Below are positions 1 through 64,000 of a stretch of DNA of 64,000 nucleotides, one piece after another. The notes beneath the pieces were generated by a model, which saw only the letters and a program-made list of their open reading frames with translations, had not been told where the DNA came from and searched no databases. The position numbers were made by a program, and so were the translations under genes. The stretch comes from Salinisphaera sp. LB1 (GTDB lineage Bacteria; Pseudomonadota; Gammaproteobacteria; Nevskiales; Salinisphaeraceae): positions 1,240,001 through 1,304,000 of the forward strand of contig NZ_CP029488.1 of assembly GCF_003177035.1 (NCBI RefSeq). The letters are read 5' to 3'. Each line of letters begins with the position of its first letter. The first letter of the stretch is position 1.

Positions 1-336
1 CGAATACGGCTGCGAGTCGAGCTGGCCGGTATTCGGGTTCACATACTGAACGCCGCCGTCGTAGTGGGCGCTACCGGCGCTGTAACCGAGATCGCTGTCG
101 TAATAAAAATGGTTGCCGATATACAGCTTCTGGAGGTCAACCCCGTTGATCCAGCCCTTCTGGCTATCGAAGCTATGCTCGTGGCGATAAAAGTGCGTCG
201 CGGTATAGCCGAGCCGATAGACGTCGAGATTCGCCGACGGTGCGCCATGCGTGGTGCCGGCCTGCGCAGCGGCGGTGCCCGCGGCCAGAATGACGGCAGC
301 GATCACGCCCTGGTGAAAATAATAGGAAATCCTCAT
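1..336 (-). CDS. Exported protein of unknown function, N-terminal part (runs off the window)
   Basis: A reading frame of 112 codons stays open from the ATG at 336 to the window edge, so only the N-terminus is present. A good Shine-Dalgarno (AAGGAG) sits just upstream. Residues 1-27 look like a signal peptide: a short polar start, a hydrophobic stretch (VIAAVILAAG) and an Ala-rich cleavage region ending in AQA. The mature part is rich in Tyr, Gly, Asp and Asn (for example IGNHFYYDSDLGYS), which suits an outer-membrane beta-barrel or secreted beta-rich protein. I do not recognise the family. The gene is well supported; its function is open. Confidence 0.7.
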   Translation of the reverse strand, partial: MRISYYFHQGVIAAVILAAGTAAAQAGTTHGAPSANLDVYRLGYTATHFYRHEHSFDSQKGWINGVDLQKLYIGNHFYYDSDLGYSAGSAHYDGGVQYVNPNTGQLDSQPYS

Positions 337-1198
337 ACCCCTCTCCTTGCGTCCCCGAAAAAGTCGGCCGGGAGGCGACACCGCATGCGCTGGCTTACCC
401 CCGCCGTCAATGAAACCGGCTGAAATGCTATTCGGCCGGGCCGCTATTCTGGTGGCTCGACTTTCCTGGGTAGCCGAGAAAAAGGAGCCCAATCCGGTTG
501 ATAATCGAGTGATTGGCCGAGTCGGCGTTGTGCGGGCGGCGGGCAGAGACGCCCTCGCGCGCCAAGCGCTCGGCGCCGCGATCGCGACTCGCCGCAATAG
601 GGCAACTCGGACAGCCTGAAACCCCACCCCGCTGCGCGACCAGCGGCGCGCGCCGGCGTCGACCGCGGCTGGGCCCGTCTGATCGATGCCCCTGCGGGGC
701 CGGCGGGCTTAAATCACCGCATTAACGGTCGCTGCCGGCAAGCTGCCATTTCGCACGGCATACGGACCCGGCGCACAGTGGAATTCTGCGGCTGCCACCG
801 GCTGACGCGACGGCTGACCGGTAGTTCGGGACCGACGGCTTTGCACACGCCGTAGGTGGCGAGCATCGCCCCGTTAGCGCGAACGGGGATGGCGAACGCT
901 CCGGTCAAGGCAAAAGTGTTTGCGAATGACTGGTTACGCAGCCGGCCAGCCCGAAGGGTGTCGATTTTTATTACACCGAATCGCCGCGTGAGAAAAGTAT
1001 TTCCGGCGGCGCCAATCGCGACCGGCTACGGCCTGGCCGGGGCTACAGCCCGTCAGATATTTTAATATGACATTTTTAAGACATTTATATTAATAATGCA
1101 TTGAAATTTGCAAAATGACGAGGTCGAATAATCTGACACTCAGGGACAAGCAAATATATTTTTTATTAAAAACCAGCAAGTTAAACGGAAAACAAAAA
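337..1198. other. Long intergenic region
   Basis: About 860 bases lie between the exported-protein gene (leftward) and the PEP-CTERM gene (rightward). Short open frames here have no convincing start signals or recognisable protein features. The left two thirds is GC-rich; from about 1060 the composition turns sharply AT-rich, as expected of a promoter region. I see no RNA gene or mobile element. Confidence 0.5.
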
Positions 1199-1214
1199 GG
1201 GCATGCATATTGCT
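1199..1214 (+). promoter_or_regulatory. Candidate sigma-54 (-24/-12) promoter for the PEP-CTERM gene
   Basis: The sequence reads GGGCATGCATATTGCT. Its GG (1200-1201) and GC (1212-1213) are separated by exactly ten bases, the invariant RpoN spacing, and TTGC at the -12 element is intact. Compared with the consensus TGGCACG-N4-TTGCW it differs at the T before GG and at the second C. Transcription would start near 1225, about 25 bases before the ATG at 1251. PEP-CTERM genes in other bacteria are known RpoN targets, which supports the call. Confidence 0.6.
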
Positions 1215-1250
1215 TTGCGGTTCGCGCCCATATCCATATCCTAAAAAACA

Positions 1251-3416
1251 ATGAATAACCGCATGTCTCCGATGGTGGCGGCCGTGATCTGTACCGCCGC
1301 CGGCCTCGCGCTGGAAAGCCCCGCCGTGCTGGCCGCTTCATTCACCATCGATCCGGGCCAGACGCTGACGAGCCCACAGACGCTGACCGGCGGCCAGAGC
1401 GGCACGATCAAGGCGGGTGGCAGCCTCGTCATTCCGTCCAGCAGTGACAGAGTCGGAATCACGGTATCCGGCAACACCACGCTCGACAACGCCGGCACGA
1501 TCGATCAACAAGGCAGCGGGCGCGCTATTCGCAATGACAACAGCAATCTCACGCTGACCGTCGTCAATGAAGCTGGGGCCCTGCTGCAAAGCAAGGACGC
1601 CGATGCAATCCAGTTGCACAAGGGCAACAACGTCACCTTCAAGAACTACGGCACGGTCAATTCGAAGAACATTTCCCAGGGCGGCGCACAGGCGATCGAC
1701 TTCAATCACATCACCAAGGGGAGCAACACCGTCGATAACTATGCCGGCGGCGTGATCACCGCTTTCGATGCCGATGGCATACGCCCGGGCGTGGATGGCG
1801 TGGTGAACAATGAAGGGACCATCAAGTCCAAGAATCCCTTGAATAGCACGGACGGCACCGATGGCGTCGATGCCCAGGACAACAGCGGCGTGACCGTGGT
1901 CAATCACCCGGATGCCACGGCCGCGACCAGCCTGATCGAGGGTGCGCGACACGGCATCACCGGCGGCAATACGGATACGTCGACCAACGGCGACTTCGTC
2001 ATGCACGTCACCAATAACGCCGGCGGCACGATCCAGGGTGACGACGGCTCCGGCGTCAATATCGATGGTTTCAACGCGAATGAAAAGGTGACGGTGGTCA
2101 ACCACGGCCTGATCAGCGGCGACGGCGTTAATCGCGATGGCGACGGGGTCGATGTCGACGGGCTGGTCGATATCAACAATACCGGCACCATTCAGTCGCT
2201 CAATGCCGCCGCCGGCGAGACCAGCGAGGGCGTCACGGTCGGCGGCGGCAAGATCGTCAACAGCGGCACGATCGTGGGCAAGAACAGCGCGGACCCTAGC
2301 CGCGGCATTACGCTCGCCGGCCTCGACAAGAGCCCTGATACCGGCAAACCGATTCCGATTCAAGGCATCTTTGCCGATTCATCGGTGACCAACAGCGGCC
2401 TGATTCAGGGGCAGACCGGGGCCGGCATCGCGGTCACAGGCGCGGCCAACAAGCATACGGTGACCATCGACAATCTCGCTGGCGGCACCATCGAGGGCGG
2501 CGGCAGCGAGGCGGCCATCTTCACCGGCGGCAACAATGCCACGGTGACCAATAGCGGCACGATCGTGGCCGATGGCAGCGGCAAGGCCGTCGATCTCGGC
2601 AGCGGCGACTCGACCCTCGGTATCGTCGGTGGCCGGGCCCATGTTCAGGGCGACATCTCGGGGGGTAGCGGCAACAGCACGCTGACCATCACCCCGGGCG
2701 CCGGCCAGCGGTTCGCCTACGCGGGCAATGCCACCCACTTCCAGCAACTCAATGTCGGCGCCGGCACCACGGTGCTCAACGGCAACAACACGAATATCGG
2801 CCGCACCCAAGTGCGCAGCGGTGAGCTGATCGTGGGCAATCACGCCGGCAACGGGGCCAAACTGGCCGGCAATGTCACTATCAACGATGGCGCCACGCTG
2901 GCTGGCCACGGCTCGGTCGGCGCCACCACAGTTGCCAGGGGCGGCATATTGATGCCGGGCAACGGCAATGGCGATGTCGGCACTCTCGGTGTGCAGGGGC
3001 CGTTGGCTCTGAACGGTTCGCTGTACCTGGATATCTTCGGCAACCAGTCGTCGGACCAGGTCAATGTGGACGGCATCGCCGACTTTGGCAGCGGCAGCAT
3101 GCTGGGCCTGAACCTGCTGGCCAACAACAACCTGCAAGTCGGGGATACGCTCGACGTGATGCTGGCCCAAAGTTTCGAGAATCTCTCGAACCTGGGGCTG
3201 CAGGGGCTTGATTTCGGCTCCGGCTGGCAATTCGACATCGCGGACGTCGGTTTGGCTAACAGCCAGGATCGAGCCCTGCGCCTGACCGTCGCATCGGTCG
3301 GCGGCGCACAGCCGGTGCCCGAGCCGAGCGGCCTCGGCCTACTGGCCGCCGGCCTCGCGTTGATCGGGGTCTTCAAATGGCGCCTGCCGCGTCGCGGACG
3401 CCCCGCGCTGGGCTGA
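1251..3416 (+). CDS. PEP-CTERM-sorted repetitive surface protein
   Basis: A 721-residue exported protein. Residues 1-28 form a signal peptide ending near VLAA. The bulk, about 30-600, consists of degenerate repeats built round phrases such as NSGTI, NNEGTI and NNAGG, typical of parallel beta-helix or autotransporter-type passenger domains; it is very rich in Gly, Asn, Asp and Thr and poor in Lys and aromatics. The C-terminus from about residue 689 is a textbook PEP-CTERM signal: VPEPS, a hydrophobic helix (LGLLAAGLALIGVF) and a basic tail (RLPRRGR). Such proteins are processed by an exosortase and usually belong to exopolysaccharide or biofilm surfaces. No autotransporter barrel and no exosortase gene is present in the window. 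The ATG has only a weak ribosome binding site. Confidence 0.9.
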   Translation: MNNRMSPMVAAVICTAAGLALESPAVLAASFTIDPGQTLTSPQTLTGGQSGTIKAGGSLVIPSSSDRVGITVSGNTTLDNAGTIDQQGSGRAIRNDNSNLTLTVVNEAGALLQSKDADAIQLHKGNNVTFKNYGTVNSKNISQGGAQAIDFNHITKGSNTVDNYAGGVITAFDADGIRPGVDGVVNNEGTIKSKNPLNSTDGTDGVDAQDNSGVTVVNHPDATAATSLIEGARHGITGGNTDTSTNGDFVMHVTNNAGGTIQGDDGSGVNIDGFNANEKVTVVNHGLISGDGVNRDGDGVDVDGLVDINNTGTIQSLNAAAGETSEGVTVGGGKIVNSGTIVGKNSADPSRGITLAGLDKSPDTGKPIPIQGIFADSSVTNSGLIQGQTGAGIAVTGAANKHTVTIDNLAGGTIEGGGSEAAIFTGGNNATVTNSGTIVADGSGKAVDLGSGDSTLGIVGGRAHVQGDISGGSGNSTLTITPGAGQRFAYAGNATHFQQLNVGAGTTVLNGNNTNIGRTQVRSGELIVGNHAGNGAKLAGNVTINDGATLAGHGSVGATTVARGGILMPGNGNGDVGTLGVQGPLALNGSLYLDIFGNQSSDQVNVDGIADFGSGSMLGLNLLANNNLQVGDTLDVMLAQSFENLSNLGLQGLDFGSGWQFDIADVGLANSQDRALRLTVASVGGAQPVPEPSGLGLLAAGLALIGVFKWRLPRRGRPALG

Positions 3417-3472
3417 GCTTAAAGCAGCTCAGCCGTGCAAACCCCGGGCGGTATTCATCGCCCGGGGTTTTT
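3411..3472 (+). terminator. Stop-codon hairpin followed by strong intrinsic terminator
   Basis: Two hairpins follow in series. The first (3411-3434) has a 9-bp stem GGCTGAGCT/AGCTCAGCC and contains the TGA stop of the PEP-CTERM gene. The second (3439-3470) pairs AAACCCCGGGCG with CGCCCGGGGTTT over an 8-base loop and runs into T residues, a classic rho-independent terminator. Confidence 0.85.
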
Positions 3473-3578
3473 CCTGCCTGCCACCTGCCATGGCGTCGTC
3501 GTCGGCGCGACTCACCGGCCGATGCCCAAGTCCCGCTGTTACACCGGGCGAGACGGCCCGCCTCCTCGGCGGTCGATG

Positions 3579-4397
3579 TCATCCACCCGCCGGCGCCACG
3601 CCCCCGAGTCCGACAGCCTCTTCGCGCCGGTCTTTTCCGGACACGGTCAGGTAGGCAACGAAGACGACGATCAGCAGCCCCAGCGCGACGCTCACGACCC
3701 CGTCGCCGTACCCCATGCCGCCGAACCGATGCGATTTGCCGAGCCAGTCCGCACAGGAGGCGCCCACGGGCCGCGTCAATATGTAGACCAGCCAGAACAG
3801 CAGGATCCGGCTCACACCCGAGCTTGCCAGTACACAGGCCGCGCCGGCCAGGATGAACACGCCGGTAAACACAAGCGTCGCGTCGAAATAGCCCAGATCG
3901 AAGGTCGTCGCGGTCATGTCGCCGGCCGCCGTCCCCAGGGCGAACGTCGCGATGATGGCCGCCCAGTAGAATATTTCGCGGCGCGTGGTATAGATGCTGT
4001 GGATCGACAGCGTGCCCTCGACTCGCGCCCAGAGCGCGAATATGACGACAAGCGACATGGCAAACGCCGCCGTCGACACGAAATACGGCACCCCGAGCAC
4101 GATATGGGCCACGTCCGCGACCATGGTGCCGAAGATCCCGATCATCACAATCACGAGCCAATAAACCCAGGGGATGTAACGGTTGACGACGAACTGAAGC
4201 GACAGCGACACGCCGAAGCCCAGCGTGCCCAGCACCACCGCGACATACGGATTGATGTGATAGACCAGAAAATCCGAGGTCGATTCGCCCATGCCAGTGG
4301 TCAGCAACTTGACGATCCAGAAGAAGATCGTGATCTCCGGCACCTTGACCAGAGCATTCCGGGCTGGCGATACGGCACTTTCAGGGGCATGGGGCAT
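3579..4397 (-). CDS. COG4705-type multipass membrane protein
   Basis: A 272-residue integral membrane protein with about eight hydrophobic segments. The N-terminal block KVPEITIFFWIVKLLTT followed by GMGES-TSDF matches the uncharacterised COG4705 membrane family, whose members start KVPE..FW..K.L.TT.GE. Similar blocks recur later (a WIVK-like helix plus a small-residue turn), consistent with the repeat architecture of that family. I start it at the ATG at 4397; a TTG ten codons upstream is possible but less natural. It is convergent with the PEP-CTERM gene. Its function is unknown, with proposals in the family ranging from transport to metal or stress response. Confidence 0.75.
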   Translation of the reverse strand: MPHAPESAVSPARNALVKVPEITIFFWIVKLLTTGMGESTSDFLVYHINPYVAVVLGTLGFGVSLSLQFVVNRYIPWVYWLVIVMIGIFGTMVADVAHIVLGVPYFVSTAAFAMSLVVIFALWARVEGTLSIHSIYTTRREIFYWAAIIATFALGTAAGDMTATTFDLGYFDATLVFTGVFILAGAACVLASSGVSRILLFWLVYILTRPVGASCADWLGKSHRFGGMGYGDGVVSVALGLLIVVFVAYLTVSGKDRREEAVGLGGVAPAGG

Positions 4398-4625
4398 ATT
4401 CGATCCAGCGGGTTCAGAGCAGGACAAGCGCCGTCGCCATCAGCGGCGACGGCTGACGAACGCTAGCAAAGCGCCCCCGAGCCGGATCGAACTTTCGTTT
4501 CAAGGATGATCGGCCCGCTCGCCGGCAAGCCGGGCGGCATCGTCCCTCCGGATGGCGCTCACGGCTGAACCGGCGTAAAGCCGGCGGCATGGGCCGGGCC
4601 GCACGATATGCCGACCGGCGCTCGC

Positions 4626-5414
4626 TCACTCGAGAATCTCGACCCCCTGTCCGACCCGCAGCTCGCCACTGTTCTCGGCGACGAGATTCTGGCCGAAACA
4701 GACATCCTTGCCCTGCCTGCGATACCGGCCGAGGGTGCGCAGTGGTTCGCCGTCGGGCCGGCGCTCGCCGGTGGCGGGATCCACCGTGATCATCACGCAA
4801 CGCCCGCAAGGCTTGTCCACCCGGAACACGACATCGCCGATACGAATGCGTTGCCAGCCGTCCTCGGCGAAGGCCGCGCTGTCGGCGACGACAACATTGG
4901 GCCGGAACTGCGCCATGACGTGGCTGCCGTCGGTACGCGCGTTGACGTCGGCAAGCGACGCCTCGGCGGTGAGCAGCAGTGGGTAACCGTCGGCAAAACT
5001 CACACGGACACCGATCGAGTCGCGGTGACGATTCGATCGATCACCGAGCCAGAGCAGATGCACGGGCTCGTCGACGATGCGGCTGAACCAGGCATCGAGG
5101 CGCAGGGTCGTGGTCAGCGCCGGAAATTCGTCGCCCCAGACCCCGGTCTGGAACGGCTGCCGCGCGAAGGCATGCCGCGACTCGCTGACGGCCGGATGGT
5201 CATCGTGCATCACGAACAGCTGCTCGCCGTCGAAGCGGGCGAATACCCGCTGCAGGCCGGCGTAGCGACGGGCCGTGACGAAGCTGCCGTCGGGCCGGGC
5301 GAGCATGAAGCGGCGGTCACGCAACAAGCCTTCCTCGGTCACCGTCGCGCGGTCCAGCGCCTCGCCGGCGGTGGATTTGATCGGGTAGCGGTACAAGGCG
5401 GAAAGCGTGGGCAC
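4626..5414 (-). CDS. MOSC domain protein with N-terminal beta-barrel (YcbX-like)
   Basis: The start at GTG 5414 gives a 262-residue protein beginning MPTLSALYRYPIKS, the usual opening of the MOSC N-terminal beta-barrel domain. An in-frame TTG at 5528 would add 38 residues with no family match. The C-terminal half has the MOSC core, including FRPNVVV and the DKPCGRCVMITVDP block with its conserved cysteines. MOSC proteins bind molybdenum cofactor or sulfur-carrier groups; the YcbX branch reduces N-hydroxylated compounds with a flavin reductase. A 9-bp hairpin at 4430-4453, downstream of the stop, may end its transcript. Confidence 0.8.
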   Translation of the reverse strand: MPTLSALYRYPIKSTAGEALDRATVTEEGLLRDRRFMLARPDGSFVTARRYAGLQRVFARFDGEQLFVMHDDHPAVSESRHAFARQPFQTGVWGDEFPALTTTLRLDAWFSRIVDEPVHLLWLGDRSNRHRDSIGVRVSFADGYPLLLTAEASLADVNARTDGSHVMAQFRPNVVVADSAAFAEDGWQRIRIGDVVFRVDKPCGRCVMITVDPATGERRPDGEPLRTLGRYRRQGKDVCFGQNLVAENSGELRVGQGVEILE

Positions 5415-5510
5415 GGTCGGCCTGTCGTTCGCGGATTCGCCCGACAGATTAACCAATTCGCGGGGCCGACGCGCCCTCGAATACGCGCGCCGGCCGGCCT
5501 CTGCGGCGGC

Positions 5511-5540
5511 ACCAAGAGCCAATTCCAATAGGCTCTTGGT
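5511..5540. promoter_or_regulatory. Perfect 10-bp inverted repeat in divergent promoter region
   Basis: ACCAAGAGCC and GGCTCTTGGT flank the 10-base spacer aattccaata. The repeat sits about 100 bp upstream of the MOSC start and 160 bp upstream of the chemoreceptor start. Arm length and spacing suit a dimeric repressor site; no T-tract makes a terminator less likely. Confidence 0.4.
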
Positions 5541-5697
5541 GATACCCGAATACGCGAATCCCGCCTATAAGCTCAAGTCTGTACTCCGGCTGCCGATGTA
5601 GGTCATAGGGCTGTCGCGCCTTGTGATGCCGTAACGGCGCATATCGCGAAACTGACAAAAAAGGCGATAAAAGAAACAATCGCTGAGGAGATCTTCG

Positions 5698-7365
5698 ATG
5701 TTGAATCCGAGAAAAAGTGTGCGGGCAAAACTCGCGATCGGCTTTGGGATGGCGCTGGTCTTCATCGTACTGCTCAGCGCGCTTTCGGTCTGGTCGATTC
5801 GTCGTGCCGCGGATAACACGGCCGCGATCTACAACCAGAATCTCTCCGGCATCGAGACGATTTCCAGCCTCAATCGGCAGGTCAACAATCTGCGCTCACA
5901 GGTCAGCACACTGCTGACCTCGCAACCCGACGCCCTGGCCATGAAACGCATGGCGGACCACATCGGCACGATTCAAAAGCAAGTGGATAAGGACTGGAAA
6001 GCCTACGACCCCGCCTTGATCACGAGCCCGAAGGAGCGAAAGCTGGCCGACCAGGCCCAGAAGAACCTCAAGACAATCGAGGCCTCGCTTGGCGATTTCG
6101 TGTCCAGTCTCAAGCAAGCCGACATGATGGGGGCCACCAGCATCTACGGTATATCGCTGCACAAGCCTATCGACACGCTGGCCCAGCAACTGCACCAGCT
6201 CTGGAAAACACAGCGTAGCGCCGCTGCCAATGCCTACGCGGACACCCAGGCTTCGGCGCACCAGTCCCAGATCACCATCATCGCCGCCGGGGCCGCCGTG
6301 TTCGTACTGGCGTTGCTCGTGATGTTGTGGCTGATGGCCGGCATCATGCGCCCGCTGGCCGCGGCCCGCGGGTTCGTCGCCGCGATCACGGAGGGCCGGC
6401 TGCATGATCGCGTCGACAACCCCTATCGCGACGAATTCGGCGGCATGATCGACGGCATCGAATCGATGCGCGCCCGTCTGTATGACGTGGTCAGCGATGT
6501 CGACAACCGGGCCGATTCAGTCACCGCCGGCGCCAATGAAATCGCGGCCGGCAACGACGAGCTCAGCAATCGCACCCAGGAACAGGCCGCGAGCCTGCAA
6601 CAGACCGCGGCCTCGATGGAGCAGATGACCTCCACGGTCAAGCAGAACGCCGACAATGCGGCGCAGGCCAATCAGGTGGCCCAGAGCGTACGGACCCAGG
6701 CCAGCGAGGGCAGCGAAGTGGCCTCGCGTGCCGTGGCCTCGATGCAGGCGATCGAACAATCCAGCAGCCAGATCAACGAAATAGTCGGCCTGATCGACGA
6801 AATCGCCTTCCAGACCAACCTGCTGGCTCTCAACGCGTCGGTGGAAGCCGCCCGGGCCGGCGAGCAGGGGCGCGGCTTCGCAGTGGTCGCCACCGAGGTC
6901 CGCAGCCTGGCCAGCCGCAGCGCCTCGGCGGCCGACGATATCAAGAAGCTCGTGGCCGACAGTGCCAGCAAGGTCGCCGACGGCGCCGAACAGGTCACAC
7001 GCTCCGGCAAAATGCTGGATGAAATCGTGGTGAGCGTACACAAGGTCAGCGATCTCGTCTCCGAGATCGCCGCGGCCAGCCAGGAGCAGTCCTCCGGCGT
7101 CGAGCAGGTGAATCTGGCGGTTTCGCAAATGGACGGCGCCACGCAGCAGAACGCGGCCCTGGTGGAACAATCCGCGGCCGCCGGCCGCTCGCTCGAAGAA
7201 CAGGCGCGTGCACTCAAGGAACGCGTGGCGTTCTTCGAACTGTATCCGCGCGCGCTCGACGAACACGAGCACAGCGACAGTCCGAGACCGAAAGATACGC
7301 GCGAAGACAGCGCGCCCATGCCCGCAGCGGACGCCCTGCCCGCACACCACGGCGCGGCGGCATAG
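5698..7365 (+). CDS. Methyl-accepting chemotaxis protein
   Basis: A 555-residue transmembrane chemoreceptor. TM1 lies about 10-31 ([18 protein letters not shown]); the periplasmic sensor (about 32-190) looks all-helical, as in four-helix-bundle sensors; TM2 is about 191-215; a HAMP linker follows to about 265. The cytoplasmic hairpin tip [20 protein letters not shown] (near 367-386) and [12 protein letters not shown] are the canonical CheA/CheW contact region. There is no C-terminal CheR-binding pentapeptide: the tail ends HHGAAA. The ATG has GAGGAG eight bases upstream. It stands alone, with no che genes nearby, so the ligand is unknown. Confidence 0.95.
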
Positions 7366-7935
7366 CGCAGATCGCGCGCTTCTCGAGTCAGGTCGGCGGT
7401 CCACGCCGCCGACAGGCCGCTTCGAGCAGCTCGAGCAGGCGAATGTGTACGCCGGATGGCGTCATGAATCGCTTATCCGATACGCACGCTGGCCCGCACG
7501 CTCTGGCCCGAGCCGCCGGTGAACGCTTCCCCGGACCGCACATTCGCGGCCGTCGCGGCGCGGCGCCCGTACAACTCGGGCGCAACGACGCCTGACACGC
7601 CCCGGTCGATCGGCTAGCGATAACGACCGCCGGGCACAGCCAAACCGGCCGCCGATCCGGCCGCCGATCCGGCCGCCGATCCGGCCGCCGATCCGGCCGC
7701 AGGCCTTGAAACCGTTCCCATTTGCCGCGGGTCAAGCCGGACCCGCCCGTTAAGACCAGGGACGAGACTTTGGTCGCAAGCGCATTGTCGACGTGCTTGG
7801 GTGCATCTATGGTCAACATGCAGCGCAATAAAAACCGATCATCCAATCGCCGATCTACACGCTACCCGGTAGCGGATGTCCAGATGCGACGTGACGATTC
7901 GCTCATCGCGAATCCCAGACCACTGAAGGAGAGCC
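7366..7935. other. Intergenic region with hairpin, tandem repeat and dctP upstream region
   Basis: About 570 bases. An 8-bp stem-loop GTCGGCGG/CCGCCGAC at 7392-7413 closely follows the chemoreceptor stop and may terminate it, although no T-tract follows. The middle carries a 12-bp tandem repeat. The last 100 bases, with GAAGGAG before ATG 7936, form the dctP leader. The open frame opposite (Arg-rich DRRP repeats) is a translation of the tandem repeat and is not a gene. Confidence 0.5.
7645..7700. repeat. 12-bp tandem repeat, about 4.7 copies
   Basis: The unit CCGGCCGCCGAT is repeated four times exactly and then for eight further bases. Each unit has the palindromic core CCGG/GGCC. It lies about 240 bp upstream of dctP. 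Its length is likely to vary between strains by slippage. Confidence 0.9.
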
Positions 7936-9054
7936 ATGAAAATCATAACGTTCGCCCGGCATGCCGCCGTATACGCTGGCCTGATAGGTGGTGTGCTCGC
8001 CGCCGGTGCTGCCAGCGCTGCCTCCAACAGCAGCAGCGATTCGCTGCATTTCCTGCCGATACCGAAAGTCACCGGCAGCCCGGTCAAGATCAAAAGCAAT
8101 CAACAGTTCACGATCAAGTTCGGCATCGGCCTGGCCAAGGAAAGCGCGCAGTACCAGGGCGTGGAGTATTTCAAGAAGATCGTGGAACAGCGTAGTGGTG
8201 GCCATATCAAGGTCAACATCTTTCCGAGCGCCCAGCTCGGCGGCGATCTGCAGATGACCAGCGCGCTACAGTCCGGCACCCTCGAAATGACGCAGCCCTC
8301 GACCTCGCCGCTGATCAAGATGCAGCCGAAGCTGGCGGTGTTCGATCTGCCGTTTCTTTTCTCCTCGGCCAAGCAGGCCCATCAAGTGCTCGACGGGCCG
8401 GTCGGCCAGAAACTGCTCAAGCAGCTCAGCGACCAGAACAATGGACTGGTCGCGCTCGCCTGGGCACAGAACGGTTTCCGGCAGTTGACCGACAGCAAGG
8501 GCGCGATCTCCAAGCCATCCCAGCTCAAGGGGCTGAAGATCCGGACGATGCAGAGCCCGGTGCAGCTCGATATCTGGAAGACGCTGGGCGCCAATCCGAC
8601 ACCGATGTCGTTCGCCGAACTGTTCACGGCCCTGGACCAGGGCACGGTGGACGCGCAGGAGAACCCCTGGATCACGATCCTGACCTCGAAGTTCTATGAA
8701 GTGCAGTCGAACGCAACCGATACGCGTCACGTTTACACGCCGTTCATTACACTGATGTCGCAGCGCTTCTACCAGCGGCTGCCGAAGCCATACCAGAAGC
8801 TGGTCAAGACCGCGGCCGTCCAGGCCGGCCACTACGAGCGTCGGGCCGCAGTGAACATCGCCCATCAGGCGAAACAGGACCTGCAAAAGAAAGGCCTGAA
8901 GATCACGGAACTCACCAAGGCGCAACGCGCGGCCTTCCGCAACAAGGCGATGCCGGTCTATCAGGACTTCAAGGGCCAGATCGGCGAGCCGCTGTTCGAC
9001 AACGTCATGAAAGCCACCGGCCATACGCAGGCTATTGCCGGCAACAGCCAGTAG
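7936..9054 (+). CDS. dctP: TRAP transporter substrate-binding protein DctP
   Basis: A 372-residue periplasmic binding protein of the DctP family. Residues 1-29 form a signal peptide ending ASAA. Family blocks include YFKKIVEQRSGGHIKVNIFP, SAQLGGDLQM, FDLPFLFSS, LKGLKIRTMQSPV with its substrate-carboxylate arginine, and the Gly/Asp-rich FTALDQGTVDAQENP. It delivers an organic acid to the DctQM membrane pair encoded just downstream. The substrate cannot be read from sequence; the downstream 2-hydroxyacid dehydrogenase hints at a hydroxy- or keto-acid. A 30-residue linker after the signal peptide is longer than usual. Confidence 0.92.
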   Translation: MKIITFARHAAVYAGLIGGVLAAGAASAASNSSSDSLHFLPIPKVTGSPVKIKSNQQFTIKFGIGLAKESAQYQGVEYFKKIVEQRSGGHIKVNIFPSAQLGGDLQMTSALQSGTLEMTQPSTSPLIKMQPKLAVFDLPFLFSSAKQAHQVLDGPVGQKLLKQLSDQNNGLVALAWAQNGFRQLTDSKGAISKPSQLKGLKIRTMQSPVQLDIWKTLGANPTPMSFAELFTALDQGTVDAQENPWITILTSKFYEVQSNATDTRHVYTPFITLMSQRFYQRLPKPYQKLVKTAAVQAGHYERRAAVNIAHQAKQDLQKKGLKITELTKAQRAAFRNKAMPVYQDFKGQIGEPLFDNVMKATGHTQAIAGNSQ

Positions 9055-9082
9055 CACGGCCTCCGCCATCGCTGCTTGTGCG

Positions 9083-9111
9083 ACGAGCCGGGTATCCGCC
9101 CGGCTCGTTTT
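9083..9111 (+). terminator. Intra-operon intrinsic terminator between dctP and dctQ
   Basis: ACGAGCCGGG pairs with CCCGGCTCGT over the 6-base loop tatccg and is followed by a short T run. Placed 28 bases after the dctP stop and before dctQ, it probably lets most transcripts end after dctP, giving excess binding protein over membrane subunits. Confidence 0.8.
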
Positions 9112-9159
9112 CATCGGAGCGGCCGAGATGGCGTCACCGGGACGAATCAGGACACGCCC

Positions 9160-9657
9160 ATGATTGAACAGTTCGTATGTATTTTCGAAAGCGGGATCGG
9201 CTATCTGCGGACAGGGTTGGCCATTGTGGTCGGCTGTCTGGTTCTTGCCGTGTTTTTCTGCGTATCGGCCAATGTCTTTGGACGCTATGTGCTCAACAGC
9301 TCCTACGACTGGGCGGCCGAGATGTCGCGCTTTTTCTTCATCTGGGCGGTACTGCTGGGCGCCGGCGTCGCCTGTCTGCGTCGCCAGAATATTGCCGTGG
9401 CCATTCTCAAGGACGCCGTGCCGGGCGGAGTGGCGGCGGTGTTCGAGCTCATCAAGATCGCGATCGTATACATGATCTGCGTGATCATCGTCTTCGCCTA
9501 TCTGCAATTGATATCCGGCTATGTGAGTTCAACGCCGTTGCTGGGTATCCCCATGACTTATCTGTACATTGCGATGGTGGTGTTTGCGGCCTTTATGTTC
9601 CTCGCCAACACCGCCGACCTGCTGCGCCTGCTGGCGCGCGCGACGCGGAGCGCCTGA
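9160..9657 (+). CDS. dctQ: TRAP transporter small permease DctQ
   Basis: A 165-residue membrane protein with four predicted helices (about 15-37, 50-70, 88-112 and 128-150). The block VFGRYVLNSSYDWAAEMSRF is the signature of DctQ, as is the following FFIWAVLLGAG. I start it at ATG 9160; an in-frame TTG at 9076 would overlap the terminator and add unrelated residues. The TGA is separated from the dctM ATG by one base, so the two permease genes are translated together. DctQ helps assemble the transporter and binds DctM. Confidence 0.92.
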   Translation: MIEQFVCIFESGIGYLRTGLAIVVGCLVLAVFFCVSANVFGRYVLNSSYDWAAEMSRFFFIWAVLLGAGVACLRRQNIAVAILKDAVPGGVAAVFELIKIAIVYMICVIIVFAYLQLISGYVSSTPLLGIPMTYLYIAMVVFAAFMFLANTADLLRLLARATRSA

Positions 9658-9658
9658 C

Positions 9659-10915
9659 ATGCTGATGCTGGGTATGTTGTTCGGGCTGCTAGCCCTGCTG
9701 GCCATCGGCGTTCCGGTTGCCATCGGCCTGGCGAGCGTGAGCATTTATCTGATGTTTCACTACGGCTATGCCTTGTCGCCCATCATCCAGCAATCGGTCA
9801 ACGGACTGGATTCTTTTCCCCTGCTGGCGATCCCGCTGTTCATTCTGGTCGGCGAGGTGATGAGCCATGGCGGCATCGCCAACCGTCTGGTGCGTTTCGC
9901 CAGTGCGCTGGTGGGGTTCATGGCCGGCGGGCTCGGCCAGATCGCCGTGGTGACTTCGATGTTTTTCGGCGGCATCAGCGGTTCGGCCGTAGCCGACGCC
10001 TCGGCGATCGGCGGCATGCTGATCAAGCCGATGAAAGATCATGGCTATTCCGGCGCAGCCGCCACCGCGATCGTGGTCGCGGCGTCGGTGGTGGGTATCA
10101 TCGTGCCGCCGTCGATCCCGATGATCCTGTTCGGCGTGGTTACTAATACGTCGATATCCAAACTGTTTCTCGCGGGCATCGTGCCGGGCCTGTTGATCAC
10201 CGCCGGCCTGATGGCCACAACCTACCTGACTTCTCGCAAGAGCGGCCGCGCCCAGGCGTTTTCGGTACGCGAGGTCATCGACTCGTTCTTCGGCGCTCTG
10301 CCCGCACTGATGCTGCCGCTGATTATCGTCGGCGGTATTCTCGGCGGTATCTTCACGCCGACCGAAAGCTCGGCCATCGCGCTGCTGTATGCCATCGTCC
10401 TCTCGATGTTTGTCTATCGCAGCCTGACGCCGCTGAAGTTCTTCAAACTCTGCATGCAGACCGGCGAGCTCACCGGCATGGTGTTGCTACTGCTGGCCTT
10501 CGCCAACGTGCTCGCCTGGCTGCTCACGGCCAACATGGTGCCGCAGGAAATCGTGACCGCGTTGACCAGCCTCACCGACCAACGTCTGCCGATGCTGGCG
10601 ATCATCATGGTGGTGCTGTTGCTGGTTGGTTTCTTCATGGACCTGACGCCGGCCATGGTCATCCTCGCGCCGTTGATGACGCCGGTGGTGACCAAGCTCG
10701 GCATCGACCCGGTTTATTTCGGCGTGCTGATGTCGTTCGCACTCGGCATCGGCCTGATCACCCCGCCCGTGGGCACCGTGCTCTATGTCGGTTGTGGCGT
10801 GGGTGGCGTCAGCATGGAGAAACTCTCACGCAGCCTGCTGCCCTACTACGGCGTGCTGTTTGCACTGCTGTTCCTGTTCATTCTCTTCCCCGGACTTGTG
10901 CTGTGGTACCAGTAA
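9659..10915 (+). CDS. dctM: TRAP transporter large permease DctM
   Basis: A 418-residue, strongly hydrophobic permease of the DctM/SiaM family, with about twelve membrane segments. Family motifs include SVNGLDSFPLLAIPLFILVG, FFGGISGSAVADASAIG, AASVVGIIVPPSIPMILFG and FTPTESSAIALLYA. It is the sodium-coupled transport channel that receives substrate from DctP. The start at ATG 9659 overlaps nothing and removes a meaningless N-terminal extension seen in the same frame. The dehydrogenase gene begins 43 bases downstream, so it is probably in the same transcript. Confidence 0.94.
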   Translation: MLMLGMLFGLLALLAIGVPVAIGLASVSIYLMFHYGYALSPIIQQSVNGLDSFPLLAIPLFILVGEVMSHGGIANRLVRFASALVGFMAGGLGQIAVVTSMFFGGISGSAVADASAIGGMLIKPMKDHGYSGAAATAIVVAASVVGIIVPPSIPMILFGVVTNTSISKLFLAGIVPGLLITAGLMATTYLTSRKSGRAQAFSVREVIDSFFGALPALMLPLIIVGGILGGIFTPTESSAIALLYAIVLSMFVYRSLTPLKFFKLCMQTGELTGMVLLLLAFANVLAWLLTANMVPQEIVTALTSLTDQRLPMLAIIMVVLLLVGFFMDLTPAMVILAPLMTPVVTKLGIDPVYFGVLMSFALGIGLITPPVGTVLYVGCGVGGVSMEKLSRSLLPYYGVLFALLFLFILFPGLVLWYQ

Positions 10916-10958
10916 AACGCGAACCCGGGTCCCACCAACTCCATCCGACGGACCACCG

Positions 10959-11990
10959 ATGAGCCGTACCTTTCGTATTCTCACGCCCGACGCCCAATAC
11001 GACGACGATGCCGAACTCGAGCGCGAGACCGCCGGCCCGGATTTCGCATTCGATATCTTTCGCGAACGCGACGCTGCGCGCGTCGACGAGCAGTACTGGC
11101 GAGCGGCCGATGCGCTGCTGGTCTGGCACGAAGTATTCATCGACCGCGAACTGATCGCGAAACTCGACAACTGCCGCGTGATCGTGCGCGCCGGGGTCGG
11201 TTTCGATCATATCGATCTGGACGCCGCCGCGGCGGCCGGCATCCCGGTCTGCAACACGCCGGACTACGGCACCAGCGAAGTCGCCGATCATGCCATCGGC
11301 ATGTTGCTGGCCTTCCGGCGCGGGCTGGTGTTTCACGACCAGCGCCTGCAACGCGCGCCGGTGGATGCCTTCAAGCCCGGCGCGCCGCAGGTCGAGCGCG
11401 TGCGCGGCAGCCGTCTTGGTATCGTCGGGCTGGGGCGCATCGGCACCGCCACCGCGCTGCGCGCCAAGGCTTTCGGCATCGAAGTGGTCGCCTACGATCC
11501 GGAGCTGCCGCGCGGCCAGGAGATCGCGGTTGGCGTGTCGCGGGTCGACAGCCTGGCCGAACTGCTGCAAAGCTGCGATGCCGTCACCCTGCATACGCCG
11601 CTCAACGAGCAGACCCATCACCTGATCGATGCCGAAGCGCTGGCGCGCATGCCGAAACACGCGGTGCTGATCAACACCGCCCGCGGCGCCGTCATAGATA
11701 TCGATGCACTCTACGACGCGCTTATCGAGGGCCGGATCGCCGGCGCCGCGCTGGACGTACTGCCCGAGGAGCCGCCGGACATGAACCGGCCGTTGTTCAC
11801 CGCCATCGAACGCGGCGACGAACGCCTCAAGGATCGGCTGATCCTCACCCCGCACGCCGCCTGGTACAGCCCGGCCAGCCGTGCCGATGCACGCCGGCTG
11901 TCGACCGAAACCCTGACCCGCTACCTGCGCGGCGAGGGGCTGCGCAACTGCGTCAACGCCGGGCTTGTGAAGCAATACGGCCACGGCTGA
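10959..11990 (+). CDS. D-isomer-specific 2-hydroxyacid dehydrogenase (CtBP/SerA-like)
   Basis: A 343-residue NAD-dependent dehydrogenase. The nucleotide-binding motif GLGRIG is near residue 155; the catalytic set is Arg in NTARGAVID, Glu in LPEEPPD and His in TPHAAWYS (near 299). The N-terminal half has RAGVGFDHIDLDAAAAAGIP, typical of C-terminal-binding-protein-like members. It should interconvert a 2-keto acid and a D-2-hydroxy acid. Position immediately behind dctM makes it a likely first enzyme acting on the imported compound. No ACT domain is present, so it is unlikely to be the main SerA. Confidence 0.88.
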   Translation: MSRTFRILTPDAQYDDDAELERETAGPDFAFDIFRERDAARVDEQYWRAADALLVWHEVFIDRELIAKLDNCRVIVRAGVGFDHIDLDAAAAAGIPVCNTPDYGTSEVADHAIGMLLAFRRGLVFHDQRLQRAPVDAFKPGAPQVERVRGSRLGIVGLGRIGTATALRAKAFGIEVVAYDPELPRGQEIAVGVSRVDSLAELLQSCDAVTLHTPLNEQTHHLIDAEALARMPKHAVLINTARGAVIDIDALYDALIEGRIAGAALDVLPEEPPDMNRPLFTAIERGDERLKDRLILTPHAAWYSPASRADARRLSTETLTRYLRGEGLRNCVNAGLVKQYGHG

Positions 11991-12093
11991 GCCCGGGGCG
12001 AAGCCTGCATCCAGGCGGCGCGTTCACGGGTAGGATGCAGAGATCGACTTTTCCCGCCGCCTGCGTGGCGGGACCGACGCTTCATCTGTGTCT

Positions 12094-13710
12094 ATGCAAC
12101 TCAGCTTCCTCGGCGGCGCCGAGAGCGTGACCGGCTCGGCCAGCCTGCTGGTCGACGCGCGCCTCGGCGTTCGTTTTCTTATCGACTGCGGCGCGCACGC
12201 CGAGCGCGGCGCCGGATTCGCGGACGGCGCGCCCAGACTGGGCTTCGACGCCCGGCAACTGGATTTCGTGGTGCTCACCCATGCCCATCGCGACCACACC
12301 GGCCGGCTGCCGCAATTGCACCGTGCCGGATTCCGCGGCCCGGTGTACTGCACCGAGGCCACCGCCGGGCTGACCGAACTGGCGCTGCTCGACGCCGCGA
12401 AGTTCAGCGACGAATACGACGCGGCGGACGTCGAACGGATCGATTTCCAGCCGCTCGACAAGCGCCCGGACTTCGCCTTCGATCGCGCCCTGCGCTTGCA
12501 CGGCCTGTGGCTGACCTTTCATCGCAGCGCGCATATTCTCGGCGCGGTCGCGGTGACCGTGACCTGGCGCAGCCGCGTGGGCATGGAACGCTCGATCGTG
12601 TTCAGCGGCGACATCGGCGGCAATACGCCCGACAACCCGTTCCAATCGCTGCTGGCCGGCCAGACCCTGCCGGGCCCGGCCGATTACATGGTGGTGGAAT
12701 CCACGCGCGGCGCTGAGCCGGCGCGCGCGGCGCACTACAAATCGTTCGCCGCGCGCATGCTCGCGTGGTCCGAGTTGTTTGCCGACAGCGACGCCCGTGG
12801 CGGCGGGCCGGTGATCGCGCCCTGTTTCGCCATCCATCGTGCCCAGGAACTGCTGTTCGACCTGGACTACGTGCTACGCACGACAGATATCGGCCGCCCG
12901 GATGCCCAGGGCCGGCCACGCTGGCTGTCGCTGGATGCGCCGCTGGCCGTGCGCATGACCGATGTCTTCGGCGCCGCACTCGCGGATGGCAGCGGCGGCG
13001 GCACCGCCGCGCGCTCCTACCGCAATCCCCTGCTGGCCGAGCGCCTCGGCCTGAGCGAGGAAACCGAAGTGGACGCCCATCTGGCTGCGCTCTGGCAACG
13101 CGTGCAGTACAACCGCGCGCCCGGCGGTACGCTGCGTGCCATGCGCGATCCGGCGCTCAATCGCCTGATCGCACTGGCCGGCAGCGGCATGTGCCAGGGC
13201 GGGCGCATCGTCGATTTCATCGTCGATCAAATCAGCAATCCGGCCGCGACCGTCGTGCTCTGCGGCTATGCCCCGCCCGACACCGGCGCCGGCCGCCTGC
13301 GCCAGCTCGCCGCCGGCGAATGGCCTAGCGACACGCCCCTGGCGCTGGGCAACGCCCGCATCGAGCCCGAACGCGTCCGCGCACGCATCGTCGACTTCGG
13401 CGACTATTATTCCGGCCATGGCGACGTGGAGGCGCTCGCCCGTTTTGTCTTCGAGCGGAATCGCGATGCCGCGACCACACGTCCCGCAACGGTGTATCTC
13501 AACCACGGCGATCCCGAGATGCGCAACGGGCTGGCAACGACGCTCCGGGCTCGCGCCGCCACCGGGCCGGCGACCGATCGGGCGATCGCGGGCGTCGAAC
13601 TGGCCGAGACGGGACGAGTCTATGATCTCGATGCGGCCGATTTGCGGTGGCGCAATCGTCCCATGCCCAGCCTGAGCGCGCTGCGCCGCGCCGACGAAAC
13701 CATCGAGTAG
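12094..13710 (+). CDS. Metallo-beta-lactamase/beta-CASP ribonuclease-like protein
   Basis: A 538-residue protein opening MQLSFLGGAESVTGSASLLV, the standard start of the YSH1/CPSF-73-like family. Metal ligands are visible in THAHRDHTG (near residue 63), in the HRSAHILGA block and in FSGDIGG. The beta-CASP insertion and the C-terminal RMMBL part follow (SGSGMCQGG-like AGSGMCQGGR, DYYSGHGDVEALARF). Relatives are RNA exo- or endonucleases, some involved in DNA repair. An in-frame GTG two codons upstream is a possible start. A 7-bp hairpin at 12052-12073 lies in its leader. Confidence 0.88.
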   Translation: MQLSFLGGAESVTGSASLLVDARLGVRFLIDCGAHAERGAGFADGAPRLGFDARQLDFVVLTHAHRDHTGRLPQLHRAGFRGPVYCTEATAGLTELALLDAAKFSDEYDAADVERIDFQPLDKRPDFAFDRALRLHGLWLTFHRSAHILGAVAVTVTWRSRVGMERSIVFSGDIGGNTPDNPFQSLLAGQTLPGPADYMVVESTRGAEPARAAHYKSFAARMLAWSELFADSDARGGGPVIAPCFAIHRAQELLFDLDYVLRTTDIGRPDAQGRPRWLSLDAPLAVRMTDVFGAALADGSGGGTAARSYRNPLLAERLGLSEETEVDAHLAALWQRVQYNRAPGGTLRAMRDPALNRLIALAGSGMCQGGRIVDFIVDQISNPAATVVLCGYAPPDTGAGRLRQLAAGEWPSDTPLALGNARIEPERVRARIVDFGDYYSGHGDVEALARFVFERNRDAATTRPATVYLNHGDPEMRNGLATTLRARAATGPATDRAIAGVELAETGRVYDLDAADLRWRNRPMPSLSALRRADETIE

Positions 13711-13947
13711 TCGCATGGGCGGGTCAAACCACGCGCCCACGCCACGGATGCAAGACCTTTCGACACTGGACAGCGCGGGCCGCGGCCGCTGCAATAAGAC
13801 ATCATCGAACCGCACGTCGGGCGCCATGCCTCGACCCATGCCGGCGCCGGGTGTCCGAGCCAACATCTCGCGCATGAACAAGGAGACAATCTGCGCCGCG
13901 ACGCCTGCATACGTCCGCCGAGCGAGCCCGATGGCGGTCCGGCCCGC

Positions 13948-14817
13948 ATGGCCCGGGTCGCCGCTATCTGCCGCCGGGACGCGCTCGATGCGCTTTCGGC
14001 TTCGCGTTGGCTGGCGCAGCTGCCGCGCCGCCTTTTGCTGCGCGTGGTGGCGCGCCGCATCGATGGGTTCGCCCGGCAGCTGATCGAGTTCGATGACCGC
14101 ATCGCCAGCGACGGGCTGGCCGCCGCCTGCGCCTGGGGCCTCGGCCAGTGGGCCGGCCCGGTGTCACAACACGGCGAGCCGGCGGCGCCCGGCCAACCGC
14201 TGCTGCTGGTATCGAATCATCCCGGGCTGGTTGACGCGGTGGCGCTGTTGTCGCGACTGGCTGAACACGACGTCCGCCTACTGGTCGCCGAACGCCCCCT
14301 GTTCCATGCCCTGCCGGCCCTTCGGCAGCACCTGATCATGGTGGCCGCGGCCGGCGGCGGTCGGGCCTTTGCGGTGCGTGCCGCCACCCGGCATTTGCGC
14401 GCCGGCGGCACGCTGCTGACCTACCCCGCCGGGCGCATCGAGCCCGACCCGGCATCGGATCTGAACGACGCGCTGACCGCACTCGAATGCTGGTCGCCCA
14501 GCGCCAGCTACCTCGCGCGTCGTGTGCCGGAGCTGAGGGTGCAACCGGTTACCGTGAGCCATGTCATCGCAGCGCGCTATCGTGGCCACTGGCTGGCTCA
14601 CCGGGCCGCCAACACCCACGATCGGGACGCCGTCGCCGCCGCGTTGCAAGTTCTGAGCACGCCCCCGCACGGCGCGCACCCGCAGCTGGCGTGGGGCGCC
14701 GTGCTCGCGGGCCAACCGGCCAACGCTTTACACGCGCAGACCCTGGACGAGATGGCTCGCCTGATGCGCACGTCGCGACCGTCCGCGTATGCGACCGGCA
14801 TCCGGGCTTCGTCGTGA
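13948..14817 (+). CDS. PlsC-like acyltransferase
   Basis: A 289-residue protein with the glycerolphosphate-acyltransferase block I motif NHPGLVDA (His-x4-Asp, near residue 90) preceded by a hydrophobic strand LLLVSNHP. A second conserved block, LLTYPAGRIEP, resembles the substrate-binding FPEG motif with Tyr-Pro-Ala-Gly in its place. It probably transfers an acyl chain to a lysophospholipid or similar acceptor. The SDR gene starts 72 bases downstream on the same strand. The divergence of the second motif leaves the acceptor uncertain. Confidence 0.75.
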   Translation: MARVAAICRRDALDALSASRWLAQLPRRLLLRVVARRIDGFARQLIEFDDRIASDGLAAACAWGLGQWAGPVSQHGEPAAPGQPLLLVSNHPGLVDAVALLSRLAEHDVRLLVAERPLFHALPALRQHLIMVAAAGGGRAFAVRAATRHLRAGGTLLTYPAGRIEPDPASDLNDALTALECWSPSASYLARRVPELRVQPVTVSHVIAARYRGHWLAHRAANTHDRDAVAAALQVLSTPPHGAHPQLAWGAVLAGQPANALHAQTLDEMARLMRTSRPSAYATGIRASS

Positions 14818-14889
14818 GCCGGGCTGCTTGTCCCCGGCCGGGTCTACCCTCATAACTGTGGATACACCCCGAAAAACGAGACAATCGAC

Positions 14890-15750
14890 ATGACGCATCC
14901 CGCTCTGGTACCGGGCCAGGTGGCCGTGGTGATCGGCGGCGCGGCCGGCATCGGCCGCGCCGCGGCCGAGGGTTTCGCCAAGCGTGGCCTGCATGTCTGC
15001 ATCGCGGACCGCGACATGGAGCGTCTCGCCGAGGCCGAAGCCGCGGTGCGGGCGGCCGGCGCGGATCACGATGCCGACGTGATGACCCACGCCGTGGATG
15101 TCGCCGACGTGCAGCAGGTCATCACGCTGGAATCGGTCGTGCGCTCGCGCTTCGGCGGCACCGATGTGCTCATGAACAACGCCGGCGTCCAGCCCGGCAG
15201 CCACATCTTCGGCCCGGCCGAGAACTGGCGCCAGGTGATCGGCATCAACCTCTGGGGCGCGATCCACGGCACCCAGACATTCGTGCCGAAGATGCTCGAG
15301 CGCAGCGGCCCTGGCCTGGTCATCAACACCGGCTCCAAGCAGGGCATTACCACCCCGCCGGGCGATCCGGCCTACAACACCGCCAAGGCCGGGCTGAAAG
15401 CCTTCACCGAAGCGCTGGCGCACGAACTGCGCAACACCGACGGCTGCGAGCTGACCGCGCATCTGCTGATCCCTGGCTTCGTGTTCACCCAGCTCACCCG
15501 CCCGGGCGAGACCGAAAAACCGGAATCGGCCTGGACCCCGGAACAGACCGCCGACTTCATGTTCGATCGTCTCGATGCCGGCGATTTCTACATCCTCTGC
15601 CCGGACAACGACGTCCCGCGCTGGCTCGACGAAAAACGCATGCAGTGGGCGATCGGGGATATCGTCGAGAACCGCCCACCGTTGTCGCGTTGGCATCCGG
15701 ATTACGCCGATGCCTTCAAGGCATTCGTGAACGACGGTGCGAAGGGCTGA
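14890..15750 (+). CDS. Short-chain dehydrogenase/reductase
   Basis: A 286-residue classical SDR. It shows the NAD(P) motif GGAAGIGRA (near 17-25), the acidic residue in IADRDME that favours NAD, NNAG (near 97), the catalytic Ser in NTGSKQG (near 148) and Tyr-x3-Lys in YNTAKAG (near 162). The C-terminal extension FYILCPDNDVPRWLDEKR is seen in SDRs acting on fatty or aromatic alcohols in proteobacteria. Substrate is not determinable. It follows the acyltransferase and converges on the APC permease gene. Confidence 0.88.
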   Translation: MTHPALVPGQVAVVIGGAAGIGRAAAEGFAKRGLHVCIADRDMERLAEAEAAVRAAGADHDADVMTHAVDVADVQQVITLESVVRSRFGGTDVLMNNAGVQPGSHIFGPAENWRQVIGINLWGAIHGTQTFVPKMLERSGPGLVINTGSKQGITTPPGDPAYNTAKAGLKAFTEALAHELRNTDGCELTAHLLIPGFVFTQLTRPGETEKPESAWTPEQTADFMFDRLDAGDFYILCPDNDVPRWLDEKRMQWAIGDIVENRPPLSRWHPDYADAFKAFVNDGAKG

Positions 15751-15780
15751 CGACCCGGCGCGTGTGCCCGGTGAATCTGT

Positions 15781-17097
15781 TCAGTGGTAGCGGCGCTGCA
15801 GGAAATGACCGCGCACGCTGCGTCCGTAGACGAATTCGAACAGCACGGCGACGACGATAAATCCGGCGAAGACGGCCACGCCGGCGGGATTGCTGCGCCA
15901 CGTGTGGCCAATCAGCACAGCCAGCGCCATCGCGCATAACAGTACCCCCAACCCGTGCAGCGCGCGCACTCCATGGATTTGCGGGGCCAGCCGCCAGGCC
16001 GCGGCATTGACCAGGGCGAACACCAGCAGAAAGCTCGCACTGCCGATGATGGCGATATCGGTCAAGTCGATGGCATTGGCCAGAAAAAGGCTGAGTAGGG
16101 CCGTGGCCAGAACGCCGGTCATCGGCAGGCCGTGGCGTTCGGCATCGAACCGGCTGGGCAGCACGCCATCGCGCGCCAGCACATAACCCAAGCGGGCGTT
16201 GCCATATAGCGTGGCGTTGATCGCGGACAACGTGGCCAGCACGGCGGCGAGCGCCACCAGCACGAAACCGGCCCGGCCGAGCGCCGGTTCGGCGGCCACC
16301 GCGAGCACGTAGTCGCGCACCGCCAGCACCTGGGCTTCGGGCACCGTACCCACGGCAATCATCGCGATCAGCACATAGAGCGCGATCACCGACACGACCG
16401 CGATGAGAAAGGCGCGCGGCAGGTTGCGCGCGGGGTTGCGGATATCCTCGGCCGAGTTCGCGATGAGCTCGAAGCCCTCGTAGGCCACGAAGATGATCAT
16501 GCCGGCCGAGACGATCGATAACATCGAGCCCCAATGCGCGGGGGCGAGCCGGGAAGCATCCACATGCGACGCGCTGAACACGATCACAATCGCCAGCAAC
16601 GCGATCTTGAGCGCCACCACCGCGGTTTCGGACCGACTCACCAGCGACGCGCTGACGAGATTGATCACGGTCGGCAGCACGATCGCCAGACTGATCAGGG
16701 CGTGCTCGAGCAGCACGCCGCGGCCGGAGCCGAAAAAGGTACCGGCATAGGAGGCAAACGCGGTGGCATACAGGGCGATGGTGACCAGATAGCTCAGCCA
16801 CAGCATCAGATTGACACTGCCGGACAACAGATTGTTGCCGAAGGCCGCATCGATGAAAGCCACCGTTCCGCCACGGCTGGGATAGGCCACCGACAGTTTC
16901 GCATAGGCCACCGCCGTGACCAGCGCGATCACGCCGCCAACCAGAAAGGCCACCGGTGTCGCGCCATGCGACAGCGCCATCGCCTCGCCGAGCACGGCGA
17001 AGATGCCGCCGCCCACCATGCCGCCCACACCGATCGCTACCGCGCCCCAAAGGCCGACCGCGCGATCCGTCCCGGCGGCCTGTTCGCCCGACACCAT
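15781..17097 (-). CDS. APC-family amino acid permease
   Basis: A 438-residue transporter with about twelve membrane helices. The N-terminal segment LWGAVAIGVGGMVGGGIFAV contains the G-x-G-x-GGGIF unwound helix that binds the amino acid backbone in this superfamily. AYEGFELIANSAEDIRNP is the conserved helix 6 region and matches the amine/cationic amino acid branch. It imports or exchanges an amino acid or amine across the inner membrane. It is divergent from the pyridoxal reductase gene with a 210-bp shared upstream region. Confidence 0.9.
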   Translation of the reverse strand: MVSGEQAAGTDRAVGLWGAVAIGVGGMVGGGIFAVLGEAMALSHGATPVAFLVGGVIALVTAVAYAKLSVAYPSRGGTVAFIDAAFGNNLLSGSVNLMLWLSYLVTIALYATAFASYAGTFFGSGRGVLLEHALISLAIVLPTVINLVSASLVSRSETAVVALKIALLAIVIVFSASHVDASRLAPAHWGSMLSIVSAGMIIFVAYEGFELIANSAEDIRNPARNLPRAFLIAVVSVIALYVLIAMIAVGTVPEAQVLAVRDYVLAVAAEPALGRAGFVLVALAAVLATLSAINATLYGNARLGYVLARDGVLPSRFDAERHGLPMTGVLATALLSLFLANAIDLTDIAIIGSASFLLVFALVNAAAWRLAPQIHGVRALHGLGVLLCAMALAVLIGHTWRSNPAGVAVFAGFIVVAVLFEFVYGRSVRGHFLQRRYH

Positions 17098-17308
17098 CGG
17101 CTCAGCTCACCCTGCCCGCGAATCGGCACACGGCTTCGATGGGCCGAATGCGGCGATTGATCCGATGGCACACACCCGGCTCGGTCTTCATCGTCGCAAG
17201 TCTCGCACACTTTCCGCCGGCCAAGGCTTGTTCCGACGCTCGGCAATATTGTCGGACGCGGTCACACCGTCTAACCTGACTCGCGTTCTACACGCCAGAT
17301 GCGCCCGC

Positions 17309-18175
17309 ATGAACATCGACCAGGCCGGCACTTATACACTCGGCGATCGCCGCGTCAAACGCATGGGCTACGGCGCCATGCAGCTGGCCGGCCCGGGCGT
17401 ATTCGGGCCACCCAAAGACCCCGATACCGCCCGCGCGGTTCTGCAGCAGGCGCTCGCCGGCGGGGTCGATCATATCGACACCTCGGACTTCTACGGCCCG
17501 CACGTCACCAACCACCTGATTCGCGAGGCACTGCATCCTTATCCGGCGGATCTCACGCTCGTTACCAAGATCGGCGCGAAACGCGGCGAGGATGGCGCCT
17601 GGAATCCGGCATTCGCGCCGGACGAACTGTGGCGCGCCGTGCATGACAATCTCCAACACCTTGGGCTGGAGACGCTCGATGTCGTGAACCTGCGGGCGAT
17701 GTTCTCGGCCCACGGGCCGGCCGAAGGCTCGCTCGCCGAAGCGCTGGACGTACTGGCCGAGCTGCAGCGCGAAGGGCTGGTGCGGCATATTGGTCTCAGC
17801 AACGTTACCCCGACCCAGGTCGCCGAGGCCCGGGCGATCATGGATATCGTCTGCGTGCAGAACTTCTACAATCTCGCCCATCGCGACGACGATGCCCTGA
17901 TCGACGAGCTCGCCGACCACGGCATCGCCTACGTGCCGTTCTTCCCGCTTGGCGGCTTTAATCCGCTGCAGTCCGGGATTCTCGACGCGGTCGCCGCCCG
18001 CCGGAACGTCACGCCGATGCAGATCGCGCTGGCCTGGCTGCTGCAACGCTCGCCCAACATCCTGCTGATACCGGGCACCTCGTCGCCGCAGCACCTGCGC
18101 GAGAACCTGGCAGCGACCGCCCTGGAATTGACCGCTGACGATCTGGCCGAGCTGGACCGCGTAGCCGACGAGTAA
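17309..18175 (+). CDS. pdxI: Aldo/keto reductase, pyridoxal reductase PdxI (YdbC) type
   Basis: A 288-residue aldo/keto reductase closely resembling E. coli YdbC throughout: MGYGAMQLAGPGVFGPP, HIDTSDFYGPHVTN, VTKIGAKRGED and HIGLSNVTPTQVAEA. YdbC was shown to be an NADPH-dependent pyridoxal reductase (PdxI) in vitamin B6 salvage. Asp, Tyr and Lys of the catalytic tetrad are present; the usual catalytic His is replaced by Asn in VVNLRAM, which is also so in YdbC. ATG 17309 is chosen because upstream codons in this frame do not match the family. Confidence 0.88.
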   Translation: MNIDQAGTYTLGDRRVKRMGYGAMQLAGPGVFGPPKDPDTARAVLQQALAGGVDHIDTSDFYGPHVTNHLIREALHPYPADLTLVTKIGAKRGEDGAWNPAFAPDELWRAVHDNLQHLGLETLDVVNLRAMFSAHGPAEGSLAEALDVLAELQREGLVRHIGLSNVTPTQVAEARAIMDIVCVQNFYNLAHRDDDALIDELADHGIAYVPFFPLGGFNPLQSGILDAVAARRNVTPMQIALAWLLQRSPNILLIPGTSSPQHLRENLAATALELTADDLAELDRVADE

Positions 18176-18227
18176 GCGCCTGTCCCGACAGACGCCAAGC
18201 CTCGGGACCGGTCGATCGCTGGTCGCG

Positions 18228-18869
18228 TCAGTCCATGTGGCCCACGGCCAACCGAACCCCCAGCCCCACGAACAGCGCGCCCACGAGCCGCTCCGCCACA
18301 CGGCCGATCGCGCGCACCGCAGGCAGCTGACCCACGCCGACCGCAGCCAGCGCGGCCAGACAGTTCACGGCCGTTCCCGTGCTGTTGAAAGTCAGCCCGA
18401 GCACGGCGAAGGCCAGCGTGCGATCGCCGGCCGCGGGATCGATGAACTGCGGCAGGAACGCCAGGAAAAACAACGCGATCTTGGGATTGAGCACGTTGAT
18501 GAGCAGCCCGCGCCGGAAGACCGCAGCCAGCCGGGGCGCCGGCAGGCGATCGCGCGGCGCCTTGGCCGGTCCGGGCGCATGGCGACGCGCCAGCAACAGC
18601 CGCAGACCGAGATAGACCAGATAACCCGCGCCCACATACTTCACCAGCGCGAAGGCCGTGGCTGACGCCGCCAGCAGCGCCGACAGCCCGACCACGGCGA
18701 GGGTGATATGCACCAGCGTACCGGCAAACACGCCCCAGGCGGCCATAATGCCGCGGACCAACCCATAACGCCCGGCATTGCTGACCACAAAGAGCATGTC
18801 GGCCCCCGGCGTGATATTGAGCAAAAGCCCGGCGCCGACAAAAAGCAGAAACTCGTGTAAACCCGGCAT
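18228..18869 (-). CDS. LysE/RhtB-family amino acid exporter
   Basis: A 213-residue membrane protein with about six helices. The N-terminal motif LLNITPGADMLFVVSNAGRY is the family hallmark (PGP/PGAD), followed by the GY.VYLGLRLL helix and the NPKIALFFLAFLPQFIDP block. These proteins export amino acids or their derivatives such as homoserine lactones. The substrate is not predictable. The gene stands alone, convergent with pdxI. Confidence 0.9.
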   Translation of the reverse strand: MPGLHEFLLFVGAGLLLNITPGADMLFVVSNAGRYGLVRGIMAAWGVFAGTLVHITLAVVGLSALLAASATAFALVKYVGAGYLVYLGLRLLLARRHAPGPAKAPRDRLPAPRLAAVFRRGLLINVLNPKIALFFLAFLPQFIDPAAGDRTLAFAVLGLTFNSTGTAVNCLAALAAVGVGQLPAVRAIGRVAERLVGALFVGLGVRLAVGHMD

Positions 18870-19145
18870 GAATCACCCTCGATCCGCGTACTTGGCAATT
18901 AGCTCGCGCCGCCACCCGAAGCAATGCGTGCGCGGGCTGCAGGGCGAATAGAGGAATCCCCGTAGTCGCAGTAGTCAGCCGCACGGATTAACGGGCGCAG
19001 GCGCTGCTGATAGCGTGCATTAAACGTCCGACCAGCATGCCGTCGATCGACGCCGCGCCGGCGACCCTGCCGGCCGATGGCGAAAAGCGCGACCGCGCAG
19101 CAGGCATGTCGAGCTGCCCTCGATTCTATAACGCGGAGCATTGTT

Positions 19146-19979
19146 ATGGTGCGCAAACATCAGCTTTCAGCCGCGGCCGTTTCGGCCGCCGCCCTGGCAT
19201 TCACCTGTGCCCCGGCCCTGGCCCAGAACAACGGCGCTCACGACCAGGGCGGCACGCACGTCAGCGCCGGCGCCAGCGTGAATGCCGGCACGCCCACCCA
19301 GCTCGCCTACAGCGCGGCCGGTGTGCTGCAGGGCCAGATGCAGAAACCCGCGCAGGAGCGCATTCCGCAGTCGCTACTCAACGGCGCCCACTGCATCGGC
19401 GTATTCCCGAGCGTGTTCAAGGAAGGCTTCCTGGTGGCCGGCAAGAATGGCGATGGCTTGGTGGCCTGCCGCGACGATTCCGGCAACTGGGATCGGACCG
19501 CCCCGACCTTCTACAGCCTGTCCGGCGGCAGCGTCGGCTTTCAGGCCGGCGCCAAGGTCACGCAAGTGGTCATGTTGTTTATGAGTGACAAGGCCATGCA
19601 GGATCTCCGCGACGGCAACGTCAAAATCGGCGCCCAAGCCTCGGCCACAGTCGGGCCCGCGGGCGCCCACGCCAGCGTGCACACCGCGCCGGCGCCGATC
19701 ATCACTTATCGCCTGAGCAGTTCCGGCGGCTTCGCGGGGGCTGCGATCAAGGGCGCCACGCTGGCACGCGACCGGGACGCCAACCAGGCGATCTACGGCG
19801 CCCAGGCCGCGCATGGCAAGCCGTTCCAGCCGACGAAGATTCCGAAAACGATCGAAGTGTTCACGAAGACACTGAACCAGTTCGCGCCGGCCTCGAAATA
19901 CAACGCCGGCATGGCGGTCAAGGGCCAGAACGGTCAGGGCGCCAACGCCGGTAACAACAACAGCAACGGCGCCTCGTAA
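19146..19979 (+). CDS. SYLF (YSC84/Ysc84-actin-binding-like) domain exported protein
   Basis: A 277-residue protein with a signal peptide (residues 1-26, ending ALAQ) and a SYLF domain from about 60 to 210: IGVFPSVFKEGFLVAGKNGDG, SGGSVGFQAGAKVTQVVML and ITYRLSSSGGFAGAAIKGA. SYLF domains bind lipids and are common in periplasmic proteobacterial proteins of unclear role. A low-complexity Gly/Asn/Ala tail ends the protein. ATG 19146 gives a proper signal peptide; an in-frame ATG at 19077 would bury it. Confidence 0.88.
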   Translation: MVRKHQLSAAAVSAAALAFTCAPALAQNNGAHDQGGTHVSAGASVNAGTPTQLAYSAAGVLQGQMQKPAQERIPQSLLNGAHCIGVFPSVFKEGFLVAGKNGDGLVACRDDSGNWDRTAPTFYSLSGGSVGFQAGAKVTQVVMLFMSDKAMQDLRDGNVKIGAQASATVGPAGAHASVHTAPAPIITYRLSSSGGFAGAAIKGATLARDRDANQAIYGAQAAHGKPFQPTKIPKTIEVFTKTLNQFAPASKYNAGMAVKGQNGQGANAGNNNSNGAS

Positions 19980-19987
19980 GACGCTGC

Positions 19988-20021
19988 GGCGCCCGGCCGG
20001 CTCGTTGGCCGGGCGCCTTCG
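19988..20021 (+). terminator. Intrinsic terminator-like hairpin after the SYLF gene
   Basis: GGCGCCCGGCC pairs perfectly with GGCCGGGCGCC over an 8-base loop and is followed by TTCGT. The T-tract is short, so efficiency is uncertain. It lies between convergent genes and may serve mainly the SYLF gene. Confidence 0.65.
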
Positions 20022-20023
20022 TC

Positions 20024-21880
20024 CTACCAACGGCGCGCCAACCGGCGCGTTACGGCGTCGACATCGTCGCGGGCACCGACCACGGTCAGCGTGTCGTTGA
20101 CCCGCAGCAGGGTGGAAGGCTCGGCCTCGAGCACCGCACCGCGGCGCTCGATCCGTAGCACCCGCGTGCCTTCCGGCAGATTCAGATGCCGCAGCTCGCG
20201 ATCCGCGAGCCAACTGTTCTGCAGCTTGGCGATACGGATCTCGTGGCTGTCGTCCTCGTGCACGCGGCCGTCGATCTGGCCGGCGTCCAGCGCCATGCTC
20301 TCCAGCAACAGCAGCTTGGCATAGGCCGGGTTGACGATGCGCACATCGGCGGACCGGAACCGCGCGTTGTAAGCCGGATCGCGCACCCAGGCCAGCAGTT
20401 TGCGCACGGCGTGCACCTCGCGCGCCACGCGGCAGAGCTGCAGATTGTCTTCGTCGGTGTCGGCCATGGCGATCACGGTCTGTGCCTGCTCTATACCGGC
20501 GTCGCGCAGGCATTCCGACAGCCGCGCCCGCGATGGCGGGTTGCCGTTCTCGCCGGCCGGCAGCGCGGTGACGGTGCGCACGTTGCGGCCCATCTGTTCG
20601 AGCCGGGCGGCCAGGGCGCGGCTGTCGCGATCGTCGCCGATTACCAGCGTCTGCTGCGCCGCCTGGTAGCGCCGCGGCGCCAGACGGCTGAAGGCGATCG
20701 GCGAGATCAGGCAACTGATGATGGCGACCAGAATGATGGCGGCATCCAGCGCCGGCGAGATCACACCGATCTCCACCCCGATCGCGGCCACCGCGATGAT
20801 CAGCGACAGGCGCGCCGAGAGCAGCGTGCTGGCGGCGAAGGTTTCACGCCAGCCGAAGGCCAGCCGGAACACCAGCGAGCCCACCAGCTTGACGCCGAAG
20901 GCCGCGACCACCAGCACGCCGATCGTCTCCCAGGGCGACTCGGAGGACAGCAGCGCCGGCAGGTCGAACTTGACCCCGACCATGATGAAAAAGATCGGGA
21001 TGAAGAAACCGTAGCCGATCGCATCGAGTTTCTCGCGCAGCACCGAACTCTCGCTGCCCGACAGCATGGATACGATCACACCGGCCAGAAACGCCCCCAG
21101 AATGTTCTCGATGCCGAGGCTCTCGGCCAGCGCGATGAAGACCAGCGCCAACGCCATCGAGCCACGCACGCGGATCTGCGAAGTGGCGGTGGACAAGGCA
21201 TGCATGAGTCGTTGGGCCGGCAGGTGCGAGCGCGCGCGCTCGGCCAGGCGCCAGGCGGCGACGAAGGCGAGCAGCAGCACCAGGATCAGCAGCAGATCCA
21301 CGGTCGCGCCCACACGCAGCATGGCGTAGCCGCTGACCAGCAGAATGGTGACGAAATCGGCGATCAGCGCCGCCACCAGCAGGGTCTGGCCATAAGTGGT
21401 TTCGAGCAGCCCGCGTTCCTTGAGCACCGGCGCCACCACGCCGAGCGACGTGGTCGACAGGATCAGCGCCATCAGCCACGGCTGTGCGACCAGGCCGATA
21501 CCGGCCAGATAGAACCCCGCAGCCAGCGAACACAGCGCGGTGAGCGCGAACGCCGCCCCACCGATCACGAACGGATTGCGCTTGAGCCGGGCACCGGCCT
21601 TGCTCGCGCGCAGGCCCCGGCGCGGCTCGAGGCCGGAGAAATCGATCTCCAGGCCGGACAGGAACATCAGGTAGGCGAAGCCGAACACCGACAACACCTT
21701 GAGCACGAAATCCTGCGATACCAGATGCAGGCCGCTGTCGCCGACCAGAATGCCGGCGGCGATCTCGCCGACCACCACCGGGATGCCCAGACGCCGTACC
21801 GGCGACAGCGCCACGGGCACCGCGAAGCTCAGCGCGATGACCACCAGCAGCGGGACGAAAGAGATATCGTTGGAATGCAT
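20024..21880 (-). CDS. CPA2 cation:proton antiporter with TrkA-N and TrkA-C domains
   Basis: A 618-residue protein when started at ATG 21880 (MHSNDISFVPLL). The first 390 residues hold about twelve membrane helices of the Na+/H+ exchanger fold (VVVGEIAAGILVGDSG, FGFAYLMFLSGLEIDF, GAFLAGVIVSML). A TrkA-N nucleotide-binding domain follows, with a TLVIGDDRDSRALAARLEQMG start rather than the usual GxGxxG. A TrkA-C domain ends the protein. This resembles Kef/YbaL-type K+ efflux systems, with ligand-gated transport. The altered glycine motif may reduce or change nucleotide binding. Confidence 0.88.
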   Translation of the reverse strand: MHSNDISFVPLLVVIALSFAVPVALSPVRRLGIPVVVGEIAAGILVGDSGLHLVSQDFVLKVLSVFGFAYLMFLSGLEIDFSGLEPRRGLRASKAGARLKRNPFVIGGAAFALTALCSLAAGFYLAGIGLVAQPWLMALILSTTSLGVVAPVLKERGLLETTYGQTLLVAALIADFVTILLVSGYAMLRVGATVDLLLILVLLLAFVAAWRLAERARSHLPAQRLMHALSTATSQIRVRGSMALALVFIALAESLGIENILGAFLAGVIVSMLSGSESSVLREKLDAIGYGFFIPIFFIMVGVKFDLPALLSSESPWETIGVLVVAAFGVKLVGSLVFRLAFGWRETFAASTLLSARLSLIIAVAAIGVEIGVISPALDAAIILVAIISCLISPIAFSRLAPRRYQAAQQTLVIGDDRDSRALAARLEQMGRNVRTVTALPAGENGNPPSRARLSECLRDAGIEQAQTVIAMADTDEDNLQLCRVAREVHAVRKLLAWVRDPAYNARFRSADVRIVNPAYAKLLLLESMALDAGQIDGRVHEDDSHEIRIAKLQNSWLADRELRHLNLPEGTRVLRIERRGAVLEAEPSTLLRVNDTLTVVGARDDVDAVTRRLARRW

Positions 21881-22252
21881 ACGGTCGGTGAGTCGGGCGG
21901 ACGGAATACGCGGCACGGGGCCCGCTTCGGCGCCCGGTTATCGCGTGGCGGCGTTGGCGATCATGGCCGGCCGCCGGTGCCGGCCGTGACGCTATCAGGT
22001 TCTGTGGTCGAGAGCGGCCAGCCCCAACGGGCGACCACGCGAAGTGCATAGGCAGTCCACATAGTGTGCTATTTGCGTCGCAGTCCCAAGCGCTGTTTAC
22101 GCCGGCTCCCGTGCCGTTTCACCCGGCCCCGTCCGGGTTGGCAATGCCGAGCGGCGCAAGCGTGACGGCGACGACATCATGGCGCCGGGCTTTATGCTCA
22201 GTCTATGGCAAACTGATAGGCCATCAACTCCCTTACCGAATCCGGACACCCC
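21881..22252. other. Divergent promoter region
   Basis: About 370 bases between the antiporter gene (leftward) and the amino-acid ABC operon (rightward). I see no gene, obvious operator or repeat in it. Confidence 0.4.
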
Positions 22253-23086
22253 TTGCGCGCCATCCGATTCCGCCGGCTTCGCCGCCTTCTCCCGATCATG
22301 GCCCTGCTGCTGCTCACGCTCGGGCTCGGCGCCTGTTCCCAGCAGTCGGGCGGGACGGTTGACGGCATTCATCTGGTCCATCGGCAGCAATTGACGGTGT
22401 GCACGCACCTGCCCTACAAGCCGTTCGAGTTCACCAACGACGCCGGCAAGGTAGTCGGCTTCGACGTCGATCTCATGCGGCTGCTTGCGAACAATCTCGG
22501 CGTCAAACTCGATGTGGTGAGCATGGACTGGAACCAGATCACCAGCGGTGCCGCCTTCGCGGCCCATAAATGCGATCTGGCGATGGGCGGTGCGACCATC
22601 ACCGCCGCCCGCAAGAAGGCGGTGCAGTTCTCCGCGCCTTACTTCAAGGCGACGCAGGCCCTGCTGGTCTCCAGAAAGGCCGGCGTGTCGAGTCTGGCCG
22701 ATCTGGCCGACAAGCGGCTCGGCATGCAGACCGACACCACCGGCGCGGTGTATGCGAAAAAACACGCCGAGCAATACCACTACACACCCGTGGTGTTCGA
22801 TGATCTCGCGCTGATGACCACGGCCGTGAGCGCCGGCAAGGTGGCAGCCGCGATCGGCGACAATGGCCCGATGGCTTACTACGCCGCCCGCAACCCCGAC
22901 ACGCGGGTCGCGCAGACCTTCGATACCGGCGAGCGCTACGGCTTCATGGCCGCCAAGGACAACGACAACGCCGACAAACTGATCGGCCGATTGAACGACG
23001 TGCTCGCCAAGGCCCGCAACAACGGCACCTACGCGGCCCGTTACCGCCACTGGTTCGGCCACGCGCCGACATCCAGCACGCCCTGA
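22253..23086 (+). CDS. Amino-acid ABC transporter substrate-binding lipoprotein
   Basis: A 277-residue family-3 solute-binding protein. The N-terminus has basic residues, a hydrophobic helix and the lipobox LGAC (Cys28), so it is probably a lipid-anchored binding protein. The body begins [14 protein letters not shown] and carries [34 protein letters not shown]-type hinge motifs and the second lobe [11 protein letters not shown]. It begins at TTG 22253; no ATG gives a full signal peptide. It is followed after 8 bases by its permease gene. It most likely binds a polar amino acid. Confidence 0.85.
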
Positions 23087-23094
23087 TCGAAGGC

Positions 23095-23922
23095 ATGGCC
23101 GCGACCGACCGACAGCCCGCACCCGCCGGCCGCAGCCCGCGCCAGCGCGCGCGTCGACGCCGCGCGATCCAGTACATCGTCCTCGCGCTCATACTCGCCC
23201 TCGCCGCGTACATGGCCGACTGGCCGACGATCGGGCATACCTTCTTCGATCCGGCGCTGATTGTGAACACCGCCGTCCACGGTCTGTGGCGGGCGTTGTG
23301 GAACACGCTCGTCTACAGCGCCGGCGGTTTCGTGATCGGCCTGGCGGCCGGCACCCTGCTGGCGCTGATGCGCTTGTCCGAGGTCGCGCCCTATCGCTGG
23401 CTGGCGACGCTCTATATCGAGTTCTTCCGCGGGCTGCCGGCGCTGATCGTATTCATCGCGCTGTCGCTGCTGCCGCTGGCGTTCCAGGGACTGGCCATCC
23501 CGTTTTCACCCTACGGTACGGTCTGGGCGGCGCTGGGCATCGTCGGCAGCGCTTATATGGCCGAGACCATCCGCGCCGGTATTCTGGCCGTGCCCCGCGG
23601 CCAGATCGAGTCCGCCCGCTCGCTGGGCCTGACACCGGCGCAGACCCTGCGCCAGATCACCCTGCCACAGGCGTTCCGCCTGATGATTCCGCCCCTGACC
23701 AACGAACTGATCATGCTGATCAAGGATTCCTCGCTGGTGTTCATCGTCGGCCTGTCGGCGGCCGATTTCGATCTGACCAAGTTCGGCCGTGCCGCCGCGA
23801 ACAATCACGTCAACATCACGCCGTTGGTGGTGGCCGGCCTCGGCTATCTGATCATCACGCTGCCGCTGTCGCTACTGGTGCGACGCATGGAAGCACGCGC
23901 CGCGGCCGGGCGCCCGGCATGA
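23095..23922 (+). CDS. Amino-acid ABC transporter permease (HisMQ family)
   Basis: A 275-residue permease with about five membrane helices. The N-terminal tail is unusually basic ([15 protein letters not shown]). The HisM/GlnP hallmarks [18 protein letters not shown] and the EAA loop [20 protein letters not shown] are clear. Presence of only one permease suggests a homodimer. The stop TGA overlaps the ATG of the ATPase gene (ATGA), indicating translational coupling. Confidence 0.93.
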
Positions 23923-24662
23923 GCGCCGCCCTGGTGGAACTGGCCGGCGTGGCCAAGACCTTTGCCGGCAGACGCGTGCTCGACGATATCGATCTGGCGG
24001 TCGCGCGCGGCGAAGTGGTGTGCGTGATCGGGCCGTCGGGCTCGGGCAAGTCGACCCTGCTGCGCTGCGTGAACCGGCTGGAAACGCCGGACGCCGGGCG
24101 CGTCGTCGTCGCCGGTGTCGATCTCACCGATCCAGACTGCGATATCGACGCCGCCCGGCGCCAGATCGGCATGGTGTTTCAGCAGTTCAATCTGTTCGCC
24201 CATCGCAACGTGCTCGACAACTGCGCGCTGGCCCTGCGCACGGTGCTCGGCCTCAAGCGTGCGGATGCCGAGCGCAAGGCCCGGCAACAGCTCGAATGGG
24301 TCGGTCTGGCCGATCGCGCCACGGCCTATCCCAGCGAATTGTCGGGCGGCCAGCAACAGCGCGTGGCGATCGCCCGGGCACTGGCGATGGACCCGGCTCT
24401 GATGCTGTTCGACGAACCGACATCGGCGCTCGACCCCGAGCTGGTCGGCGATGTGCTGACGGTCATGCGGCGCCTCGCCGATGCCGGCACGACCATGATC
24501 GTGGTCACTCACGAAATGGGTTTCGCGCGCGAAGTCGCCGACCGGGTGGTGTTCATGGATGCCGGGCGCATCGTCGAACAGGGCGCCCCCGCACAAGTGC
24601 TCGGCCAGCCGCGCATCGAGCGTACCCGCGACTTTCTACAGCGGGTGTCGGTGTCGGGTTAG
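23919..24662 (+). CDS. Amino-acid ABC transporter ATP-binding protein (GlnQ/HisP type)
   Basis: A 247-residue ATPase with every motif intact: Walker [10 protein letters not shown] (38-46), Q-loop [11 protein letters not shown], signature LSGGQQQR (near 142), Walker [14 protein letters not shown] (near 162) and H-loop [15 protein letters not shown] (near 197). The [12 protein letters not shown] block is diagnostic of polar amino acid transporters. It completes the SBP-permease-ATPase operon. A structured repeat (24774-24951) follows and probably ends transcription. Confidence 0.95.
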
Positions 24663-24773
24663 GACCTGCCGGGTTCGTGCCGCCTTCACGCCACGGCCCG
24701 CCCCGGGCCGGCGTCGATGGTCCGCGGCCGCTGCCGCGGGCAACGCCAGGCGTCGGTTGGAACCGGCGCTATG

Positions 24774-24951
24774 AATCCGGCATCAAAACAGCTGACTTGA
24801 TCAGCTGTTTTCAACGCCTTCAAAAATAAAAGCCGGCGCCTGTCCGTCTTTTATTTTCAAAGGCTTCGCGGCCGATGGCCGCGGCGAGCATGCGGTCGCA
24901 TACGCGCGCTATTAACCCGAAAAATCATCTATTTTTGTGCCGGGTTAATAA
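24774..24951. repeat. 178-bp structured repeat, copy A
   Basis: This segment recurs at 30272-30449 with six substitutions and no gaps. It folds into four successive hairpins: AAAACAGCTGA/TCAGCTGTTTT (24785-24811); a long stem with AAAATAAAAG/CTTTTATTTT (24816-24864); CGCGGCC/GGCCGCG (24867-24883); and ATTAACCCG/CGGGTTAAT (24911-24949) with an inner AAAAAT/ATTTTT stem. It lies between convergent genes and ends inside the last codons of the leftward stress-protein gene. A-tracts and T-tracts round hairpins 1 and 2 would suit bidirectional termination. Confidence 0.92.
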
Positions 24952-25374
24952 GCCGCCGGCCGCACGACCAGAACCGAGTGCCGCGCATGCCGGACCATCC
25001 AGCCGGCGACGCTGCCCAGCAGCACATCGCTACGGCACGGGTTGTGCGAGGCCATCACGACCAGGTCGACCTCGTGGTCGTCGGCGGCATGCACGATCAT
25101 GCGGCCCGCCGAGCCAGTCAGCACATGGGCGCTCCAGGCGAATCGGGTGCCCAGCCGCGCCTGAGCCATACGATCCAGATGACGCTGGGCCTCGCCCGTG
25201 ATCTTGTGCATGTAACGGCGCTCGATCGAGGGGAAATAGCCCACCGACAGCCGCGGCAGCAAGAACGATGAACGTACTTCGTGCAGGCCCGCCTGTTCGA
25301 GCGCGGCCGCGAAGATATCGTCCAGGTCGGGCGTTTGTTCCGGATCGATCGGTAGCAGACTCTCTATGCGCCAT
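24945..25374 (-). CDS. Universal stress protein (UspA family), 5' end irregular
   Basis: The frame from about 25358 to the TAA at 24945 encodes a UspA-family domain: SLLPIDPEQTPDLDDIFAAA, then VDLVVMASHNPCRSDVLLGS and VVRHARHSVLVV-type ending RHARHSVLVVRPAAY. It parallels the stress protein at 26206-26703 almost block by block. No ATG, GTG or TTG lies in this frame before the conserved first strand; the nearest ATG (25374, with purine-rich upstream bases) is one frame off. A one-base indel near 25360-25372, a sequencing error or a non-standard start is needed. The stop codon and last codon come from the 178-bp repeat. Confidence 0.65.
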
Positions 25375-25428
25375 GATCGCCCCCGCTGATGGCCCTGCGT
25401 CCATCGTCACCGCGCGGCGGGCCCACGT

Positions 25429-25442
25429 TTGATCCGGATCAA
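25429..25442. promoter_or_regulatory. FNR/ANR box shared by the stress protein and pdxH genes
   Basis: TTGATCCGGATCAA matches the FNR/ANR consensus TTGAT-N4-ATCAA exactly and is fully palindromic. It is centred about 60 bp upstream of the leftward stress-protein start and about 65 bp upstream of the rightward pdxH start. Transcription from the usual -41.5 placement would leave leaders of about 20-25 bases on each side. Confidence 0.8.
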
Positions 25443-25500
25443 GACTGCCGCACCCGCGCCGGGCCATCATGCCATCACGGTACACGGCGGCAGATTCATC

Positions 25501-26094
25501 ATGCATACCGACGACAGCCTCGATCCGCTGGCAGATCTCGCTCGCGTGATCGAGCACGCCTACCAGGCCGGCGAGATCGAGCCGTTGGCCGCCACGCTGG
25601 CGACGGTGGATTCCGCTTTGAACCGCCCATCGGCGCGCACGGTCTACGTTCACCTGCTGCCCGACGGCGTCGCGTTCTTCGTCAACACGTTCAGCGGCAA
25701 GGGCCGGCAACTGCTCTGGAACCCCTACGCCGCGCTGTGTTTCTACTGGCGCAAGATCGAGCAGCAAACCGTCGTCGAGGGACGCTGCGAAGTGCTCGAT
25801 GAACCGACCGCCGACCTGCTATGGCGCAAACGCCCGCGCGAGAGCGCGCTGGTGGCCACGGCCCTGGACGCGATGTCGGACCCGACCGACGACGAGAATC
25901 TGGCCGAGCGGATCGCCAGCACCCGGCAGCATTACAGCTTCGAACACCCGCCACGGCCCGATCAGTGGCAGGGCTATCGTCTGCTCCCCGAACGCGTCGA
26001 ATTCTGGAGCGCGGGCTGGGACCGGGCGCGCTATCGTCAGGTCTATCAGCGGGAAAGCGGCGGCGGCTGGCAGGTCAGCCGCCAGCCGCCGTAA
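25501..26094 (+). CDS. Pyridoxamine 5'-phosphate oxidase family protein (PdxH-like)
   Basis: A 197-residue FMN-dependent split-barrel protein. Matching PdxH blocks are VAFFVNTFSGKGRQLLWNPY, ALCFYWRKIEQQTVVEG and LWRKRPRESALVATA; the C-terminus WQVSRQPP stands where PdxH ends in RLAP. It is expected to oxidise pyridoxine or pyridoxamine phosphate to PLP in the cytoplasm. The pyridoxal reductase at 17309 would act in the same salvage route. ATG 25501 is chosen over an upstream in-frame ATA-region start because the extra residues would cover the FNR box. The divergence in the N-terminal strand and tail leaves some doubt over substrate. Confidence 0.82.
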   Translation: MHTDDSLDPLADLARVIEHAYQAGEIEPLAATLATVDSALNRPSARTVYVHLLPDGVAFFVNTFSGKGRQLLWNPYAALCFYWRKIEQQTVVEGRCEVLDEPTADLLWRKRPRESALVATALDAMSDPTDDENLAERIASTRQHYSFEHPPRPDQWQGYRLLPERVEFWSAGWDRARYRQVYQRESGGGWQVSRQPP

Positions 26095-26205
26095 CCGATA
26101 CCGTCGCCCGCCTCCCGCGGGCAGACCCGTGCCGAACGGCAGGCAGGGTACGGCGGCAAAAATCGAGCGTGGCATCCGGCACAGGCGGCCCGGGCGCCGG
26201 ACGTC

Positions 26206-26703
26206 TCAGCCAGCCGACGAGCTGGCGGTATCGTGCTCGGTTTTCGCCCCTTTCGACGCAGCCTCTTCGACCTCGTTGGCTTGCCGGACCACCAGCACCG
26301 AATGCCGTGCGTGCTTGACCACCTGGGCAGCGGTGCTGCCCAGGAACACGTCCCAGACCACCGGGTTGTGCGAGGCCAGGATGATCAGATCGGCCTCGAG
26401 CCGGTCGGCGGCTCGCACGATCGTCCGGGCGACCGGCCCGAGCTCAACTTCGATGCGCCAGTCGCAGCGGTCGCCCAGCCGTTCCTCGCCGATCCGGGTG
26501 AGCTCCTTGCGGGCATGCCGGGTATAACGCGCCACGTAATCGGAATCCATGTACGGATAGGCGGTGGCGTAATGCCCGAGCTCCACGTTGAGCAACACCA
26601 CCGTGGCCGGCTCGATGCGAACCTGGCGACCGACGGCTTCGAACACGCGGTCGAGTACCGCGGGTTGGTGGAGATCCAGTGGCACGAGTATCGTTTGCGA
26701 CAT
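26206..26703 (-). CDS. Universal stress protein (UspA family)
   Basis: A 165-residue single-domain stress protein starting MSQTILVPLDLHQPAVLDRV. The nucleotide-binding strand-loop is seen as DLIILASHNPVVWDVFLGST and the C-terminal strand as VVKHARHSVLVVRQ. An acidic, low-complexity tail of about 25 residues follows, which its neighbour lacks. An exact FNR/ANR box lies 66 bp upstream, so expression under low oxygen is likely; ANR-controlled Usp genes are known in Pseudomonas. An upstream GTG in the same frame (26766) would add an unrelated leader. Confidence 0.9.
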   Translation of the reverse strand: MSQTILVPLDLHQPAVLDRVFEAVGRQVRIEPATVVLLNVELGHYATAYPYMDSDYVARYTRHARKELTRIGEERLGDRCDWRIEVELGPVARTIVRAADRLEADLIILASHNPVVWDVFLGSTAAQVVKHARHSVLVVRQANEVEEAASKGAKTEHDTASSSAG

Positions 26704-26768
26704 GATGAGCACCTCGATCAGTGGGCGAAAGCGAGTGCCCAGTGTCGGCGTTCGACGGCGACGCACGA

Positions 26769-26782
26769 TTGATCCGGATCAA
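26769..26782. promoter_or_regulatory. FNR/ANR box upstream of the second stress protein gene
   Basis: TTGATCCGGATCAA is identical, including its central CCGG, to the box at 25429-25442. It is centred about 73 bp from the stress-protein ATG on the minus strand. It lies about 265 bp upstream of mprF on the plus strand, too far for ordinary class II activation there. Confidence 0.8.
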
Positions 26783-27041
26783 CCCCGGCGCACCGGTGCG
26801 CGATACCGCGGGCCCGTTTCACGGCGACATGTCGCCGCCCACTGCGGTCGCGCTCCCCGCGCCCGACCTGAACCGGCGTGCTGATCGCGTCGCCTTTGGC
26901 TTTACAAAAATTTTCGAGGGCACGCGCCGCATCCGCGTTCAGGCAAAACGGCCACCGGCATCAAACGACAATCGGGGGCATGTACGATGCGCGCACACGC
27001 TAGGCCCTTGCGCCTGGCCACGGCTCCCCCGGGAAGACGTC

Positions 27042-29630
27042 ATGTCCGATACCTCAGTCGACCGCTGTTCCACCGCGGCACGCCTGCGCCGGTTCGCACC
27101 GCTGCTGCTGATCGCGGTCGTTGCCGCGCTGCTGCTGGTCGAATCGAGACATGTGAACCTGGCCGCGATCCAGCATGCGCTGGCCAGCGTGCCACCGACC
27201 CTGCTCGGGGTACTGGGCCTCGGCGGGCTGTTTGCGATCGCGGTCATGTCGAGCTATGACGTGCTGGCGGCCCGCTTCATCGGGCTCGACCGACGCGTGG
27301 CCACCAGTCTGCGCCTGGGCATGCTGGCCAACGGCATCAACAACATCGCGAGCCTGTCGGGCATCACCGGTTCCGGGCTGCGAGTGTTGCTGCTCACGCG
27401 CGACGGCGCGGCCACCGCGGCCGCCGTGCGCTACGCGGCGCTGGTAGCCAGCGCTTCGCCATTGGGTTTGTCGGCGCTGGCCTGGGTGACTCTGATCGTG
27501 CGTCCGGCGATCCTGGCGGCCACGCCGGTCCCGGAGCTGCTGGTCCTGATCGCGCTCGGCGTCATCGCACTCTATCTGCCGGCGTATTTCGCGCTCGCTA
27601 CGACATCGCTGCTGCGCATCGGCCCGCTGCAGGCGATCGAACGCATCCGCCCCTGGCAGGCCGCCGTTTTCATGGCGGCCTCGGTGATCGACTGGGCGAT
27701 CGCCGGCGCGTTGCTGTGGGGCTGTCTGGCGGTACTCGGCGCCGACGTGTCGCCGGCCGCCGTGATCGCCGCCTTCGCGCTGGCGGCCACGCTCGGCATG
27801 CTCAGTTTCCTGCCCGGCGGGCTCGGCGTATTCGACGTCACGCTGGTGGCGCTTCTGGCCGCGCACGACGTCAATGCGGCCACCGCGGTGGCCGCGCTCG
27901 TGCTCTACCGTGTGGCTTATTATCTGGTGCCGCTCATCGTGGCGCTGGCACTCGGCGCCAATGAACTGCGCTCGACCCGGATGGCCGAAACGGTCCGCAC
28001 GCATCCGGCGATCCAGCTCATGGCCTGGCCGGTCGGACGCGTGGTCGATCTGGGGATTCGCGTGCTCGCCTGGTTGACCGCCGCCTGCGGCGTGGTACTG
28101 CTGGCCGGCGCGGCGTTCCCCAACCTGATCGCCCACACGCGCCTGCTGCACGCCTGGTTGCCGCTGGGCGCGGTCGAGGCCAGCCACATGGCGAGCGTGG
28201 CGGTGGGCCTGACACTGGTGTTTGCGGCCCGCGGCCTGTCGCTGCGGTTGACACGCGCGCTCTGGCTGGCGCTCGGTCTGCTCATCGCGGGCGCGGCGTT
28301 CGGCCTGCTGCGCGGCCTGGACTGGGGTACGAGCCTGATGCTGACGGCAGTGGCCGGCGTGCTCTGGCTCAATCGTGCCTCGTTCGACCGCCGCGGCAGC
28401 CTGGCCCGCCAACTCGGCGAATGGCAGTGGCTCGCCACGCTCGCGGCTGCGCTCGCCGTCTATTTCATTATCGGCCAGGCGTTTTACCCGGCGCACGGCG
28501 CCAGCGTCTTTCACTTCAATTTCGGCGCGCATGGACCGCGTTTCCTGCGCGGGCTGATGATCGCGCTGATCAGCGTGATTGTGCTCATGGCCTGGAGCTG
28601 GCCGCGCTGGCCGCGTCCCGAGCTGAAACTGCCGACGGCGAGCGACCTGGATGCCCTGATCGAGTGGCTCGGTCGGCATGGCTCCAACGGCTATTCCCAT
28701 CTCATGCTGCTGGGCGACAAGACGCTGCGCTACAGCGCCGGCGACCGGGCCATGATCGGCTTCGCCGCCATTCGCAACCGCCTGGTCGCCCTCGGCGATC
28801 CCGTCGGCGATAGCGAGGCGCGCCGCGCCGCGATCGCCGATTTCCGGCGTTTCGCCGAAGCCGCGCATTGCACACCAGTGTTTTACCAGGTCGGCCCCGA
28901 TTATCTGTCGGACTATCTGGACCACGGCTTCGCCCTGTTCAAGCTGGGCGAAATCGGGCGCGTCGATCTGGTCAATTTTTCGATGAAGGGGCGGGTCAAC
29001 GAAGACAAGCGAGGCGCGATCAACCGCGGCAATCGGCTGGGTCTGACCTTCGAGATGCGCGAGCCGCCGTTCGATGGCGGGTTGATGGGCGAGCTACGCG
29101 TCGTGTCGGATGATTGGCTCGGCGAAAAGCCCGCGGAAAAAGCCTTCTCGCTGGGTCGTTTCGATGAGCGCTACATCCAGCGTGCGCCGGTGGCGCTGGT
29201 GCGCGATGCCGATGGCGTGCTGGTCGCATTCGCCAGCATTCTGCCAAGCTACGGGCATCGCGAGGAATTCTCGATCGACCTGATGCGTCATCTTGAGCGC
29301 GCGCCCGGCGGCACCATGGATTTCCTGTTCGTGCGCCTGATGCAGGAGGCACAGGCCATGGGCTACCACTGGTTCAATCTCGGCATGGCGCCGCTGGCGG
29401 GCGTGGGCGACACGCCGTGGGCCAACACCGCCGAACAGCTCGCCCGCCTTGCCTTCGAGCACGGCAACCGCTTCTACAACTACAAGGGGCTGCGCGCATT
29501 CAAGGAAAAATGGCACCCGGCCTGGCAATCGATGTATCTGGCTTACCCGCCGGAGGCCGGCCTGTCCGCGCTACAGCTCGATCTCGCCGCCCTGGTGGCC
29601 GGCGGCTACCGCCATATCATCGGGCGCTGA
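27042..29630 (+). CDS. mprF: MprF-type aminoacyl-phosphatidylglycerol synthase/flippase
   Basis: An 862-residue bifunctional membrane protein. Residues 1 to about 515 hold some fourteen membrane helices, with the flippase block [20 protein letters not shown] and the [10 protein letters not shown] motif. A soluble DUF2156 synthase domain follows (about 530-845), including [61 protein letters not shown] and [17 protein letters not shown]. It moves Lys or Ala from tRNA to phosphatidylglycerol, lowering envelope charge and raising resistance to cationic peptides and acid. Full-length family size is about 840-880. Start at ATG 27042 follows GGGAAGACGTC. Confidence 0.93.
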
Positions 29631-29637
29631 GCGGCTC

Positions 29638-30225
29638 GTGCCGACCCGGTCCCAAACCGCCCCGCGGCGAAAACGCCCGCGCCCGTCGGCACCGACGCGC
29701 CTGATTGGGCTCAACAAACCGTTCGACGTGCTGTCCCAGTTCACCGACGATGCCGGCCGCACGACACTGGCCGATTATGTCGATGTGCCGGGCGTCTACC
29801 CGGCCGGCCGGCTGGATCGCGACAGCGAGGGGCTGTTACTGCTGACCAACAACGGCAAGCTCAACGCGAAGATCACCCAGCCGCAACGCGGGATGCCCAA
29901 GACTTACTGGGCGCAGGTGGAAGGCATGCCGGACGCGCACCAACTCGCCGCCCTGCGCGCCGGTCCGACGATCAAGGACGGCCCGACCGCGCCGGCCGAT
30001 GTCGTGTGCATGGACGAGCCCACGCTCTGGCCCCGCCAGCCGCCGGTGCGCTATCGCAAGACCGTGCCGACCCAATGGCTGGCGATCACCATCACCGAGG
30101 GCCGCAACCGCCAGGTCCGACGCATGACCGCCGCGGTCGATCTGCCCACGCTGCGCCTGGTACGCATCGCGATCGGCGGCTGGCACCTCGGCGACCTCAG
30201 GCCCGGCCAGTGGCGGGATTTCTAA
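29638..30225 (+). CDS. rluE: 23S rRNA pseudouridine synthase, RluE/RsuA family
   Basis: A 195-residue enzyme lacking the S4 domain, as in RluE. It opens with a basic tail, then [20 protein letters not shown]; the catalytic Asp is in [19 protein letters not shown]; the RNA-binding motif [16 protein letters not shown] ends the core. RluE modifies U2457 of 23S rRNA. Translation begins at GTG 29638, seven bases after the mprF stop, so the two are probably cotranscribed. Repeat copy B follows. Confidence 0.88.
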
Positions 30226-30271
30226 GGGTTATTGCCGTTTCACACGGCACCGCGCCGGCGGGCCTGTTATT

Positions 30272-30449
30272 AATCCGGCAACAAAACAGCTGACTTCATC
30301 AGCTGTTTTCAACGCCTTCAAAAATAAAAGCCGGCGCTTGTCCGTCTTTTATTTTCAAAGGCTTCGCGGCCAATGGCCGCGGCAAGCATGCGGTCGCATA
30401 CGCGCGCTATTAACCCGAAAAATCATCTATTTTTGTGTCGGGTTAATAA
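30272..30449. repeat. 178-bp structured repeat, copy B
   Basis: The same length as copy A (24774-24951), with six substitutions, all outside the predicted stems. It lies between the convergent rluE (+) and parA-like (-) genes. The hairpins of copy A are offset here by +5498. The fourth stem gains one base pair (ATTAACCCGA/TCGGGTTAAT). Confidence 0.92.
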
Positions 30450-30504
30450 CGCTTGCGGCGCGAAAAAGCGCCGAAGCAGAGCGATGAACTGACGCTACGG
30501 GATG

Positions 30505-31236
30505 CTAGTCCAGCGCGCGGTACAGCTCGGTGAACTGGGTGGCGGCGCGGCTGCGGGGCGCGAATGCGCGCACGGGCGCACGATGGGTGCCCATCTGTTC
30601 GACATGGCTGCTGTAATCGATGAATACATCGGGCGCCTGGGCCATGCTCTCCGGCGGTTGTTCGATCAGCTGTCGGTGCAGGCGGCGGCGGCGATCCGCC
30701 ATGGCAAAGAACGGCCGCACTCGGGTCTTGCCGACTTTCTTTTCCGCGATGTGCTCCAGCACCTCGTCCAGCGCCCGCAGCGACAGCGGCGTGGGGACGA
30801 CCGGCACGAGCACACGATCCGCGGCCCGCAGGATCGCCGTCGCCAGCGCGCCGATGCCCGGCGGGCAGTCGAGAATCAGCAGCGAGTAGGTCTCGGAAAA
30901 CGGTTCGATCAGCCGCTCCAGCACCTTGCGCGGGCTCTTGGCCGCATGGATCTCGGCGTCCCATTGGCGATAACCCCGATCGCCCGGCAATACCGACAGC
31001 CGCTCGTAGGCTGTGGGCTGTACGTAGCGACCCAGCGGCACACTGCCGGCCACGATCTTCTTGGCCGAGATGCCGGCCGGTTCGTCGATGCCGAAATACC
31101 AGCTCGCCGCGCCCTGGGGGTCGAGATCCCAGAGAAGCACATGGCGGCCGGCCGCGGCCGCCTCGTAAGCGAGGTTGACGGCGGCGGCCGTCTTGCCGAC
31201 ACCACCTTTCAGACTGTACAGCGCCCAGGTCTTCAT
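30505..31236 (-). CDS. ParA/MinD-family ATPase without a partner
   Basis: A 243-residue ATPase opening MKTWALYSLKGGVGKTAAAV, with the deviant Walker A KGGVGKT, switch I DLDPQGAASW and Walker B LLILDCPPGIG. PTPLSLRALDEV is the usual ParA dimer region. No parB or centromere-like repeat lies beside it. Such orphan ParAs position chemoreceptors, carboxysomes, flagella or plasmid-like elements, or are remnants. The C-terminal tail RAFAPRSRAATQFTELYRAL resembles chromosomal ParA orphans. Function is undefined. Confidence 0.85.
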   Translation of the reverse strand: MKTWALYSLKGGVGKTAAAVNLAYEAAAAGRHVLLWDLDPQGAASWYFGIDEPAGISAKKIVAGSVPLGRYVQPTAYERLSVLPGDRGYRQWDAEIHAAKSPRKVLERLIEPFSETYSLLILDCPPGIGALATAILRAADRVLVPVVPTPLSLRALDEVLEHIAEKKVGKTRVRPFFAMADRRRRLHRQLIEQPPESMAQAPDVFIDYSSHVEQMGTHRAPVRAFAPRSRAATQFTELYRALD

Positions 31237-31308
31237 GCGCCCAAGGTTACGACAAACGCATCGCGCGTGCATGCGTGGCAGCGAGCCAGCCCTTGCTATA
31301 TTGCCCCG

Positions 31309-31809
31309 ATGCGAATCGTCATCCTGGCCGACACCCACGGCTTTCTCGACCCGCGTATCGCCGAGTCCGCGGCGGGCGCGGCGCTGATCTGGCACGCCGG
31401 CGACGTCGGCGACGGCATCGCCGCCGAACTTGCGGCGCTCGCCGACGAGACGATCATCGTCTCCGGCAACAACGACCCGGCAGACGCCCCCTGGCCCGAG
31501 GCGGTGAGTCGCGATCTGCCGGGCGGGCGACTGGCGATGATGCACGGCCACCAATGGCCGGCGCGGACACGCCATCGCCGTCTGCGTGCCGAATTCCCCG
31601 ATGCGCGTGCGGTGGTCTGCGGCCACAGTCATCGTCGCGTGTTGGAAACCGGGGACACCCCCTGGCTGCTCAACCCCGGCGCGGCCGGCAAGAGCCGCGC
31701 CTACGGCGGGCCGGGCTATATCGAACTCATCGCCGAAGCTGGCGTCTGGCGTGTCGAACCGGTGGTGTTCGAGCCGCTTGCGGGCAGGCGGCGTACGCGA
31801 CAAGGCTAG
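31309..31809 (+). CDS. Metallophosphoesterase, YfcE/MJ0936 family
   Basis: A 166-residue calcineurin-like phosphodiesterase. The metal ligands appear in order: ILADTHG (DxH), WHAGDVGD, VSGNNDPAD, MMHGHQW and CGHSHRRVL. The length is typical for YfcE-like enzymes, which hydrolyse phosphodiesters such as bis-pNPP with Mn2+. The stop overlaps the stop of the convergent hydrolase gene by three bases. Confidence 0.88.
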   Translation: MRIVILADTHGFLDPRIAESAAGAALIWHAGDVGDGIAAELAALADETIIVSGNNDPADAPWPEAVSRDLPGGRLAMMHGHQWPARTRHRRLRAEFPDARAVVCGHSHRRVLETGDTPWLLNPGAAGKSRAYGGPGYIELIAEAGVWRVEPVVFEPLAGRRRTRQG

Positions 31810-32738
31810 CGATCATCCGGCCGACGCAGCTGCGCGAGCATGAATCGCGCGATCGTGTCGCCGGCGTCCTCCTGCAGGAAATGACCGGCCCGGGGGACGG
31901 TGCAGTGGCGCGCCGCGCCCGCGCCGGCAACGCGTTCGCGAAAGACACGATCGCCACCGCGCGTGACCGGGTCGCCATCGGAAAAACAGGTATGAAAGGG
32001 GCGCGCGAAGCGTTCGAGCGACGCCCACGCCGCGCGGTTGGCGGCATGCTCGGGATCCTGCGGCGACAGGGGCAAAAGACGCGGCAGTGCCCGCGGCCCG
32101 GCCATGTAGCGGGCATCGGGAAACGGCGCGGCATAGGCAGCCCTTTCCGCACGTGACAACCAGCGCCGGGTCCCGACCTGCAACATCGCGCCGATCGGGA
32201 AAACCGGCGAATACCGGGCGAAAGCCCGCCATGCAAAAATCAGTGGCCGACGCGGTTCATCGCCGGTCAGCAAAAAGCCGTTGCCCACGAAAACCCTGGC
32301 AAAACGCGCCGTCTGCTCGGCCAACAATCGCAGACCGATCAGAGCGCCCCAATCCTGGGCGAAGAGTGTGATGTCGGACAGACCCAGCGCATCCAACCAG
32401 GCGCGTACCCAGTCCACATGGGCGCGATAACTGTGGGCGGCGATCGCCACCGGCTTGTCCGAACGGCCGAAACCGATCAGGTCCGGCACCAACACCCGAT
32501 ATCCCGCGGCCGCGAGCGGCCGGATCATGGACCGATAAACAAAGCCCCATGTCGGCTCGCCGTGCATCAGGACGATCGGCCGGCCGCCGCGCGGGCCGGC
32601 CTCGACGTGCGCCATCTGCACGCCGCCACCGACATCGGTGCAAACGGCCGGATAGTCGAAATCCGGCAGGGCTTCGAACCGGCCGGCGGGCGTGCGCAGA
32701 CACGCGGCTGAATCGCTCGACAATCGATTCGGTCTCAT
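31806..32738 (-). CDS. Alpha/beta hydrolase, haloalkane dehalogenase-like (HLD-I)
   Basis: A 310-residue protein. The oxyanion/halide motif HGEPTWGFVYRSMI, the dynamic loop PDLIGFGRSDKPV, the nucleophile Asp in AQDWGALIGLRL and the catalytic His in RAGHFLQED agree with haloalkane dehalogenase subfamily I. Trp after the nucleophile, a halide ligand, is present. It would hydrolyse a C-halogen bond to an alcohol, although epoxide hydrolases and fluoroacetate dehalogenases are near relatives. Start is ATG 32738; TTG two codons earlier is possible. Confidence 0.82.
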   Translation of the reverse strand: MRPNRLSSDSAACLRTPAGRFEALPDFDYPAVCTDVGGGVQMAHVEAGPRGGRPIVLMHGEPTWGFVYRSMIRPLAAAGYRVLVPDLIGFGRSDKPVAIAAHSYRAHVDWVRAWLDALGLSDITLFAQDWGALIGLRLLAEQTARFARVFVGNGFLLTGDEPRRPLIFAWRAFARYSPVFPIGAMLQVGTRRWLSRAERAAYAAPFPDARYMAGPRALPRLLPLSPQDPEHAANRAAWASLERFARPFHTCFSDGDPVTRGGDRVFRERVAGAGAARHCTVPRAGHFLQEDAGDTIARFMLAQLRRPDDR

Positions 32739-32950
32739 GCGCAAAACCTGCCTCCGGCAGCGGTTGGCGGTCCCGACAGCCCCGATCCGCGCTTGAGCGT
32801 ATCAAGACAACACGCTAGGGTCTGGTTACGCAAATCAAGCGTGCGGTTTCGCCACTTTTCCGCCTCATTGCCAGGCAGGAAAATACAGGCGAAATTCATG
32901 ACGCGAACTCACACACGACAGGCGCTGGCGTCGGGTTTATGCTCCATTTC

Positions 32951-33367
32951 ATGATCCAATCCCGGCATCGGCGGCCGATCGTTGTCATCGGCCTGATGAG
33001 CGCGTTGTTGCTGCTGGCCGGCTGCACCGCGCTTTCAAGCACGACGCGGCGGGCCGGCCAGGCTTCCGTGACCACGCTCAAGGGCGTGGCGCATGTCAGC
33101 CGGGCCACCAGCCACGCCTCCGTGACCCGGCCGGATGGGCCCCGCTACGCCGATGCCGACGCGTTCGTGCGATCGCAACGCCCGCAACTGGCACGCCAGG
33201 CCGCTGTCGGTGGCGGCGAGGATATCGACGCGCTGGCTGTTCTTTTGAACAAGCCGGACCATCGCGCGCTGGCACGCTGGATGCAAGCGCATTATCGCGC
33301 ACTGTTCAGCGATCGGTCGGTCTCGGCCTCTACAATCGTATCCAGAATCGACGCGCAAGCTGGATAG
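32951..33367 (+). CDS. Small lipoprotein of unknown function
   Basis: A 138-residue protein with a basic N-terminus, a hydrophobic segment and lipobox LLAGC, then a mature region rich in Ala, Arg and Ser. No domain is recognised. Residues near the middle (EDIDALAVLLNKPDHRALARW) form an amphipathic helix. The ATG 32939 four codons upstream is an alternative start. It precedes the Met-rich lipoprotein gene by about 40 bases, so the two may be cotranscribed. Confidence 0.65.
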   Translation: MIQSRHRRPIVVIGLMSALLLLAGCTALSSTTRRAGQASVTTLKGVAHVSRATSHASVTRPDGPRYADADAFVRSQRPQLARQAAVGGGEDIDALAVLLNKPDHRALARWMQAHYRALFSDRSVSASTIVSRIDAQAG

Positions 33368-33408
33368 CGCGTACATTCAAGCCAAATTTCCTCAGGAAGG
33401 CATCGAAA

Positions 33409-33648
33409 ATGAAGAAAGTTATTCTGGTTACCGCTGCCGCTCTGCTGTCGATCGGCCTGGCGGCCTGCGGTAATAACAACAGCGGCAATACCGCCTCCGA
33501 CAACGGCATGTCGTCGAACTCGATGTCGAGCAACAGCATGAGCTCGAACGCCATGTCGGGTGGATCGACGTCCGGTAACACCATGTCCGGTAACAGCATG
33601 AGTGGCAATTCGATGAGCAACAACGACATGTCGAACAACAGCATGTAA
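33409..33648 (+). CDS. Met-rich pentapeptide-repeat lipoprotein
   Basis: A 79-residue protein. Residues 1-20 are a lipoprotein signal with lipobox LAAC (Cys20). After a short Asn-rich linker, residues 30-79 consist of ten consecutive pentapeptides of form S-x-N-x-M (SDNGM, SSNSM, SSNAM, SGNTM, SNNDM and so on), running exactly to the stop codon; only the fifth, SGGST, lacks Met. Organisation resembles the short exported MxKDx pentapeptide proteins known in Burkholderiales, but the repeat here has no Lys or conserved Asp. Regular Met spacing may favour Cu(I)/Ag(I) binding or oxidant scavenging; this is inference. GGAAGG precedes the ATG. Confidence 0.8.
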   Translation: MKKVILVTAAALLSIGLAACGNNNSGNTASDNGMSSNSMSSNSMSSNAMSGGSTSGNTMSGNSMSGNSMSNNDMSNNSM

Positions 33649-33670
33649 GACGGCCCTTGGCCCGTCATCG

Positions 33671-33702
33671 AAACCGGCGTCGTTCGCGGCGCCGGTTTTT
33701 TT
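33671..33702 (+). terminator. Intrinsic terminator after the Met-rich lipoprotein
   Basis: AAACCGGCG pairs with CGCCGGTTT over a 10-base loop and is followed by a run of Ts, a standard rho-independent terminator. Confidence 0.85.
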
Positions 33703-33870
33703 ATGCCCGTTCGCACCCACCGCACCATACGCCGGAGCACGCAATAGCCGAGCGACGAACTGTAGCCGACGCCGGTGAACTCGGGATAGCATCTGAAAAG
33801 ATGCCGTTCATTTTCCGTACGGACACACGGCGCCACCTTCGCTACAAACAATCAACGGGAGGAGAACCCC

Positions 33871-34368
33871 ATGCGCCTAACCATTCTGAGTACCGTTCTA
33901 TGCCTGCTCATGGCCGCCCTGCCGGCCGCCGCGGCCAATTACAAGTCCAACGACATCACTGGCGTCTGGCAGACCAAGACCGGAGGCTACGTACAGGTGT
34001 ACAACAACGGCGGCAGTTATGCGGGCCGAATCGTTGGCTCAGCCAGCGGCAAACCCCGCTATGACACGAAAAACCCCGACCCCGACAAGCGCGGGCGTCG
34101 CCTGCTCGGCGTCGTGATCCTGCACGGACTGAAATACCAGGGCCACGGCGAATACGACGGCGGCCACATCTACGATCCGAATAGCGGCAAGACCTATAAG
34201 GCGAAGGCCACGCTCAAGGGACCGGACACGCTCGACGCGCGCGGTTACATCGGCATCAGTCTGCTCGGCAAGACCCAGACCTGGCACCGTATCGACCCCA
34301 AGGCCGAGCACGTGCACCAGAATCTGTTGCATCACCCGGTCGGCGCCGCACCGCAATCGGGAAGCTGA
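33871..34368 (+). CDS. DUF2147 exported protein
   Basis: A 165-residue protein with a signal peptide (1-22, ending AAA). The DUF2147 pattern is complete: DITGVWQTKTGGYVQVY, NPDPDKRGRRLLGVVILHGL, GGHIYDPNSGKTYKAKATL and RGYIGISLLGKTQTWHRI. It is a small beta-barrel, lipocalin-like fold in the periplasm with no established role. ATG 33871 follows the strong ribosome site GGGAGGAG. Confidence 0.92.
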   Translation: MRLTILSTVLCLLMAALPAAAANYKSNDITGVWQTKTGGYVQVYNNGGSYAGRIVGSASGKPRYDTKNPDPDKRGRRLLGVVILHGLKYQGHGEYDGGHIYDPNSGKTYKAKATLKGPDTLDARGYIGISLLGKTQTWHRIDPKAEHVHQNLLHHPVGAAPQSGS

Positions 34369-34474
34369 TCGCAACACCGCGACCGCGCCCCGGAGCCCGG
34401 CAATTTGCCGCCCCGGGGCGTATGCCGCAACCACAATCTGCTTTCGGGCGTAGGCAAGCACAGATTTCGACTTC

Positions 34475-34758
34475 AGGGCCTGTTGCCGTTTCGTGCGAGC
34501 GCCGCGTTGGAGACCACAAATCGTGTCCGGCAAGGCGCGAGTCGCCGGTCGTGGCGTGCCACGATCAAGACTTGCAACGCCGCCGGGCGCCCCTAGTAAA
34601 TTTTTTATGGGCGGCCCAACCCGAAGGGACAAGCGCTGTTTTGCGGCAATCCAGTGTTGTAGCACGCTTGTGCAGAGTGACTGCACGGCGCGCACTACGC
34701 CTCGTCTTGCCGCAACACAGCGCTTGGCGCGGACTCGCACGAAACGGCAACAGGCCCT
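34475..34758. mobile_element. MITE-like element with 25-bp perfect terminal inverted repeats
   Basis: AGGGCCTGTTGCCGTTTCGT plus GCGAG at 34475-34499 is repeated exactly in inverse orientation at 34734-34758, giving a 284-bp element without a coding gene. Inside are a second inverted repeat of 20 bp with one mismatch (34630-34649 with 34707-34726), which with GTAG/CTAC and GTGCA/TGCAC makes a 97-base hairpin, and a short perfect palindrome TCGTGGC/GCCACGA (34549-34564). No clear target duplication is seen. Its right end is 11 bases from the phyH ATG. Confidence 0.75.
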
Positions 34759-34769
34759 AGAATAAGTGC

Positions 34770-35561
34770 ATGACCACGCCCAGCGAAACCGCCCTGCAAC
34801 CGCGTCTAACGCCGGCGCAGAATGAAGTGTTCGCGCGCGACGGCTTCCTCGTCATGCGGCAGCTGGCCAATGCTGAGCGCATTGCCGCGATGCGCAGCAT
34901 CGCACTGGACCACCTGGAACGCGCGGTCGAACCGCTTGAATACGAGGCCGATGTGGCCTATCCCGGCGCGCCGGCTTCGCGTATGGCCGAGGGCGGCGAC
35001 ACCGTTCGCCGGTTGCTCGACGCTTTTGATCGCGATCACTGGTTCGCCGATTGGGCGGCCGACGACCGGCTGACGGCTATCGTCGCTCAGTTGCTGGACT
35101 CCACCACGGTCTGGTTGACACCCAACCACCACAATTGCGTGATGACCAAGGCCCCGGCCTATTCCTCGGCGACGGCCTGGCACCGCGATCTGCGCTACTG
35201 GTCGTTTGCACAACCCCATCTGGTCAATGCCTGGCTGGCGCTGGGCGACGAAACGCCGGAAAACGGCTGCATGCGTCTACTGCCCGGCTCGCACCGCATG
35301 GAGATTGGCGCGGACCGGCTCGACGACGCCCAATTCCTGCGCGAGGATCTGCCGGCCAATGCCGAACTGATCGCCACCGCCGAATACGCCGAGCTGGCGC
35401 CGGGCGATGTCCTGTTCTTCCATGCCGGGTTGTTCCATGCCGCGGGCGCCAATGCCGGCCCGGAACGCAAGATGGCCGTGGTCACCAGCTATTTCGGCCG
35501 CGACAACGCGCCGGTGGCCGGCACGCGTTCGGCGCGCCGGCCGGCCATTCAGGTCCGATAG
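34770..35561 (+). CDS. Phytanoyl-CoA dioxygenase family protein (PhyH)
   Basis: A 263-residue Fe(II)/2-oxoglutarate oxygenase. The iron ligands His and Asp are in AWHRDLRYW and the distal His in FFHAGLFHAAGAN; an Arg five to nine residues later (PERKMAVVTSYF region) would bind 2-oxoglutarate. The N-terminal part EVFARDGFLVMRQLANAERI is typical. It probably hydroxylates an acyl or small lipid-like substrate. No ribosome binding site is visible: the MITE-like element ends 11 bases before ATG 34770. It is followed at 8 bases by a small gene and DUF2237. Confidence 0.88.
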   Translation: MTTPSETALQPRLTPAQNEVFARDGFLVMRQLANAERIAAMRSIALDHLERAVEPLEYEADVAYPGAPASRMAEGGDTVRRLLDAFDRDHWFADWAADDRLTAIVAQLLDSTTVWLTPNHHNCVMTKAPAYSSATAWHRDLRYWSFAQPHLVNAWLALGDETPENGCMRLLPGSHRMEIGADRLDDAQFLREDLPANAELIATAEYAELAPGDVLFFHAGLFHAAGANAGPERKMAVVTSYFGRDNAPVAGTRSARRPAIQVR

Positions 35562-35568
35562 ACATCGC

Positions 35569-35772
35569 ATGCGTAATCTCTCGAACATCGACAACGTGCC
35601 CGATCGATCCACGCTGGCGAAACGGCATACCGTAGGCGGCTTTCAGGCCGTGCTGCTCGGCAAGAAGGGCAAGCTGAGGGCCAGCGAGCTGGGTGAGCTC
35701 AATATCCAGGGCCTGCTCGATGCGATCGATCGGATGCCGATGCAGCCGCAGAAGATGCAGCAACAGTCATGA
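35569..35772 (+). CDS. Small protein of unknown function
   Basis: A 67-residue open frame between phyH and the DUF2237 gene, overlapping the latter by ATGA. It is basic in the middle (LAKRHTVGGFQAVLLGKKGK) and ends with a Met/Gln-rich tail. It has no membrane helix or signal. Tight packing on both sides supports it as a gene. I recognise no family. Confidence 0.6.
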   Translation: MRNLSNIDNVPDRSTLAKRHTVGGFQAVLLGKKGKLRASELGELNIQGLLDAIDRMPMQPQKMQQQS

Positions 35773-36158
35773 GCACACGCGCCCCCGTCTCCACCGCCCG
35801 TAACGTACTCGGCGAGCCGTTGATCGGTTGCTGCGATGCCCCGATCACCGGCTTCTATCGCGACGGCTTCTGTCATACCGGACCGGAGGACGCCGGCCGC
35901 CACGTGGTCTGTGCCGTGATGACCGACGATTTTCTGGCCTTCTCGGCGGCACGTGGCAACGATCTGGCCACGCCACGGCCGGCATTCGATTTCCCGGGGC
36001 TGGATGCGGATGATCGCTGGTGCCTGTGCGCCGCACGCTGGGCCGAGGCCTTCGCAGCCGGTGTGCCGCCGCGCGTGGCGCTGACCGCCACGCATGAAGC
36101 CGCGCTCGAGATCGTGCCGCTGGCGGATCTAAAGGCGCATGCCATCGATCTGTCGTAG
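35769..36158 (+). CDS. DUF2237 family protein
   Basis: A 129-residue protein matching DUF2237 from end to end: NVLGEPLIGCCDAPITGFYR, GPEDAGRHVVCAVMTDDFLA, SAARGNDLATPRPAFDFPGL, DRWCLCAARWAEAF and ATHEAALEIVPLADLKAHA. Cysteines in GCCD, VVCAVM and WCLCAARW are conserved. The family is widespread and of unknown function. ATGA overlap with the upstream small gene implies translational coupling. Confidence 0.9.
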   Translation: MSTRAPVSTARNVLGEPLIGCCDAPITGFYRDGFCHTGPEDAGRHVVCAVMTDDFLAFSAARGNDLATPRPAFDFPGLDADDRWCLCAARWAEAFAAGVPPRVALTATHEAALEIVPLADLKAHAIDLS

Positions 36159-36227
36159 CCCGTCTTGCTCGCAGACGCTGCCGATGCACGCTAGGCTGAC
36201 GGCAACGCTTTTGCTCGCAGGCGATCC

Positions 36228-37592
36228 ATGTCGATTGTCGATCCGATAAGCCAGATCTTTCTGCGCCTCGAGCGCCGCAACCAGCCGATGCACGTCGGCG
36301 GCCTGCAGCTGTTCTCCATTCCCGACAACGCGCCCGCCGACTACGTACATCAACTGGTCGACCGCGCCCGCGCGCAGAACGCGATCCAGCCACCGTTCGA
36401 CAAGCGACTGAAGTATCGCCTCGGCCAGCCTTTCTGGCGCGCCGATCACGATTTCGACATGGAATATCACGTGCGGCATCTGGCGCTGCCGGAGCCGGGC
36501 GCGATCCGCGACCTGCTGGCACTGGTCTCCATGCTGCACGCCGCCCTGCTCGATCGGGCACGCCCGCTGTGGGAGGTCTATGTCATCGAAGGCGTGACCG
36601 ACAACCGCTTCGCCATCTACACCAAGTTCCATCATTCGATGATGGACGGCATTTCGGCCATGCGCGTGCTGCGGCGTTTTCTGTCGATCGATCCCGGTCG
36701 CGAGCATTTTCGCGTGCCCTGGCAGCTCCCACCACAGGCGAAAACACGGCCGCGCCCCTGGTCCGCGGGCGTGGCCATGCTGCAGAGCAGCTATCGGCAA
36801 GCCGCGGCCCTGCCCGCCGCCGCGCGGTCGCTGTACGACGCCTGGTACGACGCGCGCCACGACCCGGACTTCACCGGACCGGCCGAGGCCCCGGCCTGCA
36901 TTCTCAACCGGCCGGTCAGCGGCTCGCGCCGGTTCGCGGCGCAGGGGTACTCGATGACGCGAATCCGCGGCGTCGCCGACGCCTTCGGCGCCACCGTCAA
37001 CGACGTGGTACTCGCTCTATGCTCGAGCGCACTACGGCGTTACCTGATCGACCAGGACGCCCTGCCCCGGGCCCCGCTGATCGCCATGCTGCCGATCTCG
37101 CTGCATGACACCGAGGACGCCACCGGCAACCGGGTCGCCCTGATCTATGCCAACCTGGCGACCGACATCGCCGACCCGGCCGAGCGGCTGGCCGCGATCA
37201 AGCGCAGCGTGGATTACTGGAAACGCCGCTACAAACGCATGTCGGCCGAGCAGATCATGGCCGTGGTCGCCACGATGACCGCGCCGGCCGGGCTGAACCT
37301 GTTGTCCGGCCTCGCCCCGAGCCGTCAGTCGTTCAACGTGGTCATCTCCAATGTGCCGGGGCCGGAGAACACGCTGTATTTCGGCGACGCCGAGATGCTC
37401 GGCATGTATCCGATGTCGATCGTGCTCGATGGCCAGGCGCTCAACATCAGCCTCGTCAGTTATCGCGACATGCTCGAGTTCGGCCTGATGGCCTGTCGGC
37501 GCGCGCTTCCCTCGATGCAGAATCTATTGAAATATCTTGGCGACGCGCTCGACGAACTGGAACAGACGGCCGGCCTGCCCGCGACCTCGTGA
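36228..37592 (+). CDS. Wax ester synthase/diacylglycerol acyltransferase (WS/DGAT)
   Basis: A 454-residue acyltransferase. The active-site motif is KFHHSMMDGISAM (HHxxxDG, near 134-140); other family blocks are LDRARPLWEVYVIEG, NDVVLALCSSALRRYL and FNVVISNVPGPENTLYFG. It esterifies fatty alcohols or diacylglycerol with acyl-CoA to make storage lipid. Full length is normal (about 450-480). It sits among lipid-related genes (PhyH, thioesterases) and is a hint of oil accumulation under nutrient imbalance. Confidence 0.93.
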   Translation: MSIVDPISQIFLRLERRNQPMHVGGLQLFSIPDNAPADYVHQLVDRARAQNAIQPPFDKRLKYRLGQPFWRADHDFDMEYHVRHLALPEPGAIRDLLALVSMLHAALLDRARPLWEVYVIEGVTDNRFAIYTKFHHSMMDGISAMRVLRRFLSIDPGREHFRVPWQLPPQAKTRPRPWSAGVAMLQSSYRQAAALPAAARSLYDAWYDARHDPDFTGPAEAPACILNRPVSGSRRFAAQGYSMTRIRGVADAFGATVNDVVLALCSSALRRYLIDQDALPRAPLIAMLPISLHDTEDATGNRVALIYANLATDIADPAERLAAIKRSVDYWKRRYKRMSAEQIMAVVATMTAPAGLNLLSGLAPSRQSFNVVISNVPGPENTLYFGDAEMLGMYPMSIVLDGQALNISLVSYRDMLEFGLMACRRALPSMQNLLKYLGDALDELEQTAGLPATS

Positions 37593-37623
37593 ACGCCCGC
37601 CCGCGCCCCGGCGAGACGCCGGC

Positions 37624-37956
37624 ATGGCCCGCGCCAACGGCATGACCGGCCCGTGCCAGCTGTGCGGGCGACACGGCGTGCGCACCACCAGACACCATCT
37701 GATTCCGCGCCGCACGCATCGACTCAAACGCATCCGCAAACGCTTCGATCGCGACGATCGTCTCGGCCGTATCCTGCACCTCTGCCGACCCTGCCACAGC
37801 CACATCCACGCCGTACTGGACGAAAAGGCACTCGCCGAGGTGTACAACACCCGAGCCGATCTGCTGGCCCATCCCGAGATCGCCCAGTTCGTGGCCTGGA
37901 TCGTCGACAAGCCCGCGGGCTTCCGGCCCGCCATCCGGCGGCCGAAAGGTCGCTGA
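37624..37956 (+). CDS. HNH-type zinc protein
   Basis: A 110-residue protein. It carries CQLCG, TRHHLIPR and LCRPCHSHIH, the C-x2-C/HH/C-x2-CH layout of HNH nucleases with a treble-clef zinc site. Such short stand-alone HNH proteins are common on chromosomes, with no proven role. An ATG at 37642 is an alternative start. It follows the WS/DGAT stop closely. Confidence 0.75.
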   Translation: MARANGMTGPCQLCGRHGVRTTRHHLIPRRTHRLKRIRKRFDRDDRLGRILHLCRPCHSHIHAVLDEKALAEVYNTRADLLAHPEIAQFVAWIVDKPAGFRPAIRRPKGR

Positions 37957-37962
37957 GGCCGT

Positions 37963-39129
37963 TCAGCCGTCGTGCCGCGCCGCCGCCAGCGCGGCCGATA
38001 TCGTGCCCGCGGCGAGCGCGGCCGCCGCCAGCGCGAACAACGGCCGATAGCTGCCCCAATCGTCGTAAACCGAGGACATGCCGTAGGCCGCGACCGCCTG
38101 CAGCACGGCGAAGGCAAGCGTCGCCCAACCCCAGACCTGCTGCTGACGCTGCGGCGGCGCGAGCTCGGCCAACGAACCGGAGGTCAACGTGACACTGGCC
38201 GGCACCAGCATGCCGACCACGAACGACGACACGCCAAGCGCCACCGGCGCGCTGGAGGCCAGCGGTAGCGCCACGGCCGCCGTCTTGACGCCGAGGATGA
38301 CCGCCAGCGCGGTGCGGAATCCGAGCCGGCGCGCCAGCGCGCCGGCCACGAACGGCCCGCAGATCGCCCCCGCACCGAACACGATCCAGTAGCGTCCGCC
38401 GGCGGCGATCCCGCGGCCGAGCTCATGGGCGATGTAATCGACCCAGAACAGGGTGTGCGGCACGAATCCGGCCGCATCCAGCGCGTACGCGGCGATCACC
38501 AGCGACAACGTCAGGCCAGGCAACGGCGCGGCCTGCCCGGTATGCGCCGCGTGACGATCCAGCGGCGCCAGGTCACGCCATACCGCCCACCAGCTCCATA
38601 AGGCCAGAGCCGTACCGGCCAGCGCGAAGGCCAGCCACGCCGCGGCGATGCCGACATCGATCAACCACGGCACCAGCGTACCGCTAACCGCGATCCCGAG
38701 CCCGATGCCCAGAAACACGCGCGCGCCGGTCCCGGCACGCTCGCCCGGCTGCACCCGCGACAACGCCGCCGGCACGCCGACGACCACCAGCATCGCCCCA
38801 CTCACGCCACAGGCCAGACGCCAGACCCCGTACCAGATCGCGCCCCAATCCAGCGCACAACCATAAAAGCTGGCAACAGTCACAGCCAGACTGGCCGCGA
38901 GCACGGCACGTACACCGAAGCGCTCGGTCACGCGATGCGCCAGCACCGCGCCCGCCAGATAGCCCAGAAGATTGACCGCGCCGAGATAATCGGCGGCACG
39001 GGTCGAAAACCATCCAGCATCGACTAACGCGGGGATCAGCGGCGTATACGCAAAACGCGCCAGGCCGACGCCCAGCAGCGTACAGATACCGCCCGCCAGG
39101 CCGAGCCGGCCCGCAGTTTTCGTGCCCAT
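37963..39129 (-). CDS. MFS transporter, YbfB/YjiJ family
   Basis: A 388-residue permease with about twelve membrane helices. The opening LGVGLARFAYTPLIPALVDAG and ADYLGAVNLLGYLAGAVLAH are the YbfB/YjiJ signature. Substrates in this family are not established. The gene converges on the HNH gene (7 bases apart) and its upstream region is 387 bp. Confidence 0.88.
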   Translation of the reverse strand: MGTKTAGRLGLAGGICTLLGVGLARFAYTPLIPALVDAGWFSTRAADYLGAVNLLGYLAGAVLAHRVTERFGVRAVLAASLAVTVASFYGCALDWGAIWYGVWRLACGVSGAMLVVVGVPAALSRVQPGERAGTGARVFLGIGLGIAVSGTLVPWLIDVGIAAAWLAFALAGTALALWSWWAVWRDLAPLDRHAAHTGQAAPLPGLTLSLVIAAYALDAAGFVPHTLFWVDYIAHELGRGIAAGGRYWIVFGAGAICGPFVAGALARRLGFRTALAVILGVKTAAVALPLASSAPVALGVSSFVVGMLVPASVTLTSGSLAELAPPQRQQQVWGWATLAFAVLQAVAAYGMSSVYDDWGSYRPLFALAAAALAAGTISAALAAARHDG

Positions 39130-39516
39130 GAAGTGATAAATAGAGAAAGTCGAATGTCAGTTTGCCACGGCTTGACGACGGCAGCGCGGCGGGCAAGCAC
39201 CGGTGATTTTCAAACCGCAAATTCGGATGCAGCGCCTCGTGACGAGCGGACCCTGCGTCTCGCGGCGCTGCCCACGCAAACGTCGAGCTACGTCTCAGCA
39301 AATCACGCAAGGAGCGTCCATAGGTCGCACGAACCCGACGATGCGCCGCGGATCGCGATCCTGCCCTTGAAGCGGGATATCGTAGCGCGCCGGCCGATTC
39401 GCCCGCCGCTCCGGTGTTTTCGAAGACGGCTGTTGCGTTTAACCCGCCGACGCGATCGAACGGCTTACTGACTAACTATCGAATTCCTGGACCGAGATAC
39501 TTCTGTACTTGCGGGA
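39130..39516. other. Intergenic region between MFS and ABC genes
   Basis: 387 bases. The right part is downstream of the ABC operon. Small open frames here have no family match and no good start. I see no strong terminator hairpin. Confidence 0.4.
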
Positions 39517-40647
39517 TCATTCCTGATGCAGGGTCTCGAACCCAACCCGATGGCCTGTTTCGGAATACAGCCGCACTACCGACTTATCGAACAGGAACCA
39601 ATTCTCCTTGTCCGGCTCGCTCAGATCATAGTCGGCAGACGAAAGCATCTTAAATTCATCGCCGGCTGCGGTCACGCAGTCCAGAAACCAACGCCCTCCT
39701 CCGGTTAGCGCCGCAGCCTTGACTTGGCCCTGGATGGCTCCGGGCGTGGCTGGTTCCACAATGCGTATCTCTTCCGGCCGGATACCGACCCGGACTGCGC
39801 CATCGTCGATCCAGCTATCCGAATCGCCGGCGCGAATCCACAACGGCTCCGACAGAACCGAACACTCAACCCGGGCCGATGCATCGTGTTCCATGCGTTT
39901 CACCGCCGCGTCGATGAAGTTCATCCCCGGCGAGCCCAGGAAATAGCCACCGAACGCGCTTTCGGGGTTGTTGTAGACATCGACGGGATTCGCGCTTTCA
40001 ACGATGTTGCCCGACTGCAAGAGTATGATCTTGTCGGCCAGCGTCATGGCCTCGGTCTGATCATGTGTGACGTACAGGATAGTCTGGCCGATTTCCTGGG
40101 AAAGCTGCTTGATACCGCGCTGTATCTCGATCTTGGCGTCGACCGCGACGTTGGTCACGGGCTCATCGAAAATAACCACTTTCGGGCGGCGCACCACGGC
40201 ACGCCCCACCGCGGTTTTCTGGCGGGACTCGTTATCCAGTCCATCCACGACGCGATTGGCCTTGGATGTCAGATTCAGTATCGAGAGCAGCTGATCGATC
40301 CGCTCGCGTCTTTCCTGGGCAGACAGCTTCCCGCCACCGCCCTGCATCAGAGGCAATTCCAGGTTTTCGTAGATCGTCAGGCCCCGATAGACCACCGGGT
40401 ACTGAAAAACCATGCCGATATCCCGTCGCCCGACGGAAAGATGCGTCACATCTTCGCCGTCGAACAGCACGCGGCCGGCGTCCGGCGTCTCCAGTCCGGC
40501 GATGATGCGCAACAGGGTGGTCTTGCCGCAGCCGGACGGGCCGAGCAGGCACGTCAGCGAAGACTCCTCGAAAACGGCACTGATGGCATTCGCCGCGACC
40601 ACCGAGCCATAGCGTTTGGTCACGGACTCCAGTTCAATCTTGCTCAT
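39517..40647 (-). CDS. ABC importer ATPase 1 (MalK/UgpC type), degenerate signature motif
   Basis: A 376-residue ATPase with a C-terminal TOBE/OB regulatory region. Walker A GPSGCGKTT (36-44), Q-loop MVFQYP, Walker B VVIFDEP (157-163, catalytic Glu162) and H-loop VTHDQ (His195) are intact. The ABC signature, normally LSGGQ, reads LDNES (137-141). The pair gene at 40644 has the opposite defects, so the two likely form a heterodimer with one working ATP site. It is last in a seven-gene operon and overlaps the preceding ATPase gene by ATGA. Confidence 0.9.
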   Translation of the reverse strand: MSKIELESVTKRYGSVVAANAISAVFEESSLTCLLGPSGCGKTTLLRIIAGLETPDAGRVLFDGEDVTHLSVGRRDIGMVFQYPVVYRGLTIYENLELPLMQGGGGKLSAQERRERIDQLLSILNLTSKANRVVDGLDNESRQKTAVGRAVVRRPKVVIFDEPVTNVAVDAKIEIQRGIKQLSQEIGQTILYVTHDQTEAMTLADKIILLQSGNIVESANPVDVYNNPESAFGGYFLGSPGMNFIDAAVKRMEHDASARVECSVLSEPLWIRAGDSDSWIDDGAVRVGIRPEEIRIVEPATPGAIQGQVKAAALTGGGRWFLDCVTAAGDEFKMLSSADYDLSEPDKENWFLFDKSVVRLYSETGHRVGFETLHQE

Positions 40648-41762
40648 TGCTCACTCGCCCGGAACGTACACTTCATAACCCTTCCCGAATCGATGCCGTA
40701 GGCGCGAATCCTGGCCGGCCGGACCCACATCCGAACCGTTCCACGCAGCGCATCGGACGCTCTGACCCGGGCGCTCGGCAGGCAGGCAACGAGCTTGCCC
40801 ACCGCGGTCTGCAGATGAATGACCGAATCGACGCCGATGTCCTCGATCAATCGCACTTCGGCCGAAAAATGCACGGCGTCGGGCGGCGGGTCCCCGTATC
40901 CGACATGCTCGGGCCGGATCAGCATCCGGATGCGGTCGGCCGAGCGCGGCAGCGCGGCGGGATCCACCACCTCCAACGTGAACAGATCGCAGGCGACCCG
41001 GCGGCGCGCATCGGTTATCGGGGCCTCGACGAAATTCGCCCGCGGCAGTCCGAGCACGCGCGCCATGGCATCCGATTGCGGCGATTTATAGGCATCGACC
41101 GCGGCGGCAGTTTCCTGGATGCGACCGCCCGCGAGCACGGCCACGTTATCGCCGAGCATGAGCGGCTCAAGCGGGTCGCCCGTCAAATACACGAAGGTCG
41201 CGCCGATCTGCTTCTGCAACAGACGCAGATCTAGGGCCAGCTGCTCGCGAAGCTTGAAATCCAGCCCGACCAGCGGATCGTCGAGCACATACAGGGCGCA
41301 TTTCTTGACCAGACCACGGGCAATGGCCACCCGCTGTTTCTGGCCTCCGGATATCTGGTCGACTCGCTTGTCGAGCAGGCTGTCGATGCCGAGCATTTCG
41401 GCCATGTGACGCACCTGGGAGACGATATCGCTTTTCTTCTGCCTTGCGCGAAGCAGGGGATAGGCGATGTTCTTGTACACCGACATGTTCGGGAACAAGG
41501 CGAAAGACTGCGGCACATAGCCGATATTGCGGGCGGCCGGTTTGAGCCCGGTGACATCCTGGTCCGCGATATGCACCTGGCCGGCATCGGCTTGCTCCAG
41601 CCCGCAGATAACGCGTGCCAGCGTGGTCTTGCCGGTCGACGGCAGGCCGCAGATCACCAGCAACTGCGCCTCGCCAGCCGCCACATTGACATCCTCGAGT
41701 ATGCGATCGCGCCCGAAGCTCTTTCTGACCCCGGTAACGGAAAGGCTGTTTCGTTCAGTCAT
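40644..41762 (-). CDS. ABC importer ATPase 2, degenerate Walker B and H-loop
   Basis: A 372-residue MalK-type ATPase. Walker A GLPSTGKTT (39-47), Q-loop YVPQSF and signature ISGGQKQR (137-144) are normal. The catalytic Glu is Asp (LYVLDDP, Asp162), and the H-loop His is Gly in VYLTGDPLEP (Gly195). Positions align exactly with those of ATPase 1. A TOBE-like C-terminal domain follows. ATP hydrolysis should be confined to the site built from ATPase 1 Walker A/B/H and the signature of this subunit. Confidence 0.9.
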   Translation of the reverse strand: MTERNSLSVTGVRKSFGRDRILEDVNVAAGEAQLLVICGLPSTGKTTLARVICGLEQADAGQVHIADQDVTGLKPAARNIGYVPQSFALFPNMSVYKNIAYPLLRARQKKSDIVSQVRHMAEMLGIDSLLDKRVDQISGGQKQRVAIARGLVKKCALYVLDDPLVGLDFKLREQLALDLRLLQKQIGATFVYLTGDPLEPLMLGDNVAVLAGGRIQETAAAVDAYKSPQSDAMARVLGLPRANFVEAPITDARRRVACDLFTLEVVDPAALPRSADRIRMLIRPEHVGYGDPPPDAVHFSAEVRLIEDIGVDSVIHLQTAVGKLVACLPSARVRASDALRGTVRMWVRPARIRAYGIDSGRVMKCTFRASEQ

Positions 41763-41769
41763 GCAACAC

Positions 41770-42072
41770 CTAACGGCCGAGCATGGTCAGGAAGGGCGCG
41801 CTGAAGATACTGATGCCCACGACAGCGCCCGTGATGACCCAGGTGACGATCAACCCCTTGACGATGCCCGCGAAGCTCGAATCTTCGGGAAGATTGTTGA
41901 ACGTGAACCCCAGGAGCACGGTGACGATCACCAGCAGAATCCCGATGTCGTAGACGAGCCGGCTGGAGCGCTGCGCGATCAACACGAGCGAGGCCAGCAG
42001 CAGAATCGCCAGGCATGTCTTGGTCGTCTTTATGAATCGCGACGCAGCCGGCATGGACGTATCCCGGGTCAT
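41770..42072 (-). CDS. Small three-helix membrane protein in the ABC operon
   Basis: A 100-residue protein with hydrophobic segments about 19-35, 40-58 and 68-92. It lies inside the transporter operon, between the second permease (ATGA overlap) and ATPase 2 (7 bases). An operon with small membrane subunit and two ATPases recalls glycerol-type importers, but the sequence does not match DUF2160 from that system. It may be an accessory or assembly subunit. Confidence 0.75.
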   Translation of the reverse strand: MTRDTSMPAASRFIKTTKTCLAILLLASLVLIAQRSSRLVYDIGILLVIVTVLLGFTFNNLPEDSSFAGIVKGLIVTWVITGAVVGISIFSAPFLTMLGR

Positions 42073-42932
42073 ACCTCACCTCGCACCGTTCCGAAGGTCA
42101 TCCCGACCAGCAGATATTTCTGGAAGAAAAAGATCATGACGATGACCGGCATCATGTAGATCGTTGTCGTGGCCGCCATGAACGTCCAGTCCACGCTGCC
42201 ACCGGAATACATGCCGGTCGCGAGCAGGCCGGGGACGTTCTGCGTCGACGAACCGCCGACGATGTAATTCACGAGAAATTCGTTCCAGACGAAGATGACG
42301 TTGAAAATGAACGCCGCAATCAACGCGGGACGCACCTGCGGCAGGATGATGCCGAACATGATCTGCAGATAATTGGCACCGCAGATCAACGCCGTTTCGT
42401 CGAAACGTTGTGATACACCGTCCAGAAACCCTTTCAGAATCCAGAGCGAGAAGGGAATCGAATACATGGTGTAGAACAGGGTCAGGCCAAGATAGCTGCC
42501 CTTCCAGTGGAACTGCACAAACATCAGAAACAGCGGGATGATCACCGCGGCCGCCGGGACCATGCGCATGCTCAGCAGCAGGAACATCAGAAAATCGGAG
42601 CCTTTCGGCTTGAACCGCGAAATCGCGTAGGCCGCCGTGAACGACACCACCACCGCCAGCACGACCGAGACCACCGAGAGAATGACGCTGTTGATCAAAG
42701 CCGGGATGAATTCCGGGCGATGGAGAGCGTTCACGATGTTGTCGAACGTCGGGCTGAAAATGACGGTGGGCACGCTGGACAACATCTCGTCGGTCGATTT
42801 GAGCGAAGACAACAGGATCCAGAGCACCGGCAGGAAGAAAATCAGCGCGATCGCCCATAGGCTTGTGTAATAGGCCGCTCGCTTCAGGCCAGCCGCGGCG
42901 CCCGCGCGCGGATTGTTTTCGGTCATGGCCAT
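42069..42932 (-). CDS. ABC sugar-type permease 2 (MalG family)
   Basis: A 287-residue permease with six membrane helices. The EAA loop region is ETALICGANYLQIMFGIILP, and LSMRMVPAAAVIIPLFLMFV is the usual MalG helix. It forms a heterodimer with the permease at 42935. Two-base spacing from the upstream permease gene and ATGA overlap with the next gene show tight coupling. Confidence 0.92.
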   Translation of the reverse strand: MAMTENNPRAGAAAGLKRAAYYTSLWAIALIFFLPVLWILLSSLKSTDEMLSSVPTVIFSPTFDNIVNALHRPEFIPALINSVILSVVSVVLAVVVSFTAAYAISRFKPKGSDFLMFLLLSMRMVPAAAVIIPLFLMFVQFHWKGSYLGLTLFYTMYSIPFSLWILKGFLDGVSQRFDETALICGANYLQIMFGIILPQVRPALIAAFIFNVIFVWNEFLVNYIVGGSSTQNVPGLLATGMYSGGSVDWTFMAATTTIYMMPVIVMIFFFQKYLLVGMTFGTVRGEV

Positions 42933-42934
42933 GC

Positions 42935-43873
42935 TTATGCCTCCACCCGTTTGAGACTGAGCACATAGAGATACAGCGAGGTAAATCCGATCGCGATGAT
43001 CAGTGCGACCACGCCCATCGTCGATGCACTACCCATGTCCAGTGAATTGAAGCCGAGCCGGTAGATCCGCATGCCCAGCAATTCCGTCGATGCCCCGGGG
43101 CCGCCATGAGTGAGCAACAACACGACATCGGTGGTCTTGAAGGCGTCGATCGTGCGCAGCAGCAGTCCCAGCATCAGTATGAACTTGGCGTGCGGAAATA
43201 TGACGCGCCTCAAGGTCGCCAACCAGCTCAACCGGTCCACCCGGGCCGCTTCCAACTCCGCCTGCGGCACCGAGGCCAGCGCGGCGAGCGTGATCAGCGT
43301 CATGAACGGCGTCCACATCCAGACGTCGACCAGCAACACGACGACTTCGGCCGACAGCTGATGGGACAGAAAGTCGACGCGTGCCCCGGTGAATAATTGC
43401 GCGATATAGCTGATAACGCCGAAGTTGGGATTGAGCATCAACTTGAAGAAGACACCCACCGAAGCAGGCGTGAGCAGCATCGGTGTAAACAGCATGGTCA
43501 ACGCCACGCGCCGTCCCGGCAGGCCCTTGCTACCCCAGAAGAACAGCCCCAGCAGCGAACCGATCAACCCCGACAGCGACACCGTCAGAAGCATGAAGAT
43601 GAACGTCCGGCTGAAGGCCGACCAATCGGACAGGTCGGCCAACAGCGACGTGTAATTGCCGAGCCCGGTGTACATCGGCGGGCTGCCGGTGGTGAGGGTG
43701 TAGTTGTAGAAACTGAGCCCCACCATCCAGATCAGCGGTATGACGTTAAAGATGGCGAAGAATATCAACGCCGGCGCGAGCAGCCCCCAGACAAAGCCAT
43801 GATGACTGATAAAGGCCGAGAAGGATCGTCGGCCGCCGGCAACTTGAACAGCGCTGTTTGAATTGGCACTCAT
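42935..43873 (-). CDS. ABC sugar-type permease 1 (MalF family)
   Basis: A 312-residue permease with about six membrane helices. The first helix region GLLAPALIFFAIFNVIPLIW is diagnostic of MalF-type permeases, and the EAA loop is ELEAARVDRLSWLATLRRVI. It pairs with the MalG-type permease just downstream. About 98 bases separate it from the binding protein gene. Confidence 0.92.
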   Translation of the reverse strand: MSANSNSAVQVAGGRRSFSAFISHHGFVWGLLAPALIFFAIFNVIPLIWMVGLSFYNYTLTTGSPPMYTGLGNYTSLLADLSDWSAFSRTFIFMLLTVSLSGLIGSLLGLFFWGSKGLPGRRVALTMLFTPMLLTPASVGVFFKLMLNPNFGVISYIAQLFTGARVDFLSHQLSAEVVVLLVDVWMWTPFMTLITLAALASVPQAELEAARVDRLSWLATLRRVIFPHAKFILMLGLLLRTIDAFKTTDVVLLLTHGGPGASTELLGMRIYRLGFNSLDMGSASTMGVVALIIAIGFTSLYLYVLSLKRVEA

Positions 43874-43971
43874 GATCGCGGATTTCTTCCAGCAGACAGA
43901 TCGGCGTAATCACGGCGCAGCCGGCGCCGGGCGACGAATCGCCCGAAGCGCCGGCCGGCCGTGGCCCCGTA

Positions 43972-45462
43972 CTAGCTCAGGCTTGGCGCGGGCCCCTTCG
44001 GCGCCTGCTTGGTTTCACCCGCGTCGTGGAGAATCTTCTGCTGTTGATACGCGATGTAATCCAGGACCTGCTTCGGATCCTTGGCATTGCCGGCCGCATA
44101 GGCAGTGAACGCTTCCTGCTGGACATCGAGCATCTTGGCGTAGTTCGGATCGTGCCAGAAGTCCTTGGTACGGCCCTCGGACAACATGTACTTGTAGGCC
44201 CGGAACCACGGCTGGATGTCATCGAAACCATCGGACTCCAGCACCGACTTCACACACGGGTTGCCGCCCCGCTTGGCGAACTCGAGCTGCGTGTCCTTGG
44301 CGTACCAGTACTTCAGGAAATCGATGACCGCCGCCAACTGCTCCTTGCTGTTGAAGGCATTGATCACCCAGGGTTGACCACCCAGTGTGTAGGTGCGTTT
44401 CTTCTCGCCATTGACCTGGAACGCGGGCGGTGGAACCACCATGACCTTGCCGCGGAGATCGTCCGGAATCATCGTCGGGCCCATCGCCGCCCACTGGATG
44501 CAGGAAAACACCTTGCCCTTGGTGAACAGATCGGCCAGTTCCGGAATGCCGACCTGGTTGGAGCCAGGCGGGCAATACTTTTGCAGGGCGACGAACTCTT
44601 CCAGCGATTTCGCGTTCTGCTCGGTGTTGAGAATGCCCTGTACGTTTCGCGTCTTCGGGTTCCAGATGTGCTGGCCCTTGGAGAACACGAACGGGTAGTA
44701 GTAGCAGGAGAAGTTATCGTAGGTCTTGGCATACTGAAGCCCGATGCCATACAGATTCTTGTCGGGACGCGTGAAGAACGCCATCACGTCCTTGTAGTCG
44801 TCCCAGGTCAGAGCCTCGAACTCATCGAAGGTCTGAGGCAGCTTCTTGTTGTACTTCTTCTGGAAGGCGGCTTTTTCCTTCGGGTCCTCGAGCATGTCCT
44901 TGCGGACATACATCACCATCACATCGCCTTCCTGCGGCAGGCCATAGATACTCTTTTCGCCCTGCGGATAAGCCATGTAACCGTCAGTGACGATATCCGA
45001 ATACCAGTCGATATTCAGATCCGGGTTCTGGTCGATGATGTCGTTGAGCTTGAGAATCCAGCCCGGGGTGGCGAATGCCCCCAGCCATTGCGAATCGCTG
45101 ATGAGCAGATTGTATTCGGCCGAGTGCGTGGCCAGCGAGGTCGCGGCCTTCTGGAACAACTGTTCGAACGGGGCCTGGGCGCTGGAGAAATGCACCTGGT
45201 AGCCCAGCTTCTTCTGGGCGTAGGGCGCAAACATCGTATTGCCGATCTTGGTCGACATCGCGCTTGGTGGCCAGCCGGCCAGTCCGAGAATCTCGACGTT
45301 GATGTTCGCGCCCTTGAGCGATTCGGCCATCGCCAGCGCACTGCTGCCCCAAAATGGCAGCGAGGCCGCCCCGAGACCGGCCATCTTCAGCAGTTTTCGC
45401 CGGCTCATACCGGCCGTGGAAAGACAGCTCTTCACAGCGTGGTTGTTATCGAATTCGTTCAT
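43972..45462 (-). CDS. ABC extracellular solute-binding protein with Tat signal
   Basis: A 496-residue family-1 binding protein. The N-terminal MSRRKLLKMAGLGAASLPFW is a twin-arginine signal (SRRKLLK), preceded by 19 further residues if ATG 45462 is used; M19 is an alternative start. The mature part is a two-lobe solute-binding fold (YAQKKLGYQVHFSSAQAPFE, YGLPQEGDVMVMYVRKDML, LPQTFDEFEALTWDDYKDVM). Substrate is probably a sugar, polyol or their phosphate; nothing in the sequence decides. It is the second gene of the operon, behind the regulator. Confidence 0.9.
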   Translation of the reverse strand: MNEFDNNHAVKSCLSTAGMSRRKLLKMAGLGAASLPFWGSSALAMAESLKGANINVEILGLAGWPPSAMSTKIGNTMFAPYAQKKLGYQVHFSSAQAPFEQLFQKAATSLATHSAEYNLLISDSQWLGAFATPGWILKLNDIIDQNPDLNIDWYSDIVTDGYMAYPQGEKSIYGLPQEGDVMVMYVRKDMLEDPKEKAAFQKKYNKKLPQTFDEFEALTWDDYKDVMAFFTRPDKNLYGIGLQYAKTYDNFSCYYYPFVFSKGQHIWNPKTRNVQGILNTEQNAKSLEEFVALQKYCPPGSNQVGIPELADLFTKGKVFSCIQWAAMGPTMIPDDLRGKVMVVPPPAFQVNGEKKRTYTLGGQPWVINAFNSKEQLAAVIDFLKYWYAKDTQLEFAKRGGNPCVKSVLESDGFDDIQPWFRAYKYMLSEGRTKDFWHDPNYAKMLDVQQEAFTAYAAGNAKDPKQVLDYIAYQQQKILHDAGETKQAPKGPAPSLS

Positions 45463-45588
45463 TTTTCCCTCCGTTTTCTCGCAGTTGCAGCAGACCTAAC
45501 AAGATTCGATTATCAAGTGGTGTCCGCGATCCGGCGTGGCTCGACATGGCGAGCCACAGGCGAAGCTCGCACCCGTCAACGCGATGCG

Positions 45589-46344
45589 CTAGTTCGGGAC
45601 CACCTCCAATGGCACGCCCGCCGCGATGAGTTCGTCGAGCACTACCCGATCGGCGCCAGCGGTCGTCAGCACATGATCGAAGGAATCCAGCCGGGCGAAC
45701 TTGTGCAGCGCCGATTTACCGAACTTCGAATGATCGAACGCCAGCACGCTGCGTTCGACGCTGGCCTTCATGGTGCGCTTGGTCCGAACCAGGGCATCCT
45801 CTTGTAGATAACCCGCCCCCTTCTGCACGCCAGCGACCGAGAACACGGCCAGATCGGCGCTGAGATGTTCCAGCGCCAGATCGCAGGTCATGCCGAGGTA
45901 GGCGTTCATGGTCGCGTCGTAACGGCCGCCAAGACAGATCACGGTGTAGCCGTCGTCGTCGCGCAGCATCTCCACCAGGGCTGCGGCGTTCGTGATGATC
46001 GTCAACGGCTGGCATTCCGGCAGAAACTCAACCAGTGCCGCCGTCGTGGAACTATCGTCGAGCATGATCGTCATGCCCGGCTCGATGAATTCGGCGACCC
46101 GGCGTGCCAGTGCCCGTTTGTCGGCCGAACTGCGTCGGGCGCGGTAGTGATAATTGCTCTCGAAGACCACGCTCGGCAGAACTGTCACCCCGCCACGCAC
46201 CTTGCGTGCGAATCGCAGATCGACCAGCCGGCTGATGTCGCGATGGATCGTCATGCGACTCACACCGAAATGATCGGCGAGCTCGCCGACGCTGGCGGTT
46301 TCCTGCTCGCAGAGGAAATCGAGTATTTCGGTCTGTCGTTCCAT
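45589..46344 (-). CDS. DeoR/GlpR-family transcription regulator
   Basis: A 251-residue regulator. An N-terminal helix-turn-helix (VGELADHFGVSRMTIHRDIS, about 18-37) is followed by a sugar-phosphate sensor domain (GMTIMLDDSSTTAALVEFL, ITNAAALVEML, CLGGRYDATMNAYLG). Such regulators are released from DNA by a phosphorylated sugar or polyol. It leads the ABC operon and probably controls it. Candidate operators lie just upstream and between it and the binding protein gene. Confidence 0.92.
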   Translation of the reverse strand: MERQTEILDFLCEQETASVGELADHFGVSRMTIHRDISRLVDLRFARKVRGGVTVLPSVVFESNYHYRARRSSADKRALARRVAEFIEPGMTIMLDDSSTTAALVEFLPECQPLTIITNAAALVEMLRDDDGYTVICLGGRYDATMNAYLGMTCDLALEHLSADLAVFSVAGVQKGAGYLQEDALVRTKRTMKASVERSVLAFDHSKFGKSALHKFARLDSFDHVLTTAGADRVVLDELIAAGVPLEVVPN

Positions 46345-46385
46345 GGCCCCTCGTGCCTTGCCGGCGCAACCACCACATCAGATCT

Positions 46386-46433
46386 GTTCGATGTAACGCT
46401 TACAACGTTATAAACAACATATCGAACTGTTCG
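46386..46433. promoter_or_regulatory. Candidate DeoR operator cluster
   Basis: Three inverted repeats are packed upstream of the DeoR start: GTTCGAT (46386) with ATCGAAC (46421), TAACG (46394) with CGTTA (46406), and the palindrome CGAACTGTTCG (46423-46433). TTCGA-type half-sites are typical of DeoR/GlpR regulators. A further TTCGAT lies between the regulator and binding protein genes, near 45507. Autoregulation of the operon is plausible. Confidence 0.45.
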
Positions 46434-46825
46434 CAAATGTCACCTAGCGATTGGTCTAAGCCACAACTGTCACATTAATTCTGTGATAAACGAACCTGGG
46501 GTCTGTTGCCGTTGTACACACAGCATCGCGTTGGCAACCGGCGACCGCCCAAAACCCTTCGAGCTTGCGCAAGACATGGGACCACCAACGGCGGCGGCAT
46601 GGCCCGGCACCAACAGCGACTGGCAAACACGAGTACGCTGGGGTATCAGCGTCGGCGAGCGGAGTGCGCGCTTACGGATCGCCGTAAAAACAGGGCTTCC
46701 ACGCAATCCACGAAGTGAGGCCGAGCTGGCCTGGGGCGTACATCGATTGGTAAAAGGGCAGGCGCCGAGCTCGCGGGATCGCAGGGATCACGATGGCGCG
46801 TGATCGCTGCGCGGGGCGGCGCGGC
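46434..46825. other. Intergenic region without a recognisable gene
   Basis: About 390 bases. A symmetrical TCACA-N7-TGTGA lies at 46470-46486. From 46501 the stretch GTCTGTTGCCGTT resembles the outer end of the MITE-like element (GCCTGTTGCCGTT) without a matching inverse end. Frames open on both strands look like degenerate sequence. Confidence 0.35.
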
Positions 46826-47770
46826 CTAACTGGCTCTGGCGGCGCTGAGCATGTCGGGTTCCGGGCTCGGATTAAGAAGCTGAACCGCGATATCGCAGAA
46901 GTCCGTGAATACGCCGTCGACGCCGTAGTCGAAATAATAGGCCGCGAGTTCGGCTGCGAGATCGGGGTAACCTTCGCCGAGCTGGTCGGCACGGAAGGTG
47001 TATGGATGCACGAGCAGGCCGCGTTCGTGGGCGTTGTGAACCAGGGCTCCGTTGCCGGCAACAATCAATGACTTGTCCGGGCCGATGCCGTTGGCATAGG
47101 TCGCGATCGCGTCGAGTCCGGCCGGCGTGATCCAGTCGGCCTCGAGCGCGGTGTCGCCAATCAGCTGGATCATCGGCAGTTCGCTGCTCATTTCCTGCCG
47201 CATCAGCCGCAGATTGGTGGGCGAGAAACTCTGCAAGAATACGCGCGCGTCCGGCCCGGTATAACCATATTCGGCCAGCACCGCGAATAGCGTCGGCTCC
47301 AGCGCGAGGCCTTCGGCGCCGTGGAATTCCGGCGACTTGGTTTCGGGGTAGACGCCGACACGGCGCCCCGATTGGCGATTCAGGGCAGCGATCAGATCCA
47401 GCAGTTCGGTGAAAGCCGGCACTGTGAAACCGTGGGCATTGGCATCGAACCGCCCCGGGAACACCCGCGCGCCGTGTTCGTCGACGCGCTCCCGCGCTTG
47501 CAGGGTCTTGACTTCCGCCAGGGTGAAATCGGCGGCATACCAGCGTCCGTCGCCGCGGGCGCGGCCGGGATAGCGCATGGCCACGTCGGTCGTCCGGTCC
47601 AGATGAATATCGTGGCAGCAGATCAGCTCGCCGTCGCGGGTCGACACCAGATCGGGCTCGATGTAGTCCGCGCCCAGCGCATAGGCCATGGCGTAGCCGG
47701 CCAGCGTATGTTCGGGCAGGTAGCCGCTCGCGCCGCGATGCGCGATGACGATCTTGTCGGTGTCAGCCAT
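46826..47770 (-). CDS. glpQ: Glycerophosphodiester phosphodiesterase
   Basis: A 314-residue GDPD enzyme starting at ATG 47770 (MADTDKIVIAHRGASGYLPE). Catalytic residues: His-Arg in AHRGASG, Glu/Asp in YIEPDLVSTRDG and the second His in CCHDIHLDRTTDVA. The C-terminal end VDGVFTDFCDIAVQLL is typical. It lacks a signal peptide, so it is the cytoplasmic kind, releasing glycerol-3-phosphate from glycerophosphodiesters. Its closeness to the ABC operon on the same strand suggests that the transporter could carry such a compound; this is inference. Confidence 0.9.
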   Translation of the reverse strand: MADTDKIVIAHRGASGYLPEHTLAGYAMAYALGADYIEPDLVSTRDGELICCHDIHLDRTTDVAMRYPGRARGDGRWYAADFTLAEVKTLQARERVDEHGARVFPGRFDANAHGFTVPAFTELLDLIAALNRQSGRRVGVYPETKSPEFHGAEGLALEPTLFAVLAEYGYTGPDARVFLQSFSPTNLRLMRQEMSSELPMIQLIGDTALEADWITPAGLDAIATYANGIGPDKSLIVAGNGALVHNAHERGLLVHPYTFRADQLGEGYPDLAAELAAYYFDYGVDGVFTDFCDIAVQLLNPSPEPDMLSAARAS

Positions 47771-47986
47771 GACGCGGCCGGCAGGAATCAGAACGCCAGC
47801 GTATCGCAGTGCGTCGACATCGCCCATCGCCGCCGGTCACCGGAAGTGGTCCGCCCGATTAAATCGGCGATCGAAAATCCCGCTGGGGCCGCCATTTCAT
47901 GCTGTACAACCCCGGTGCATCCTAAGCGATACGAATTATGCCCATCCGCCATAACGCTTGACGCGACGCAACCGCCCGATTCACAT

Positions 47987-48014
47987 TTCGGGTCGGTTAT
48001 TCCGCCGACCCGAA
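47987..48014. promoter_or_regulatory. Perfect 10-bp inverted repeat ahead of the iclR-type gene
   Basis: TTCGGGTCGG and CCGACCCGAA flank an 8-base spacer. It ends 17 bases before the ATG at 48032. Spacing and place suit an autoregulatory operator for the IclR-type protein; a hairpin in the leader is the alternative. Confidence 0.5.
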
Positions 48015-48031
48015 TAATAACGAGTGGCGAT

Positions 48032-48850
48032 ATGACGATTTCCGTCGAACGGGCCTGCGGGCTGTTGCGCATCATCTGTGACGCCGATCGGCCACCCCGG
48101 TTTTCCGACGTGGTGCGCGCATCGGGGCTGCCAAAGGCGACCGTGAACCGCCTGCTCGCGACGCTGGGCGGCCAGGGGCTGGTGCGGCTGGACGCCGAGG
48201 ATAGATGCTATCGCCCCGGGTTCGGCCTGCTTTCGCTCGCCGCCGGAACCTGGGCCGGGCTGGATATCCGGCGGGCCGCAGCCCCTGAAATGGCCGCGCT
48301 ACTGGCCGAACTCGGCGAGACCGTCCATCTCGCCGTGCTCGAGGGGGACGAAATCATCTATCTCGACAAGCTGGAAAGCACGCAGTCGATCCGCCTGTTT
48401 TCGGCGGTGGGCAAGCGCGCCCCGGTGTATTGCACCGGCATCGGCAAGGCGGTTCTCGCCGAACGGCCGGAAGCCGAACGCGAAGCCGTGATCGCCGGGC
48501 TCGAGCCGATCGCCTACACGCCGCATACGCTGACCTCGCCGGCAGCACTGCGCACCGAACTGGCAACGATTCGCCGGCGCGGCTGCGCCTACGACATGGA
48601 AGAGCACGAAGAGGGCATCCGCTGCGTGGCCGCCGCGATCCGCAATTTCCGCGGCGAGCCGGTCGCCGGCCTGAGCGTGACCGCCACCGCCAGCCGGCTT
48701 GGCCGTCAGCGCATGGCCGAAGAAGTTCAGCCCCGGGTGCGGGCGGCCGGCGCGCGTATCTCGGCCGCGCTCGGCCATCTACCCGGCACGCCTGGCGCTG
48801 CCGATGGGCCGGCCGGAATCACCGACCCTCGCCACGGCGCTCACGGCTGA
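48032..48850 (+). CDS. IclR-family transcription regulator
   Basis: A 272-residue regulator. The N-terminal winged helix (VERACGLLRIICDAD, FSDVVRASGLPKATVNRLLA, LVRLDAEDRCYRPG) precedes the GAF-like effector domain (GETVHLAVLEGDEIIYLDKL, GKRAPVYCTGIGKAVLAE, YDMEEHEEGIRCVAAAI). ATG 48032 is chosen because upstream frame content does not match. It is divergent from glpQ across about 260 bases and could regulate either side. Confidence 0.92.
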   Translation: MTISVERACGLLRIICDADRPPRFSDVVRASGLPKATVNRLLATLGGQGLVRLDAEDRCYRPGFGLLSLAAGTWAGLDIRRAAAPEMAALLAELGETVHLAVLEGDEIIYLDKLESTQSIRLFSAVGKRAPVYCTGIGKAVLAERPEAEREAVIAGLEPIAYTPHTLTSPAALRTELATIRRRGCAYDMEEHEEGIRCVAAAIRNFRGEPVAGLSVTATASRLGRQRMAEEVQPRVRAAGARISAALGHLPGTPGAADGPAGITDPRHGAHG

Positions 48851-48949
48851 GTCGCGTCCGGTCCGGCAATCCGGCCGGGAACACACCTCTTCCGCCCAGC
48901 GGGGGCCGAGCCGTCACGGGCCCGGCCGATCGTGACGGGGCGAGGCCCA

Positions 48950-49834
48950 TCACTGCTGCCGATGCCGGATCAGCCCTTCCTGTGCCACCGAGGCGACCAG
49001 CCGACCCGCGCGCGTGAAGATCAGGCCGCGCGACAGGCCGCGCGCGTCCTGGGCACCGGGGCTGTCCATGGCATAGAGCAGCCAATCGTCGACCGCCAGG
49101 TCGCCGTGAAACCACAGCGCGTGATCGATGCTCGCCATCTGCATGCCGGGCGTGAAGAACGATACACCGTGCGGCAGCTGGGCGGTGGTCAGCAGATTGA
49201 AATCGCTGGCATAGGTCAGCACCGCCCGGTGTAGGGCTTGATCGGCGGGCAGCGCCGCCTTGGCACGAAACCAGACGTACTGCTTCGGCTCGCGCCGGTC
49301 GGGTGCCAGCATGTTCCAGGGGTGCACCGGCCGCAGATCGATGGCGACTTCCCGGCCGACCGCCTCGCGCAGGGACTCGGGCACGCGGTCGAGCGCGTCG
49401 ACCCAGGCGTGGCGCAGTTCGTCGTGGCTGGCCAGGCCTTCCGGGCCGGGCACGTCCGGCATCTCGGCCTGGTGCACATAGCCGTCCTCCGCGGCATGGA
49501 AGGAGGCCAGCATGGAAAAGATCGGACGGCCGTGCTGAATGGCCTGGACGCGGCGCGCGGCGAAACTGCGCCCGTCGCGGATATTGTCCACTTCGTAGAC
49601 GATGGCCTTGTCCATATCGCCCGGGCGCAGGAAATAACCGTGCATGGAATGGGCGAGCCGGCCCGGCTCGACCGTACGCGTTGCCGCCACCATGGCCTGT
49701 CCGGCAACCTGGCCGCCGAACACGCTGCGACCGCCCAGATTACGCGAACTGCCGCGAAACAGCCGATCCTCCAGCACTTCCAGATCGAGCTGGGCCAGTA
49801 GATCGGCGACCAACGCCTCGGGCTTGTCAGCCAT
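48950..49834 (-). CDS. tesB: Acyl-CoA thioesterase II (TesB)
   Basis: A 294-residue double-hotdog thioesterase. The first hotdog includes VFGGQVAGQAMVAATRTVEP and HSMHGYFLRPGDMDKAIVYE; the second contains the active-site region TYASDFNLLTTAQLPHGV, SIDHALWFHGDLAVDDWLLY and GLIFTRAGRLVASVAQEGLI, with the Asp, Thr/Ser and Gln typical of TesB. It hydrolyses medium- to long-chain acyl-CoA in the cytoplasm. A GGAGGG ribosome site precedes ATG 49834; a GTG two codons upstream is an alternative. The two PaaI-type thioesterases follow upstream in the same direction. Confidence 0.95.
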   Translation of the reverse strand: MADKPEALVADLLAQLDLEVLEDRLFRGSSRNLGGRSVFGGQVAGQAMVAATRTVEPGRLAHSMHGYFLRPGDMDKAIVYEVDNIRDGRSFAARRVQAIQHGRPIFSMLASFHAAEDGYVHQAEMPDVPGPEGLASHDELRHAWVDALDRVPESLREAVGREVAIDLRPVHPWNMLAPDRREPKQYVWFRAKAALPADQALHRAVLTYASDFNLLTTAQLPHGVSFFTPGMQMASIDHALWFHGDLAVDDWLLYAMDSPGAQDARGLSRGLIFTRAGRLVASVAQEGLIRHRQQ

Positions 49835-49861
49835 ATTCACCCTCCGGGTATAACGAGCGCG

Positions 49862-50392
49862 TCAGTTTAGAGGCTGTGGCGATTTCGCACGAGCACTCGG
49901 CCCGCGCTGATCGGGCGCGCCCGTCCGCATGATGAAATTGCAGCGGGCGAAGGCCACCGGACGCTCGCGATCGTCCTGCCAGCATTCGGCCTGAACCTGG
50001 GCGACGGCCCGCCCGGCCCGGATCACACGCGCCGCCACATGGCAGTCGGCCGGCCCGGCGGCGCGCCAGTAATCGATGGTGAAATCCACCGGATCGGGTA
50101 GACGCGGCTGGGTCTGGCTGATCAGCGTCTCGAGTTGCATGGCCAGTTCCAGGACGCTGGCCACCGTACCGCCATGCAGCGCGGGCTTGGCGGCATTGCC
50201 GATGTGCGCGTCGCGGTACGGCATGACATAACGACGGGCCGCGCCGTTGACGACGACACGCAGGCCGAGAAAACGCGCGAACGGAATGGCATCGAGCAGC
50301 GCCTCGTAGTCGCCGGTGACACGCGCGTCGCACAATCGTCGCGCAGCGGCGTCGGACAGGCTGCGATCGGGCGGCGCGTGCGAACGCCTCAT
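49862..50392 (-). CDS. PaaI-type hotdog thioesterase 2
   Basis: A 176-residue single-hotdog protein. PALHGGTVASVLELAMQ is the substrate-binding HGG helix, PDPVDFTIDYWRAAG the following strand and RCNFIMRTG the terminal one. Its start overlaps the stop of thioesterase 1 (ATGA). The pair may be a heterodimer. Substrate is likely an aromatic or medium-chain acyl-CoA, unknown. A short extra N-terminal helix is present. Confidence 0.85.
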   Translation of the reverse strand: MRRSHAPPDRSLSDAAARRLCDARVTGDYEALLDAIPFARFLGLRVVVNGAARRYVMPYRDAHIGNAAKPALHGGTVASVLELAMQLETLISQTQPRLPDPVDFTIDYWRAAGPADCHVAARVIRAGRAVAQVQAECWQDDRERPVAFARCNFIMRTGAPDQRGPSARAKSPQPLN

Positions 50393-50847
50393 GCGAGCAC
50401 CGATCCGCCGGTGCGCATGAAACTGGCCGTGCAACGCGCGGTCGGCCGGTCGGGATCGCCCTGATGCAGCACGGCCGTGACGAAGGCGACATGGCCGGTA
50501 ACGTGATGACAGCGGGCGACCACGTCCAGATCGCGCCCGGCCACCGCCGGCCGCAGATAGTCCATGCGCAGATCCAGCGTGGCGACCGCTTCGAGCCCCG
50601 GCACGGCCAGAAACGCCGCCAGGCCACAGCTGGAATCGGCGGCCGTGGTCGCGACCCCCGTATGCCACAGCCCGGCTTCCACGTCCCCCAGGAAGGCCTC
50701 GCGATAGGCCAGCCGGGTATGCACTGCGGGCGGGCCGGCATCGACCAGCACCAGCCCGATGGCGTGGTTGTGCGGAATGGCCGCGGTGAAACGCTGCGCG
50801 ATCTCGCGCCGTACCGCCGGGTCGGTCTTGTCGATGTTGTCAGCCAT
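50389..50847 (-). CDS. PaaI-type hotdog thioesterase 1
   Basis: A 152-residue hotdog protein. LWHTGVATTAADSSCGLAAF holds a threonine/acid helix, ATLDLRMDYLRPAVAGRDLD the next strand, and RCTASFMRTG the last. The gene lies just upstream of its partner with a 4-base overlap. An in-frame start further upstream would overlap the divergent LON-domain promoter, so ATG 50847 (MADNIDKTDPAV) is used. Confidence 0.82.
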   Translation of the reverse strand: MADNIDKTDPAVRREIAQRFTAAIPHNHAIGLVLVDAGPPAVHTRLAYREAFLGDVEAGLWHTGVATTAADSSCGLAAFLAVPGLEAVATLDLRMDYLRPAVAGRDLDVVARCHHVTGHVAFVTAVLHQGDPDRPTARCTASFMRTGGSVLA

Positions 50848-50981
50848 CGCTGGGAAGATAGCGAGGGCAGCGGCCGCTGTCACCCCGACGCAACGGGTCG
50901 CTGCGATTACACGTAGACTGCAAGCAAGACGAAGATGCCGCGGCCGGCCGCGCCGGCCCACCGAGGCGAGGCCCGATCACC

Positions 50982-51581
50982 ATGCCGTATACCGAACATG
51001 CCCTGTTTCCGCTGTCCACGGTCGTCTTCCCCGGGGGCCTCCTGCCGCTTCGCATCTTCGAGCCGCGCTACCTGGACATGGTGTCGCACTGCATGCGCAG
51101 CCAGGAGGATTTCGTGGTCTGTACGGCCCGTCCGGCGCGGCACGGGGATTTCGCCGAACCGCGCGCCATGGGCACGCGCGTATCGATCGTCGATTTCGAC
51201 CGCCTGTCCGACGGCGCGCTGGGTATTACCGCGCACGGCCATACACGGGTGGCGATCGAAGATACGCGCCAGAGCGCCAATGGCCTGTGGTGGGGCGAGG
51301 TCACGCCGGTGGACGAAACCAGCGATGGCCCCTGCCCGATCGAATTCGCGCCGCTCAAGGAGATCGTGGCCGCGTTGATCGCCGACGCTGGCCTGCCCTA
51401 CGACAGCGCTTCGATCGACTACGATTCGGCCAGCTGGCTGTCGGCCCGGCTGACCGAGCTGCTGCCCTTCGACGCGGCCACCAAGCACGACCTGCTGACC
51501 ACCGACGACCCGCAGGAGCGGCTGCGCCGGATCCGGCCGATGATCGAGATCGAAAACGCCGGCACGCGGTCGCGTCGATGA
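50982..51581 (+). CDS. LON substrate-binding-domain protein (stand-alone)
   Basis: A 199-residue protein with only the PUA-like LON N domain: HALFPLSTVVFPGGLLPLRI, FEPRYLDMVSHCM, MGTRVSIVDFDRLSDGALGI and a helical C-terminal part. It lacks the protease. Stand-alone LON-N proteins are widespread, with no defined role but possible protein-quality function. ATG overlaps with the downstream ycbB (51578), so translation is coupled. Confidence 0.9.
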   Translation: MPYTEHALFPLSTVVFPGGLLPLRIFEPRYLDMVSHCMRSQEDFVVCTARPARHGDFAEPRAMGTRVSIVDFDRLSDGALGITAHGHTRVAIEDTRQSANGLWWGEVTPVDETSDGPCPIEFAPLKEIVAALIADAGLPYDSASIDYDSASWLSARLTELLPFDAATKHDLLTTDDPQERLRRIRPMIEIENAGTRSRR

Positions 51582-53290
51582 CGGGACGCTGTCTGCGCCG
51601 GGGTCAGGCGCGCCCGTGGCTCGGACTTTTTGTGGCAATACTGCTGGCCGGCTGCGCCAGCGCCCCGCCCCGTGGCCCCCAGGCCGGCAGCGACAAACAA
51701 GCCCAGCGCCCGGGCGCGATAGCACAGGCGATCCGTAAACAGCTCGCGGCCGCGCCGACGAACGCTGATCCCACCCGGGCGGCCCTGCTGCGCTTCTACC
51801 GGCAGCGCGACGACGCCCCAGCCTGGTTCGATACTGAAACATACGAGCCGGGCCCGGCCGGCGCGCGCTTGCTCGATTATCTCGAGCACATCGACACCCA
51901 GGGCCTGTCCCGGCGCGACTACATCGGATCGACCGACTGGGCCGCGCTGCAGACGCCGGGCGCGCGTCCGCCGGCTGCGCTGGCGCATCAGGACGTCGCG
52001 CTCAGCCGCGCCTTCATGCAGCTGGCTCACGACATCAACCGCGGCCGGGTACGCGACGCGTCGATTCGCAGCGACTGGCGTCACCATGCGGCCGACGACA
52101 ACTACCGCCAACGCCTGACCGCGGCCGTGCACGACGACGACCCGGGCCGAATCCTTGATGCACTGCAACCCGCCCACGCGCGCTATCGGCAGCTGGCCGC
52201 CGCGCTGGCGCAGTATCGAGCGATTCAGGCGAGTGGCGGCTGGCCGCGAATCGCCGCCGGGCCAACCCTGCGCGCCGGCATGCACGATCCGCGTATTGCC
52301 GCGCTGCGCCAACGCCTGCGTATCGGCGGCGACCTGGGCGATGCCCCGGCCACGGCCGGCAGCGCGGATCGCTATACGCCGCGCCTGGAAGATGCGGTAC
52401 GTCATTTCCAGCGGCGACACGGCCTGCACGCCGATGGCCGCGTCGGTCCGAATACGCTGACGGCGCTGGATGTGCCGGTGGCCGCGCGCATCGACACGCT
52501 CAAACTGAACCTCGAACGCTGGCGCTGGATGCCGGACGACTTCGGCGCTCGCTACATTGCGGTCAATATCCCCGGTTTTTCGCTGAAGGCGGTTGACCAC
52601 GGCACCACCGCGCTAGCGATGAAAGTCATCGTCGGCGGCACCTACAACAATCGCGCCACGCCAGTGTTCGCCGATCGCATGCGCTATCTCATCTTCCGGC
52701 CGTTCTGGAACGTGCCGCACCATATTGCGGTCGATGAAATCATTCCGCACGCACAGCGCGATCCGCAGTACATGGCGCGCCACGACTTCCAGATCGTGCG
52801 CGCCTTCGGCCCCAATGCCACGCCGCTCGCGATCACGCCCGAACACCTGCAGGCGGTCGTCGCGGGCCGCTTGCAGGTGCGCCAGGCCGGCGGCCCCGAT
52901 AATGCGCTCGGACTGGTCAAATTCATGTTTCCGAATCGTTATGCGGTGTATCTGCACAGCACGCCCGCCGACCAGCTGTTCAACCGCGACCAGCGCGATC
53001 TCAGCCACGGCTGCGTGCGCGTAGCCCGACCGCTGGCGCTGGCCCGGTTCGCGCTGGCCGGCCGCGACGACTGGGACGCCACCCGCATCGAACGGGCCAT
53101 GCACCAGGGCCAGCGCCAGCGCGTGAACCTGGCCCGGCCGCTGCCGGTCTATCTCATGTACTGGACCGCCTTCGTCAATGCCGACGGGGTCAATTTCCGC
53201 CGCGACCTGTATGGCCGCGACCTCCGGCTGGCACGGGCGCTGGCCGCCCTGCCGACTGACCGCAGGTCAGCATCGGCACCCACGCACTGA
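51578..53290 (+). CDS. YcbB-type L,D-transpeptidase
   Basis: A 570-residue lipoprotein (lipobox LLAGC). A helical substrate-capping region comes first, then a peptidoglycan-binding motif (VRHFQRRHGLHADGRVGPNT, near 275-295), and the YkuD catalytic domain. The catalytic Cys is in SHGCVRVARP (near residue 478), after YAVYLHSTPADQLF. Size and layout match E. coli YcbB (LdtD), which makes 3-3 crosslinks and gives beta-lactam resistance under stress. It is the second gene of the LON-ldt pair. Confidence 0.92.
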   Translation: MTGRCLRRGQARPWLGLFVAILLAGCASAPPRGPQAGSDKQAQRPGAIAQAIRKQLAAAPTNADPTRAALLRFYRQRDDAPAWFDTETYEPGPAGARLLDYLEHIDTQGLSRRDYIGSTDWAALQTPGARPPAALAHQDVALSRAFMQLAHDINRGRVRDASIRSDWRHHAADDNYRQRLTAAVHDDDPGRILDALQPAHARYRQLAAALAQYRAIQASGGWPRIAAGPTLRAGMHDPRIAALRQRLRIGGDLGDAPATAGSADRYTPRLEDAVRHFQRRHGLHADGRVGPNTLTALDVPVAARIDTLKLNLERWRWMPDDFGARYIAVNIPGFSLKAVDHGTTALAMKVIVGGTYNNRATPVFADRMRYLIFRPFWNVPHHIAVDEIIPHAQRDPQYMARHDFQIVRAFGPNATPLAITPEHLQAVVAGRLQVRQAGGPDNALGLVKFMFPNRYAVYLHSTPADQLFNRDQRDLSHGCVRVARPLALARFALAGRDDWDATRIERAMHQGQRQRVNLARPLPVYLMYWTAFVNADGVNFRRDLYGRDLRLARALAALPTDRRSASAPTH

Positions 53291-53391
53291 GCGTCGGGGT
53301 ACGCGCTACGCACCAAACTGACCTGCCGATAAATGATTGTCTTTAACAGCCGGTAGACGGAGCAGGGGTTTGTCGACACCGCCACAAGCCC

Positions 53392-54363
53392 CTAATTGAC
53401 CGCCTTGCCGACCAGGCTGCGGAGGGTGCCGTCGAAATCGCTGATGGCGTTCGCAGCCGCGACGTTGTGACGGGTCTCAAGATAGCTCGGTTGACTGTAG
53501 CTCACATGCACTGTGCCGTCGGTGCCCTGGCTAACGAGAATGCGGGCCGGCAGATCGACCGCCACGGTCTGCCCGCCGGCGATCACCCGGGCCTGTTCGG
53601 CGCCGGCATCGAACACCACCAGGGTGGACGGGTCATCGTTGGCGTCGAGCATGCTGCCGATACTGTGCGCGGCCGCCCGATGATCGAACTGCTGCAGTAG
53701 CTGCAGGTTGCTGTTGTTCTTGATCGCGTTGATCAGGTTGGCGAGCGTGGTATCGAAATTGTGGCCACTGGTGCGATCGACCCGCCCCTCGCCCTGACGG
53801 ATACTGCTGACGCTGCCGGTGCGCGAGATATCCTGGCCCGATGCATCGTTCGCCAGCGTCGCCTCGTCCCGGCCCAGCCCGTCGAGCGCGTCCCTTGCAG
53901 TCGCGAGGTCGTAGCGTGCCGCCAGATAATCGCTGCTGTTGTAGGCCACGCCGACGTTGTTCCGGCTGTCCTGATAGACCAGCATCGCCGGCGGCAGATC
54001 CAGTCCGGCGCGGCGATCGGCCGCAATCAGCGGCGTCATCCGGCCGGGATCCTGGTACAGAATCACGCGTATCGGCCGGATACTGCGACCGGCGTTGCCG
54101 GCCTCGGACTGCAGATCCGTCTTGAGCGTGCGGTAGTAGTTGTTACGGCCGATCGCTTGTTCGAGATTGGCGTAGGTCTGGGCGAACCCGTAGTCCGAGA
54201 CGGCGACATCGAGACCGGGCACGTTCGTGTTGCCGACCCGGGCGGTATTGTCGTTGTGCTTGTGGATACCCAGCGCATCAAGCCAATCGATCTTGCAACC
54301 GCCGAGCAGGATGACGAGCATCATCAAGCCGATGAGCGGATATCGATCCCGGGTTGTGTGCAT
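53392..54363 (-). CDS. Lipoprotein with two DUF302 domains
   Basis: A 323-residue protein with lipobox LGGC (Cys23). Two DUF302-like repeats are seen: about 55-160 (DYGFAQTYANLEQAIGRNNY, RPIRVILYQDPGRMTPLIAA) and 200-310 (HNFDTTLANLINAIKNNSNL, PSTLVVFDAGAEQARVIAGG). The tandem arrangement with an outer lipid anchor is uncommon, since most DUF302 proteins are single-domain. Role unknown. Confidence 0.82.
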   Translation of the reverse strand: MHTTRDRYPLIGLMMLVILLGGCKIDWLDALGIHKHNDNTARVGNTNVPGLDVAVSDYGFAQTYANLEQAIGRNNYYRTLKTDLQSEAGNAGRSIRPIRVILYQDPGRMTPLIAADRRAGLDLPPAMLVYQDSRNNVGVAYNSSDYLAARYDLATARDALDGLGRDEATLANDASGQDISRTGSVSSIRQGEGRVDRTSGHNFDTTLANLINAIKNNSNLQLLQQFDHRAAAHSIGSMLDANDDPSTLVVFDAGAEQARVIAGGQTVAVDLPARILVSQGTDGTVHVSYSQPSYLETRHNVAAANAISDFDGTLRSLVGKAVN

Positions 54364-54410
54364 CGCTGGCCGAATCCGTACCGCATGCGCCGTCGGCGCT
54401 CACTTTAGCG

Positions 54411-55460
54411 CTATTCGAAATGCGCGCGCCAGCGCTGTACGGCGACCTGTTCCTTGACCAGTTCGAGAACCTCGATGGTGACATCGCGAATCTCCGAGGA
54501 GGCCGCGCCGACCTCCTGGGCCAGCAACCGCTCGATGGCCGCCTCGACGAGGTTGCCCACGAGCGCGTCGAATTCCTCCGAGGACAGCCCGTCCACGGCT
54601 TCGTCGAGCACCTGGTTGACCGTGTCGCGGATAGCGTCATCGATGGCCTCGGAAACATAACGCCCCAGCATCGGCACGCGTTCCAGGTTGTTCAGCGCCG
54701 GATTGGCATCCGCGGCCCGGCCCACGATACGACCGAGATAGGCCTGGATCTGATCGCGATTGCCGCGGTAGGCCGCCACGATCGCGTACTCCAGCTGGGC
54801 GCTGGCCGCACGGGTCAACGGACGGCGCCGCGGCGCGATCACATCGCGCACGATCCGGCGCGAGAGTTGCTGGCCGCCGGACTTCATCTCGTCCTGCACG
54901 CCGGTCAGTACCTTGAGTACGACCCGGTCCGAGATCTCCTCGACCACGATGTCGTAGTACACCATCAGCTGGCGATAGAGCCACCCGCCGCGGATATCGA
55001 TTACGCCGAGCCGTTGCAGGCGCATCACGATCGAGATCACGCGCAGCGCGCGCAGAAAACGAAAACCGGCCACCGGGATGCAGCCGAGCACGTCGAACCA
55101 GCGCGCGAACGGATAGAAATACCAGCGCGGGTAGCGCTGCTGCACGATCGCCAACACCCAGCCCGCCAGCACGTCGAGCACGAACACGCTGACGAACGCC
55201 AGATCGATGGCGGTGAAATTCCGGTGCACATGCTGCGCATACCAATCGTGGGCACTGGGCCAGACCGCGCCGACGGCATGGCCCACCGGCGCGATGGCGA
55301 ACAGCGTGTCGAAGATGATCAACGCCAGGTTGATCGTCACCAGCCCGATGATGGCCAGATCCCAGAGCAGCAGCAGGCGCTCGGTCAGGCTGCGATCGCC
55401 CGAGACCACGGCGAACGGGTCCGGTGTCTCGCGACGGCCGACGTGTTCGCTCAGGCTCAT
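54411..55460 (-). CDS. Membrane protein with S4-like helix (ion-transport-like)
   Basis: A 349-residue protein. Hydrophobic segments are about 29-56, 82-106 and 118-145. The last resembles an ion channel voltage-sensor S4: Arg at 134, 137, 140, 147 and 150, spaced by threes. No selectivity-filter motif (TVGYG-like) is visible. A long soluble C-terminal part (about 150-349) is rich in acidic and Ala/Val helices (TVNQVLDEAVDGLSSEEFDA). The ATG overlaps the patatin gene stop (ATGA), so the two are coupled. Function is unclear. Confidence 0.75.
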   Translation of the reverse strand: MSLSEHVGRRETPDPFAVVSGDRSLTERLLLLWDLAIIGLVTINLALIIFDTLFAIAPVGHAVGAVWPSAHDWYAQHVHRNFTAIDLAFVSVFVLDVLAGWVLAIVQQRYPRWYFYPFARWFDVLGCIPVAGFRFLRALRVISIVMRLQRLGVIDIRGGWLYRQLMVYYDIVVEEISDRVVLKVLTGVQDEMKSGGQQLSRRIVRDVIAPRRRPLTRAASAQLEYAIVAAYRGNRDQIQAYLGRIVGRAADANPALNNLERVPMLGRYVSEAIDDAIRDTVNQVLDEAVDGLSSEEFDALVGNLVEAAIERLLAQEVGAASSEIRDVTIEVLELVKEQVAVQRWRAHFE

Positions 55461-56959
55461 CGCGCCCCCGGGGCCGCGTCGAGCGTCGCCGGTGCCAGCA
55501 TGGCGCGCACTTCCGGCAGTTTTTCCTGCATGGCCTGCCGCCCCCACGCCACGGCCAGTTCGAGCCCGGCCCGGCCGGGCACCAGATTCGTCGGCGACAA
55601 GGTGCGCTGGAAGCGCACCATCGTATCCGCATAGACCCGGTTCACCCGCATCTGGCGCTGCACGGTCTGGGTGATCGGCCAGAGCCAGAGGTTCTTCGGA
55701 TCGACATGCGGCAGGAAACAGTCGAAGGCGAGGTAATAACCGTTGCGGGTGCCGCCGGCGCGGCCCGCCGCCACACCGCGCCAGGCCGCGCGGGTGGGCA
55801 CGTTGTCGGCGACACCGCCATCCACCAGCGCCACGAGTTCGTGATACGCCATGAGGTGCGAAAGAATTTCGCGCGTCGACCCGGCGCGCGCGCCCGGCTC
55901 GTATTGCAGGATCGAGGGCACCGCCGCCGAGAAACCGGCCGCATCCACCGCATGCAGCGATCGCGTGGTGGTATCGCGGCCGAGCACGATCGGCACCACC
56001 ATGTCGCTGCGAAAGAACTGCAGGATGCGCGTCAGCCGCGAGGCCACGCGCACGGGTAACGGCAGCAGACGCGCCGCGCGTGCTTCCCCGGCCCGGATTT
56101 CGGGCGACAGACGTTCATACGAATGGCGCTTCAACCCGGCGACGATCACGTCCAGCGGGATATCCAGCTCGTCCAGGCGCAGCGGGCGGCGCAGATTGCC
56201 GGTGGCAAACCGTTGATGCAGCGCGGTCAGATGCAGGTGGAACAGGCCGCCCAGACAGAATTCGCTGCGCCGCCGGCGCGCGGCCGAATAGATATCGCTC
56301 TTTTTCAGTCCGGCGGCGAAATCGATGTGCTCGTCGATATCCGCGTAGCGGTGCTGGGCCCGCATTAGACCGAGGATCGCACCCATCGAGTTACCAACGA
56401 TGTAGTCGGGTACCAACCCGGCCTCGGCCAGGCAGGCGAAGGCGCCGGCATAGACATAGCCGCCCCCGCCGCCCCCGCCGGCGACAACCACCAGCGCGCG
56501 CTGGCCGGCCTCGCGATCGAGCGCGGCCGCGTCGAAATCGTCGCGATGCGTATCCAGCAGGGCAGCGCGTACGCGTGCGGCGCGCGAACGGGCCACGCCG
56601 GCCGCCTCGCGCGCGATTGCCAGCTTGTCCTCGACCGGCGACGGCAGGCGTAGCGGATCGTGCAGATGATTGAGCAGCCAGTCGCGCAGCGGCAGCACCG
56701 GGGCCATATCGATATCGACCTCCGAGCCGTCCGGCTGATTGAACGGCCGGAAACGCCCGAGCCGCGCCAGGCCGATGGCATAGCGTAGATTCTGGTAGTC
56801 GGCATCGGGCAGGAGATTCGGACGCTCGAGCCGGGCGCGAACCAGCGACCGTTCCATTCGATGCAACGCCAGACGTGCTCGATCCTCGGCATGATCCGGC
56901 AGGGACAGCGCCCGCCGCGCACGGCGCACTTTGGGCGCATCGGATCGACGCCTCACCAT
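55457..56959 (-). CDS. Patatin-like phospholipase
   Basis: A 500-residue protein. The oxyanion stretch GGGGGGG (161-167), the nucleophile motif GNSMG (Ser191) and the catalytic Asp in VDGG (near 391) form the patatin dyad. About 150 residues of unknown helical sequence precede the domain, as in larger bacterial patatins. It would hydrolyse acyl chains from phospholipids. It is translationally coupled to the S4-like membrane protein. No nucleotide cyclase or toxin partner is nearby. Confidence 0.88.
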   Translation of the reverse strand: MVRRRSDAPKVRRARRALSLPDHAEDRARLALHRMERSLVRARLERPNLLPDADYQNLRYAIGLARLGRFRPFNQPDGSEVDIDMAPVLPLRDWLLNHLHDPLRLPSPVEDKLAIAREAAGVARSRAARVRAALLDTHRDDFDAAALDREAGQRALVVVAGGGGGGGYVYAGAFACLAEAGLVPDYIVGNSMGAILGLMRAQHRYADIDEHIDFAAGLKKSDIYSAARRRRSEFCLGGLFHLHLTALHQRFATGNLRRPLRLDELDIPLDVIVAGLKRHSYERLSPEIRAGEARAARLLPLPVRVASRLTRILQFFRSDMVVPIVLGRDTTTRSLHAVDAAGFSAAVPSILQYEPGARAGSTREILSHLMAYHELVALVDGGVADNVPTRAAWRGVAAGRAGGTRNGYYLAFDCFLPHVDPKNLWLWPITQTVQRQMRVNRVYADTMVRFQRTLSPTNLVPGRAGLELAVAWGRQAMQEKLPEVRAMLAPATLDAAPGAR

Positions 56960-57034
56960 CTCAATGACCGCGCGGCGGTCGCCGCCAGCGTTTGGGCTCG
57001 CCCCCTGCGACGCACGCCCGGGCCCGGGCGTCGA

Positions 57035-57493
57035 CTAGCAACACAGCGTAGCGGTCTTTTCCATAAATCGCTGATGATAATCCTCGGCGCCATAGAGGGC
57101 CCGCAGCGGCTCGATTTCGCTCACAACCGGCCGGCTCCGTTGCGTCGGATGCGCGTCCCGGCTGGCCCGCGCTGCGGCGCGCTCGGCATCGCCGTGGGTG
57201 AACATCGCCGACCGATACGGGCGTCCCACGTCCGCGCCCTGTCGATCCCGGGTGTCCGGATCGTGATGCTGCCAGCACACATCCAGCCCTACCGTGTAAC
57301 CGATGCGCTCCGGGTCGTACGACTCCTGCACCACTTCGGCGCGGCCGGTGAGACCGGCGCCGACTTGCGGGCCGACTGGATTCAGCGCATCGCCGCCAAC
57401 GTAGCCCACCGCCGTAGCCGCAACCCCGTGGATGCGGCGCAAGATCCGCTCCCGCTTCCAGAGGCATCCCATCGCAAATGTTGCGACAGCCAT
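57035..57493 (-). CDS. msrA: Peptide methionine sulfoxide reductase MsrA
   Basis: A 152-residue MsrA. The active site reads GCLWKRE, with Cys9 and the conserved Glu but Leu in place of the usual Phe of GCFW. VGYVGGDALNP, AEVVQESYDPERIGY and YRSAMFTHGDAER match the family, and the recycling Cys may be the CC at the end. It reduces methionine-S-sulfoxide in proteins. The stop codon follows directly after the Cys pair. Confidence 0.88.
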   Translation of the reverse strand: MAVATFAMGCLWKRERILRRIHGVAATAVGYVGGDALNPVGPQVGAGLTGRAEVVQESYDPERIGYTVGLDVCWQHHDPDTRDRQGADVGRPYRSAMFTHGDAERAAARASRDAHPTQRSRPVVSEIEPLRALYGAEDYHQRFMEKTATLCC

Positions 57494-57561
57494 GATCGAC
57501 CTCTCGTTGATGGCGAGTCGATGGCATCATCATAGCGTACGCTGGGTGGCAATCGCCCACA

Positions 57562-58572
57562 TCAGCTGTCCTCGCGCTCCGGGCCGTCGGCATAATCCGT
57601 GACCAGCGGCTCGGCCGTGATGCCGCGCTGGCGCAGATACGACACCAGTACATCCGTGCGGCCATGGGTCGCGAGTACGCGGCGGGCACCGGTGGCCTTG
57701 ATGGTATCGATCAGCCCCGGCCAGTCGGCATGATCCGACAGCACGAAACCCCGATCGTAGCCGCGCCGGCGGCGGTTGCCGCGAATCCGCATCCAGCCCG
57801 AGGCAAATCCGCTGCGATGCTCGCCGAAACGGCGCATCCAGCGCGAACCGGCCGCCGAGGGCGGCGCCAGCGCCAGTGCCGTGGACCAATCACGATCCTT
57901 GGGCTGCGCCGAAACCGGTTCGGTGGCCAGCATTTCGATACCGGCCGCGCGATAAACCTGCGTCAGGGGCACCAGCGCGCCGTGTAGAAACGCCCTTTCC
58001 GCCGGCAGATCATCGCGCTGGCCCAGTTCGGCCAATAACCGCTGGGCCTTGCCGAGCGCATAACAGAACAGCACGCTGGCCCGCCCGGCGGCGGCGTTGT
58101 CGCGCCACCAGGCGGCCACCTCCCGCGCCACCTCGGCGCTGGACGACCAGCGATAGACCGGCAGCGCAAACGTGGCCTCGGTAATGAAGGTATCGCAGGG
58201 CACGAGCTCGAAATCGGCGCAGGTGGGGTCATGCGCCCGTTTGTAATCGCCGGACGCCACCCATACCTCGCCGCCCGCTTCGACCCGGATCTGGGCCGAA
58301 CCGAGGATGTGCCCCGCCGGATGGAACGACACCTGCGCGTCGCCGAAACGCAGCGATTCGCCGTAGGCAACGCCGGAACAATCGATGTCGGCGCCCAGCC
58401 GATGCCGCAACAACGCCTCGCCGGGCGCCGCCGTCCAGTAGCGCCCGTGCCCGGGGCGGGCGTGATCGGCATGCGCATGCGTGATCAACGCGCGTTCGAC
58501 CGGCCGCCACGGATCGATGTAGAAATCCCCGGCCCTGCAATACAGACCGCGTTCGGTCGGCTTGATCAGCAT
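57562..58572 (-). CDS. Ligase-associated DNA exonuclease (metallo-beta-lactamase fold)
   Basis: A 336-residue beta-lactamase-fold nuclease. The metal site shows in THAHADHARPGHG, FHPAGHILGSAQI and VASGDYKRAHDP; the C-terminal part is GFVLSDHADWPGLIDTIKAT. This matches proteins found beside ATP-dependent DNA ligases in DNA-repair clusters. No ligase is in the window. The first residues MLIKPTERGLYCRAGDFYID are typical. Confidence 0.88.
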   Translation of the reverse strand: MLIKPTERGLYCRAGDFYIDPWRPVERALITHAHADHARPGHGRYWTAAPGEALLRHRLGADIDCSGVAYGESLRFGDAQVSFHPAGHILGSAQIRVEAGGEVWVASGDYKRAHDPTCADFELVPCDTFITEATFALPVYRWSSSAEVAREVAAWWRDNAAAGRASVLFCYALGKAQRLLAELGQRDDLPAERAFLHGALVPLTQVYRAAGIEMLATEPVSAQPKDRDWSTALALAPPSAAGSRWMRRFGEHRSGFASGWMRIRGNRRRRGYDRGFVLSDHADWPGLIDTIKATGARRVLATHGRTDVLVSYLRQRGITAEPLVTDYADGPEREDS

Positions 58573-59021
58573 GCTGGATACACGTCTCTCGTTGCGTCGG
58601 CCGGAATTGGCAGGCCAGTGTAAGCCGCTGCGGTGAAAGGTAAAAAAAATTGGTCATCACCAGTGCGTATGGAAACGCGGCATTAAAGTTTTTTATCCGC
58701 AGGGATTTAAATTGCTAGTACATTAGTGGTATGTTGATAACGCGAATAACTAGGGAGTTCGCGGACTACTTGCCACGGGGGCAATTCGTTGGACGTCGAA
58801 ATCGGTTGCGATCTGTTGCTTTGGCCAGCGTCGTGTGTCGATCGCGATCGTCGATCGGCCGGCCGGATCAGGGCCGCTGGGGCGGATCCTGACACCGATC
58901 GCTCATCCGTCGCAGTAGTCGTGGGTCGCCATTGCCATTTTGCGGCGGTAGCGCCAAACGATTCGCAAATCCGAGCGCCTCGTTCGGCACAATGCTTTTT
59001 AAAAAGGGAGTAGGGAGAATA
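58573..59021. other. Intergenic region upstream of the porin gene
   Basis: About 450 bases. A marked AT-rich stretch at 58640-58760 includes TTGCTA-N17-TGATAA (about 58710-58739), a weak sigma-70-like pair. No gene is seen. The porin leader has GGGAGTAGGGAG just before its ATG. Confidence 0.4.
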
Positions 59022-60389
59022 ATGATGCGTCAACATCCAGCCAAGACCCTGGCACTCGCCGTGTGCGGTTGCACCGCGCTGTGGTCGGTACAGGCCGCCG
59101 CCAACAGCAGTGTCAGCCAGCCCACCCTGCAACAGCTGCAGGATCAGATCCAGCAGCTGCAGCAGCAGGTGCAGGACATGAAGACCCAGCAGGAACAGCA
59201 GTTAAAAGGCGAGACACCGGCCAACACAAGCTCGCAGTCTTCCGGCCCGACCAAGAAGCTCACCATCGGCGGTGGTGTGGTCGCGGAATACCAGAAGAAG
59301 AATTACGGCGGTAACAATGCCGGTGCCGGGGATCTGATCCTCGACTACTTCGACCTGAACGTGGCCGGCCAGTACGGCAAGCTCACCTACGCCGCCGATT
59401 ATCGCTGGTCCAACGTGAACTTCAATAAGGGGCAGTATCTGCATAACGCCTGGGCCGCGTACGACTTCGGCCCCAACGACAACAGCCAGGTCAAGGGCGG
59501 CATGTTCCAGGTGCCCTTCGGCAACCTGCCGTACGGCTACCAGTCGTTCTGGGGCAACCTGAACTACTATGCCGGCTTCACCGACAACCAGGCCGCCGGC
59601 ATCGGGTACAAGTACGAGAATAACGGCTGGCGCTTCGACCTGGATGCCTTCAAGAATCAGGGCCTTGGCCAGCAGACCACCTACGCCGCCAACCCGAACA
59701 GCAGCAGCACCACCAATAACAACGGCACGCCCAACGACAAGACCGACGATTTCACGGTTAGCGGCGCCCGTCTGGTCAACGGCGGTAACGCCCGTCTGGG
59801 CCGCACTATCAAGCTGAACGGCGGCAATACGCTGAACCTGTCGGTCGCGGGCCGCGGTGGCGAGCTCGAGTACACCGACACCAACGGCAACACCCAGTAC
59901 GGCACCCGCTGGGCCGGTACCCTGGCCGCCGAGGCCGACCTGGGCAACTGGGTGCTGCAGGGCCAGTTCGTCGACTACAAGTACAACATCCCGAGTGATA
60001 TCGCTGGGGGGCGGACGCAGACTGTACCGTTCGAGGATTATGGCTACGGCTATCGGATGCCGGCCAAGGGTCAGTTGTACTCGGCCAGCGTGGGACGGAC
60101 GTTCAACGTCAGCAATATGGGCCCGATCAGCAGCTTCGAAGTCTATAACGACTACGGCTATCTGCACTCCGGCTACGGCGACTACGACAACACGGGCGCC
60201 CGTATCGGCGACGTCCAGGAAAACACCACCGGCATCGCCATGTTCGCCGGCCCGGTGGATATCTGGGCAGAGTGGATCGAGGCCAAGAACGGCGGCATGG
60301 CTTTCGTCGGCCAGAACGACGGCGACTGGCACGGCCGCTTCAATCTGACCGCCGCCTTCTACTTCGACGGCGATCTGATCAAGAAGTAA
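59022..60389 (+). CDS. Outer-membrane porin with N-terminal coiled coil
   Basis: A 455-residue exported protein. After a signal peptide (1-27) comes a Gln-rich helix with heptad spacing (LQQLQDQIQQLQQQVQDMKT, about 35-55), likely a periplasmic trimeric coiled coil. A beta-rich barrel follows, with alternating aromatic and polar residues (KLTYAADYRWSNVNFN, NNGWRFDLDAFKNQGL) and many Asn/Gly loops. Relatives are carbohydrate- or phosphate-selective porins. The C-terminus ends GDLIKK, lacking the usual final Phe. A second ATG (59025) overlaps the first. Confidence 0.85.
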   Translation: MMRQHPAKTLALAVCGCTALWSVQAAANSSVSQPTLQQLQDQIQQLQQQVQDMKTQQEQQLKGETPANTSSQSSGPTKKLTIGGGVVAEYQKKNYGGNNAGAGDLILDYFDLNVAGQYGKLTYAADYRWSNVNFNKGQYLHNAWAAYDFGPNDNSQVKGGMFQVPFGNLPYGYQSFWGNLNYYAGFTDNQAAGIGYKYENNGWRFDLDAFKNQGLGQQTTYAANPNSSSTTNNNGTPNDKTDDFTVSGARLVNGGNARLGRTIKLNGGNTLNLSVAGRGGELEYTDTNGNTQYGTRWAGTLAAEADLGNWVLQGQFVDYKYNIPSDIAGGRTQTVPFEDYGYGYRMPAKGQLYSASVGRTFNVSNMGPISSFEVYNDYGYLHSGYGDYDNTGARIGDVQENTTGIAMFAGPVDIWAEWIEAKNGGMAFVGQNDGDWHGRFNLTAAFYFDGDLIKK

Positions 60390-60435
60390 GTGCGATCCCG
60401 CAACCGTCCGGCTCGCCGGGCGGTTCGCCGGACTT

Positions 60436-60464
60436 AAAGCGGGCGCTTCGGCGCCCGCTTTTTT
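60436..60464 (+). terminator. Intrinsic terminator of the porin gene
   Basis: AAGCGGGCGC and GCGCCCGCTT pair over the tetraloop TTCG and are followed by six Ts: a strong rho-independent terminator. Confidence 0.92.
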
Positions 60465-60528
60465 GTGCCCACGACAAACGCGCCGGGGCGTCACCGACCA
60501 CAGCTGTTCCTATTGCCCGAAGGCATCT

Positions 60529-60713
60529 ATCCACAGATTGCACAGATTGCGCAGATTACGCAGATTTTTAAGAGGTGGCTGCGAAGTACGCTTCCTCGGC
60601 ATGACGCGAGCGCACGCAATACAAGCGTTCGGCCTATTTTTGATCCGCGTTAATCTGCGCCGATCTGCGGACAAGCATTATTTTCTAATCTGTGAAATCT
60701 GCGGATAAACCCG
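60529..60713. repeat. CAGATT palindromic repeat, unit 1
   Basis: The left arm (60529-60568) repeats CAGATT at 7-9 base steps (CCACAGATT, GCACAGATT, GCGCAGATT, ACGCAGATT). After a spacer the right arm (60641-60713) has AATCTGCG, GATCTGCGG and AATCTGTGAAATCTGCGG. The two arms are inverted copies of one motif. Three more units follow downstream. Confidence 0.8.
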
Positions 60714-60790
60714 CTTCCGGAACACCGCCCGCCTAACAGACCATGACGCGAGAGTAATCGCCCCTCGCGAGCTGATACGGCACAGTTTTT

Positions 60791-60930
60791 CTATCCACAG
60801 ATTACGCAGATTGCACAGATTTCAAGAGGCCTTTGTATGCCCTTGTCCTCGACATGAGGCGCCCAGTCTCGTCATTCACCCGTTTCTTGGCATCTGCGTT
60901 AATCTGCGTCGATCTGCGGATAAATCCACT
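60791..60930. repeat. CAGATT palindromic repeat, unit 2
   Basis: Left arm 60791-60823 (CCACAGATTACGCAGATT, GCACAGATT) and right arm 60890-60925 (CATCTGCGTTAATCTGCG, GATCTGCGGATAA). Its spacer of about 65 bases is nearly identical to that of unit 4. Units are joined by a linker containing GAGTAATCGCCCCTCGCG (60752-60769, 60967-60984 and 62616-62633). Confidence 0.8.
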
Positions 60931-61007
60931 TCCGGAATAACCCCCCGCCCGGGAGACCATGACGCGCGAGTAATCGCCCCTCGCGTGCCGGTACGACGCA
61001 GTTTTCT

Positions 61008-61128
61008 ATCCGCAGATCGACACAGATCACGCAGATGGCGAGGGGGGCGCGGGGGCGATTAGACCGCTCGCCCGGGAAACACCACATACAGACGGGCCAA
61101 GCCGCGATCATGGCGTATTCCTTTTCTC
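61008..61128. repeat. CAGATT palindromic repeat, unit 3, left half (split by the IS)
   Basis: The left arm (CCGCAGATCGACACAGATC, ACGCAGATGG) lies at 61008-61037. The right arm is at 62501-62575. The ISL3-family element inserted in the spacer at 61128/62490, with CTTTTCTC duplicated at both sides. Confidence 0.8.
61121..61128. repeat. Left target-site duplication CTTTTCTC
   Basis: This 8-bp word directly precedes the left end of the insertion element and recurs at 62490-62497 directly after its right end. Eight bases is the usual ISL3 duplication. Confidence 0.9.
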
Positions 61129-62489
61129 GGCTCTTCTGCACTGACATGCGCTAGAGAGGGATGACTGCCGCCGACAAATCCGTTTCAATACAAGCTCCTA
61201 CACAAATACAGAAGGGGTTTGTAGATGGCGGCAACCATCCCAAGTTGGATTGTTGGTCTGCGCGGGCAGTGCGTCAAGGGCGTGGCGTGGGACGAAGCTC
61301 GTGGCACGCTGGTGTTTCACTGCGACCGCGATCGCCGCTTCGTGCCGGTGGATCACCGGAGCGGCGCACGAGGCACCGTCAATCGACGGCTGCGTCGCGA
61401 GGTTCAGGATCTGCCGATCTGGGGCCGCTCAGTGACGCTCTCGATCGCGTACTGTCAGCTCAAGATCGGGGCGACGGATCGCCGTATGGAACGGCTGTCG
61501 TTCGTCGAGCCCGGCCATGGCTTCACACGCCGCTATGCGCGGTTTGTCAGCCAACTGGCTCGGCATATCAGCATCGCCGCCGTCGCGGCTTACACCGGCC
61601 TGGCGTGGCGTACGGTCAAGGCTATGGACGAACGGGCGTTGACGCGTGATCTGCCGGCTCTGGATCCTGGCGCACTGACCGGCCTGCGGCATCTGGGCGT
61701 CGACGAGGTCGCCCGCGCCAAGGGCCATGATTATCTGACCATCGTCTACGACCTCGAGTCCGGCGATCTGGTATGGGTCACCGAGGGCCGTCGCAAGGCC
61801 GGCCTGACGGCGTTTTTCGATCAGCTCGATGAGCCCGTTGCCCAGGGCATCGAGGCCGTAGCCATGGATATGTGGAAGCCCTTTGAACAGGCGGTGGCCG
61901 AGGCGTTGCCGAACGCCGCCATCGTCTTCGATCGCTTCCATGTCATGCAGCAGTATTCGAAGGTGATCGATACCGTCCGCCGAACCGAGTTCAAGCGGGC
62001 AACCCACGCCGACAAGCAGGTCTTGGTTGGCAGCCGTTATCTGCTGCTCAAAAACGCCGAACGCTTGAGCGATAGCCAGGCCGCGCGACTCGATCGGTTG
62101 CTCGCCGTCAATGGCCCGCTCAACGCAGTCTATGCCTTGAAAGAACAGCTCCAGCAACTGTGGCACGCCCCAGCGAGCTTCACCGTCATGGGCCAGCGCC
62201 TGGATGCCTGGTGTGCCTTGGCCGAGGCCACCGGGCTGGCCCCCATGAAACGCTTCGTGGCGATGCTACAGCGGCATCGCACCGGGATCTGCAACTACGC
62301 GGCCCACCCCATCACCACCGCCCGACTCGAAGGCGGCCACGTCGCGATCGGGTTGATCCGTAAACGCGCTCGCGGACTGCTCGATACCGAATACTTCAAA
62401 CTCAAAATCCGGCAAAGCGCAACGCCCGAACCACCCCTTGGCCTGTACGCTCTGACCGGATGATTGGCTCAAACCATGTCACAAGAGCC
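61129..62489 (+). mobile_element. ISL3-family insertion sequence, complete, 1361 bp
   Basis: The ends are GGCTCTT at the left (61129) and its inverse at the right (rightmost AAGAGCC, 62483-62489). Behind each comes TGACATG, displaced five bases further in at the left end, so the inverted repeats are imperfect. The element holds one transposase gene. The 8-bp direct repeat on both sides shows an insertion not yet blurred by mutation. Confidence 0.9.
61225..62463 (+). CDS. ISL3-family transposase
   Basis: A 412-residue transposase. The DDE triad is visible in LGVDEVARAKGHDYLTIVYD, VAMDMWKPFEQAV and TTARLEGGHVAIGLIRKRAR; the middle region FDRFHVMQQYSKVIDTVR is typical. The N-terminal zinc ribbon normally has two Cys pairs, but here only single Cys residues are present (HCDRD, AYCQLK), so this part may be altered. 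The gene is intact and starts at ATG 61225. Confidence 0.93.
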   Translation: MAATIPSWIVGLRGQCVKGVAWDEARGTLVFHCDRDRRFVPVDHRSGARGTVNRRLRREVQDLPIWGRSVTLSIAYCQLKIGATDRRMERLSFVEPGHGFTRRYARFVSQLARHISIAAVAAYTGLAWRTVKAMDERALTRDLPALDPGALTGLRHLGVDEVARAKGHDYLTIVYDLESGDLVWVTEGRRKAGLTAFFDQLDEPVAQGIEAVAMDMWKPFEQAVAEALPNAAIVFDRFHVMQQYSKVIDTVRRTEFKRATHADKQVLVGSRYLLLKNAERLSDSQAARLDRLLAVNGPLNAVYALKEQLQQLWHAPASFTVMGQRLDAWCALAEATGLAPMKRFVAMLQRHRTGICNYAAHPITTARLEGGHVAIGLIRKRARGLLDTEYFKLKIRQSATPEPPLGLYALTG

Positions 62490-62497
62490 CTTTTCTC
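62490..62497. repeat. Right target-site duplication CTTTTCTC
   Basis: Matches 61121-61128 exactly, directly next to the right inverted repeat of the insertion element. Confidence 0.9.
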
Positions 62498-62580
62498 AAG
62501 ATCTGCGCTAATCTGCGTCGATCCGCGGACAAGCATTATTTTCGAATCTGTGAAATCTGCGTAATCTGCGGATAAACCCG
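62498..62580. repeat. CAGATT palindromic repeat, unit 3, right half
   Basis: The right arm of unit 3, beginning AAGATCTGCGCTAATCTGCG, then GATCCGCGGACAAGCATTA and AATCTGTGAAATCTGCG. It matches the right arm of unit 1 (60641-60713) closely. Joining it to 61128 restores a complete unit. Confidence 0.8.
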
Positions 62581-62656
62581 CTTCCGGAACAACCCCGGCC
62601 GGGAAACCATGACACGCGAGTAATCGCCCCTCGCGAGCTGATACGACACATTTGCT

Positions 62657-62830
62657 CTATCCACAGATTACGCAGATCGCACAGATTTCAAGAGGCCGTT
62701 GTATGCCCTTGTCCTCGACATCAGGCACCCAGTCTCGTCATTCACCCGTTTCTTGGCATCCGCGTCAATCTGCGGAAAACACAGTTTTTAATCTGTGGAT
62801 CAACCCGCTTCCGAAACAACACCAGGGTTC
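62657..62830. repeat. CAGATT palindromic repeat, unit 4
   Basis: Left arm 62657-62690 (CCACAGATTACGCAGATC, GCACAGATT) and right arm near 62757-62800 (CATCCGCGTCAATCTGCGG, TTAATCTGTGGATC). The right arm differs most from the others. The unit ends about 20 bases before the purD stop. Confidence 0.75.
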
Positions 62831-62852
62831 GGTTTCGCGAATTGTCCGGCAG

Positions 62853-64000
62853 CTACAGGCGATCGATCGCCCGATGGCCGATATCGCGGCGATAGGCGGC
62901 ATGGGCCCAATCAATGGCGGCCACGCCACGATAAGCCTTGGCCTGGGCCTGGGCCACGTCGGCACCGAGCGCGCAGACGCACAACACCCGGCCGCCGCTG
63001 GTGACCACCCGGCCGTCGTCATCGAGCGCGGTGCCGGCGTGAAAGACTTCGACATCTTCGGCCACGGCACGGTCGAGCCCTTCGATCACATCGCCCTTGG
63101 CATACGCGCCCGGGTAACCGCCCGCCGCCATGACCACGCCGAGCGCGACTTCATCGCGCCAGCGTGCGTCCACTGAATCGAGCTGCCCGGCGATGGCGGC
63201 TTCCAGCAGATCTACCAGATCGGATTCCAGCCGCATCATGATCGGCTGGGTTTCCGGGTCGCCCATGCGGACGTTGAACTCCAGCACCCGCGGCGCGCCG
63301 GTCTCGTCGATCATCAGGCCGGCATACAGGAATCCGGTGAACGGGCGGCCATCCGCGGCCAGCCCGGCCACGGTCGGGCGCATCACTTCGTTCATCACGC
63401 GCTCGGCGATGTCGTCGGTGACCACGGGCGCCGGTGAATACGCCCCCATGCCTCCGGTGTTCGGGCCGGTATCGCCGTCGTAGGCGGCCTTGTGATCCTG
63501 TGAACTGGCCAGCGGCAGGATATGCGTGCCGTCGACCATGGCGATGAAGCTGGCTTCCTCGCCGGCGAGAAATTCCTCGACCACGATACGCGCACCAGCA
63601 TCGCCGAAGGCGTTGTCCTCGAGCATGTCGCGGGCCGAAGCCAGCGCCTCGTCAACCGTGTGTGCCAGGGTCACGCCCTTGCCCGCGGCGAGGCCATCGG
63701 CCTTGATCACGATCGGCGCGCCGCGCGCCTGGATATAGGCCGCGGCCGCCGTGTAATCCGCGAAGGTGGCGTAGTCGGCAGTGGGAATGGCATGACGGGC
63801 CAGGAAATCCTTGGAAAACGCCTTGCTGGCCTCGAGTTCCGCCGCCGCCTGCCGCGGGCCGAAACAGGCCAGCCCGGCCGCCTCGAACATATCCACGATG
63901 CCGATCGCCAGCGGCGCCTCGGGCCCGACCACGGTCAGGCTAACGGCGTTGTCGAGGGCGAAATCGCGCAGGGCGTCGAGCTCGTCCACACCAATCGCGA
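62853..64000 (-). CDS. purD: Phosphoribosylamine-glycine ligase (C-terminal part, runs off the window)
   Basis: The last about 382 codons of PurD lie here; the N-terminal about 45 residues are beyond the edge. The visible part has VVGPEAPLAIGIVDMFEAAG, the ATP-grasp core IKADGLAAGKGVTLAHTVDE, SSQDHKAAYDGDTGPNTGGM, GFLYAGLMI and LEFNVRMGDPETQPIMMRL. It makes GAR in purine synthesis. The stop lies about 20 bases past the repeat array; no clear terminator is seen between. Confidence 0.95.
   Translation of the reverse strand, partial: AIGVDELDALRDFALDNAVSLTVVGPEAPLAIGIVDMFEAAGLACFGPRQAAAELEASKAFSKDFLARHAIPTADYATFADYTAAAAYIQARGAPIVIKADGLAAGKGVTLAHTVDEALASARDMLEDNAFGDAGARIVVEEFLAGEEASFIAMVDGTHILPLASSQDHKAAYDGDTGPNTGGMGAYSPAPVVTDDIAERVMNEVMRPTVAGLAADGRPFTGFLYAGLMIDETGAPRVLEFNVRMGDPETQPIMMRLESDLVDLLEAAIAGQLDSVDARWRDEVALGVVMAAGGYPGAYAKGDVIEGLDRAVAEDVEVFHAGTALDDDGRVVTSGGRVLCVCALGADVAQAQAKAYRGVAAIDWAHAAYRRDIGHRAIDRL

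Follow-up and report, generated by a model that had tools for sequence, protein, structure and literature searches.

A 181-bp hairpin-rich repeat of Salinisphaera is very probably a nonautonomous, TA-inserting element of the IS630/Tc1-mariner kind

Results

Two near-identical copies of a 181-bp repeat lie in the 64-kb stretch of the Salinisphaera sp. LB1 genome that was analyzed (the window). Based on its terminal repeats, TA flanks, empty target sites, and multicopy spread, this repeat is very probably a nonautonomous transposable element (MITE) of the IS630/Tc1-mariner kind. The original prediction had placed two near-identical copies here, and sequence comparison bears this out. The repeat unit is, however, 181 bp including the TA at both ends rather than 178 bp, and 7 rather than 6 sites distinguish the copies, the extra one being position 24773 in the left terminal repeat. 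Copy 1 (24770 to 24950, + strand) scores 216 bits with a covariance model, and copy 2 (30268 to 30448, + strand) scores 210.4 bits. The left TA and terminal inverted repeat of copy 1 (24770 to 24782, + strand) is TATGAATCCGGCA, in which 24773 departs from the family sequence TATTAATCCGGCA, and its right terminal inverted repeat and TA (24938 to 24950) is TATTAACCCGGCA read on the − strand. In copy 2, the left end (30268 to 30280, + strand) is TATTAATCCGGCA and the right end (30436 to 30448) is TATTAACCCGACA on the − strand, with one change. The terminal inverted repeats are thus present as TATTAATCCGGCA and TATTAACCCGGCA, with inverted ends that read TTAAYCCGGCA.

A covariance model search of LB1 (genome G000) and its relatives found further copies, which excludes the possibility that the repeat is restricted to the window. 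The search counted 26 element loci in LB1; the 26-row gene-finder table of copies counts one interrupted locus twice, and 19 full copies were relied on instead. We read 60 near-full-length copies in a relative (G001), and 13 of the 14 genomes of this halophilic genus contain matches. Three of 274 genomes matched in a sample of the class, namely, its two genus members and one genome with a 39-bp partial match, and the element has no match in the plasmid collection. The hairpin 1 pattern occurs in 41 stretches of the species collection, 33 of which are titled Salinisphaera. When the other 8 were compared with the covariance model, 4 aligned over hairpin 1 only, 3 gave nothing, and a fifth aligning stretch (L094) gave a weak whole-model alignment (103 bp, 20 bits). 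Within the collections searched, the full element was found only in Salinisphaera.

The original prediction that the repeat is mobile is upheld by its target sites. TA is present on both sides of 17 of the 19 full LB1 copies, and a YTAR target fits 17 of these 19 sites and 55 of the 60 G001 copies. Of the first 20 G001 copies, 10 occupy the same TA within a different repeat, and 34 of the 60 are nested in that repeat, as judged by a pattern drawn after the sites were seen. The same genome contains 29 unoccupied matches to the degenerate pattern of the nested site (≤2 mismatches). Compared with empty host-repeat sites, occupied ones carry the element and one additional TA, which is evidence of TA duplication that comes mainly from nested copies in one relative and from comparison between repeat copies, not strains. 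The element, which at 181 bp could hold at most 60 codons, has the features that define a MITE: it is short and without a transposase gene, it has terminal inverted repeats and a target site duplication, and it is dispersed in multiple copies.

Duplication of TA at TA targets is also the behavior of IS630-type elements. LB1 carries five copies of IS630 with the ends CTAAYCCGTTC; these and the element share the TAAYCCG core and a left-T/right-C asymmetry and differ in their inner bases. Because LB1 carries an IS630 with this shared core and asymmetry, we infer that an IS630-type transposase may mobilize the element in trans. PF13358 is present in 5 of the 14 genus genomes, and IS630 relatives are present in 64 of the 274 class genomes. 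A search of the genus for an exact autonomous parent, with the ends TTAAYCCGGCA, found none. Thirty loci of these relatives in the class genomes were fetched, and the ends of 17 were scanned. Three of the 17 gave no frame, and candidate ends flanked by TA were recovered for 5, among them the resident IS630. None of the five had TTAAYCCGGCA, although one, L256, has TTGATCCGGCC as a weak right end. Plasmid relatives of the resident transposase (1881 records) are all <60% identical to it.

Both window copies are located between convergent genes, as originally described. Copy 1 lies between an ABC transporter ATPase gene (23919 to 24662, + strand) and a Usp-domain open reading frame (24945 to 25262, − strand) with its stop inside the element, and copy 2 lies between an RNA pseudouridylate synthase gene (29449 to 30225, + strand) and an AAA_31/ParA-like ATPase gene (30505 to 31803, − strand). 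According to our own codon-usage script, a gene finder cruder than a standard annotator that underlies all of the siting and stop-codon counts, 13 of the 19 full LB1 copies are convergently sited, compared with 112 of 577 noncoding YTAR sites (p = 4.6e-6, or 1.8e-5 with 513 background sites). This siting is common in G001 (29 of 54 copies), but not in the other species read, in which 19 copies comprise 4 convergent, 5 divergent, and 9 codirectional sites and 1 within a gene.

Nine of the 19 full LB1 copies are inserted exactly in a stop codon, and the TTAA at the element's end provides a new stop one codon downstream. The background, taken from a 464-kb sample, is 56 of 577 noncoding YTAR sites (p = 2.8e-5, or 7.3e-5 after dropping 64 sites without readable context); the data that first revealed this pattern and that of origin also served to test them. 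TA plus TTAA converts the old stop to TAT TAA, so the encoded protein is one residue longer and still ends at a stop. In copy 1, the Usp-like gene ends with a TAA (24945 to 24947, − strand) that comes from the element end (TAT TAA), and the original stop at the target was probably TAG. Eight of the 9 stop-inserted proteins end in Tyr, and all nine look C-terminally complete, with a family match that stops 3 to 22 residues short of the protein end and ≤10 positions from the profile end. Relative to the LB1 background, no stop-codon excess was seen in G001 (5/60; p = 0.70) or in other species (4/19; p = 0.11). The element is a clear case of mobile DNA that is able to insert in stop codons while leaving the gene with a functional stop. 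Convergent siting would follow from insertion at stop codons combined with loss of harmful insertions.

The frequency of convergent siting in LB1 and G001 is also what would be expected of a mobile bidirectional transcription terminator that is selected as protection for convergent genes. Such a terminator would fit the A and T tracts that flank stems on both strands, the lack of strand bias described below, and locus L004, in which a hairpin just outside the left end has a T-rich tail supplied by the end of the element. We nevertheless consider it quite improbable, since three scanned stretches have no intrinsic terminator (a GC-rich hairpin and then a T run) inside the element, the copies do not keep their stems (see below), and siting in other species is mixed. 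In addition, RUP, BOX, SPRITE, and IS elements are likewise enriched between convergent genes, which the authors of that work, in the portion cited here, read as mobile elements being tolerated there (PMC3049150).

The folding described in the original prediction is confirmed and strong (for copy 1 versus shuffled sequence, z = −6.18 on the + strand and −8.20 on the − strand, with 0 of 200 shuffles equally good), but there are five hairpins rather than four. In single-sequence folds of copy 1, hairpin 1 (24785 to 24811) has the arms AAAACAGCTGA and TCAGCTGTTTT, hairpin 2 (24816 to 24864) has the conserved apical loop CCGGCGCCTGTCCGT, and hairpin 3 (24867 to 24883) has the arms CGCGGCC and GGCCGCG. 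These are followed by a small hairpin 4 (24884 to 24907), which was absent from the earlier list, and by a right-end hairpin (24910 to 24950), in which the right terminal repeat is base-paired to a further copy of the repeat lying inside the element. Hairpins 1 to 4 of copy 2 span 30283 to 30405 (30283 to 30309, 30314 to 30362, 30365 to 30381, and 30382 to 30405), and its right-end hairpin is at 30408 to 30448. The apical loop of hairpin 2 has a mean identity of 0.89, compared with 0.50 to 0.58 for the loops of hairpins 1, 3, and 4. The reported gain of a pair at 24940 can be read from the sequence, where it adds an A-T pair to the last hairpin. The statement that all differences are outside stems does not hold, since 24886 is in the stem of hairpin 4, and the pattern is weaker over 19 copies. 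An automatic consensus fold of a 35-row alignment (drawn from 58 copies) did not recover hairpin 2 and placed pairs across hairpins 2 and 3, with gaps probably to blame, and was rejected.

Maintenance of the hairpin structure across lineages is supported, because the hairpins show compensatory change from one lineage to another. There are 87 two-sided cells, compared with a shuffle mean of 29.7 and ≤15 in slid controls, and 45 of 94 changed pairs are two-sided Watson-Crick replacements (in 11 nonindependent comparisons with one LB1 copy), compared with 1 of 56 stem singletons within genomes. Two of the five measures by which covariation was assessed are weak: pairs with a two-sided change (15 versus 10.9; reached by 11 of 500 shuffles) and further pair types (51 versus 47.0; reached by 34 of 500 shuffles). 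The structure was drawn from single-sequence folds, and the percentage paired in the covariation test therefore leans towards that structure. Two copies from one genome could not have revealed maintenance of this kind.

In contrast, individual copies do not show selection on structure. Over 19 copies, all differences taken together are still less frequent per site in stems (with the + fold, 40 in 51 unpaired sites versus 55 in 130 stem sites; in a second tally, 44 in 64 versus 34 in 84), but the excess at unpaired sites stems largely from variants common to several copies. Singleton changes are equally frequent at unpaired sites (16 in 64) and in stems (19 in 84), with ratios that have wide intervals: 0.90 (0.47 to 1.76) and 1.21 (0.73 to 2.00), pooled 1.08 (0.72 to 1.61), and 0.76 (0.39 to 1.49) without L017, which has degenerate ends. 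These equal rates argue against selection on each inserted copy. Two-sided changes need longer times than singletons span.

One possible explanation for two-sided changes being common between lineages is mutational. Template switching within palindromes, a mechanism known in general, copies one arm onto the other and would produce covariation without selection for structure. Pair restoration is not frequent at short times, however, because, of 56 stem singletons within genomes, only 1 created a Watson-Crick match to the opposite base and 36 disrupted their pair. We give this explanation a small but real chance of accounting for the covariation, and the compensatory changes could partly come from it.

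The strong fold, the covariation across lineages, and the conserved apical loop of hairpin 2 are also properties of a structured intergenic RNA family that serves the host and has been copied around the genome. The absence of Rfam matches (0 at the curated score in the 64-kb window) is consistent with the predicted unnamed family, but it counts, together with the absence of a promoter-like site in three stretches scanned, against RNA. G-T and A-C departures are about equal in helices 1 to 4 (60 versus 52 cells), with no strand bias. Between lineages, one-sided departures are 15 versus 17 and thus have no G-T excess, and with helix 5 included the counts are 70 versus 95, 22 of the helix 5 A-C cells being in G001 copies. 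(The 58-row tally omits 12 loci: L020 to L026, L164, L165, and L038, which are partial, interrupted, or repeat rows of one locus, and L036 and L048, which are near identical.) These equal departures therefore argue against a one-strand RNA, which was set aside as the main reading. The element's ends, its TA flanks, and the empty sites are those of a transposon, and stem singletons are not depleted in copies; a host RNA family is very improbable.

Discussion

A tentative model for this TA-inserting MITE, which we regard as possible, is that selection may act on the hairpin chain as DNA, within the source element, because the chain serves transposition or amplification, with arms coevolving over the genus, inserted copies decaying freely, and ends built so that insertion in a stop codon leaves a working stop. 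The hairpins are probably kept as an aid to propagation of the source element, not as a service to the host by each inserted copy, and might function in end pairing, in hairpin extrusion in DNA, or in host tolerance on either strand. Covariation across relatives, which reflects maintenance of structure in a propagating lineage, is here separated from constraint on individual genomic copies, of which none was detected; the two are frequently conflated. Structured intergenic repeats can therefore mimic RNA genes in covariance scans without having a host function.

The family is new, and its kind is already known from RUP, MITEPlu5, and BOX. In the excerpts of the published accounts cited here, RUP has a TA target, terminal inverted repeats, and ends like those of a resident IS630, inserts into other mobile elements, and is enriched between convergent genes (PMC3049150, PMC2229807). 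The Salinisphaera element shares these features, its ends resembling those of the resident IS630 in the TAAYCCG core and the asymmetry, and a size of ~100 to 200 bp. RUP is described as shorter (107 bp), with a tight fold in which its ends are paired, while the Salinisphaera element, in a host of high GC content, is 181 bp and forms a series of separate hairpins. MITEPlu5 of Photorhabdus is likewise described as a short IS630-related MITE with a terminal TA target duplication and predicted secondary structure, but it is 123 bp with 467 complete copies (PMC6267812). The pneumococcal BOX supplies the stop codon of a neighboring gene in 36 cases, but it is modular (A/B/C), and its ends are compared to those of ISSpn2 rather than IS630 in the portion cited (PMC3049150). 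Correia/NEMIS and ERIC, which are found in other hosts, resemble the element by description in their terminal TA, terminal inverted repeats, and stem-loop transcripts (PMC2229807, PMC2759123).

The repeat is a mobile element that inserts at TA

Over the 178-bp stretch originally predicted as the repeat, the two window copies are indeed nearly identical (172/178), but the true unit is longer: 181 bp, counting the TA at each end, at 24770-24950 (copy 1) and 30268-30448 (copy 2). These units differ at seven sites, not six (element positions 4, 14, 30, 71, 105, 117, and 171); the overlooked site, position 4, falls within the left terminal repeat. The differences had been placed entirely outside stems, but 24886 (element position 117) sits in the stem of the small fourth hairpin; the change at position 171 does, as noticed originally, add a pair. 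The Usp-like ORF beside copy 1 (24945-25262) matches only positions 49 to 144 of the 144-position UspF profile, below the model cut-off, and since the N-terminal third is missing from its frame, it may be truncated or frameshifted.

Further copies are present. The window's genome is one contig of 4,141,708 bases (window at 1,240,001-1,304,000), and a covariance model scored on 150 candidates gave 48 rows, from which we counted 26 loci: 19 full length, 5 partial, 1 interrupted by IS630, and 1 interrupted by a ~200-bp insert. The rest of the 48 rows comprise antisense matches of the element to itself, fragments, and a solo end hairpin. The element ends are inverted repeats (left, TATTAATCCGGCA; right, TATTAACCCGGCA); 17 of the 19 full copies carry TA at each end, and the target fits YTAR at 17 of 19 sites.

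In G001, the genome of a relative, 10 of the first 20 copies lie at a single fixed TA within another dispersed repeat; the junctions there read ...GTGT-TA-[element]-TA-ACA.... By a pattern drawn after the sites had been seen, 34 of 60 G001 copies are nested; 55 fit YTAR and 52 retain both terminal TAs. A degenerate pattern for the unoccupied site (GTGCGAAGTGTTAACAGGCCCTAG and variants) has 29 matches at ≤2 mismatches in the G001 genome, and an occupied site contains the element and one TA more than an empty one. Inverted ends, TA flanks, and empty sites bear out the suggestion that the repeat is mobile. The dispersed repeat that hosts the nested copies (CTAGGGCCTGTTAACACTTCGCAC..., e.g., loci L137, L195, and L200) is an element hotspot in G001, and empty-site matches for it also occur in four other genomes (G006, G009, G011, and G012).

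Hairpins are maintained between lineages, with no constraint detected in single copies

A five-helix structure of 50 pairs was evaluated across 35 copies from the genus. Paired cells make up 92.1%, and two-sided cells number 87, versus 29.7 in shuffles and ≤15 in slid controls; the observed covariation score was reached by 0 of 500 shuffles. By weaker measures, 15 pairs show two-sided change versus 10.9 (11 of 500 shuffles reach 15), and there are 51 further pair types versus 47.0 (34 of 500 reach 51). When lineage representatives are compared with one copy from the window's genome, in 11 non-independent comparisons, two-sided Watson-Crick replacements account for 45 of the 94 changed pairs. 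Such two-sided changes, together with the covariation, indicate that the hairpin structure is maintained in lineages.

Among 19 copies in the window's genome, unpaired sites vary more when all differences are counted (44 in 64 sites, versus 34 in 84 stem sites). The singletons, most of which arose later, show no such excess: there are 16 in 64 unpaired versus 19 in 84 stem sites in the window's genome (ratio, 0.90) and 25 in 66 versus 37 in 81 in G001 (ratio, 1.21), for a pooled ratio of 1.08 (0.72-1.61). Of the 56 stem singletons, 36 disrupt their pair. The proposed selection on structure is therefore supported across lineages, but no depletion of singletons in stems is seen within genomes. 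One-sided departures between lineages are 15 G-T versus 17 A-C; in helices 1 to 4 of 58 copies, there are 60 G-T versus 52 A-C cells, or 70 versus 95 when helix 5 is included. Based on lineage covariation, unconstrained singletons, and these counts, we read the structure as being kept in a source element, at the DNA level or in both strands; this element would retain its hairpins while propagating, and copies, once inserted, would decay freely. The element thus documents a contrast between constraint at the lineage level and at the copy level. Among the loops of the four internal hairpins, conservation is highest in the apical loop of hairpin 2 (mean identity, 0.89), a candidate protein site.

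Siting in stop codons and between convergent genes

Siting was read against predicted genes after replacing each element by one TA. Nine of the 19 full copies in the window's genome lie exactly in a stop codon. The genes flanking the 19 copies are convergent for 13, co-directional for 5, and divergent for 1, and no copy lies within a gene. Among 577 non-coding YTAR sites in a 464-kb sample of this genome, window included, 56 are in stop codons and 112 are between convergent genes, so both classes are in excess (P = 2.8e-5 and 4.6e-6, or 7.3e-5 and 1.8e-5 without 64 context-unreadable background sites). Because the family matches of the nine stop-codon proteins reach to 3 to 22 residues from the C terminus and ≤10 positions from the profile end, these protein ends look natural, although in two of the nine (L001 and L006) the N-terminal part of the profile is absent in the frame taken. 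The last residue is tyrosine in eight of the nine, which is what TAT TAA would give; at the ninth, the element end is mutated.

Siting between convergent genes, as noticed for the window copies, extends to G001 (29 of 54 context-readable copies; P = 2e-8 against the same background) but not to the other species (4/19). For stop codons, the share shows no increase in G001 (5/60; P = 0.70) and no clear one in other species (4/19; P = 0.11), so this bias is shown for the window's genome only.

A resident IS630 and relation to known repeats

The window's genome has five IS630 copies with a 351-aa transposase (PF13358; 99 to 100% identical) and TA-flanked ends (CTAATCCGTTC/CTAACCCGTTC). Four are 1109 bp with both ends matching; the fifth has one base altered in its right end. 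A complete 1109-bp IS630 is inserted at a TA in one element copy (L028/L125, 1361854-1363146). The TAAYCCG core and T/C asymmetry common to element and IS630 suggest cross-mobilization or a lost relative. Searches of the genus and of the IS630 relatives scanned found no element with exactly these ends, so movement in trans by an IS630-type transposase is inferred.

Short TA-inserting, IS630-related stem-loop repeats are well described for RUP (PMC3049150, PMC2229807) and MITEPlu5 (PMC6267812); for pneumococcal repeats, both over-representation between convergent genes and the supply of stop codons are already published (PMC3049150). No Rfam family reached threshold over the 64-kb window, and the literature searched, mostly outside subscription journals, contained no paper on Salinisphaera together with miniature inverted or interspersed repeats. 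We conclude that the element is a new family among known TA-inserting, IS630-related repeats.

Distribution and variants

Element matches occur in 13 of 14 Salinisphaera genomes. Under stricter filters, 3 of 274 genomes in a class sample match (two genus members and one 39-bp end-hairpin match). A hairpin-1 pattern found 41 stretches across the species collection, and 33 carry Salinisphaera titles. No plasmid records match. Locus L213, in a genome from another family of the class (G250), is a 39-bp end-type hairpin (TTAACCCGG...CCGGGTTAATA); this distant genome also has an IS630 fragment.

In the window's genome, the 19 full copies span 353794-2506048 and cluster on the origin-proximal side of the chromosome: dnaA is at 1,453,456, the sampled stretches change sign in GC skew between 1.42 and 1.56 Mb, and the origin-nearer half holds 17 of the 19 (Kolmogorov-Smirnov P = 2.4e-4, for a pattern noticed post hoc). 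Variants at 1134688-1134823 and 3387994-3388116 are without hairpin 2, which suggests loss of single hairpin modules. Solo 40-bp palindromes at 742691-742730 (L055/L120) and 307200-307239 (L121) consist of only the two element ends (TATTAACCCGGCATGAAGGTATTTTCATGCCGGATTAATA and a variant) with TA on both sides and are possible minimal elements. The ~200-bp insert that splits the copy at 1218949-1219334 (L024) has ends GGGTGTAGACAAA/TTTGTCTACACCC and is possibly another miniature element.
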